A stretch of 36,714 nt of DNA from Bacteroidota bacterium (GTDB lineage: Bacteria > Bacteroidota > Bacteroidia > UKL13-3). Below are positions 1 through 36,714 of this stretch, piece by piece. The stretch lies in the NCBI GenBank assembly GCA_034439655.1, contig JAWXAU010000066.1, positions 1 to 36,714 on the forward strand, given 5' to 3'. The notes below the pieces were generated by a model. That model saw only the letters and a list, made by a program, of their open reading frames with translations, did not search any database and was not told the DNA's origin. A program made the position numbers and the translations under genes. Position 1 is the stretch's first letter, and each line of letters begins with the position of its first letter.

Positions 1-182
1 AATAAGAAATTGGGGAATAATACTTCAACAATTTTTGATTATCTTTGAATCCAGATGTCAACTCTAAAGTCGTTTACACAATTTGATTTACACTCTCATT
101 ATATGTCAAAGATACGAAACGAAAGCAAATCTTATGAAGTTAAAAGTCAGAAGTTTGAATCTTTTCTATATTAAACTTTAGT
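1..182. other. Left-edge stretch without a gene
   Basis: No open reading frame or RNA gene is supported here. Two sequences match the Bacteroidota -7 box, one on each strand (40-47 plus, 107-114 minus). Neither has a partner -33 element at the right distance or a gene behind it inside the window. The rightmost part runs into the heptamer tract that starts at 183. Confidence 0.5.
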
Positions 183-245
183 CTTCCCGCTACTAGCTTC
201 CTACCTCCTCCTTCCTCCTTATTCCTTATTCCTACTTCCAGCTAC
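183..245. repeat. Heptamer tandem repeat, pyrimidine-rich
   Basis: Nine consecutive 7-base units can be laid out in register from 183: CTTCCCG, CTACTAG, CTTCCTA, CCTCCTC, CTTCCTC, CTTATTC, CTTATTC, CTACTTC, CAGCTAC. The plus strand is almost pure pyrimidine from 197 to 238. The last unit overlaps the stop codon of the thioredoxin gene at 242-244. It is one of five period-7 tracts in the window. Origin and function are unknown. Confidence 0.65.
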
Positions 246-961
246 TCCTTCCCCCTCAACCCTTCCTTAATCCCTTCATCCAAATAATACTCAATGCCAG
301 AGGCATAACCTTCGGTGTATAATACAATAGTGCCTTGCTTGTTGATGATAATATGCGTGGGGAATGCATAAATATCCCATTTTTGAGATAAAGGTCTAGC
401 ATCGGGAACTATATGATAGTTGTAATTTATTCGCTGCAAAAAAATACCACAGGCTATGGAATCGTCTAAGCCCAAGGCAATAAATTTTACTTCTTCGTTG
501 CTACTATAATAATCTACCAAACCATTCAGATAAGGAATTTCATGTTTGCACGGACCACAGGACTTGAACCAGAAATTCATGACCACTACTTTCCCTTTAA
601 GGCTGTCACTATTATAATTATTTCCATCCAAATCTGTGATGATATATTTGGGCATCTTCCCTCCTATTTGTAATACTTTATTGTCGATGGTAAATACTTC
701 CATTATATTATACTTCTTTTTTTTGGGAACAAAAGGTATGGTATTAACGGGAGCATTGGTTATAAGATAACCTTCAATAATTCCGTTGGTTTTATAGGGC
801 CTCAGTATAATACTTTTCACTTTGCTCAGGCTATCATAAGCGGTTTGTGGGTATAGGTTGCCTGCACTGTCTTGGATGAAAAATGTAGCTGCCCGTTGGG
901 CTATTGTGGGTTTAATACTTATCGCAAATAGTATTATAAAGATATATGTATATTTGTTCAT
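242..961 (-). CDS. TlpA-family thioredoxin-like protein (paralogue 1)
   Basis: An exported thiol-disulfide oxidoreductase or related thioredoxin-fold protein of the TlpA/AhpC-TSA group, expected in the periplasm. The 239-residue product starts with a hydrophobic signal peptide (about 1-21, ending TIAQ). An N-terminal region of about 100 residues without a recognised domain follows, then the thioredoxin fold from about 103. The redox motif CGPC is C135-C138, in the context WFKSCGPCKHEIP, and the cis-proline is in FPTH (P201). The family reduces or isomerises disulfides of exported proteins; the substrate cannot be read from the sequence. The next gene upstream is a full-length paralogue with the same N-terminal region (both read QxAYDSxSKVK), so the pair is a tandem duplication. 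No canonical -7 box precedes this start. A perfect 9-bp inverted repeat (988-996 and 1008-1016) lies in its upstream region. Confidence 0.88.
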   Translation of the reverse strand: MNKYTYIFIILFAISIKPTIAQRAATFFIQDSAGNLYPQTAYDSLSKVKSIILRPYKTNGIIEGYLITNAPVNTIPFVPKKKKYNIMEVFTIDNKVLQIGGKMPKYIITDLDGNNYNSDSLKGKVVVMNFWFKSCGPCKHEIPYLNGLVDYYSSNEEVKFIALGLDDSIACGIFLQRINYNYHIVPDARPLSQKWDIYAFPTHIIINKQGTIVLYTEGYASGIEYYLDEGIKEGLRGKE

Positions 962-1005
962 GGGATAGAATATTTAAATTGATTGTTAATGACAAAATAT
1001 TTATA

Positions 1006-1114
1006 ACTTTGTCATTCCAATGCACGAGCTATCTACTTTCTCTGGAGATCGAAGATTGCCCTCGGGCAAAGCACATGTCTCGCCCGCAAGCTTGCGGGGC
1101 GGCATGACAAAAGT
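1006..1114. repeat. Small inverted-repeat element with inner palindrome
   Basis: The segment between the two thioredoxin genes begins ACTTTGTCATTCC (1006-1018) and ends GGCATGACAAAAGT (1101-1114). These ends are near-perfect inverse complements. Close to the right end is a perfect 16-bp palindrome, CCCGCAAGCTTGCGGG (1083-1098). GTCATTCC-type ends resemble dispersed non-coding repeats common in Bacteroidota intergenic DNA. A possible solo end, TGTCATTGCGAGG, lies at 1915-1927. The element sits 2 bases past the stop codon of the second thioredoxin gene, so on the minus strand it could also act as a terminator-like hairpin for that gene. Confidence 0.55.
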
Positions 1115-1116
1115 AC

Positions 1117-1839
1117 CTATTTCCCCATAGCATTCTTAATAGCCTGATTCACGTATTGCTCCAATCCTATTACATAACCTTCGCTATATAATACTATTTT
1201 GCCCTGCTTGTCTATTACTATATGTCGGGGGCAACTGGAGATATCCCATTTTTCAGCTATTTTGCGTGAGGAGGGAATCACATGATAATCATAATTGGTG
1301 CGTTGTAAAAAGTTAGCACAAGCTAAAGAATCATCTAAACTTGGAGCCAAAAAAATCATCTTGGAGTTATTCGCATAATAGGATTTTAACCCATTCAAAA
1401 CGGGCATTTCTTGTATACAGGGGCTACATGCCTTGTGCCAAAAAGCTACATGCACCACTTTGCCTCTCATGCTATCGCTATTATATACTTTCCCTTCCAT
1501 GTCCTTAAATTTATATTTAGGCATCGGCCCACCTATTTTAAATATTTTATTTTCTGCTATATTCACTTCGGCAAGGTTATATATTTTGCCATCGGGCACA
1601 AAGGCTACATTGTTATAGGGTTTCGATTGTATGGTATAGCCTTCAATTCTTCCATTGCTTTTTACAGGTACGAGTTTAATTGTTTTCACTTTACTCATGC
1701 TATCATATGCCGATTGGGGGAAAGCGTTACCAACACTATCTTTGATATAGAAATTATCAGCTCGTACTTGTGTACATAGGTTATTGCCAATGCATACCAT
1801 AAGGAATGCAACAACCATTTTATATATTTGATTAGCCAT
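1117..1839 (-). CDS. TlpA-family thioredoxin-like protein (paralogue 2)
   Basis: A second exported thioredoxin-fold protein of 240 residues, colinear with its neighbour over the whole length. The redox motif is CSPC (C138-C141, in FWHKACSPCIQEMP) instead of CGPC. A third cysteine lies directly before the cis-proline (SCPRH, C203-P204), where the paralogue has FPTH. Changes at these two places are known to alter redox potential and substrate choice in thioredoxin-fold proteins, so the two copies may have separate roles; that is inference. The signal peptide is within residues 1-27. A -7 box TATATTTG at 1844-1851 is so close to the first ATG that the message would be nearly leaderless. Starting at Met8 (1818) would leave a normal short leader and a tidy signal peptide (MVVAFLMVC), and is a real alternative. 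Confidence 0.87.
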   Translation of the reverse strand: MANQIYKMVVAFLMVCIGNNLCTQVRADNFYIKDSVGNAFPQSAYDSMSKVKTIKLVPVKSNGRIEGYTIQSKPYNNVAFVPDGKIYNLAEVNIAENKIFKIGGPMPKYKFKDMEGKVYNSDSMRGKVVHVAFWHKACSPCIQEMPVLNGLKSYYANNSKMIFLAPSLDDSLACANFLQRTNYDYHVIPSSRKIAEKWDISSCPRHIVIDKQGKIVLYSEGYVIGLEQYVNQAIKNAMGK

Positions 1840-1843
1840 GATG

Positions 1844-1851
1844 CAAATATA
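1844..1851 (-). promoter_or_regulatory. -7 box TATATTTG before paralogue 2
   Basis: Reading the minus strand, TATATTTG matches the Bacteroidota -7 consensus TAnnTTTG exactly. No TTTG is found 19-21 bases further upstream. The box ends 4 bases before the annotated ATG and 25 bases before Met8, which bears on the choice of start. Confidence 0.45.
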
Positions 1852-2369
1852 AGCATGTTTGTTGTCATTTTACTATAAAGAAATTGAAGTGTATTATGTC
1901 GATAAGTAAAAAGTTGTCATTGCGAGGCTTGTATAAATGTAGTTGTATTTTTTTGTTACCCCATTGTGGAGGAGGCTCGCTAAATACCTCTAAAATTTTC
2001 ATATTACATTCATCCCGAATACTGTTTATTTTTGGAAAAAGTGAAATTTATGAGTGTAAAGTATGAATATTAATAACATATTCTTACAAATTATTTTGCT
2101 ATTTTGAATAAATATCGACTTTAAAATTTAATTTTAAATTGCTCAGCTTTTGGAAATACGCGACTTTATTTGGCCCTCAATTATTGACAAAATATTTCAA
2201 GGTATTTAATTTTATTAGCCTTCTAAGGATTATATTAAATGGAATCCGTCTCGAATTAATTTGGATCGGAAAGGCACGAATAGGACTAAATTACCCTTAC
2301 AAATACCTCATCCATAAAAATATGTAAGAATGAATTGAAAAAGTGATTGGGATACTGATTTTTTGAAAA

Positions 2370-2377
2370 GAACTTTG
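2370..2377 (+). promoter_or_regulatory. Weak -7-like box before the 992-aa protein gene
   Basis: GAACTTTG differs from TAnnTTTG at one position and has ATTG 20 bases upstream (2346-2349). A competing match, TCAATTTG at 2383-2390, has TTTG 17 bases upstream. Either could drive the gene at 2458. The sequence does not decide between them. Confidence 0.25.
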
Positions 2378-2457
2378 TAACGTCAATTTGAACACATAAA
2401 TACTTATATCATATACTTATTAAAAATCAAACTACACTAAACAAATTATATACTATC

Positions 2458-5436
2458 ATGAAAAAACTACATCTACTTCTTCTGCTACTATTGTCATGTA
2501 TTATTAATGAAACTGTTCTGTCGCAACAGTTCCCTTTATATGTGAGCAAACAAACCGGCCAATTTACTTCTTTCAATGGAAGCGTTCCCAAAAAAACCGA
2601 TAAATATGAAAACGGGAATGTAAACTTGCAAGCGAATGGCCCCATCAATGCCGCAGTTAATCCTGCTGATATGAGCATTGGCCCTAACCAAAACAAAACT
2701 TGGTTTGGTACAATTACCCCAAATGTAGCATCTGCACCAGCCCCAGGAATTTCCGTTCCTGCATCGCTAGTGGCTAACTACAATGTAACCTATAGCCGCC
2801 CGGTAGGAGTTGGTTCCGGAGGTACTGTGCAAAGCACTTATCAGTGTGCCGAATCGATGGCGAGCGGAGAACCCGGATGTACCTATCACAATGGTATGCC
2901 AGGCAGCCACGAGATTGTTAATAAAATAGGAACTGAGCAACTTAATTTCATGGTATATAGTATAAACGTTTCGCTACCCGATACAATATGTGTACAACGT
3001 TTGCCCAACGCAAATGCTGCAGTGGGAACTGAGTTAGCTATGATGTTTCCCATGACGGGAGGTGCATGTGTATGGGAATCTTTAAGCCCAAATGTAACGC
3101 TAAGTAATATATTAAATAACCAAGCAACGATCTCATTAAATGATACCAATACTTTAGGTTTGGTGCGGGTTACTATGACTATTCAAGGTATTACTTATAC
3201 TACTACCGCGGTGGTAAAATCGTGCGAGTGTGGATGCAGACCTGTAATGAATGGACTGGCCTTTGGCCCTTTGAATTTGCAATTTAATGTGAACCCCATA
3301 GGCGGTCAACCTACAAACGGCTTTTGCGAATATGTAGTAAACAATGCTACCTTAAATAATATGAGTATGATGACCTTTGTAAACAAAGTCGCCAATTTTA
3401 ATAATGTGCGTTTATCGTTTAAAAAGAATTGCAAAACTGGTGAGCTCAAAGATGTAACGGTTACTTGGAACGGCAACCAAGATATTGGTGAAATTAAATA
3501 TATATCAGCATCGGTAAAATCTTTTTCTTTGGCAGTGGATGTTCCTACTGGAAACTTAACAGGAAGTATAACATTACAAGCCAAATTAACTGAAGATAAG
3601 AATTTATTGCCGAGTGGAATTATGATTTTACGAAAAGATGTGAGCGGTGATTTTAAATTTAATTATGCAGGTGGAGCTAATTATAATGGTTCATTTGATT
3701 TCCTAGGTGTGAAAGATATAAATATTGATATTATAAAACAGAATAATATTATTGCTCAGTTCAAAAATGGTTCACTAACAGCAGCGGGCGATTTAACAGG
3801 CGATCTCACAGGATTGCAAGGTGCAGAATATACTTCTAACTTCTTTACAGTTGAGATTGTTAATCTCACACTTAATTTTACTTTATCTATTCCAAATTTG
3901 AATTTCAAAACCAATGTTGGAAATGGAAGCATAAAAATATATGATATAAAAGGGGTCCAAGGGCAAGCAACTATCGGCCTTGCTTTTAACCAACAAAACG
4001 TGAATGCAACATTGAATGCAAGTAACTTTACTGCATTTACTATGACTTTGCAAGAATTGAATGTAGCCGTTACCTTTAATTATGATTTTGATATGGTGAA
4101 ATTGGATGGAAGTTTAAAAGCAAAACATAGTAGTTTTGATGTAGCTATTGGAATTGCAAAATTTAAAGTAGAGAATGGAGAGTTGAAAGAATTTGATGGA
4201 AATGCAAAAGTAAAATATTCAAGTTTCGAATTCCAATTACAACAAATAGCTTATACACAAACGCCTTCTGAACTTACTATAACCGCTAAGGCTGAAGTGA
4301 ACCTAGCCATACAAGCTTCACTGGCTATTGACAGATTTAAAATTGCAGAAGACGGAACTATTTCGATCGGAAGAATTGCAGGTAGTGTTACCAAAACTCC
4401 GGTTAGTATTTCCTTCTCTGCACAGTTCGAACCCAATAGATTCCGTGGCACTTTCAATGCAAACTTTGCTGCTGCAGGCCCCATTGCAGGTAGTATAGAT
4501 ATAGGCTCGATGCCCGAATATAATTTTGGATATTTGAGGATTACCGCCGGTGTAAATTTACCCTTGGGTCAGTCCGGATTAAAAATATCTTCAATCGGTG
4601 GATCATTCGGTTTCAACTATCTTTTGCCTGATATACCCACACAAGGAAACTATGTATTCTCTGGATTATTGGGTGTGTCGGATATAGCAAATATGGTAGA
4701 AGTAACAGGTGAAGTAACTGTACAATTGGGAGCCAACAATTTTCAATTAACCTTGGATGGTAATGTGAAAGTATTAAAGAACAATCCCTTCTTCAATGTA
4801 GGTGTGCAAGTAAATTATAAACTTCCAGAAAATACAATAGACGGAAGTGCGAGGGTCGATTTAAAAATACCTTCATCAGGTTGGATGTTAAGCACCAATA
4901 ATGTGCGTGTTGGATTCTTCTTCGGTGGTGGAAACTGGAGCGTAGATGGACAAAACATGGGCGGCACAGCACTTAATGGATTGGTAACACTTACCAATGG
5001 CACTATAGTAATGAACGGCCCCGTTGCTACTCCTACACAAATGACTGGAACCCTTGGTGGCAATGCTGCAATCGGCTTTAGTAAAACAATATCAACTTCA
5101 ATGTTGGGTCAGTCGTTCACTGCATCTGCAAATCTGAGCATGAATGCAGGCATTAATGTGAGTATTAATGAATCGGGCTTGAATGGATCCTTCAATGTAA
5201 ACCTTGCCGCAGGCGGAAGTTTGAGTTGGCGTACTTTAATAGGCAACGGTAGTATGGGTATTAATGCCAGTATGAATGGAGAAGTATCATATAATAATGG
5301 TAGCGTGAATGTGAATGGAAATCTCAGTTTAGGTTTACCTTTTGAAGTATGTGTGCCTACCAGTATCAATGTATTCAGCAGCAGTAATTGGAGTTGTTTC
5401 AGCTCTGTAGATTTCGGAGTAAGTGCATCATTCTAA
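2458..5436 (+). CDS. Large beta-rich secreted protein, function unknown
   Basis: A 992-residue exported protein that I do not recognise as a named family. It opens with a signal peptide (MKKLHLLLLLLLSC, cleavage near 22). Residues of about 30-255 look like Ig-type beta domains and end in a tight cysteine cluster, CECGC (256-260). From about 265 to the end it is a long run of short alternating beta strands rich in Gly, Asn, Ser and Val, with recurring phrases such as LTGDLTG and NGSLxA. The C-terminus (VDFGVSASF) ends in phenylalanine. There is no T9SS sorting domain, transmembrane helix or catalytic motif. A beta-solenoid, an AsmA/TamB-like beta groove or an outer-membrane barrel are all possible; none is proved. 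The fibronectin-type gene starts 41 bases downstream on the same strand, so the two probably work together at the cell surface. Confidence 0.8.
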   Translation: MKKLHLLLLLLLSCIINETVLSQQFPLYVSKQTGQFTSFNGSVPKKTDKYENGNVNLQANGPINAAVNPADMSIGPNQNKTWFGTITPNVASAPAPGISVPASLVANYNVTYSRPVGVGSGGTVQSTYQCAESMASGEPGCTYHNGMPGSHEIVNKIGTEQLNFMVYSINVSLPDTICVQRLPNANAAVGTELAMMFPMTGGACVWESLSPNVTLSNILNNQATISLNDTNTLGLVRVTMTIQGITYTTTAVVKSCECGCRPVMNGLAFGPLNLQFNVNPIGGQPTNGFCEYVVNNATLNNMSMMTFVNKVANFNNVRLSFKKNCKTGELKDVTVTWNGNQDIGEIKYISASVKSFSLAVDVPTGNLTGSITLQAKLTEDKNLLPSGIMILRKDVSGDFKFNYAGGANYNGSFDFLGVKDINIDIIKQNNIIAQFKNGSLTAAGDLTGDLTGLQGAEYTSNFFTVEIVNLTLNFTLSIPNLNFKTNVGNGSIKIYDIKGVQGQATIGLAFNQQNVNATLNASNFTAFTMTLQELNVAVTFNYDFDMVKLDGSLKAKHSSFDVAIGIAKFKVENGELKEFDGNAKVKYSSFEFQLQQIAYTQTPSELTITAKAEVNLAIQASLAIDRFKIAEDGTISIGRIAGSVTKTPVSISFSAQFEPNRFRGTFNANFAAAGPIAGSIDIGSMPEYNFGYLRITAGVNLPLGQSGLKISSIGGSFGFNYLLPDIPTQGNYVFSGLLGVSDIANMVEVTGEVTVQLGANNFQLTLDGNVKVLKNNPFFNVGVQVNYKLPENTIDGSARVDLKIPSSGWMLSTNNVRVGFFFGGGNWSVDGQNMGGTALNGLVTLTNGTIVMNGPVATPTQMTGTLGGNAAIGFSKTISTSMLGQSFTASANLSMNAGINVSINESGLNGSFNVNLAAGGSLSWRTLIGNGSMGINASMNGEVSYNNGSVNVNGNLSLGLPFEVCVPTSINVFSSSNWSCFSSVDFGVSASF

Positions 5437-5447
5437 AAAATTATATA

Positions 5448-5455
5448 TACATTTG
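5448..5455 (+). promoter_or_regulatory. -7 box TACATTTG before the FN3 protein gene
   Basis: TACATTTG matches TAnnTTTG and lies in the 41-base gap between the two plus-strand genes, 22 bases before the ATG at 5478. No TTTG is seen at the -33 position. It may give the second gene some independent expression. It also argues for the start at 5478 over an upstream in-frame ATG at 5388 inside the preceding gene. Confidence 0.4.
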
Positions 5456-5477
5456 TAAACTTAAAAATATTAAGAAC

Positions 5478-7253
5478 ATGAAAAAGGTTATATTAAGTAT
5501 TCTCACCGTTATTATATGTCATACTTCTTCTGTAGCACAAAGTTTTTATAAACTAATGGGCGAACACGATGGCAAAACAGTAAAACTGATGTGGTTGATA
5601 TATAAATGGGACAAAAATGCCATAGGGGTTGATATCAAAAAACGTGTAGGCAAAGGCAGTTGGACCACAGTTAATACTACCGAAATTATTCCTTCATTTG
5701 GTAACGACAAGGATCTGTCGTATGCAGATAATGATATACAAAGGCAGAATGAACTCAATAAAAAAGCCGCTGCACTTATAGCCTCTGGTAAATTCAAACC
5801 TGTATCATCAACCGATTATATAAAGAAACTAAAAACAGATAGCTCAACCATGCTTTCGCTCACCTTTTTGTTTGTGAACGATTTCGATTTGGCAGTGCTC
5901 AATGGGTTTGGATTAACGGATAAAGATGTGCCTTCAGGCGAAGTAGAATATGGCCTCTTTTTCCATGGTATCAATGCCGATGAACCCTTGGCAACGTACG
6001 CATTCACCTCAGGAAAACCATCTTTATCATCTGTTGATTATACATTAAAATTTAAACCCAATTTGTCAAAAACGGCATTGAATATATATTATGATATTGA
6101 TTTACTCGTTGCACAGAAATCGAACTATAATGGTTTTAATATTTACAAGAAAAATGAAGATGGAAATTGGCATAAACTAACTAGCAGTCCTATTTGGTTC
6201 AATACCTTATACAAAACCAAGGAACATTTTTATTTGGATCAAAAAGTAAACAAAGACAGTAATTATATATATTCACTGGTTTCGGTAAGTATCTTTGGCA
6301 CCGAAGGTGGAAAAATAGAACATTTATATAACCCCCGCAAATTTGCTGGCACTATTCTGCCTTCCACTATTGCTGAAAATAAAAAAATAACGGATGGTGA
6401 TGGACTGGGTTTAACCTGGACTTTTGATATCGCCCAAGAAAGTTTCATTAAAGGTTTTGTTGTACAACGCAAACCACATATAGATTCAGCGTTTGCAGAT
6501 ATTAGTTCTATAATACCTGCCAATGAGCGTAACTATAAAGACATCACTAACAAGCTATATAATAACTATCATTTTTATCGTATTAAAATTGTACCTCATG
6601 ATGACCAATCATTAGATAACATATTAGGCAAAGAACTATTAATATATTATAGACCCGAATTGAAGCCTAATATTCCACAAGGTTTGCAAGCTCAATTTAT
6701 AAGTGAAGCAGGCAAGCGTTATATATATTTGAAATGGGACAAAAATACCGACCGTTTCACCAAAGGGTATCGTATCTATGCTAGTTTCCCACCCTCCACA
6801 AAATTAAGCTGGCAGGGAGATATACCTTTGGTATTAGAAAACGAGTATAAATATCCTGTCAGTAATTTCGAATCATCCGATTACCATTTAAGTATATCAG
6901 CTATTAGTGAACTGGAAGATGAAAGCAAATTAAGTAATATAGTTATCGTAACTTCTCCAAGCTCCTACATGCCCAATGTGCAGATATGGCCTTTTAAAGT
7001 TGATAGCAATCAGATAACATTGGAATGGAAATATAATATTACAAAAGATTTAAAAGGATTTCGAATCTATGCAGATGGTAAATTATTAGCTGATGAGAAC
7101 AGCTTAACAGCCGATAGCAGAAAATATATATTAAAATCATTAGAATATAATGCTACCTACAATTACGAAATAGAAGCGGTGAGCAAAAACAATGTGATTA
7201 GCAAACGCTCGAATGCGGTGAGTATCCTAACTGATAAGAAGAAGAAAAAATAG
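5478..7253 (+). CDS. Secreted fibronectin type III domain protein
   Basis: A 591-residue exported protein built mainly from fibronectin type III-like beta sandwiches. The start at 5478 gives a clean signal peptide (MKKVILSILTVIICHTSSVAQ). An in-frame ATG at 5388 would place 30 extra residues over the end of the previous gene and hide the signal. After an N-terminal region of about 160 residues without a clear match, four FN3-like segments begin near residues 187, 308, 397 and 497. The last two show the typical LxWxxxxxxxxGYRIY pattern (YLKWDKNTDRFTKGYRIY and LEWKYNITKDLKGFRIY). No catalytic or sorting domain is present; the C-terminus is Lys-rich (KKKKK). FN3 arrays usually act as spacers or binding modules at the bacterial surface. 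The gene follows the 992-residue protein by 41 bases and ends at a hairpin shared with the convergent CotH gene. Confidence 0.82.
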   Translation: MKKVILSILTVIICHTSSVAQSFYKLMGEHDGKTVKLMWLIYKWDKNAIGVDIKKRVGKGSWTTVNTTEIIPSFGNDKDLSYADNDIQRQNELNKKAAALIASGKFKPVSSTDYIKKLKTDSSTMLSLTFLFVNDFDLAVLNGFGLTDKDVPSGEVEYGLFFHGINADEPLATYAFTSGKPSLSSVDYTLKFKPNLSKTALNIYYDIDLLVAQKSNYNGFNIYKKNEDGNWHKLTSSPIWFNTLYKTKEHFYLDQKVNKDSNYIYSLVSVSIFGTEGGKIEHLYNPRKFAGTILPSTIAENKKITDGDGLGLTWTFDIAQESFIKGFVVQRKPHIDSAFADISSIIPANERNYKDITNKLYNNYHFYRIKIVPHDDQSLDNILGKELLIYYRPELKPNIPQGLQAQFISEAGKRYIYLKWDKNTDRFTKGYRIYASFPPSTKLSWQGDIPLVLENEYKYPVSNFESSDYHLSISAISELEDESKLSNIVIVTSPSSYMPNVQIWPFKVDSNQITLEWKYNITKDLKGFRIYADGKLLADENSLTADSRKYILKSLEYNATYNYEIEAVSKNNVISKRSNAVSILTDKKKKK

Positions 7254-7257
7254 TTTT

Positions 7258-7302
7258 ATTGCCTTCATTGCCGTTGGCTTCAGCCAGCGGCAATAGAGGC
7301 AA
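7258..7302. terminator. Bidirectional two-tier hairpin between convergent genes
   Basis: The inner stem is TTGCCGTTGGC/GCCAGCGGCAA (7268-7278 and 7283-7293) with a TTCA loop and one G-T wobble. An outer stem ATTGCCT/AGGCAAT (7258-7264 and 7296-7302) encloses it. It sits in the 49-base gap between the plus-strand FN3 gene and the minus-strand CotH gene. On the minus strand it is followed by an ATTTTTT run. It can serve both transcripts. Confidence 0.6.
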
Positions 7303-10300
7303 TTATTCCTTCACAAACTTATATACTTTCGAATAATTATTCTCTTTTACCACAAACATATAAATTCCTACCGACCATTGGGTAATATCAATTTGGGTAG
7401 TTTTGCTCTGCCCATGGTTGGTGTTATCACCAACCATTCCAATATATACAGGCTGGCCCAACATATTATAAATTGTAAACTGAACTGTCTTATTATTGAT
7501 ACTTTCAATATTCAAAATACTATTTGCAGGGTTGGGAAATAATTTGATATTACTAAGTTTACCGCCTACTTGATTTATTCCGTTTGAAATAGTGTCAATT
7601 ATTGTGCATATACTATTATAATACTTGCCAGGTGAACCTCCAGGACAACCTATAAACCAAGTAGCTGCATCAGAATAGTCGGTGTACTGCGTATTGTATT
7701 CCAAAGTATATCCTTTCCCATCTGCACTATCGTTCCACGGTGTTTGATTGCTCCATGTGTTATAATAAATTATCGCACTGTCTTTATTATATATTCTGAT
7801 ATTTCCTTTGGCATCAAAGCTAAGTAAGGGGATATAAGAACTATTTTTAGTTCCTTTAAATTGTTTATTGAATAAAGCAGTATCGGCAACCAAAACCCAG
7901 TTAGAATCACTATTTAATATATTTGAAGATAACTTAAATTTCTTGCCTTGACTATCAAAAACAGTGATGTCTTTTATATTATAATTCTTTGCAGATTGAT
8001 TTCGTAGTTCAATCCAATCGCCTGCATCGGAGCTTGTTGCTGAGCTATAATTTATTTCTGATACAACAATTGGTGTATCGCACCAGCCTTGGTATTGAGC
8101 AGGCGAACCTCCAATACATTGTTCCACCCAATTTTGTTTGATTGTATAATCATCCATGCTTGCAGTAGGATTACTCATGGAAATAGTTTTTCCATTTCCA
8201 TCAGCACCAAAAGTGTTATCATATTGCATCACAAATACGGGATTCTGATTGGCATCATAAATTCGCACCAATCCTGTTTGAATAAATCCTTTGGGAACAT
8301 TAATGGTATTCAAATCAAATGGGAACAAATACTTAAAAGCTGCACTATCACTCACAAAAACAAGCTTGCCTTTGGGAGAAATATTTGATATTGAATCAAG
8401 GCGAATGATATTGCTTACCTTATTAAACGATATATAATAGTTGCCGAGATTTTTTGTATTTGCCGAACCAATATGATACAGCTCGAACCACGCATCGGTA
8501 CTAAATCCAGTAATAGGATTATAACTAATTTCTGATACCACCAAATCTGTGGCAAAGCATTGAATATAGGCTTTTGAAGGTGAGCCTCCAAAACAACGTT
8601 CAGTCCACTCATTGGCTGTCGTTATATAATTCGTATCATATACATTCTCTATCGTTTTACCCAATCCATTAGCATAAAAATAATCTTTGGCATGATATAT
8701 TACTTTTGAAATTTGTGTCTTATTTATATCATAAATGGACAAGGTGTCGTTCAATTGCAAATTAATATTCATTTGCACAGATGTAGAACTATAGTTAATA
8801 CTAAAATCTGCGGAGTCCTGAGCAATGATGAGCCTTTGAAATGGATAACATATCTTATTCTCAGCCCAAGCATTTGCAGTTGTAGCGGTATTTAGTTTAT
8901 ATCCATTTAAGTTAACGGGCATAATTCCCTTATTATATAATTCTATCCACTGTGTTTGCTTTTTCAAACTATCGCTATTGAAATTAATTTCTGAGACAAT
9001 AAGATTTTCACTACAACTTGTAATAGCTGTTTGCGGATTTCCCAATAAACAACCATGAGTCCAATTTGCGGCATCACTGTATTCTGAAATTGCTGCTGGT
9101 ATTTGCTTTAATGATAACGTATAACCATTGGCTCTAGCCATAGTATCCCATTGATTGCTGCTATTGAAACTCATTTCAAACCTTCTGAACTTATTGGTAT
9201 CAGTAAGCAAAATAATTTCTGCGGTATCATTCAAATCGAATTGACTATTATATACAATATTTGATCTGCTTAGCTTGGGAAAATAAGTAAGCAAGTTATT
9301 TGTATCTGATACAATCAATATATAATCGTTTGGATAAATGATTTGTGAAGGCAAAATAAAACTGTCTATTGAAGTACTCAATTTCCAATTTTTTACATTT
9401 AAAGTATCGTTAGAAATATTTTTAAATTCCATCCAGTCTCCCATGTTAATTTCTGGCAGCGAATGATAATTAATCTCACTAGCTACCAACTGAATATGTT
9501 CTTGGCAAATTGTTCTAAAAGTGCCTGGAGAGCCCAAGAAACAACCTACACCCCAATTTGCTTTATCTGAAAAATCATTGTTTACTTTATTATATTCGAG
9601 TGTGTATCCGTTGCCATTTACCGCTGGCCAAAAATAATTTTCATTATGATAGTTTACAGAAAACTTTGGGTAAAGCTTACTATCGAACAACCGTAAATTT
9701 TCGCCATTATTACTTAAACTAAAATTAAATGAATCTACTACATTTTTAACATTAGGGTATATTTTTTTAAACTTTTGTTTGGTATTTGCTAAAACGAGGT
9801 AACCATTTGCGGGAATAATAGTTCCTGCAGGAATTGTATAATCGTGTGAGTCATCACCATCTTTGAAATGCCAAAGAGAAACACTCTGATTACTATTGGT
9901 AGTATTGTGCAATTCAACCCATTCACCTGCATCGTGTGAACCTTTAGCATTGTAACTGATCTCGCTAATAATAATATTTTCAAAACATATCGAATAAGCC
10001 TTACCTGGTGAACCTCCGATACAACCGTTAAACCAACTACTTCCATTTTTCATTACCGATGAATCTGTTTTCAATTCTAAAGTTCTGCCTGTTCCATCAG
10101 CACATTCAGGCCAAGGCAGACTATCAGTAAATGCAAAAGCTATTTTATTTTTACCCTTATTATCAATTAATACGACAGAATCCGTATGATTGTCCAAAGG
10201 GAATTTTATATTTCCCAATCTATTATATACTGAAGGATATACTTTTTTGAATAAAGCGGTATCTTCACAAATCACAATATATTTATTGGCAGGCAGTATA

Positions 10301-13170
10301 TAATTATCTGCAAATTCATAGAATGCATAATCTTTCGATGTTTTGAGTTTATAGCCTGTTAAGTCGACTGCCATAGAAGAATTATTATGCAATTCTATCC
10401 AATTTCCACTATTAATTTTATCGGAACAGTTATAATTAATTTCAGACGCTATGATAGGAAATGAAATGGTAGCTCCATTAAAATATGCTGTTATAATATT
10501 GTTAGCAGGTGTTAAATTTATGGTAACAGTTTTTGTTTTATAGGTAACAGAATCTATTACAAATGAATCAAATGAATAACCGGGGTTAGGCACCGCGGTT
10601 ACAGTAATTGGCACTCCATCGAAGTATACACCACTCCAAGGATAAGTGATAGGAATAATTGTATTTAATTTGATAACACCTGCAGCATTGCTACTTAATT
10701 TTAAAGTTAGATTTACTTTTTTTGTTAATGAAAAAGTGGTCACCATGGAGTCTCTGTTTGCGATTTGACTGTATTTTACAAAAGTATCTAAATCCTTAAC
10801 ATAGGCTGACCAATAAGTTGTATCATAAAAATTTCCCCACCTTGCTATTTCTTTCGGCATATCAAATTTGATATTATTCTTTATATAATTGATATTGCCC
10901 GCATAGTTAGCAGGAGTGAGAATGGTATTCATTAAATCAGCATAACGATTCACAAAATAATTTTTGAATTTTGTATTTCTAGCAAGGTAATATAATCCAA
11001 AATAATTACCACTAACTAAGCTCTGCAATTTTGTACTGGCAGTGCTTGTGCCCCAAGTTGAAAAAATATCCCGTGTACCAAAATCGGTATCATATAATAA
11101 ATACCTAAACTTTCCACCTTTCATAGTAGGTCGCCAGAGCTTGGTATTATTGCCTGGCCAGTCCATATTGTTAATAAACGTCTCGATAGTAATATAATCT
11201 ACAAAATTTTTAATGTCTAAATACTTATTAAGCGAATCATAATTAGCTGTTACACTTAAGTCACTACCATACCACGAATACAATGAGTAAGATGCATTTG
11301 CAGTGCCATTATGCACGCCAAATATTCCAATAATATCCATGCTGTCTTTGCTTACCCCACTTATATTTTCGATACAATCATTATCCTGCTTTTCACGTAT
11401 ATGATATATTCCCCAAGGTTGCCCATTTAAATATACAAAACATGAATTATGCTCCATCACATCCAAATTTGTTTTGAGCATAATATGATTGGTTAGCTCG
11501 TCACGCATCATAGACCCCCCTTGGTCTTGGCTTCCTGAACGAAGATTAAAAGAGGTGATATTTGTATAGTTTCTAAAAGGGAATAACTTATAATGTATAA
11601 ACGAGCTATCAAAATCGGATGTAGTTTCTACCCGCAGACTTTTCTTTGCATATCCACGAGATCCATTACCATGAATACTGAGCATGGCATCTAATTCGAA
11701 TTGCGGACTGCCATTGGCTAATAAATATTCAATATGGGAGGTTCTTTTTTCAGCACCTACGTAGCCGTTTGTTGCATATAATCCATCATAAGTATTAAAC
11801 AAATCTAAAGAATCGGCTGTGATTGATATAATAGGCAGCTTGAATTTTTTATCATTAATTATATAAATGTTTGTTATAGGTTTGCTGGGCAAATAAGCAC
11901 CAGAAGTATCAACACATAAGGCACGAATTGACACATCAGCAGTTATTTTAATACCGGTTGATTTATATAAGAATGATTTATCGGTTGGAATATCACCATT
12001 GGTAGTATATCTTATTTGGACATTTTGTTGGGTGGTTGCTAATTTTAAAACTGAATTTTTTGTTACAAATCCAGATTTTAAATTACATGCAGGCGGAATT
12101 AAAAAACCAGCAGCACAATGTTTGCCCGTATTACTAGAATCAGGAGATGGCTCGTCAGTAATACACCAACTACCCCCATCAGGTATTCTGGCAAATGATA
12201 TATTTCTGGCAGTAAATTCTGTTTTCTTTTTATCGATTTGTGTTCCCGTTTTATCAAATAAATATATAGTTTCTGTTGGTTTTAGTTTAAAATTTGTATG
12301 TATAAATGAAACGCTATCTTTTAAGTATGGATTTTTTGTATAATTATTGATATGTTTTACATTGTCAGAATAGCCCAAACTTAAATAAGGAATTGAAGTT
12401 TGGTGAAAGCTATCTTTGGGAGAAAAATATCTTATGTGGAGCACAATAGAATCGAAATTATCAATATAATACTTGATGGCGTCTAAATCTACCATTGCTG
12501 ATCTGGGTTTATCTCCATTTCTTATATGTTTGAGCGGGTTATTTGAAAAAGTAGCTATATAAGTCCAATTCACATATATATAACATTGGTTTTCGTTATC
12601 CAACTGGATATAACATTTTTTTAAATTTGTATAGTTTTTATTGTTCAATTTAAATGCATATCTCATCGTATAATTGGCGGTAGCGTTTATGATGGTGCTA
12701 TCATCTCCATCTGCCAAACCTATTCCTCCTTTTCCTTGAGCCCAACTACTCGCATCATAAGAAGGAGTATAAATAGCATACGGATTAAAAACATTGTTCC
12801 ACATGGTATCAGTATAAGAATAACGCCAATTATTATTGGGATGCACTGCCGTTTCCCAATGGTTAATTTTTTCAATTGTATCTTTTCCTGATAGAAAAAT
12901 CAGTAATCTTTCTTGTGGTTTCAAAGTTAGATTGGGAAGTTTCCATTTGTTTTTCACCAAGGCATCATCGGTGAGCGTGTATCCATTCAAGCTTAAATTT
13001 GCATTCCCGGCATTATACAATTCCATCCATGCTGGATTTTCAAAATCCTCGTCGGCAATATTGCCACTGTTCAAGGTCTGAATTTCGTTAATTACTAATT
13101 GTCCACGGCTGCTATTGGGAACAATACAACCTAATAATATATATATAAATGTAAATTTCATAAACCTCAT
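7303..13170 (-). CDS. Giant CotH kinase / lamin-tail / T9SS protein (copy A)
   Basis: A 1955-residue secreted modular protein. In order: signal peptide (1-23); lamin-tail domain (LTD, about 25-95); a module of about 185 residues (104-288) containing SSWAQGKGGIGLADGDDST; a chitobiase C-terminal-like segment (about 365-440); a CotH kinase-like domain (about 443-810); a small beta domain (about 815-900); six LTD units starting near 908, 1068, 1230, 1392, 1545 and 1703; and a T9SS type A sorting domain (about 1873-1955, LFPNPANSILNIE). In the CotH domain, NNMDWPGNN (668-675) and LYDTDFG (692-698) match the catalytic and metal-binding aspartate motifs of this atypical protein kinase family. CotH was characterised as a spore-coat kinase in Bacillus; the substrate here is unknown. 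Met4 (13161) is an alternative start. The protein is a full-length paralogue of the gene at 25102, which lacks the 185-residue module. Confidence 0.92.
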   Translation of the reverse strand: MRFMKFTFIYILLGCIVPNSSRGQLVINEIQTLNSGNIADEDFENPAWMELYNAGNANLSLNGYTLTDDALVKNKWKLPNLTLKPQERLLIFLSGKDTIEKINHWETAVHPNNNWRYSYTDTMWNNVFNPYAIYTPSYDASSWAQGKGGIGLADGDDSTIINATANYTMRYAFKLNNKNYTNLKKCYIQLDNENQCYIYVNWTYIATFSNNPLKHIRNGDKPRSAMVDLDAIKYYIDNFDSIVLHIRYFSPKDSFHQTSIPYLSLGYSDNVKHINNYTKNPYLKDSVSFIHTNFKLKPTETIYLFDKTGTQIDKKKTEFTARNISFARIPDGGSWCITDEPSPDSSNTGKHCAAGFLIPPACNLKSGFVTKNSVLKLATTQQNVQIRYTTNGDIPTDKSFLYKSTGIKITADVSIRALCVDTSGAYLPSKPITNIYIINDKKFKLPIISITADSLDLFNTYDGLYATNGYVGAEKRTSHIEYLLANGSPQFELDAMLSIHGNGSRGYAKKSLRVETTSDFDSSFIHYKLFPFRNYTNITSFNLRSGSQDQGGSMMRDELTNHIMLKTNLDVMEHNSCFVYLNGQPWGIYHIREKQDNDCIENISGVSKDSMDIIGIFGVHNGTANASYSLYSWYGSDLSVTANYDSLNKYLDIKNFVDYITIETFINNMDWPGNNTKLWRPTMKGGKFRYLLYDTDFGTRDIFSTWGTSTASTKLQSLVSGNYFGLYYLARNTKFKNYFVNRYADLMNTILTPANYAGNINYIKNNIKFDMPKEIARWGNFYDTTYWSAYVKDLDTFVKYSQIANRDSMVTTFSLTKKVNLTLKLSSNAAGVIKLNTIIPITYPWSGVYFDGVPITVTAVPNPGYSFDSFVIDSVTYKTKTVTINLTPANNIITAYFNGATISFPIIASEINYNCSDKINSGNWIELHNNSSMAVDLTGYKLKTSKDYAFYEFADNYILPANKYIVICEDTALFKKVYPSVYNRLGNIKFPLDNHTDSVVLIDNKGKNKIAFAFTDSLPWPECADGTGRTLELKTDSSVMKNGSSWFNGCIGGSPGKAYSICFENIIISEISYNAKGSHDAGEWVELHNTTNSNQSVSLWHFKDGDDSHDYTIPAGTIIPANGYLVLANTKQKFKKIYPNVKNVVDSFNFSLSNNGENLRLFDSKLYPKFSVNYHNENYFWPAVNGNGYTLEYNKVNNDFSDKANWGVGCFLGSPGTFRTICQEHIQLVASEINYHSLPEINMGDWMEFKNISNDTLNVKNWKLSTSIDSFILPSQIIYPNDYILIVSDTNNLLTYFPKLSRSNIVYNSQFDLNDTAEIILLTDTNKFRRFEMSFNSSNQWDTMARANGYTLSLKQIPAAISEYSDAANWTHGCLLGNPQTAITSCSENLIVSEINFNSDSLKKQTQWIELYNKGIMPVNLNGYKLNTATTANAWAENKICYPFQRLIIAQDSADFSINYSSTSVQMNINLQLNDTLSIYDINKTQISKVIYHAKDYFYANGLGKTIENVYDTNYITTANEWTERCFGGSPSKAYIQCFATDLVVSEISYNPITGFSTDAWFELYHIGSANTKNLGNYYISFNKVSNIIRLDSISNISPKGKLVFVSDSAAFKYLFPFDLNTINVPKGFIQTGLVRIYDANQNPVFVMQYDNTFGADGNGKTISMSNPTASMDDYTIKQNWVEQCIGGSPAQYQGWCDTPIVVSEINYSSATSSDAGDWIELRNQSAKNYNIKDITVFDSQGKKFKLSSNILNSDSNWVLVADTALFNKQFKGTKNSSYIPLLSFDAKGNIRIYNKDSAIIYYNTWSNQTPWNDSADGKGYTLEYNTQYTDYSDAATWFIGCPGGSPGKYYNSICTIIDTISNGINQVGGKLSNIKLFPNPANSILNIESINNKTVQFTIYNMLGQPVYIGMVGDNTNHGQSKTTQIDITQWSVGIYMFVVKENNYSKVYKFVKE

Positions 13171-13188
13171 CTTTCGTTATTTAAATTT

Positions 13189-13196
13189 CAAATATA
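13189..13196 (-). promoter_or_regulatory. -7 box TATATTTG of CotH copy A
   Basis: TATATTTG on the minus strand matches the -7 consensus exactly. It ends 18 bases before the annotated ATG and 27 bases before Met4 (13161). Just upstream is a short inverted repeat, GCTAA...TTAGC. No TTTG is visible at -33. Confidence 0.45.
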
Positions 13197-13432
13197 CGCT
13201 AAAAAAATATTAGCTTCACATTGCTTTAACATTTTGACCTTTAGGCAACATTAAAGATTCTATTAAATATCTGCATTTTTCAACCATTAAGAAATTAATA
13301 AAATTGAGCCCGATGAATCGCCTTAATATTCTTAACTCCTTACTGGCTATTTTTTTACTAAGTTAAACTAAATGATGAATGGTTCTATTTTAGCTACTTG
13401 CCTTTTTCCCTTTTGCACACTAAACTTGCACC

Positions 13433-16400
13433 ATGCAAAAACCAACCTCTACAGCCAAACAAATATCTTTGGCTTTTCTCACTTTCTTTATCATGTTAGC
13501 GAATATTTCCAAGGGCCAAACTGAACTTGGCAAAAGCTACAATACCAGTGAGAACAGCAGCTATTGGGGCAATCGCAAGCCTTATGAAGGTTACTGGCAA
13601 CAGGATGTCGATTATAAAATTAATGCCATACTCGATGCAGATTCCGACATCGTGAGTGGGCAAGAAGTGCTTACTTACCGCAACAATAGTCCGCATGCCT
13701 TAACGGAATTATATTTCCATTTATACCAAAATGCCTTTACGGATGGCAGTTATTTACATAGCCTAGAAGCAGCCAACCAAGTGAAAACAAAATTTGGGAA
13801 ATATGAAGGACAAGGATTGGGAACTACTATAGAAAATTTAAGTATCGGTCGCAATACCTACAAAATTGCTACTTTGAGCGACCCAACACTTCGTGAACCT
13901 AATACGGCTTATATGGACAATACCATACTAAAAGTACCCTTGGATGTGCCATTGCAGCCAGGAAAAGAGATACAAGTGAGCATCAATTTCAAAAGCTATT
14001 TCGATGCGGGAAGTATGCGTAGGCGTATGAAATTATTCAAAAATTTCGGGTTCAAGCATTTCGACTGTGTGCATTGGTATCCGCGTATTTGCGTGTACGA
14101 CCGAAAGTTTGGCTGGGAAACAGATCAGCATTTGGGCAAAGAATTTTATGGCGATTTTGGTTCCTTCGATGTCAATCTCACTTTGCCTTCGCATTATGTA
14201 TTAGAAGCAACGGGAACTTTGCAAAACGAAAACGATGTTTTGCCAGCAGAATACAGGGCAAAAATAGATATACGGAATTTTGCTACCTTGCCCAAACCAT
14301 ACATACCCAATGCCTGCAACCCTGCAGATGGTAAAACCAAAACATGGCATTTCATCGCATGGAATGTACACGATTTTGCATGGACTGCTGATCCATTATA
14401 TAGAATTGGAAATGCCGAATGGGATGGAGTGAAAATAGTATCCTTGGCCGAAGAATTTAATGCACCTAACTGGCAAGATGCTGCAGTGTTCGCAGCAAAA
14501 GTGATTAAAGTATATAGTGAAGATTTTGGCCATTACCGCTACCCCAAAATGGTGGTTGCTGATGCACGTGACGGAATGGAATACCCTATGCTCACACTTG
14601 ATGGGGGCGGTTTCCCAGGCTACCATTTTGTACTGGCACATGAAATTGGCCACAATTGGTTCTTTGGAATGGTAGGAAATAATGAAACCTACCGAGCCGC
14701 GTTGGACGAAGGATTTACCCAGTTTCTCACTACTTGGAGTTTGAACAGAATTGACGGAAATTATCCATTATATACTACCAAAAACGGAAAACCCATCGAC
14801 AAAAAAGTAGAGATGAACAATATAGATATGAACTCCCTATATCAAGCTTATTTGATGGATGCTATTACAGGTAACGACGTTCAACTCAATACACACAGCG
14901 ACCAGTTTGCCAGTGCTTTGGGCCATGGCGGCGGATATAGATTAGTGTATTATAAAACGGCCACCATGTTGAGTAATTTACAATATGTTTTGGGTGATGA
15001 ATTATTTATAAAATCCATGCAACATTATTTTGAGCAATGGCATTTTGCACATCCATATTTTGAAGACTTTAGAAATAGTATTATAAACTTTAGTCAAGTG
15101 GATTTGAACTGGTTTTTTGACCAATGGATGGAAACTACCAAATCAAATGATTATAGTATAGAGCGTGTAAAAAAAGAGGGGAAGCATGATGGAAAACATA
15201 TATATAATATTACTTTCCAACGTAAAGGTCGTATGCAAATGCCAATTGATTTTACAGTGCATCTGGACAACGGAACAATATTAAATTATTATATACCCAA
15301 TACGTATTTTGTAAAGAAAACTTCTGCTACTGTATTGCCTATTTGGCGTGGGTGGGATTTATTAAACCAAACATATACTGCTACCATATTGGTTGATGAT
15401 GAAATTAGTAATGTTATCATAGATCCATCACACCGCATGGCCGATATAAATTATTTAGACAATAGCAGCAAAATGCCTATATATCTCAAATTCGATTGGC
15501 CAGTTAGGCAGCCCAATAACTTCTACCAATACCGCTTGCGTTGGCGTCCCGATGTGTGGTATAACGGAATTGATGGGGTGAAAGTGGGATTGAATCTGAC
15601 AGGTAATTACCTACAACTAAAACACAAATTTGAATTGACTGCATGGTATAATACAGGATTGTTAACCCGTATTACTGCCAATCATGCTTTAGTAAATTAT
15701 GCTTTTACCTATGAGCATTTATTAGGTCATGGATTAACTTATAAATTAGATTCTCGTTTTCTCGATGGTTGGTTGGTATTGAAAACAGGTTTCGAAAAAA
15801 CATTGGAACGTGGTGGCAAATTCAGCATATATTATAAATCTATTAATACCGATTTTTATAGTGCAAATTATAGATTGGGTTTTGATGGGAGCGTGGTGGG
15901 ACAAACAAATTATCTGAGTCAACTTCGCACATTGGCCGCCACCTATTCTGGCGGCAATAACTACAACTGGGGCAAAGGAAACATACAATATACATTTACC
16001 GCTCGCAGTAATTTTTTGATGTCGCCTGGGCAAAATAATTATATTGAAGCCAAGGTAGTAAATAATAACCGCATCCATAAATTTGAATTGCGTTCACGTT
16101 TTATTGCACGTTACGGAGCTATGCAATCTCCTATTATATCATTATATGCGGCGGGTGCCTCGCCGGAGGAAATGTATGATAATAAATTTGTACGTTCTTA
16201 TGGATTCATGCCCAATGGTTGGGATACCTATGGAAGTGTAACAGGGCATTTTCAATATGGTGGCGGACTTAACCTTCGCGGTTTCAATAATTATATAATG
16301 CCCGAACAACGAATAGTGAATGGCCTAATAACAGTGGTTCCAACTTATCAAACTAATATAGGAACATCGGTAAGTGCTGAGTTGGATTTTGATGAATTTA

Positions 16401-16693
16401 TTAATATAAAACCTAAAGCTTTTCGCAACTGGTTGCATTTCGATACTTATCTTTTTGCCGATGCAGGATTGTTGAACCAAAGTACTTATAATAAATTATT
16501 AATTAATACATTTTATCCTCGCGTCGATGCAGGACTCGGCATTTGTGCTACCATCAAAAAGTGGGGCCGCTACAATGATATACAACCTTTAACAATTAGG
16601 TTTGATATGCCGTTTTTCCTCAACACACCGCCGTTCGATGATCCAAGCTATTTTAAGTTTAGGTGGTTGGTTGGAGTAAATAGGAGTTTTTAA
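13433..16693 (+). CDS. M1-family metallopeptidase fused to a probable outer-membrane barrel
   Basis: A 1086-residue exported zinc aminopeptidase of the M1 (gluzincin) family. After a signal peptide (about 1-29) comes an M1 N-terminal beta domain. The catalytic domain follows, with the GxMEN-type exopeptidase motif as GMEYP just upstream of HEIGHNWFFGMVGNN. Zinc ligands are H403, H407 and E426 in HExxHx18E, and E404 is the general base. The catalytic part ends near 640. From about 690 to the end the sequence is alternating, aromatic-rich beta strand with LNLRGFNNYIMPEQR, then PLTIRFDMPFFLN, and a terminal phenylalanine (WLVGVNRSF). That resembles the C-terminal barrel of Omp85-like outer-membrane proteins and not the helical or ARM-type C-terminus of classical M1 enzymes. 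I infer a peptidase tethered to the outer membrane. It is transcribed alone, divergently from CotH copy A. Confidence 0.9.
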   Translation: MQKPTSTAKQISLAFLTFFIMLANISKGQTELGKSYNTSENSSYWGNRKPYEGYWQQDVDYKINAILDADSDIVSGQEVLTYRNNSPHALTELYFHLYQNAFTDGSYLHSLEAANQVKTKFGKYEGQGLGTTIENLSIGRNTYKIATLSDPTLREPNTAYMDNTILKVPLDVPLQPGKEIQVSINFKSYFDAGSMRRRMKLFKNFGFKHFDCVHWYPRICVYDRKFGWETDQHLGKEFYGDFGSFDVNLTLPSHYVLEATGTLQNENDVLPAEYRAKIDIRNFATLPKPYIPNACNPADGKTKTWHFIAWNVHDFAWTADPLYRIGNAEWDGVKIVSLAEEFNAPNWQDAAVFAAKVIKVYSEDFGHYRYPKMVVADARDGMEYPMLTLDGGGFPGYHFVLAHEIGHNWFFGMVGNNETYRAALDEGFTQFLTTWSLNRIDGNYPLYTTKNGKPIDKKVEMNNIDMNSLYQAYLMDAITGNDVQLNTHSDQFASALGHGGGYRLVYYKTATMLSNLQYVLGDELFIKSMQHYFEQWHFAHPYFEDFRNSIINFSQVDLNWFFDQWMETTKSNDYSIERVKKEGKHDGKHIYNITFQRKGRMQMPIDFTVHLDNGTILNYYIPNTYFVKKTSATVLPIWRGWDLLNQTYTATILVDDEISNVIIDPSHRMADINYLDNSSKMPIYLKFDWPVRQPNNFYQYRLRWRPDVWYNGIDGVKVGLNLTGNYLQLKHKFELTAWYNTGLLTRITANHALVNYAFTYEHLLGHGLTYKLDSRFLDGWLVLKTGFEKTLERGGKFSIYYKSINTDFYSANYRLGFDGSVVGQTNYLSQLRTLAATYSGGNNYNWGKGNIQYTFTARSNFLMSPGQNNYIEAKVVNNNRIHKFELRSRFIARYGAMQSPIISLYAAGASPEEMYDNKFVRSYGFMPNGWDTYGSVTGHFQYGGGLNLRGFNNYIMPEQRIVNGLITVVPTYQTNIGTSVSAELDFDEFINIKPKAFRNWLHFDTYLFADAGLLNQSTYNKLLINTFYPRVDAGLGICATIKKWGRYNDIQPLTIRFDMPFFLNTPPFDDPSYFKFRWLVGVNRSF

Positions 16694-16697
16694 GGGA

Positions 16698-16732
16698 GTA
16701 TAAAGTATATAGTCGTTAGAATATAGTATCAA
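16698..16732. repeat. Degenerate heptamer repeat
   Basis: Five 7-base units in register, GTATAAA, GTATATA, GTCGTTA, GAATATA, GTATCAA, fit a GTATATA consensus. They lie immediately after the M1 peptidase stop codon and just before a copy of the 160-bp dispersed repeat. Degenerate, and less certain than the other four tracts. Confidence 0.4.
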
Positions 16733-16744
16733 TTAGTTGGTATA

Positions 16745-16907
16745 ATACCGAAACTCTATATATAATAGTCCAAAAGAAAGGGACTAATCCTCCCGCATCC
16801 CGATAATTATCGGGATTAAGCGGGGCTTTCGGGATGTAGTTCGGCATTGCCATTCTAAAAACTAATCCGCCACAGGCGGAGAACTATTATAGTTTAAGAA
16901 ATGGTAT
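16745..16907 (+). repeat. Dispersed ~160-bp inverted-end repeat, copy 1
   Basis: One of three related copies (with 22097-22242, inverted, and 36460-36621). It begins ATACCGAAACTC and ends AAGAAATGGTAT; the ends are imperfect inverse complements that share ATACC and an ACTATAATAGT-like block. Inside is CCCGC...GCGGGG enclosing a perfect 20-bp palindrome, ATCCCGATAATTATCGGGAT (16797-16816). Near the right end is a second hairpin, TCCGCCACAGGCGGA. It encodes no protein. It abuts a fragment of a dinD-like gene on its right. The form resembles a MITE or a REP-like mobile palindromic unit; no partner transposase is in the window. Confidence 0.75.
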
Positions 16908-16914
16908 AAGAGAA

Positions 16915-17037
16915 ATGGATGAGTATAATAGTCTGTCCAGTGAAAATGAAAAAAGAATCTTCCTACGAAATGAAATGATTAAACACAATACACAATTAGC
17001 TGCGGCAGCTAAAGATGCAGGTGTTATCGAACATTAA
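16915..17037 (+). pseudogene. dinD: Fragment of a DinD-like protein gene
   Basis: A 40-codon open frame reads MDEYNSLSSENEKRIFLRNE and continues MIKHNTQLAAAAKDAGVIEH before a stop. I recognise the EDEKRLFLRNEL-KEHNKQL-AAxxAGV block from the middle of DNA damage-inducible protein D; the match is from memory, not from a search. A complete DinD is about 270 residues and continues after this block with an AIFQNHGYxGLYGG motif that is absent here. On the left the reading frame runs straight into repeat copy 1 as far as 16840 and has no conserved sequence before REMDEY. The gene therefore survives only as an internal scrap cut off at the repeat. It is not expected to be functional. Confidence 0.65.
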
Positions 17038-17046
17038 CAATTAATC

Positions 17047-17805
17047 TCACTTCACCCCAAAATTCTGAATCCAGTTATACATACTACTTTCTAAACCCGA
17101 TCCATAACAAGCCACATAAGTCCATTTAGGATTTATTATATTATAGCGATGCCCATAACCTGGTATGCCATCAGCAATAAGCAATTGCATTACAAAAGCA
17201 CGTGGAGCTTGATTTGGAAGTGCCCCTGCAATATTTTCGTTGCCATCTTTCATTTTTGGTGAAAACCTCATAATTCTTTCTGACGGACTAGACCCATCAC
17301 TTCCTGTATGCAGGAGATTCCAATTATGTTTCTTCTGATCGGCACCAAAATATTTGGTGGCATTATATATTCCACTATCAGGTTTTAAAACACGCATGGG
17401 TTTTAATTTCTTCAAGTCATCAATTAAAGTATTTAAAGCTTTTACCATTTCACCATATTCAGAAAACCACGTTGTATCGACAGTTTTAGCTTTTTTACCA
17501 TTTAATGTTTTTGTAGTATAGGTGAGCGAATATCTTTTGCTGCCGTTTCCATATTCCTTTTGATCCTTAATGGCACTTACCAACATGGGTTCCAACTCTT
17601 TTACATAATTTGATGGGTTTGTCCTCAGCAAATTAATTTCATATATCATTTCCCGTTCTTCGGGTTTCATGTACTTGCAATTTTTTGCGGTATTCAAGGA
17701 GTCGACAAGTACCGGTTTTTTAAAGGTACTTTTAGCTATAGGTTTTTGCGTAAAAATTGCATAACTAAATATGCTAGTAAACAATGATAAATACAAAATT
17801 TTCAT
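17047..17805 (-). CDS. Secreted CAP-domain (SCP/PR1-like) protein
   Basis: A 252-residue exported protein with a C-terminal CAP domain, the fold of cysteine-rich secretory proteins and bacterial YkwD-type proteins. A signal peptide covers about residues 1-19. The domain begins with EREMIYEINLLRTNP (50-64). The three positions that usually form the CAP cavity are present: H166 in LLHTGSDGSSPSERI, E190 in DGNENIAG, and H219 in GYGHRYNIINP. An insertion of about 50 residues with KTLNGKKAKTVDTTWFSEYG separates the first helix from the rest. Biochemical roles of bacterial CAP proteins are poorly defined, so no reaction is assigned. It follows mreD by 115 bases on the same strand, across a heptamer tract and a GC palindrome. 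It could be read through from the mre operon or be independent; no -7 box is visible before it. Confidence 0.85.
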   Translation of the reverse strand: MKILYLSLFTSIFSYAIFTQKPIAKSTFKKPVLVDSLNTAKNCKYMKPEEREMIYEINLLRTNPSNYVKELEPMLVSAIKDQKEYGNGSKRYSLTYTTKTLNGKKAKTVDTTWFSEYGEMVKALNTLIDDLKKLKPMRVLKPDSGIYNATKYFGADQKKHNWNLLHTGSDGSSPSERIMRFSPKMKDGNENIAGALPNQAPRAFVMQLLIADGIPGYGHRYNIINPKWTYVACYGSGLESSMYNWIQNFGVK

Positions 17806-17878
17806 TCGTGCGTATATAATATGAGATTTGACAACTTCGCCTCGCTAGTGCATAGCAGAATTGTTAAATCTGCACCGC

Positions 17879-17912
17879 ATTCATCATTCATCATTCATTC
17901 CGCCGCGGCGGA
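17879..17912. repeat. Heptamer repeat followed by a GC palindrome
   Basis: Three units, ATTCATC, ATTCATC, ATTCATT (17879-17899), are followed by the perfect 14-bp palindrome TCCGCCGCGGCGGA (17899-17912) and then by CATCATCATCAC. CAT flanks the palindrome on both sides, so it may be an insertion into a CAT-rich tract. It lies between mreD and the CAP gene. The palindrome core CGCCGCGGCG recurs at 20570-20579. Confidence 0.6.
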
Positions 17913-17920
17913 CATCATCA

Positions 17921-18436
17921 TCACTCCCTCGACCTCACCCTAAAAAACATAAAATGCGTAAGCATAATAAGCATGACCGAGGCAACGGTACTTGTGGCAA
18001 TACGCAACAACGTTTGAAGGATTTCGGTAAAGGTAAATACTTCTGCGAAAAACAATACAAAGTGGTGAACGAAACTACAAACAGTAGCATATATTAAAAA
18101 CCACTGCACATCGGTACTGGCAATATCTGGTTGGCGAATGGTATCGAGTTGGTCTTTGCTTAAAGTAGTTCGCAAATAAAATATTCTGAAGTACGCTAAG
18201 AACACAGTGGCAAAAGCACACAGCCCTTGGGTATTATAAAACACGTCAACGGTCATTCCCAATATAAACCCTGAAAGTAATAGCCATCCCGGATTTAACT
18301 GCACGGGCAACATCAAAATAAACATGATATATAATTGCGGGTTCACAAACGTGATATCCAGTTTTTTGAGTATAAAAACCTGCACCGCTACAAACAGTAC
18401 AAAACGGGTGATATGTAACATTAAATCTCTAATCAC
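17921..18436 (-). CDS. mreD: Rod shape-determining protein MreD
   Basis: The inner-membrane protein MreD of the elongasome, which with MreB and MreC organises cell-wall synthesis along the side wall. The 171-residue product is hydrophobic throughout with about five to six membrane segments. It has the conserved stretch NPGWLLLSGFILGMTVDVFYNTQG, where family members read GLLxGLxxDxxxxxxxG. The length is normal for MreD. The start codon overlaps the mreC stop by 4 bases (ATGA), which marks tight translational coupling. The C-terminus is charged (FFRVRSRE). Penicillin-binding protein 2 and RodA genes, which often follow mreD in Bacteroidota, are not here; a CAP protein gene follows instead. Confidence 0.93.
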   Translation of the reverse strand: MIRDLMLHITRFVLFVAVQVFILKKLDITFVNPQLYIMFILMLPVQLNPGWLLLSGFILGMTVDVFYNTQGLCAFATVFLAYFRIFYLRTTLSKDQLDTIRQPDIASTDVQWFLIYATVCSFVHHFVLFFAEVFTFTEILQTLLRIATSTVASVMLIMLTHFMFFRVRSRE

Positions 18437-19302
18437 TGCGGTTTAGGTCCGTTAGGTTGTGTGGTTTTTTTCTCTTGTTGTTCGGCATTTGTTTCAAGCT
18501 GTTCCACCTCTTTCTTCAACAAACTATTTACTATATATACTGCGGATACGTTTCCAAAATCGGTAGCAAGTTTAATTTTCAGTTTATAGAAATTCCCGCC
18601 AGCATCATAGTCCACCGCTTCCACTTTGCCCACATTAATCCCCTCTGGGAAAATACTACTAAAGCCCGATGTTATAATATCTTGCCCCACCTTCACGTTC
18701 ACATGTTTATTGATATCGGTGAGCGTTCCATAGAGTGGATCTTGCCCGTCCCAAACCAAAGGTCCAAAATATCCATTCTCCTTAATCTTCACGCTTATCT
18801 GTGCATTTTTGTTCAAAAAACTTTGTACGCTGCAATAATTATCGCTTGCCTCCATTACAATACCTACAATACCAGAACTAGTAATTACAGCCATATTTTT
18901 GGCGATGCCATGCTTGGTGCCCCGATTTAATATCAAGTAGTTGTTTCGCAAATTGGTAGTATTGTTTATCACCCTTGCTGGTATATAAGTATATTGCTGT
19001 GTTAGGCCCGAATCAACTTTGGTGGTTTGGTCTATATTGCCATTATAAAAAGATTGAATAGTACCACTACGAAACTTTGCATTCTCTTGCAAAAGTTGAT
19101 CATTCACATCGCGTAGTTTTAGATAATCAGTAAACCAACTCACCGACTCATAAAATTGTCCCACCAAATAATTGGAAGCATTAACCACTGCCGTGTTTTG
19201 GAAATTATTATTCTTGGCAAGCAGGTAAAAGCTAACCGTTTCCAAGCCTATAAATAGGAAGAACAAATAAAACTTTTGAAAGAACAGGATTAGGTTCCGC
19301 AT
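18433..19302 (-). CDS. mreC: Rod shape-determining protein MreC
   Basis: MreC is the bitopic inner-membrane protein that links cytoplasmic MreB to periplasmic wall synthases. The 289-residue product has one N-terminal membrane helix (about 8-30, FYLFFLFIGLETVSFYLLA). A short coiled-coil-like stretch follows (about 55-80, YLKLRDVNDQLLQENAKFR). The two-lobed periplasmic beta domain contains YIPARVINNTTN, LNRGTKHGI and ITSGFSSIFPEGINVGKV; the last is a typical MreC signature. The C-terminal tail is Gln/Lys/Pro-rich (QQEKKTTQPNGPKPQ) and probably disordered. It starts 30 bases after mreB and overlaps mreD by 4 bases, so the three genes form one operon. Confidence 0.95.
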   Translation of the reverse strand: MRNLILFFQKFYLFFLFIGLETVSFYLLAKNNNFQNTAVVNASNYLVGQFYESVSWFTDYLKLRDVNDQLLQENAKFRSGTIQSFYNGNIDQTTKVDSGLTQQYTYIPARVINNTTNLRNNYLILNRGTKHGIAKNMAVITSSGIVGIVMEASDNYCSVQSFLNKNAQISVKIKENGYFGPLVWDGQDPLYGTLTDINKHVNVKVGQDIITSGFSSIFPEGINVGKVEAVDYDAGGNFYKLKIKLATDFGNVSAVYIVNSLLKKEVEQLETNAEQQEKKTTQPNGPKPQ

Positions 19303-19332
19303 ATATGCTGCGTTGTGTTAACCTCCCCCATT

Positions 19333-20355
19333 TTAGGGCATCAAAAACTTAAAGCGGTGAATGTTTTTGAGAGCGATACCGGTACCACGTACCACCGCTT
19401 TCAAAGGATCATCAGCCACATGCACGGGCAACTTGGTGCGGCGAGACACCCTTTTATCAAGGCCACGCAACAATGCACCACCACCAGTTAGGTATAAACC
19501 TGTTTGATAAATATCGGCTGATAACTCGGGAGGAGTTATTTCCAAAGCTTTCAAGATGGCTTCTTCAATTTTCGAAATGGACTTATCCAATGCCAATGCA
19601 ATTTCGCTGTATGTTACTACCACTTGTTTGGGCAGTCCTGTAACGAGGTCACGACCATTCACTTCATAATCGGGAGGAGGATTGTCCAAATCGGGCAGAG
19701 CGGCACCAACTTCTATTTTAATAGTTTCAGCGGTACGCTCACCTATCAATAGGTTGTGTTGCCTACGCATATAGTCCAGAATGTCGAGTGTAAATTCGTC
19801 TCCCGCCACCCGTATACTTTCGTCGCACACAATACCAGAGAGGGCAATAACGGCAATCTCGGTAGTACCACCACCGATGTCAATTACCATATTTCCCATG
19901 GGCTCGGCCACGTCGATACCGATTCCTATTGCAGCGGCCATGGGTTCGTGAATGAGGTAAACCTCTTTGCCACCAGCACGTTCAGCACTGTCACGCACGG
20001 CACGCTTCTCTACTTCGGTGATACCTGAAGGAATACAGATAACCATTTTGAGGCTGGGGCTAAAAAACCTTTTGCCCGGATTGATCATGCGAATCATTCC
20101 GCGAATCATGTGCTCGGCAGCGGTAAAGTCAGCAATAACACCGTCTTTGAGGGGACGGATGGTTTTAATATCGTCGTGAACTTTTCCATGCATCATCATG
20201 GCTTGTTTGCCAATGGCTATCACCTCTTTGGTAGAGCGATTGATAGCGATGATGGACGGTTCGTCTACGACTACTTTGTCTTTGTATATGATGAGCGTGT
20301 TGGCGGTGCCCAAATCTATAGCTAACTCCTGGGTAAGGAAATTAAATAATGCCAT
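19333..20355 (-). CDS. mreB: Rod shape-determining protein MreB (actin homologue)
   Basis: The bacterial actin that polymerises under the inner membrane and positions the elongasome. The 340-residue product has normal MreB length and the actin-fold nucleotide motifs: phosphate-1 DLGTANT (14-20), phosphate-2 IDIGGGTTE (158-166) and the adenosine motif TGGGALLRGLD (290-300). The N-terminus MALFNFLTQE resembles the membrane-binding segment common in MreB. IHEPMAAAIG (135-144) and AGDEFTLDI are also typical. It is the first gene of mreBCD on the minus strand. Upstream lie about 450 bases of gene-free DNA with heptamer repeats. No consensus -7 box is obvious; TGGGTTTG near 20434 is the nearest, one base off. 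Confidence 0.97.
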   Translation of the reverse strand: MALFNFLTQELAIDLGTANTLIIYKDKVVVDEPSIIAINRSTKEVIAIGKQAMMMHGKVHDDIKTIRPLKDGVIADFTAAEHMIRGMIRMINPGKRFFSPSLKMVICIPSGITEVEKRAVRDSAERAGGKEVYLIHEPMAAAIGIGIDVAEPMGNMVIDIGGGTTEIAVIALSGIVCDESIRVAGDEFTLDILDYMRRQHNLLIGERTAETIKIEVGAALPDLDNPPPDYEVNGRDLVTGLPKQVVVTYSEIALALDKSISKIEEAILKALEITPPELSADIYQTGLYLTGGGALLRGLDKRVSRRTKLPVHVADDPLKAVVRGTGIALKNIHRFKFLMP

Positions 20356-20512
20356 TCGTTGTCAGATAAATAAGTGGTTGGTATGGATATTTTTAAAAGT
20401 GTTGCAAGTTAGCTTGGGATTGGTTGATTTTGCAAACCCAAAAAATAAAATGTTATGGACAGGATGTTGATAGCCTATAATCAATTACGAATTTCTGCCG
20501 CCGGCAACGGAA

Positions 20513-20611
20513 CGATTTACGATTTAAACTAGGCCGCAGAGCTTAAGATGAGCGATGTTCGATGTAGCTCGCCGCGGCGAGTACGATGTGCGATTTACAA
20601 TGTGCGATTTG
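20513..20611. repeat. CGATTTA/CGATGTG heptamer array interrupted by a palindrome
   Basis: Two CGATTTA units (20513-20526) are followed, after a 26-base gap, by CGATGTT and CGATGTA (20553-20566). Next come 17 bases that contain the perfect palindrome CTCGCCGCGGCGAG (20568-20581), and then CGATGTG, CGATTTA, CAATGTG and CGATTTG (20584-20611). Removing the 17 bases restores an unbroken six-unit heptamer register. The 17 bases end in TA and the sequence before them ends in TA, which looks like a 2-base target duplication, though TA could also be part of a longer imperfect palindrome. Confidence 0.7.
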
Positions 20612-20745
20612 GCTGACGCCTGAATAGTCACTTTCAAATTTGCGTCCGAATTCGAATAATTGGTACTTGCAAAACTTTCACTTCTAAAAAAAATGAAAGA
20701 AGAAAAAACAGGTAAAATAAAAAATAAAAACTGTACAATATTTTA

Positions 20746-20788
20746 TACCTTTGCGTATTATACCAAATGGTATAATACCAACTAGTAT
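20746..20788 (+). promoter_or_regulatory. Promoter and overlapping palindromes of the ATPase gene
   Basis: TACCTTTG (20746-20753) is an exact -7 box, 49 bases before the ATG. Between it and the gene, TATACCAAATGGTATA and TGGTATAATACCA overlap as two palindromes (within 20760-20780), followed by ACTAGT. They would lie in the untranslated leader or at the transcription start, where a repressor could bind. GGTATAATACC also occurs at the left end of repeat copy 1 (16739-16749), so a decayed repeat end is the alternative reading. Confidence 0.4.
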
Positions 20789-20802
20789 AAAATAAATTCA
20801 CC

Positions 20803-22011
20803 ATGAAAAGCTCTCCATTTATTTACGGAAATACTGTTAGTATTTCTTCATTTACTAATAGAGAAGAAGAAGCCAAAAAACTATCAAATAACTTATTAGG
20901 CGGTATAAATACCATGATCATTTCTCCACGACGCTGGGGGAAATCATCGCTAGTTGAAAAAGTTATTTCCGACATCAATAAAAAAGATAAAAAATGTAAA
21001 ACCATTATTATTGATTTATTCTCAGTAAGCAGCGAGCATGAATTTCTGGAACTTTATGCCAAAGAAATTATTAAAGCTTCCTCTAGTAAATGGCAAGAAT
21101 GGGTTACGAGTGGCAAAGAGTTTTTTAAAAAAATAATCCCAAAAATAAATCTAGGAATAGATCCCACCACCGATTTCAGTGTGAGCTTCGATTGGAAAGA
21201 ACTAAAAAAGCACAGTGACGAAATTCTGAACCTTGCGGAGACTATTGCAAAAAAGAAAGGAATCAAATTTATAATATGTTTAGATGAGTTTCAAAATCTT
21301 TCTTCATTTAATCAATTCGAAATTTTTGAAAAGAAAATGCGTTCTATTTGGCAAAGGCAAAAACTCGTTACCTACTGTATTTATGGCAGCAAACGGCATA
21401 TGATGAATGATATATTCAACAATCCTTCAAAGCCTTTTTACCGGTTCGGAGATATTATACTGTTACAAAAAATTAAAACCATAAAATGGGTAAATTATAT
21501 TACCAAAAGTTTTGCAAATACCAAAAAGAATATACTTCCCCAAGATGCGGAACTGATACCCTTATATATGAAAAATCATTCATGGTATGTGCAGCAGTTA
21601 GCCCACTATACCTGGAACCTCACGCAACGCAAAGCAACCATTATAGAAATTGAAAAAGCATTGGACGAATTGATACAAGCAAATACGCCTTTGTACCAAA
21701 AAGAAATAGAAAATATTAGTATTACACAACTCAACCTATTAAAAGCAGTAGCAAATGGGGAATCTAAATTTATGAGTACAGTTATTATGCAACAATACCA
21801 CTTGGGCACTCCGCGAAATGTAAGCAAAAATAAAACTATACTTATTAATAATGATATTATACATCTAGTGAAGGATGTCTATGAATTTTTGGACCCTGCG
21901 TTTGAACTTTGGTTTAAAAAACAGTTTTTCCAGCAATCATATAAAATTTTAGATTCAGGTATGGTTGAGGAAGTAATTGTAAAATATAAAAGTCTCAAAA
22001 AAAAGAGTTAA
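20803..22011 (+). CDS. Archaeal-type AAA+/STAND-like ATPase with C-terminal winged helix
   Basis: A 402-residue cytoplasmic P-loop ATPase of the group usually called archaeal ATPase-like (PF01637 type), which many Bacteroidota carry in several copies. An N-terminal FIYGNTVSISSFTNREEE leads into Walker A, SPRRWGKSSL (41-50); the usual first glycine is serine, as is common in this family. Walker B is FIICLDEFQ (156-164). A sensor-like YCIYGSKRHMM (191-201) follows. The C-terminus is probably a winged helix (about 300-370) ending in the family's FLDPAFELWFKKQF. No function has been established for the family; roles in DNA handling, mobile elements or defence have been suggested, and none is assigned here. 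It is a single-gene unit between overlapping palindromes on the left and repeat copy 2 on the right. Confidence 0.85.
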   Translation: MKSSPFIYGNTVSISSFTNREEEAKKLSNNLLGGINTMIISPRRWGKSSLVEKVISDINKKDKKCKTIIIDLFSVSSEHEFLELYAKEIIKASSSKWQEWVTSGKEFFKKIIPKINLGIDPTTDFSVSFDWKELKKHSDEILNLAETIAKKKGIKFIICLDEFQNLSSFNQFEIFEKKMRSIWQRQKLVTYCIYGSKRHMMNDIFNNPSKPFYRFGDIILLQKIKTIKWVNYITKSFANTKKNILPQDAELIPLYMKNHSWYVQQLAHYTWNLTQRKATIIEIEKALDELIQANTPLYQKEIENISITQLNLLKAVANGESKFMSTVIMQQYHLGTPRNVSKNKTILINNDIIHLVKDVYEFLDPAFELWFKKQFFQQSYKILDSGMVEEVIVKYKSLKKKS

Positions 22012-22393
22012 TATATTACAAATTCTCTCTCGGAAATATTTTATTCAATACTTCGATTGGAGATTTTACTGCATTTTTTCATATATGTAAAGTGTAATAC
22101 CATTTCTTAAACTATAATAGTTCTCGGCCTGTGGCGGATTAGTTTTTAGAATGGTAGTGCCGAACTACATCCCGAATGCCCCGCAAACTTGCAGGGGGAT
22201 TAGTCCTCTTTTTTGAGACTATTATATATTGAGTTTCGGTATAACTTACTTTTGAAATTAATAGTGAGAAATATGCATGGTCCTATTGCTTCTAGTAGCC
22301 AATCAATCTTAATTAATTGACCTATACCAATATATTCAAAATCAGAGTAAATGGTGAACGGCAGATTTTTAAATCATTGAATTGCAAATAATC
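22012..22393. other. Gene-free interval holding repeat copy 2
   Basis: Between the ATPase stop and the WG-protein C-terminal frame lie the inverted repeat copy (22097-22242) and AT-rich sequence without recognisable genes. No T-tailed hairpin is visible directly after the ATPase gene; the repeat hairpins may end both convergent transcripts. Confidence 0.5.
22097..22242 (-). repeat. Dispersed ~160-bp inverted-end repeat, copy 2 (inverted)
   Basis: In reverse orientation this matches copies 1 and 3 from ATACCGAAACTC to AAGAAATGGTAT. At 146 bp it is 17 bp shorter than copy 1. The difference is all in the central hairpin: here it reads, on the repeat's forward strand, CCCTGCAAGTTTGCGGGG, a simple stem with a 6-base loop, where copy 1 has the 20-bp ATCCCGAT... 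palindrome in the loop. It resembles the free-standing CCCGCAAGCTTGCGGG at 1083-1098. With copy 1 it brackets the CAP-mre-ATPase region in inverted orientation. Confidence 0.75.
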
Positions 22394-22594
22394 TTATTTG
22401 ATGATTTTGCAATCGGTGCCACATTTCTGTATGCTGCCATCTACCATCTTCATTATATACAACTTTTGCTTTGGATCCCATTCTATTTCTAAGCATTCAT
22501 TTAGGTGCAATATAATATTTCCATTCTTATCAAATATAAATGCTTCTGAACTAGTACGGCCAATGTTTATTCCGATAAAATATATACTGTTCAT
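22394..22594 (-). CDS. Displaced C-terminal part of the WG-repeat protein
   Basis: A 66-codon frame that overlaps the last 44 bases of the WG-protein gene in the +1 frame. Its first dozen codons repeat the same DNA that encodes the upstream protein's end. After that it reads SSEAFIFDKNGNIILHLNE and ends in QKCGTDCKIIK. FDKNGNIIL is what a WG-type repeat looks like, so the best reading is that the two frames once formed one protein of about 535 residues and are now separated by a single-base indel or a sequencing error. It has no plausible signals of its own. An independent small gene with an overlapping start is possible but less likely. Confidence 0.45.
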   Translation of the reverse strand: MNSIYFIGINIGRTSSEAFIFDKNGNIILHLNECLEIEWDPKQKLYIMKMVDGSIQKCGTDCKIIK

Positions 22595-23999
22595 TTGCTG
22601 ATACTTTTGTAAGTATAGCTAAGCCTTTTATAATCTTTACAAATTCTCCATCTGTATTATATTCTTCTAACATTCTATAATGCTCGATGGGGATAATTTC
22701 CTTGGCGTACTTATTCCATACACCGTAGTATGAACCTCTATTTACCAAAAGAAAATCCGCAGACTTAAGTGAGCCAAGGTCTGGGTCTAATACATCATAA
22801 ATATCCATCACACTTGCTGATAAATTTTTTACTGTATCAAATTGCCTAAAGAAAAGCCCCACGGAATCATAGCTGGTACTAAACGGATATACAAATGAAA
22901 TCGTATTACTGTCCGCTGTTTTCTTTTCAAATAGAATCCATGATTGTTTGAAATTAACTGCTACGATACTTTCATCAGCTTTTCTTTTATATAATACATT
23001 CCCCTTCAAATCCACAATCATCGAATTCATTATATAAACCCAATTGTTGCGTTCTTCGAACAAAAATACAATTTGCTCTTGGGCTTTGTTATAATAGAAA
23101 AACGGTTCTTCATAAATAACCATTTCCGAATCATTTCCCTCAGGGCTAATGTCCATAACACGACTTTCTCTATTATATTTGCATGCAGCCAGTTCATTCC
23201 CTTTACTGTCCATGATACCATAGTTCATCTGCTGCATGCTGTCATCATATTTACTAATAAGATATAGATAAGGTATAAATGAATAGTTGTAATAATAAGT
23301 TTGACCAACCCACTTAGGAGAAGCCGTAGATTCATTTCTAAATAGTTGTAATTGTACCTCATCATAAGGTAGTTTTTTTACTATCACACCTTTTTCATCA
23401 AGTAATACATATCTTATCTTTTGCAATTCTCCCAACCTTAAACCGCTGCCATCCATACTTGCAGCAAATTGTCTGTCCTTCCAATCACTTCCTAAATCTG
23501 CCAATACCAAACCGTTTATATATAATCCGAGGTATTCATAATTTGTCGGAATAATTATATGTCCGTCACGATCAATCATTCCTTTCTTTTGTACAACTCT
23601 TCTTTCCCGCACTCTTCTATAATCCATTTTCGATTCGATACCCGCAAATGAATCTACATGGTTCCAATCTCCTGTTTTGCGATGTTGCCAAATATAATTA
23701 TAACTATAGACTGCTACCACAGCTTTACCATCCACAAATGAATCGAGTTTTTGATAAGTAGGTTTTACAAGCCACTTACCTTTCTTGTTGATAAGCCCCC
23801 AACTGGCATGTACCGAAAAATCATATACATCTACATTAAATTCCACAGGCTCTGTGCTATGAAATAAACCAGTAGTATCTTTTACCCAAGCCTTGCCATC
23901 TTTGAAAGGTTGAACTTGTATATAACAGTTGTGACAAATATCTTTACCATTGGCCGATATCAGAGAATAGCGGGCTGCGAGAGAATAGACCTCTTTCAT
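22551..23999 (-). CDS. WG-repeat protein, probably truncated by a frameshift
   Basis: A 482-residue protein of the WG (Trp-Gly) beta-repeat type, PF14903-like. Clear units are SWGLINKKGKWLVKPTYQKL (about 65-85) and KKGMIDRDGHIIIPTNYEYL (about 138-157). More diverged units continue through MNYGIMDSKGNELAACKYN and YGVWNKYAKEIIPIEHYRML. There is no signal peptide at the annotated start, unlike most neighbours. WG repeats form beta-propeller-like or extended repeat structures of largely unknown function. The reading frame stops at WPY, while the +1 frame carries on with another repeat-like segment (22394-22594). The 24 bases around the start codon are duplicated 59 bases upstream, giving a decoy ATG with a four-codon frame. 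The start chosen is the only one that opens the long frame. Confidence 0.75.
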   Translation of the reverse strand: MKEVYSLAARYSLISANGKDICHNCYIQVQPFKDGKAWVKDTTGLFHSTEPVEFNVDVYDFSVHASWGLINKKGKWLVKPTYQKLDSFVDGKAVVAVYSYNYIWQHRKTGDWNHVDSFAGIESKMDYRRVRERRVVQKKGMIDRDGHIIIPTNYEYLGLYINGLVLADLGSDWKDRQFAASMDGSGLRLGELQKIRYVLLDEKGVIVKKLPYDEVQLQLFRNESTASPKWVGQTYYYNYSFIPYLYLISKYDDSMQQMNYGIMDSKGNELAACKYNRESRVMDISPEGNDSEMVIYEEPFFYYNKAQEQIVFLFEERNNWVYIMNSMIVDLKGNVLYKRKADESIVAVNFKQSWILFEKKTADSNTISFVYPFSTSYDSVGLFFRQFDTVKNLSASVMDIYDVLDPDLGSLKSADFLLVNRGSYYGVWNKYAKEIIPIEHYRMLEEYNTDGEFVKIIKGLAILTKVSANEQYIFYRNKHWPY

Positions 24000-24068
24000 A
24001 ATTCAAATAAGAAAAGCCAAATTATAACGGACACTTTATTTTATTAGACCTCTTTCATAATTCAAATA
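23986..24068 (-). repeat. 24-bp direct repeat that duplicates a gene start
   Basis: The same 24 bases occur at 23986-24009 and 24045-24068, an offset of 59. On the minus strand each contains TATTTGAATTATGAAAGAGG. The downstream copy supplies the true ATG at 23999. The upstream copy gives ATG AAA GAG GTC TAA (24058 down to 24044), a four-codon decoy frame. The upstream copy also keeps an intact TATATTTG box, whereas the copy next to the gene has CTTATTTG. Confidence 0.8.
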
Positions 24069-24094
24069 TACATGATGTTTATTTTTGCCACAAA
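24063..24094 (-). promoter_or_regulatory. Promoter of the WG-repeat gene
   Basis: On the minus strand, TTTG (24091-24094) is followed after 20 bases by TATATTTG (24063-24070). This is a full match to the Bacteroidota TTTG-N19-21-TAnnTTTG promoter. Transcription would begin at about the decoy ATG (24058), so the message would carry the four-codon frame at its very 5' end and the real start 59 bases later. Confidence 0.55.
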
Positions 24095-24172
24095 TATAGA
24101 AGGGCCTATTCAACGAAACAAACCACATTTTGCGTATAGTAATTCGAACTATACACTACAAGAAAGACAATA

Positions 24173-24925
24173 CTATTTCCCTCCATTTAATTTCAAATCA
24201 GCCAAGCAATTTGCATCAAGGGTTGGAATATTTCCCGTTATCAGAAAACCCAATACATCTGTTGTTTCCACCGCATAGTACATCAAACAATCTTTATTAT
24301 TGCAATGAGCTCCATTGGGTGAATCTTTGTGGTTTGTTTGCATTTTTGACCCCACATCTACCAAACCTAAAATATGCCCAAACTCATGCTCCAGAACTGT
24401 TGCTGTTAACTTGGTTCGGCTTGCTTGCCCCACATTTCCAGAATTATCGTTAATGGTTTTACCAAACAAACACATGGAGGTATTATTATATGCTACACCC
24501 AAAACATTGGCATTAGAATACCCACCATTGGTGAACAAGAAATAGACACCCAACTCTTTGTCCGTTGTAAATACGGTCCGATTTTCTTTTTCTATATCCG
24601 CTACTTGCTGTACGGTGAGAGTGCCATTTGAAGAAGCAGGTATTTCTTTTTGAACAACGGTGATGCCTACTGATTTATTAAGCCGTGCTGTTAAAAAATC
24701 TTTAAGCAAGTTTACGGCACTTGCATCGGGTGCAAAACCCGCCATGTATTGAATCTCAATTTTAATTGAAGAATATTTGCTTTCACTCAGTAAGTCATTG
24801 GCCGAACCGCCCACACCTTTGTTATTTGAATAACTAGAACCATCACTATTTTTATATTTCTTGTTACAACTAGGCAATAAAGCAATACACACAAGAAGGG
24901 CAAAGAATACATACTTATTTTTCAT
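24173..24925 (-). CDS. Lipoprotein zinc metalloprotease (metzincin-like)
   Basis: A 250-residue membrane-anchored protease. The start at 24925 gives a standard lipoprotein signal, MKNKYVFFALLVCIALLPSC, with the lipidated cysteine at C20; the ATG at 24943 adds six residues and lies at the predicted transcription start. A low-complexity Ser/Gly/Asn linker (28-45) follows. The zinc site is HEFGHILGLVD (180-190), an HExxHxxGxxD metzincin motif with H180, H184 and probably D190 as ligands and E181 as base. CLMYYA (213-218) carries the Met-turn M215. H199 in QTNHK is an alternative third ligand. HCNN..DC just before the Met-turn has two cysteines that may form a disulfide. I recall similar proteins in Bacteroidota annotated as membrane metalloproteases. 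The substrate is unknown. Confidence 0.87.
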   Translation of the reverse strand: MKNKYVFFALLVCIALLPSCNKKYKNSDGSSYSNNKGVGGSANDLLSESKYSSIKIEIQYMAGFAPDASAVNLLKDFLTARLNKSVGITVVQKEIPASSNGTLTVQQVADIEKENRTVFTTDKELGVYFLFTNGGYSNANVLGVAYNNTSMCLFGKTINDNSGNVGQASRTKLTATVLEHEFGHILGLVDVGSKMQTNHKDSPNGAHCNNKDCLMYYAVETTDVLGFLITGNIPTLDANCLADLKLNGGK

Positions 24926-24947
24926 AATTGGCTTTTGGTACATAACG

Positions 24948-24976
24948 CAAATATATCAAATTTATTTGATTGCAAA
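24948..24976 (-). promoter_or_regulatory. Promoter of the metalloprotease gene
   Basis: TTTG (24973-24976, minus) and TATATTTG (24948-24955) are separated by 17 bases, slightly short of the usual 19-21. Transcription would start near 24943, so the ATG at 24943 would have no leader and the lipoprotein start at 24925 would have about 18 bases of leader. Confidence 0.5.
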
Positions 24977-25004
24977 AATAAAATTTATCGCCCTAATTGT
25001 CTTC

Positions 25005-25032
25005 TGATACCTGATACTTGATACTTGATACT
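25005..25032. repeat. TGATACT heptamer repeat, four units
   Basis: TGATACC, TGATACT, TGATACT, TGATACT run in perfect 7-base register between the metalloprotease gene and CotH copy B. It is the cleanest of the five period-7 tracts. No palindrome interrupts it. Confidence 0.8.
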
Positions 25033-25101
25033 TCAATTACCAGCTAAAATTTTTCTTTAATATTCAAAGTTTTAGCCTTTATTTTGAACTAACTAATCTA
25101 A

Positions 25102-28100
25102 ATGAAAAATAAATCCATTTTACTCACCTTTTTTGCAGCCTTTGTTTTGTATTTTCGAGGGTCTTCGCAGATTTTTATCAATGAATTGCAACTGACGAAT
25201 AAGACGACCATTGCTGATGAAGCTGGCTTGTACTTTCCGTGGGTCGAACTTTACAATGCAGGAAATGCAAAAATATCAATCAAAAACTTTTCGCTCACAG
25301 ATGATTCAACCGCGAAAACTAAATGGAAATTTCCAGATGTATATATTAATGCCAAAGGAACAATTCTAATTTATCTATCGGGCAAAAATGCTGTAAACAA
25401 TAACCGTATCCATTCCAACTTTGTTTTAAAAAATGGTGAGAGTCTATTTTTATATAATACAAGTGGCAAACAGCTAGACAAAAAGATACCCGTATATAAT
25501 GAGCGTACCATGTCGCAGGCACGAATTCCCAATGGAAGTACTTGGTGTATTACCAGTGGGTGCACACCCGATTCAAGCAACAATAGTAAAACATGCTATA
25601 GTGGTTTTTTAGAACCGCCAGTGTTTGCAGTTGGTTCTGGACTTGTAAAAAGTGGTACCAATGTAAAACTATCAACTACGCAAGCAAATTGTATTATACG
25701 ATATACTTTGAATGGAAATATTCCCAACGAAAATTCTCCATTATATAAAACCTATATTAAAATAGATGCCGACAAGGTAATTAGGGCTGCCTGCTTTGAC
25801 ACCACGAAAACATATTTTACCAGTAGAACAGTTACCAATACCTATATTACCAATAATAAAACTTTCAAACTACCCATTGTATGTCTTACTGGCGACTCAA
25901 CCGACCTTTTTGATGCGAATACAGGATTGTACCCAAATTACGGCACTGTTGGGCCTGAAAAGAGAGATGCACATATAGAATATATGTTACCCTCGGGTAA
26001 ATTACAATTTGAACTAGATGCCGATTTGAGTATACATGGCAATGGTTCACGCAGTATGGCCAAAAAAAGTTTAAGAGTAGAAACAAACAACAAATATGAT
26101 AGTTCATCTATAAATTATAAGTTATTCCCTTTCAGAAGTTATACAGATATAACGGCTTTCACACTACGCTCAGGTAGTCAAGACCAAGGCAGTTCTATGA
26201 TGCGAGATGAGCTTTGTGCTCGCATGATGTTAGGCACTAATATAGAAACTGGGGAGCACCAATCGTGTGTAGTTTTTATAAATGGTATGTTTTGGGGCAT
26301 CTATCATATTCGTGAAAAGGAGGACAATGAATACTTGCAAAAAGTAACAGGTGTAGATAAAGACAGCGTAGACATTATTAACTTGAGTGGACAGGCATTA
26401 TATGGTACTACTACTGCATATTACAAATTAATTAATCTTTACTCAGATTCACTCCCCACCCAAGCCAAATATGATACTTTAAGTAAATATTTGGATATAA
26501 AAAGCTGGTGCGATTATATAACCATCGAATCATTTATACATAACAATGATTGGCCTGGTAATAATACCAAACAATGGGCTCCGCATCTATCCACGGGGGG
26601 TAAATTTAGATATATGCTTTATGATACCGATTATGGAATGAGTGATACTGCTGATAAGATTGGGAAATTGCTAAGTAGCAATTATTTTGGGATACAAGCT
26701 TTTACTAAAAATTCAAAATTCAAAAATGATTTTATAAACCGTTATGCTGACTTGTTAAATACAACTTTATCTGTGGCAAATTGGAAAGCCAATATCACTT
26801 ATATAAAAAATAATATATCCTATGATATGGATAAAGAAAAAAATCGATGGGGAGGCACTACATCATATTGGGATCAGAGTGTTGCCTATTTGCAAGATTT
26901 TGTGACAATGCGTATTACAACCGCCCGCAATCACTTGGTTTTAGACTACAAATTGACAAAGCTTGTAAATCTAACTTTAAACATATATCCCAGTGGTGCA
27001 GGCGTTGTTAAACTTAATACTATTATACCTAGTACATACCCTTGGAAAGGTGTATACTTTGATGGAGTTCCTGTAACTGTTACCGCTGTGCCAAGCCCTG
27101 GTTATACTTTCGATTCGATGGTGGTAAACATTACATCAACATACAAAAGCAAAACTGTAACAAAGAATTTAACCTCGGCCACTAGCAGCATCAATTTTTA
27201 TTTTAAGGGCAATAGCAGAAACTTAAAAATTGCAGTAAGTGAAGTTAATTACGATTGCCATTCCACTATAAACAGCGGCAACTGGATCGAGTTACACAAC
27301 TATGATACCGTACAAGTAGACATGACGGGTTATAAACTGAAAACTTCCAAAGATTACGGATTCTATGAATTCAAAGACAATTATATATTACCCGCTGGCG
27401 GATATATAGTGGTATGTGAAGATACTTTACTTTTCAAAAAGGTGTATCCTGCCGTTACTAAAAGGTTAGGAAATATTGTGAGAGGATTAGGAAATAAAGG
27501 TGACTCGATTATATTAATCGATAACAAGGGAAAAAGGAAAATACTATTTACTTATACTGATTCCTTGCCTTGGCCTGAAAATGTGGGCGGAACTGGAAGA
27601 ACCATGGAACTTGTCAATGATACATTAAAACCTGCAAGTGGTACAAGTTGGTTCAACGGATGCATAGGTGGCTCTCCTGGTAGATCATATTTTCCCTGTA
27701 TAGAAAATATCATCATTACTGAGATAAGCTATAACTCAAAATCGTCGCACGATGATGGAGAATGGATTGAATTATATAATACCAGTAGCGGAAATATAAC
27801 CCTTGGTGGCTGGCATTTCAAAGATGGTGATGATACCCATGATTATATAATACCTACTGGAACTATTTTAAAGTCGCATGAGTATTTGGTATTATGTAAT
27901 GACCTTACCAAATTTAAAATTGAACACGCGGGCGTCACCAATATTTCAGGCCCTTTCAACTTTGGACTCAGTAATAGTGGTGAGCTCTTAAGGCTGTTCG
28001 ATAGTAAACTAAACCCTAAATTTTCAATGGGGTATCATAATGAATCTTTGGGTTGGCCAGCAAAACCAAATGGCGAAGGCTATACTTTAGAGCTTGCCAG

Positions 28101-30363
28101 AAGAAATTCTGATTACTCAAACAAAATAAATTGGATAACAGGATGTCAATATGGCTCACCTGGCAAAGACCGTGAAATATGCCCAGAAGATGTGGTATTA
28201 GTTCCTACAGAAATTAATTACAAACCTTTGCAAGAAATTAACAGTGGAGATTGGATAGAGTTTAAAAACACTTCTAAAGATACCATCAATACCTATAAAT
28301 GGAATCTTTTAGCAAATAGCTCAAACTATATATTGCCAAATATCGAAATTCTTCCCAAAAACTATATAATCATTGCTGAGGATACCGCAAAACTATATAA
28401 TGCATTTCCTACTATCGACAAAAATAAAGTATATCAGCTAAACTTATTATTGAACGATACAACTGAAACCATCACGCTTTTTGATAGCAGCAATATCAAA
28501 CGATTTGAGATGTTCTTCGTAGCCGACAGTAATGATCAAATAGCAAATGGCAATGGGTATACCTTGCAGCTTCAGCAAATTCCAAATAATTATAGTGAAT
28601 ATAGTATCCATTCAAACTGGCGTCACGGATGTTTTCTTGGCAATCCACTTGAATTTATCAATTCGTGTTCTGAATTAATCAGCGTTTCAGAAATTAATTT
28701 CAATGGTGATAGCTTAAAGAAAACTGCTGATTGGTTGGAGCTATATAACTATGGTAATCGTCCCATTAATTTGAATGGCTATAATATCACCACACAGACG
28801 AGCTCAGATATTTGGAAAGACAATATGATACTCTACCCAAAAACAAGGTTACTGATCTCGGCAGATTCAAATAATATCAAGACTAATTACAATTTGGGAT
28901 CACAACAAATGAATCTCAATTTAGGTCAAAATGATGATATACATATATATAATTATGACCATAAAAGTATTGCAAGAGCCAATTATGACACTTCAACTTT
29001 ATTATATGCAAATGGCCTCGGAAAAACAATGGAAAGTATAATCGATACAAACTATATCACCTCGCAAAATCTATGGATGGCAGGGTGCTTTGGTGGTTCG
29101 CCCGCTGCAGCATACAGTCCCTGTCCAAAATTGGATGTGGTGGTATCGGAGATTAATTATCTTCCTTTGGCAAATTTCAATACAGGAAAATGGTTTGAAT
29201 TATTGAACCAAGATTCTACCCACCTAAAAAATATAAGCAATTATTATATATCATTTGGCGATGTGAAAAACATTGTACAGTTAGATTCAAACACCTCCCT
29301 CCCGCTACAGGCAAAAACTGTCTTCTTAAACGATACCGCTGCATTTAAATTTTACTTCCCTTTTGCCATGAGCACAAAATATATTGACAAAGACCTTATT
29401 AGAGAAGGCTGGGTAAGGATTTGGGACGAAAACAAAAATCCAGTATTTGTGATGAAGTATGATAACAGTTTTGGCGGCAAGGGCAATGGCAAAACTATAT
29501 CATTAATAAAACCTGATTATAATTTGAATTATTTCTCCAATAAGCTTAATTGGGAAGAAGGATGTATTGGCGGTTCACCTTCAAATTACCGAGGATGGTG
29601 CGATACAACATTATTGGTTTCAGAAATTAACTATCAATCATCCAGCAAAAATGATGCAGGAGATTGGCTTGAACTTTCAAATAAAACATCAAATGATATA
29701 AACCTAAAAGATATATATGTATATGATAGCAAAGATAAATATTATATATTAAAAGGCAATTTAATGAAAGATTCATTATTGGTTCTGGTTGGAGATTCTG
29801 CTAAATTCTTAAATGAAAATCCAAAATGTAAAAGCAAACAACATTTATCCAATTTACAATTGGAAGAGAAAGGCAGTATCCGAATTTTTGGTGCTGATAA
29901 ATCGATGATATACCTAAGCAGTTGGGATTATGCTGCACCATGGAATGATAGTGCCGATGGCAAAGGTTACACACTTGAATACAATACCCAATATTCAGAT
30001 TTCAGTGATGCTGGCACGTGGTTTATTGGTTGCCTAGGTGGTTCGCCGGGCAAGCCATTTGCCGCAGATTGTTATATAACTTTACCTGATACTTCGAAAA
30101 ATTCAATTCATAATTCTGAAATTAATACTGATATATATATTGCACCAAACCCTACCACAGGATTGCTTACTATATATTTTGGTGCGAGCTATTCAAATAG
30201 TGCTTTAATGATATATGATGCAAAAGGTGTTTTGGTTCATAGCTCTAAAAACAGTGCAGCCCCCCAGCAAACGATCGACCTCTCAAATTTTGAAAGCGGT
30301 TTGTATTTTTTGATTGTCAATCAAAACAAACGAGTAAAGATGCTAAAATTTGTGAAAGAGTAA
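25102..30363 (+). CDS. Giant CotH kinase / lamin-tail / T9SS protein (copy B)
   Basis: A 1753-residue secreted protein, colinear with copy A. In order: signal peptide (1-23); LTD (about 25-95); chitobiase C-terminal-like segment (about 175-250); CotH domain (about 254-620); a small beta domain; six LTD units beginning near 713, 872, 1034, 1195, 1347 and 1506; and a T9SS type A sorting domain (about 1677-1753, IAPNPTTGLLTIYF). The CotH aspartate motifs are intact: NNDWPGNN (481-488) and LYDTDYG (506-512). It lacks the module of about 185 residues that copy A has after its first LTD; the flanking sequence continues directly from SGKNAVNN to NFVLKNGESLFLY. Most LTD units end with a GCxGGSPG motif and another cysteine. 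A beta-propeller gene follows after 27 bases, probably in the same transcript. A weak -7-like box (TTATTTTG, 25079-25086) precedes the gene. Confidence 0.92.
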   Translation: MKNKSILLTFFAAFVLYFRGSSQIFINELQLTNKTTIADEAGLYFPWVELYNAGNAKISIKNFSLTDDSTAKTKWKFPDVYINAKGTILIYLSGKNAVNNNRIHSNFVLKNGESLFLYNTSGKQLDKKIPVYNERTMSQARIPNGSTWCITSGCTPDSSNNSKTCYSGFLEPPVFAVGSGLVKSGTNVKLSTTQANCIIRYTLNGNIPNENSPLYKTYIKIDADKVIRAACFDTTKTYFTSRTVTNTYITNNKTFKLPIVCLTGDSTDLFDANTGLYPNYGTVGPEKRDAHIEYMLPSGKLQFELDADLSIHGNGSRSMAKKSLRVETNNKYDSSSINYKLFPFRSYTDITAFTLRSGSQDQGSSMMRDELCARMMLGTNIETGEHQSCVVFINGMFWGIYHIREKEDNEYLQKVTGVDKDSVDIINLSGQALYGTTTAYYKLINLYSDSLPTQAKYDTLSKYLDIKSWCDYITIESFIHNNDWPGNNTKQWAPHLSTGGKFRYMLYDTDYGMSDTADKIGKLLSSNYFGIQAFTKNSKFKNDFINRYADLLNTTLSVANWKANITYIKNNISYDMDKEKNRWGGTTSYWDQSVAYLQDFVTMRITTARNHLVLDYKLTKLVNLTLNIYPSGAGVVKLNTIIPSTYPWKGVYFDGVPVTVTAVPSPGYTFDSMVVNITSTYKSKTVTKNLTSATSSINFYFKGNSRNLKIAVSEVNYDCHSTINSGNWIELHNYDTVQVDMTGYKLKTSKDYGFYEFKDNYILPAGGYIVVCEDTLLFKKVYPAVTKRLGNIVRGLGNKGDSIILIDNKGKRKILFTYTDSLPWPENVGGTGRTMELVNDTLKPASGTSWFNGCIGGSPGRSYFPCIENIIITEISYNSKSSHDDGEWIELYNTSSGNITLGGWHFKDGDDTHDYIIPTGTILKSHEYLVLCNDLTKFKIEHAGVTNISGPFNFGLSNSGELLRLFDSKLNPKFSMGYHNESLGWPAKPNGEGYTLELARRNSDYSNKINWITGCQYGSPGKDREICPEDVVLVPTEINYKPLQEINSGDWIEFKNTSKDTINTYKWNLLANSSNYILPNIEILPKNYIIIAEDTAKLYNAFPTIDKNKVYQLNLLLNDTTETITLFDSSNIKRFEMFFVADSNDQIANGNGYTLQLQQIPNNYSEYSIHSNWRHGCFLGNPLEFINSCSELISVSEINFNGDSLKKTADWLELYNYGNRPINLNGYNITTQTSSDIWKDNMILYPKTRLLISADSNNIKTNYNLGSQQMNLNLGQNDDIHIYNYDHKSIARANYDTSTLLYANGLGKTMESIIDTNYITSQNLWMAGCFGGSPAAAYSPCPKLDVVVSEINYLPLANFNTGKWFELLNQDSTHLKNISNYYISFGDVKNIVQLDSNTSLPLQAKTVFLNDTAAFKFYFPFAMSTKYIDKDLIREGWVRIWDENKNPVFVMKYDNSFGGKGNGKTISLIKPDYNLNYFSNKLNWEEGCIGGSPSNYRGWCDTTLLVSEINYQSSSKNDAGDWLELSNKTSNDINLKDIYVYDSKDKYYILKGNLMKDSLLVLVGDSAKFLNENPKCKSKQHLSNLQLEEKGSIRIFGADKSMIYLSSWDYAAPWNDSADGKGYTLEYNTQYSDFSDAGTWFIGCLGGSPGKPFAADCYITLPDTSKNSIHNSEINTDIYIAPNPTTGLLTIYFGASYSNSALMIYDAKGVLVHSSKNSAAPQQTIDLSNFESGLYFLIVNQNKRVKMLKFVKE

Positions 30364-30390
30364 ATAATCTTAAAACCGAATTTAGAAACT

Positions 30391-31452
30391 ATGAAAACGC
30401 TATCGAAAATTCAGTTATGCCTGCTGCTGCTTTCAAGCCTAGCAGCCAATGCCCAGGAGGAAAATAGTATATTAAAAGATTCTATTTGGAGCTACTCCAT
30501 TTATAAATATCCATGCGAACTTCCTTTAATTGATTCCAATTCTGTATATTTAGGAGCTGATGTTTCGCCTATCACTTGTTTGGACAAAAAAACTGGGAAA
30601 TTAAAATGGATGTTGGATGTAGAGCTAGCCATTCATAAAAAAGGATTTTTGCACACCATAGTAGGTGATAACAAAGGCCGTATATATTTTAATGGGACTG
30701 CAAAAAATTTATATGCGGCAGATAAAAAAACAGGGAAAATTTTGTGGAAATTTGATTTGAAATTCGATGATGATGTGTGTACAAAAATCTCTTTATTCAA
30801 TGATACACTTTTTTTAAATCCAGTTAATCCTATATTTATAGCACTTACTACCGCAGGGAAGGTTGCATGGGCTACTGATTTGTCCAAGTTTTGCACAGGA
30901 TATACTATGGATAAAAGCACCATTTTTTGTCAACTAAAAGGTGGTGGATTTTGCTTGCTAAGTAGAAGGAATGGCAAACTTCTCAAGTTTGTTTCAGAAA
31001 CTAGTCGTGGAGAAGTTTTCGCACATCCTCCAAAATATTTCGACAATACAATTGTGCTGGGAAATGAAAGAGACAGTGTTCGGGGTTTAGATAAAGCAAC
31101 TTTTAAAACACTTTGGTCACTGAATGGTGCCATTATACAGTGTGCCGACAATGAACAACTATATATACATAATGATACTTTGTTTATGAAAACAGATCCA
31201 CGCAATGGAAATCAACTGTGGAGGATATATGGCGATTTCGCATGGTTTCTCCAACCAACAGTATATAAGTCGAAAGTATATTTGCAAACCCGTCATCGTT
31301 TTTATATAATAGATAATGAAACAGGAGAAATATTATATGAATGTCCATTTAATCATAAATCGTATACCAAACCAATTGTAGAAAATGGGATTATATATTT
31401 GGGGTATGCTGAAAATTATGTTGCAGTACAAGACCCCACCGAAAAAAAATAA
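30391..31452 (+). CDS. Secreted PQQ-like beta-propeller protein
   Basis: A 353-residue exported protein with the outer-membrane-assembly or quinoprotein type of beta-propeller repeat (PQQ_2-like). A signal peptide covers residues 1-21 (ending NAQ). At least six repeats show the AxDxxTGKxxW pattern: CLDKKTGKLKWMLD, AADKKTGKILWKFD, ALTTAGKVAWATD, GLDKATFKTLWSL, KTDPRNGNQLWRIYGD and IIDNETGEILYECPF. The repeats form a disc-shaped scaffold; in most such proteins without extra domains this is a protein-binding surface, not a cofactor-binding enzyme, and nothing here shows PQQ binding. It starts 27 bases after CotH copy B with no promoter box in between. It is probably co-expressed with that protein and could be its surface or periplasmic partner; that link is inference. 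Confidence 0.85.
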   Translation: MKTLSKIQLCLLLLSSLAANAQEENSILKDSIWSYSIYKYPCELPLIDSNSVYLGADVSPITCLDKKTGKLKWMLDVELAIHKKGFLHTIVGDNKGRIYFNGTAKNLYAADKKTGKILWKFDLKFDDDVCTKISLFNDTLFLNPVNPIFIALTTAGKVAWATDLSKFCTGYTMDKSTIFCQLKGGGFCLLSRRNGKLLKFVSETSRGEVFAHPPKYFDNTIVLGNERDSVRGLDKATFKTLWSLNGAIIQCADNEQLYIHNDTLFMKTDPRNGNQLWRIYGDFAWFLQPTVYKSKVYLQTRHRFYIIDNETGEILYECPFNHKSYTKPIVENGIIYLGYAENYVAVQDPTEKK

Positions 31453-31628
31453 AATCGGATTTTTACACATCGGCTAATGTAATTGACATTTTTGACAGCA
31501 AATGCCAAACAAAGCAAACCTGTTTCCTTTAGAATTTACGGGGTATTCTACGCAGTTAATATTAGTCAATAAAAACACGACCCTATTGCATATTGTTGAC
31601 AATAAGGAATGTATTAACTTTATTTGAA

Positions 31629-31659
31629 TTTGCAAATTTAATCTTAATGGTTAACTTTG
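31629..31659 (+). promoter_or_regulatory. Consensus promoter of the GEVED protein gene
   Basis: TTTG (31629-31632), 19 bases, then TAACTTTG (31652-31659): an exact match to the Bacteroidota TTTG-N19-TAnnTTTG promoter. It is 26 bases before the ATG at 31686. An in-frame ATG at 31593 lies upstream of this promoter, so it cannot be the start of the resulting message. Confidence 0.7.
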
Positions 31660-31685
31660 TCGGTTCTAAATTAACTCAAAAAAAT

Positions 31686-34600
31686 ATGAAAAAATTTTAC
31701 AATTCAAACACAGACAAAATCGTATTTCCTCATCTTAAAAATGCATTATTTACTTTTTTGTTATTATTTATTTCCTCGCAATGCGAAGCACAATATTGTG
31801 CAGCTTCTCATGCCAATGCTGGCAACTGTGCTGTTACCGATATTATAACCAATGTAAAAATAAAAGGCACCTCACTCGATAATTCTGTTTCTACCTGCAA
31901 TGGGGTAAGTAGGGTCAATAGCTATAGTGCCACCGGCAATACCACTGCAACATTATATAGTACCGCAGGCTATAATACTTATTCTATAAGTGTAACTTGC
32001 AGTTCGACTGATATTATTTCATTGTGGATTGACTACAATCAAAATGATACATTTGAAGCAAGCGAATGGAAACAAGTAGCTACGAATGCAACGGCCAATA
32101 CGGCTGCAACGGTATCGTTTACAGTACCAACAACTGCGTTATTGGGTCAAACAGGAATGAGGGTACGGTCACGACTTTCTGGAAATCAAAATGGATCAGG
32201 CGATGCTTGTTTGGTAATGGGTTCGGGTGTAACGCATGACTATACTATTACTATTGACACCTTGGCTGCGTGCAGCGGGACACCAACGGCGGGAACAGTT
32301 TTTTCTTCCCAGGATTCTATTTGTAGCGGCACCAGTTTTTCACTATCGATAAACGGGGGAAGTTATGGTGCTGGCCAAACTTTTCAGTGGCAATCCTCAT
32401 CGGACACTATTAATTGGGTTAACATGAACGGGGATACAACTATAACTATAAATACTGCTATAACTGCAAATACTTATTTTAGGTTTTATACCGAGTGCAA
32501 TGGTAATGCGGATACCTCTGCATTTAAAATGGCACGTACCAATCCATTTTATATGTGCTATTGTATTCCAATTAACAATACTGCTTGTGCGATTACCGAT
32601 ATGATTTCAAATGTAGAAATTTCGGGTACTACGCTAAACAACATAGTGAATTCCTGTAATTCAACAGGTAACAGATATAACAATTATACAGCAACCAATA
32701 ATTTAACAGGGACATTATATAATTCGTCAGGATATAATAACTACACCTTATCTGTTACTTCAACTACCAGTTCTAGAATATCTGTATGGATTGACTACGA
32801 CCACAGTGGTACGTATGATGCCTCTGAATGGACACAAGTTACCACTGCAAGTACAGCCAATTCTGCTTCTACGGTTTCCATCACTATCCCTACCAATAGC
32901 CAGTTAGGTTATACAAGTATGAGAATTCGTACCCGAAATGCAGTTGCCGCAAATGGTTCTGGAAACCCCTGTACCACTTTCACCAATGGCATTACCCATG
33001 ATTATATAATTTCTATTGATACTATTACCGCTTGTTCGGGAAATCTGAAAACTGGATCCGTGATGGCTACAGAAGATAAAGTATGCCCTGGCTCTATGGT
33101 GGCAGTTTACAAAAATGGAGGCACGGCCTTAGGTAGCGGCCAAACGGTACAATGGCAGTCGTCAGCAGATAGTCTTAATTGGTCTGATGTAAATGGTGCT
33201 ACCTCACTAACATTAACGGTTACAGTATCAGCAAAAACTTATTATAGATATTATACGGTTTGCAACGGAAGCAGCTCTGATACTTCTAATGCAAAACTAA
33301 TTGACTTAAACCCTGCATATTTATGCTATTGCCTTCCTACCCACCCCTCATGCGATGCCACTGATGAGATTACCAATGTAACGATTCAGGGAACTACATT
33401 AAATAATACACCACAGAGCTGTCCTACGGGAATCGTGAATCCTTACTACAGTTATGCATCTAAAGGAAATACCACAACGTATTTAACTCAAGGACAAACC
33501 TACAATCTGGATGTTACCACAAATACCAACAATATAATATCTGTATGGTTTGATTATGACCAAAGTGGAACTTTCGATGCTAGTGAATGGACCCAAGTAT
33601 GTACTACCTCTACAGCAAATACCGCCAATACCGTTAGTATAACAATTCCTTCTACAACACCATCAGGCAAAACAGGTATGAGAATTAGGTCTCGATTAAA
33701 TGGGAATACAAATGGTGCTATTAATGCATGTACCAATTTTGGCTCTGGCCAATCGCACGATTATATAGTTACCATTGGCAGTCCTTTGGCATTGGATGCT
33801 GGTGTAGCTGGTGTTACAGCCCCGGGCAATATTGCATGTTATAGCACAGCGGAACCCGTTTCAGTTGTGATACAAAATTATGGAACAGATACGCTCGACA
33901 TGGCGAATAATAATGTGAAAATTCATGTAGGAGTTTCTGGTGCATTATCTGCCAGCCTCGATACCACTATTACAAACGGAAAACTTGCACCCAATGATAC
34001 TTTAACTGTATTCTTTACTGGTACTTTAGATTTGAGCAAATTAAATTCGACCTATAATTTCTTAGTATATACTACGTTGAATAATGATAGCAATGCATTT
34101 AATGACTCAAGCAATTTCACCATCAATACAGTAGCACCAATTTCGTTGGACTATGTAGAAAACTTTAATAATATTGCCACTATACCAAGCTCCTATTTTG
34201 CAACAGGTTTTAATGTCTCTGCTGGTGGCGGTGTAAATGGCACTAGGGGATTACGTTTGAGTGCAAACAATACCATAAGCGTAACAGGTGTAAACTCTCC
34301 GATAGCAGGGCCTTTAACTACTAATTCCGTATTTAAGTTTAGTTTTGCTAACCCCAGTCCGTTCGATAGCCAAGATTCTCTTTTAGTGTATCTCACTTTC
34401 GATTGCGGGAAAACATATAATACCGTATACAAATTTGACAACAACAATACCAGTAGTACTTCATATAGTAATTTCATATATGATTTAAGTGCCTATTCAG
34501 GAAATAATGTAGCCGCTGTTTTTGTAAGTTATAATAATAGTGGAAATACTTATAGCATGGATTTCGACAACATTGTAATAGCTGATAAACCTACACTCAA

Positions 34601-36329
34601 CTTGGGCCCCGACTCGACAAGTTGCACGGGTATTTTGCTAAATGCAAATCCAAAAAATAATAACAAATACAGTATCCTTTGGAGTAATACTACGACCAAT
34701 AATTCTATAACTGCAAATACAAGTGGCACTTACTGGGCTCTTTTGACTGATAATAATACTGGACTTACGGCAGTAGATTCGGTTATGATAACAATTAATA
34801 GTATTTCAGTAAATCTAGGTACCAACAAAAATATTTGTAATGGTTCAAACACCAATTTAGATGCTGGTAATTTTGGTGCTGGAACCACCTATTTATGGAA
34901 TACGGGTGCTACCACGCAAACTATTTCAGTAGGAACTGCCGGAACCTACTCAGTATCGGTTAAAGGAGCTAATGGCTGCATAGGTATCGACAGTATAGTG
35001 GTTGGTTATTCATCTACGAATGCCCTACAGGGATTAGATATTAGTAAAGGAAATCCTTATAATGGTTCGTTCAATAATGGAACAGCGAATAATCCAGATG
35101 CAGTATGTGTAGGCAGTTCAGTTAATTATGAATTAACTCCTCCTACTTACGGAAACAGTGGCTACGGAACTTCTTGGATAATTAGTTCATTCACCTTCGC
35201 CACACAAAATAGTAACAATCCAACCACAGGAACCTATAATACTTCAAGCCCATCATCGGCAAGCAATGGTACCTTTAGTTTCACCCCAACTAATGCAGAA
35301 GCAGATTCAATATATATGATAATGATGACCATCCAAGATATTGCTTCTGGTTGCGATACTTCTATAACTCGCTATGTAAAAGTAAATGCCTTGCCTACCC
35401 CTTCTTTAGGTTCCGATCAAACTGTTTGCCCCACAAATTCTGTTTCTTTAAATGCAGGATCGTATGTATCATATATCTGGAGTGATGGCTCCATGGGTTC
35501 TTCTCTAACTACAGCCACCACGGGTACAATATGGGTTAAAGTAACCGATGCAAATGGCTGCTCAAATTCAGATACGATGAACTTAAATAATTACAACGTA
35601 ACACCCGTAAACTTGGGTGCTGACAAAACTATATGTCCAAGCACTTCGGTTAATTTAGATGCAGGAACAGGATCATCATACTCATGGAATACTGGTGCTG
35701 CCACACAAACAATTTCTGCCTCCACAGCAGGTACTTATTTTGTAGATGTAGTTGATGTAAATGGATGCAAAACAAGAGACAGTATTACCGTTTCTCTGTT
35801 TGCTGCTCCCGATGCCAGCTTTAGCAGTGCTAGGGTAAATGGCAAGAATAATAATGTACAATTTACCGCGGTAGATGTTACTGCTGGTAATATATATGCT
35901 TGGGATTTTGGTGACGGAAATACTAGCAATACACAAAACCCGTTGCATGTTTATACTGCCGATGGTTCGTATAGCGTAAAACTTACAGTTACCAATGCCA
36001 ATACTTGTACAGACGCTAAAACAGTCTCAACTGTAGTGAATACAAATGTGGTGAGTATATCAAACAAAGTGAATGGGATATCAGTATATCCAAATCCATA
36101 TTTTGGCTCTACGTCGCTCAATTATAGTTTATCAGAAGCCACTCAAATATCGATTGAACTTTATGATATTACGGGTCGTAAAATAGCAACACTGGCAAAT
36201 GCAAAACAAAGTGCTGGTGTATATCAATTACCTATCAATACCAATAACCAAATAGCTGGAGGTACTTATACTGTGCGTATTTCAGCCAATGGTGAAATTA
36301 TATCTATTCGTGTTATAGATATAAAATAA
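31686..36329 (+). CDS. Secreted GEVED / Ig / PKD / T9SS adhesin-like protein
   Basis: A 1547-residue modular surface or secreted protein. The start at 31686 is fixed by a promoter just upstream and gives a signal peptide ending CEAQ (about residue 37). In order: three GEVED domains (near 53-190, 307-445 and 561-700), each with the xxxWIDYNxxxxFxASEW and GMRxRSR signatures; Ig-like segments between them (about 198-290 and 455-545); a CARDB-like domain (about 705-815); a jelly-roll-like segment beginning ENFNN (about 824); several Ig-like SxVNLDAG...SYSWNTGATTQTI repeats; a PKD domain with YAWDFGDGNTS (about 1374-1460); and a T9SS type A sorting domain (about 1464-1547, VYPNPYFGSTSL). Such proteins are exported by T9SS and act in adhesion or gliding, or carry cargo. 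No catalytic domain is visible. It is a single-gene unit with its own promoter and terminator. Confidence 0.9.
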   Translation: MKKFYNSNTDKIVFPHLKNALFTFLLLFISSQCEAQYCAASHANAGNCAVTDIITNVKIKGTSLDNSVSTCNGVSRVNSYSATGNTTATLYSTAGYNTYSISVTCSSTDIISLWIDYNQNDTFEASEWKQVATNATANTAATVSFTVPTTALLGQTGMRVRSRLSGNQNGSGDACLVMGSGVTHDYTITIDTLAACSGTPTAGTVFSSQDSICSGTSFSLSINGGSYGAGQTFQWQSSSDTINWVNMNGDTTITINTAITANTYFRFYTECNGNADTSAFKMARTNPFYMCYCIPINNTACAITDMISNVEISGTTLNNIVNSCNSTGNRYNNYTATNNLTGTLYNSSGYNNYTLSVTSTTSSRISVWIDYDHSGTYDASEWTQVTTASTANSASTVSITIPTNSQLGYTSMRIRTRNAVAANGSGNPCTTFTNGITHDYIISIDTITACSGNLKTGSVMATEDKVCPGSMVAVYKNGGTALGSGQTVQWQSSADSLNWSDVNGATSLTLTVTVSAKTYYRYYTVCNGSSSDTSNAKLIDLNPAYLCYCLPTHPSCDATDEITNVTIQGTTLNNTPQSCPTGIVNPYYSYASKGNTTTYLTQGQTYNLDVTTNTNNIISVWFDYDQSGTFDASEWTQVCTTSTANTANTVSITIPSTTPSGKTGMRIRSRLNGNTNGAINACTNFGSGQSHDYIVTIGSPLALDAGVAGVTAPGNIACYSTAEPVSVVIQNYGTDTLDMANNNVKIHVGVSGALSASLDTTITNGKLAPNDTLTVFFTGTLDLSKLNSTYNFLVYTTLNNDSNAFNDSSNFTINTVAPISLDYVENFNNIATIPSSYFATGFNVSAGGGVNGTRGLRLSANNTISVTGVNSPIAGPLTTNSVFKFSFANPSPFDSQDSLLVYLTFDCGKTYNTVYKFDNNNTSSTSYSNFIYDLSAYSGNNVAAVFVSYNNSGNTYSMDFDNIVIADKPTLNLGPDSTSCTGILLNANPKNNNKYSILWSNTTTNNSITANTSGTYWALLTDNNTGLTAVDSVMITINSISVNLGTNKNICNGSNTNLDAGNFGAGTTYLWNTGATTQTISVGTAGTYSVSVKGANGCIGIDSIVVGYSSTNALQGLDISKGNPYNGSFNNGTANNPDAVCVGSSVNYELTPPTYGNSGYGTSWIISSFTFATQNSNNPTTGTYNTSSPSSASNGTFSFTPTNAEADSIYMIMMTIQDIASGCDTSITRYVKVNALPTPSLGSDQTVCPTNSVSLNAGSYVSYIWSDGSMGSSLTTATTGTIWVKVTDANGCSNSDTMNLNNYNVTPVNLGADKTICPSTSVNLDAGTGSSYSWNTGAATQTISASTAGTYFVDVVDVNGCKTRDSITVSLFAAPDASFSSARVNGKNNNVQFTAVDVTAGNIYAWDFGDGNTSNTQNPLHVYTADGSYSVKLTVTNANTCTDAKTVSTVVNTNVVSISNKVNGISVYPNPYFGSTSLNYSLSEATQISIELYDITGRKIATLANAKQSAGVYQLPINTNNQIAGGTYTVRISANGEIISIRVIDIK

Positions 36330-36349
36330 TAAGAATAAAAGATTCGTAT

Positions 36350-36384
36350 AAAAGGAGCTTTAGTAATTATAGCTCCTTTTTTTT
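36350..36384 (+). terminator. Rho-independent terminator of the GEVED protein gene
   Basis: A perfect 10-bp stem, AAAAGGAGCT (36350-36359) with AGCTCCTTTT (36371-36380), has an 11-base loop and a run of eight T residues (36377-36384). It begins 20 bases after the stop codon. Confidence 0.9.
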
Positions 36385-36459
36385 ATATACATTGCTGAGC
36401 AAAATATATTTGTTCTTGAATAAAAACAAAACCATTATTGCCACATCATATCATGCTAG

Positions 36460-36621
36460 TACCGAAACTCAATATATAGTAGTCCAAAAGAAAGAGACTA
36501 ATCCCCCCGCATCCCGATAATTATCGGAATTAAGCGGGGCTTTCGTGATGTAGTTCGGTATTACCATTCTAAAAACTAATCAGCCCCAGACGGAGAAGTA
36601 TTATAGTTTAAGAATTGGTAT
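36460..36621 (+). repeat. Dispersed ~160-bp inverted-end repeat, copy 3
   Basis: Same orientation and almost the same length as copy 1, with the central ATCCCGATAATTATCGG palindrome kept with one change. The right-hand hairpin has decayed (CAGCCCCAGACGGAG instead of CCGCCACAGGCGGAG). It lies 75 bases after the terminator of the GEVED gene. Sequence to its right (36622-36714) shows no gene. Confidence 0.75.
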
Positions 36622-36714
36622 TATAGAAAATTCAATTGATTCTTCAAGCGAGATCAATTAAAGTAAAAGTAACTACTCAGGTACAACACGTATTCAAAAC
36701 CCTTGATAAGTCTG

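Follow-up and report, generated by a model that had tools for sequence, protein, structure and literature searches.

The DNA analyzed here, referred to as the window, is a 36,714-nucleotide stretch of contig JAWXAU010000066.1 (assembly GCA_034439655.1) from a member of the Bacteroidota. It carries mreB on the minus strand (19333-20355), and in the upstream region of this gene lies a six-unit heptamer array (20553-20611) that is broken by a G, the 14-bp palindrome CTCGCCGCGGCGAG and a TA. Direct reading of the bases on the plus strand gave CGATGTT CGATGTA for the left part of the array (20553-20566; D2 repeat family), followed by the lone G (20567), the palindrome (20568-20581, no strand assigned), the TA (20582-20583) and, for the right part, CGATGTG CGATTTA CAATGTG CGATTTG (20584-20611; tandem repeat at 20582-20610), and two more heptamers of the same type, CGATTTA CGATTTA, lie upstream at 20511-20526 on the plus strand. 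An earlier sequence-only reading had claimed that cutting out positions 20567 to 20583 leaves six units in register, and that the 17 bases removed consist of G, the 14-bp palindrome and TA, with TA also present at 20565-20566; the bases confirm both points. In what we regard as the best reading of the site, the same 17 bases would represent a single 7-base unit: the 14-mer would have taken the place of GATG in CGATGTA, with the initial C changed to G, and the TA at 20582-20583 is taken as the final two bases of the overwritten unit and not as a target duplication. The same lone G precedes the palindrome in another copy from this genome (L052). A second copy in the window, TCCGCCGCGGCGGA (17899-17912, no strand assigned), directly follows a CATTCAT array (17878-17898) downstream of mreD.

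With mreB as the anchor for the orthologous site in relatives, two congeneric MAGs were matched at the mreB-mreC loci, G001 (JANYDJ010000006) and G002 (CANJUD010000006), which are sisters (88.6% identity, compared with 84% to G000). G001 carries a long, pure ATTTACG array at the mreB site and no palindrome, and this is the empty allele that the sequence-only reading had sought in the orthologous upstream region. G002 has two palindromes there, one of which is CTCGCCGCGGCGAG and, like the window copy, directly precedes TACGAT. The palindrome at the mreB site is not fixed, and the array turns over rapidly; either state may be ancestral there.

The heptamer array and the adjoining GGCTGACGCCTGA (20581-20626) form a dispersed repeat in themselves, with matches of 42-45 bp at several places in each congener, most of them ending in GCTGACGCC. 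An inverted repeat resembling TATACC-NNNN-GGTATA (20752-20795) lies just upstream of an AAA-ATPase-like ORF at 20803 and looks like an operator; a similar repeat stands upstream of the G001 homolog of this ORF (L047). The hairpin TCCGCC-ACA-GGCGGA resembles the palindrome but was set aside, as it forms the center of a larger, distinct dispersed repeat, present in the window (16830-16905, center 16868) and at L064:13979-14107, where the repeat measures ~125 bp and is MITE-like. This repeat, of which >30 copies at 84-97% identity were found in the window's own genome and none in the two congeners, may carry an old nested copy of the palindrome.

The genome to which the window belongs is AT-rich (3.5 Mb, ~37% GC, 205 contigs, 96.8% complete), and the palindrome recurs in it as a family, YYCGCCGCGGCGRR, a 14-bp sequence with complementary arms in which YY is TT, CC, TC or CT. 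The 10-bp core CGCCGCGGCG occurred 176 times in the whole genome, and YYCGCCGCGGCGRR including the two outer bases 164 times, whereas the reversed control pattern was found 0 times in either case. In the first 352 kb examined, for which contigs were partly picked for holding copies, CGCCGCGGCG was the most over-represented 10-mer (36 occurrences versus 0.02 expected), and half of all CCGCGG sites in ~1.5 Mb (94/187) fell within the element. Among 141 copies read in context (96 from this genome, 37 and 8 from the two congeners), the arms were TT/AA, CC/GG, TC/GA or CT/AG in 122. Copies were mostly intergenic: ORFs of 120 aa or longer, which make up 81% of the sequence, contained only 6 of 94. 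Period-7 sequence held 24% of copies compared with 2.5% of random positions (~10-fold) or 3.9% of intergenic ones (~6-fold), and periods 5, 6, 8 and 9 around copies were at or near background. An assembly artefact was ruled out because copies within genes keep the reading frame, the phase is constant, three independent assemblies from the genus contain the palindrome and copies occur in other families too. One copy (L030:16133) sits at the exact center of a 48-bp perfect palindrome, in which complementarity extends beyond the 10-bp core for a further 19 bases in either direction.

Of the core, the two congeners held 41 and 12 copies (controls 0 or 1), and 32 other genomes of the family held one in total. 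Phylum-wide, among 395 genomes drawn evenly over the phylum (own genome included), most had none, and several families included genomes with 5-22 copies (controls 0-2). Thus, the 14-mer is sparse in the phylum as a whole but has expanded within this genus, since counts of 176, 41 and 12 stand against a single copy in the rest of the family sample and a sparse presence in the phylum. In the other families, 6 of 16 copies lay inside hairpin loops, compared with 0.85 expected, which may point to a preference for hairpins as targets in those families; in the genus itself, copies in hairpin loops were only weakly in excess.

Comparison of filled sites with empty orthologs covered ~1.49 Mb of the window's genome (~43%) and ~0.65 Mb of G002 (~21%). 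All five coding sites with an empty ortholog in one or two congeners showed a net difference of +9 bp, namely aroA and ligA in the window's genome, ribD and a glycosyltransferase-like gene in G002, and a Fic-like gene in G001 (gene names from reading translations, not from profile searches); at aroA the local difference can alternatively be resolved into a gain of 10 bp and, a short distance away, a loss of 1 bp. At ribD, the filled sequence CACA[TCCGCCGCGGCGGA]CCATAATAG corresponds to the empty sequences CACA[AATTT]CTATAATAG and CACT[AACTC]CTATAATAG, with exactly five bases replaced, and because the site is empty in the sister G001 as well as in G000, which is more distant, this copy is a gain in G002. 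In an orthologous heptamer array, ACTG[CCCGCCGCGGCGGG]CTGACCACT corresponds to the empty ACTG[TTTA]CTGACTACT, where TTTA was replaced for a net gain of 10 bp, so that net +9 and net +10 form two classes. The exact figure of 4 or 5 bp lost derives from a small number of clean alignments (five coding sites plus one array) between species that are 84-89% identical at mreB-mreC (11-16% of positions differing), and the junction bases are uncertain and may have changed after the event. Presence and absence with polarized gains was observed at all five genes and the one array site; copies were gained lineage by lineage, most clearly at ribD. These gains, together with the copy numbers within and outside the genus, bear out the earlier suggestion that a very small palindrome has newly appeared at sites. 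The form proposed for it, an insertion of 17 bases that would include a duplicated TA of 2 bases, finds no support, given that in the orthologs 14 bp replace 5 bp (coding) or 4 bp (array); the duplication had been apparent because +10 and +17 are indistinguishable in heptamer arrays.

In the 33 copies with readable register, the missing array bases counted modulo 7 came to 4 in 29 and to 5 in the other 4, across approximately eight array types. This phase agrees with 4 or 5 bp having been replaced and, by arithmetic alone, also with a duplication of 3 or 2 bp. A transposase that inserted the 14-bp (or a 15-bp) palindrome with a 2-3 bp target duplication, such as TAC/TAC, would therefore fit the array phase equally well in the 3-bp case, and it would account for TAC[CTCGCCGCGGCGAG]TAC upstream of mreB in G002 and for the three identical flanking bases in 11 of 29 array copies, but we regard such an insertion as improbable. 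The orthologous array differs by +10 and not +17, the five coding sites differ by +9 with both +17 and +16 being out of frame, and the supposed duplicates are less alike than expected, the putative 3-bp duplication positions of array copies being identical in 71% of cases compared with 84% at neighboring register positions. The flanks of non-array copies (n = 62) contained no significant 2-6 bp direct repeat by identity, and any 3-bp repeat there was weak at most (identity of 0.31 versus a null of 0.25; exact 3-bp repeats at 5 copies versus 1.2 expected, which may be degenerate arrays). No consistent target-site duplication of the MITE/IS-like kind was found in the arrays, the non-array copies or the orthologs, and copies without a flanking duplication are what the sequence-only reading had itself named as refuting it, as far as the TA is concerned. 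Selection on a protein-binding site (nucleoid-occlusion-like, for a regulator, or methyltransferase-linked like cyanobacterial HIP1), with no self-spreading involved, would be in keeping with a symmetric, mainly intergenic 14-bp word whose arms stay complementary while their bases vary and which is present at low copy in other Bacteroidota families. We judge this, too, to be unlikely, since copy number differs by a factor of 15 between members of the genus and drops almost to zero elsewhere in the family, copies arise through a length change of 9-10 bp and not through point mutation, and some copies interrupt conserved genes; a protein-binding role would in any case leave the origin of the copies unexplained.

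Two further explanations start from the GC-rich, extragenic character of the palindrome. Mobilization by a RAYT/Y1 (IS200-like) transposase, as in REP/REPIN sequences, would suit a palindrome of this kind at high copy number, and GTAG does precede the window copy, yet GTAG adjoins only 3 of 141 copies, and matches to PF01797 numbered 0 in the window's own genome (at 96.8% completeness a missed gene is possible), 4 in each congener and many in palindrome-free relatives. We rejected this explanation as very improbable, given that Y1_Tnp matches do not go along with palindrome copy number. A role as bidirectional transcription terminators, to which a short, mainly intergenic GC hairpin would lend itself, was likewise rejected and is scarcely credible, because T-runs were rarer beside copies (8%) than in the background (15%) and convergent intergenic regions were not enriched (15 copies versus 16.4 expected).

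We consider it probable that YYCGCCGCGGCGRR is a very small, non-autonomous dispersed element that spread by overwriting 4-5 bp and thereafter, along with arrays, by recombination. In the mechanism that we propose, a staggered break or a stalled hairpin of ~4 nt would open the site with loss of the target bases, and the palindrome would then be copied or ligated into the short staggered gap from another copy, its symmetry making orientation irrelevant. Copy-in or ligation at such a gap is suggested by the symmetric product, its constant size and the disappearance of 4-5 bases from the target. The weak A/T preference found at flank positions -6 and -5 would not be expected from copy-in that is purely opportunistic, and no donor, intermediate or enzyme for the overwriting was found in this analysis. 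Inside arrays, a second route is likely to have operated, in which array and palindrome would co-spread as arrays of one repeat type recombine with each other. The arm type follows the array type (AGTAGAC-like, 14/14 CC; GAAGTAG-like, 10/10 TT), and joint travel of array and palindrome would explain why each array type has one arm type. Of the copies that arise in coding sequence, only those that keep the frame, at +9, would persist. It is a more tentative proposal that a 14-bp self-complementary word may be a mobile element in its own right, acting through a previously undescribed overwrite in which 4-5 bp are lost, nothing is duplicated and no dedicated transposase is encoded in the genome.

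Few spreading DNA elements reported so far are as small as this palindrome, which offers a test case for the multiplication of DNA too short to encode anything. If the overwrite reading is true, no smaller mobile DNA would be known, and the element would have a wide but sparse range in the Bacteroidota, with repeated landing in heptamer arrays and hairpin loops. Because elements of this size are too small for the ends that a transposase normally recognizes, they have to rely for their spread on host repair, on recombination or on an enzyme that mobilizes bare hairpins. Constant net length (+9 at coding sites, +10 in one array), exact symmetry and expansion within one genus make for an unusually clean and testable system, which also bears on the evolution of bacterial heptamer arrays, since array and palindrome seem to travel together.

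A literature search for the core string gave, among the matches listed, only papers on unrelated subjects. The PstI palindromes of Neurospora mitochondria are small, dispersed, intergenic GC hairpins, longer than the 14-mer and organellar. The repetitive hairpin-forming elements of sponge mitochondria (PMC2800124) are also small GC hairpins that are intergenic and dispersed, and they too are longer and organellar. The GC clusters of yeast mitochondria resemble the 14-mer in being GC-rich, palindromic, non-coding and spreading in an AT-rich genome; however, the most abundant of them, GC42, is 42 nt long, and putative AG or ACT target duplications flank the clusters, unlike the 14-mer (PMC4478555). 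REP/REPIN sequences share with the 14-mer a GC-rich, extragenic, high-copy palindrome, but REPs are 20-40 bp, GTAG-tagged and RAYT-associated (PMC3116915, PMC2817692), whereas the 14-mer has no consistent tag and its own genome no transposase match. The CGTC-tagged palindromes, which include Rickettsia RPE-4/6 and Neisseria dRS3, are likewise short, present in Bacteroidetes, in part intragenic and without a known dedicated transposase (PMC3733652). Their stems measure 8-9 bp and their loops 4-5 nt, and they carry the CGTC tag (PMC3733652), whereas the 14-mer is loop-free, a continuous palindrome with CGTC within 12 nt in only 14 of 141 copies (~10%). Several of these CGTC-near copies have CGTCATTCTG-like flanks (L075, L086, L160 and L031 adjoin AGAATGACG-like sequence), and CGTC-tagged palindromes may there have been the target of the 14-mer.

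The closest known case is that of the small dispersed repeats of Nostoc punctiforme, SDR1-8, which are reportedly 21-27 nt long and embedded in heptamers. The earlier statement that nothing this small is commonly described as mobile needs qualifying in view of these repeats, which come close in size. Like the 14-mer, they are very small, dispersed, non-coding, often located in heptamer repeats and limited to a lineage; they differ as repeats of 21-27 nt from cyanobacteria that are not perfect palindromes, compared with a self-complementary 14-mer from Bacteroidota that overwrites 4-5 bp. PMC4390886, which cites Elhai et al. 2008 (Genome Res 18:1484, PMC2527708) on the Nostoc repeats, places SDR5 between nucleotides 3 and 4 of HIP1. 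Embedding in heptamers, a feature of the Nostoc repeats, was found for the 14-mer as well, at 24% of copies compared with 2.5-3.9% for positions chosen at random.
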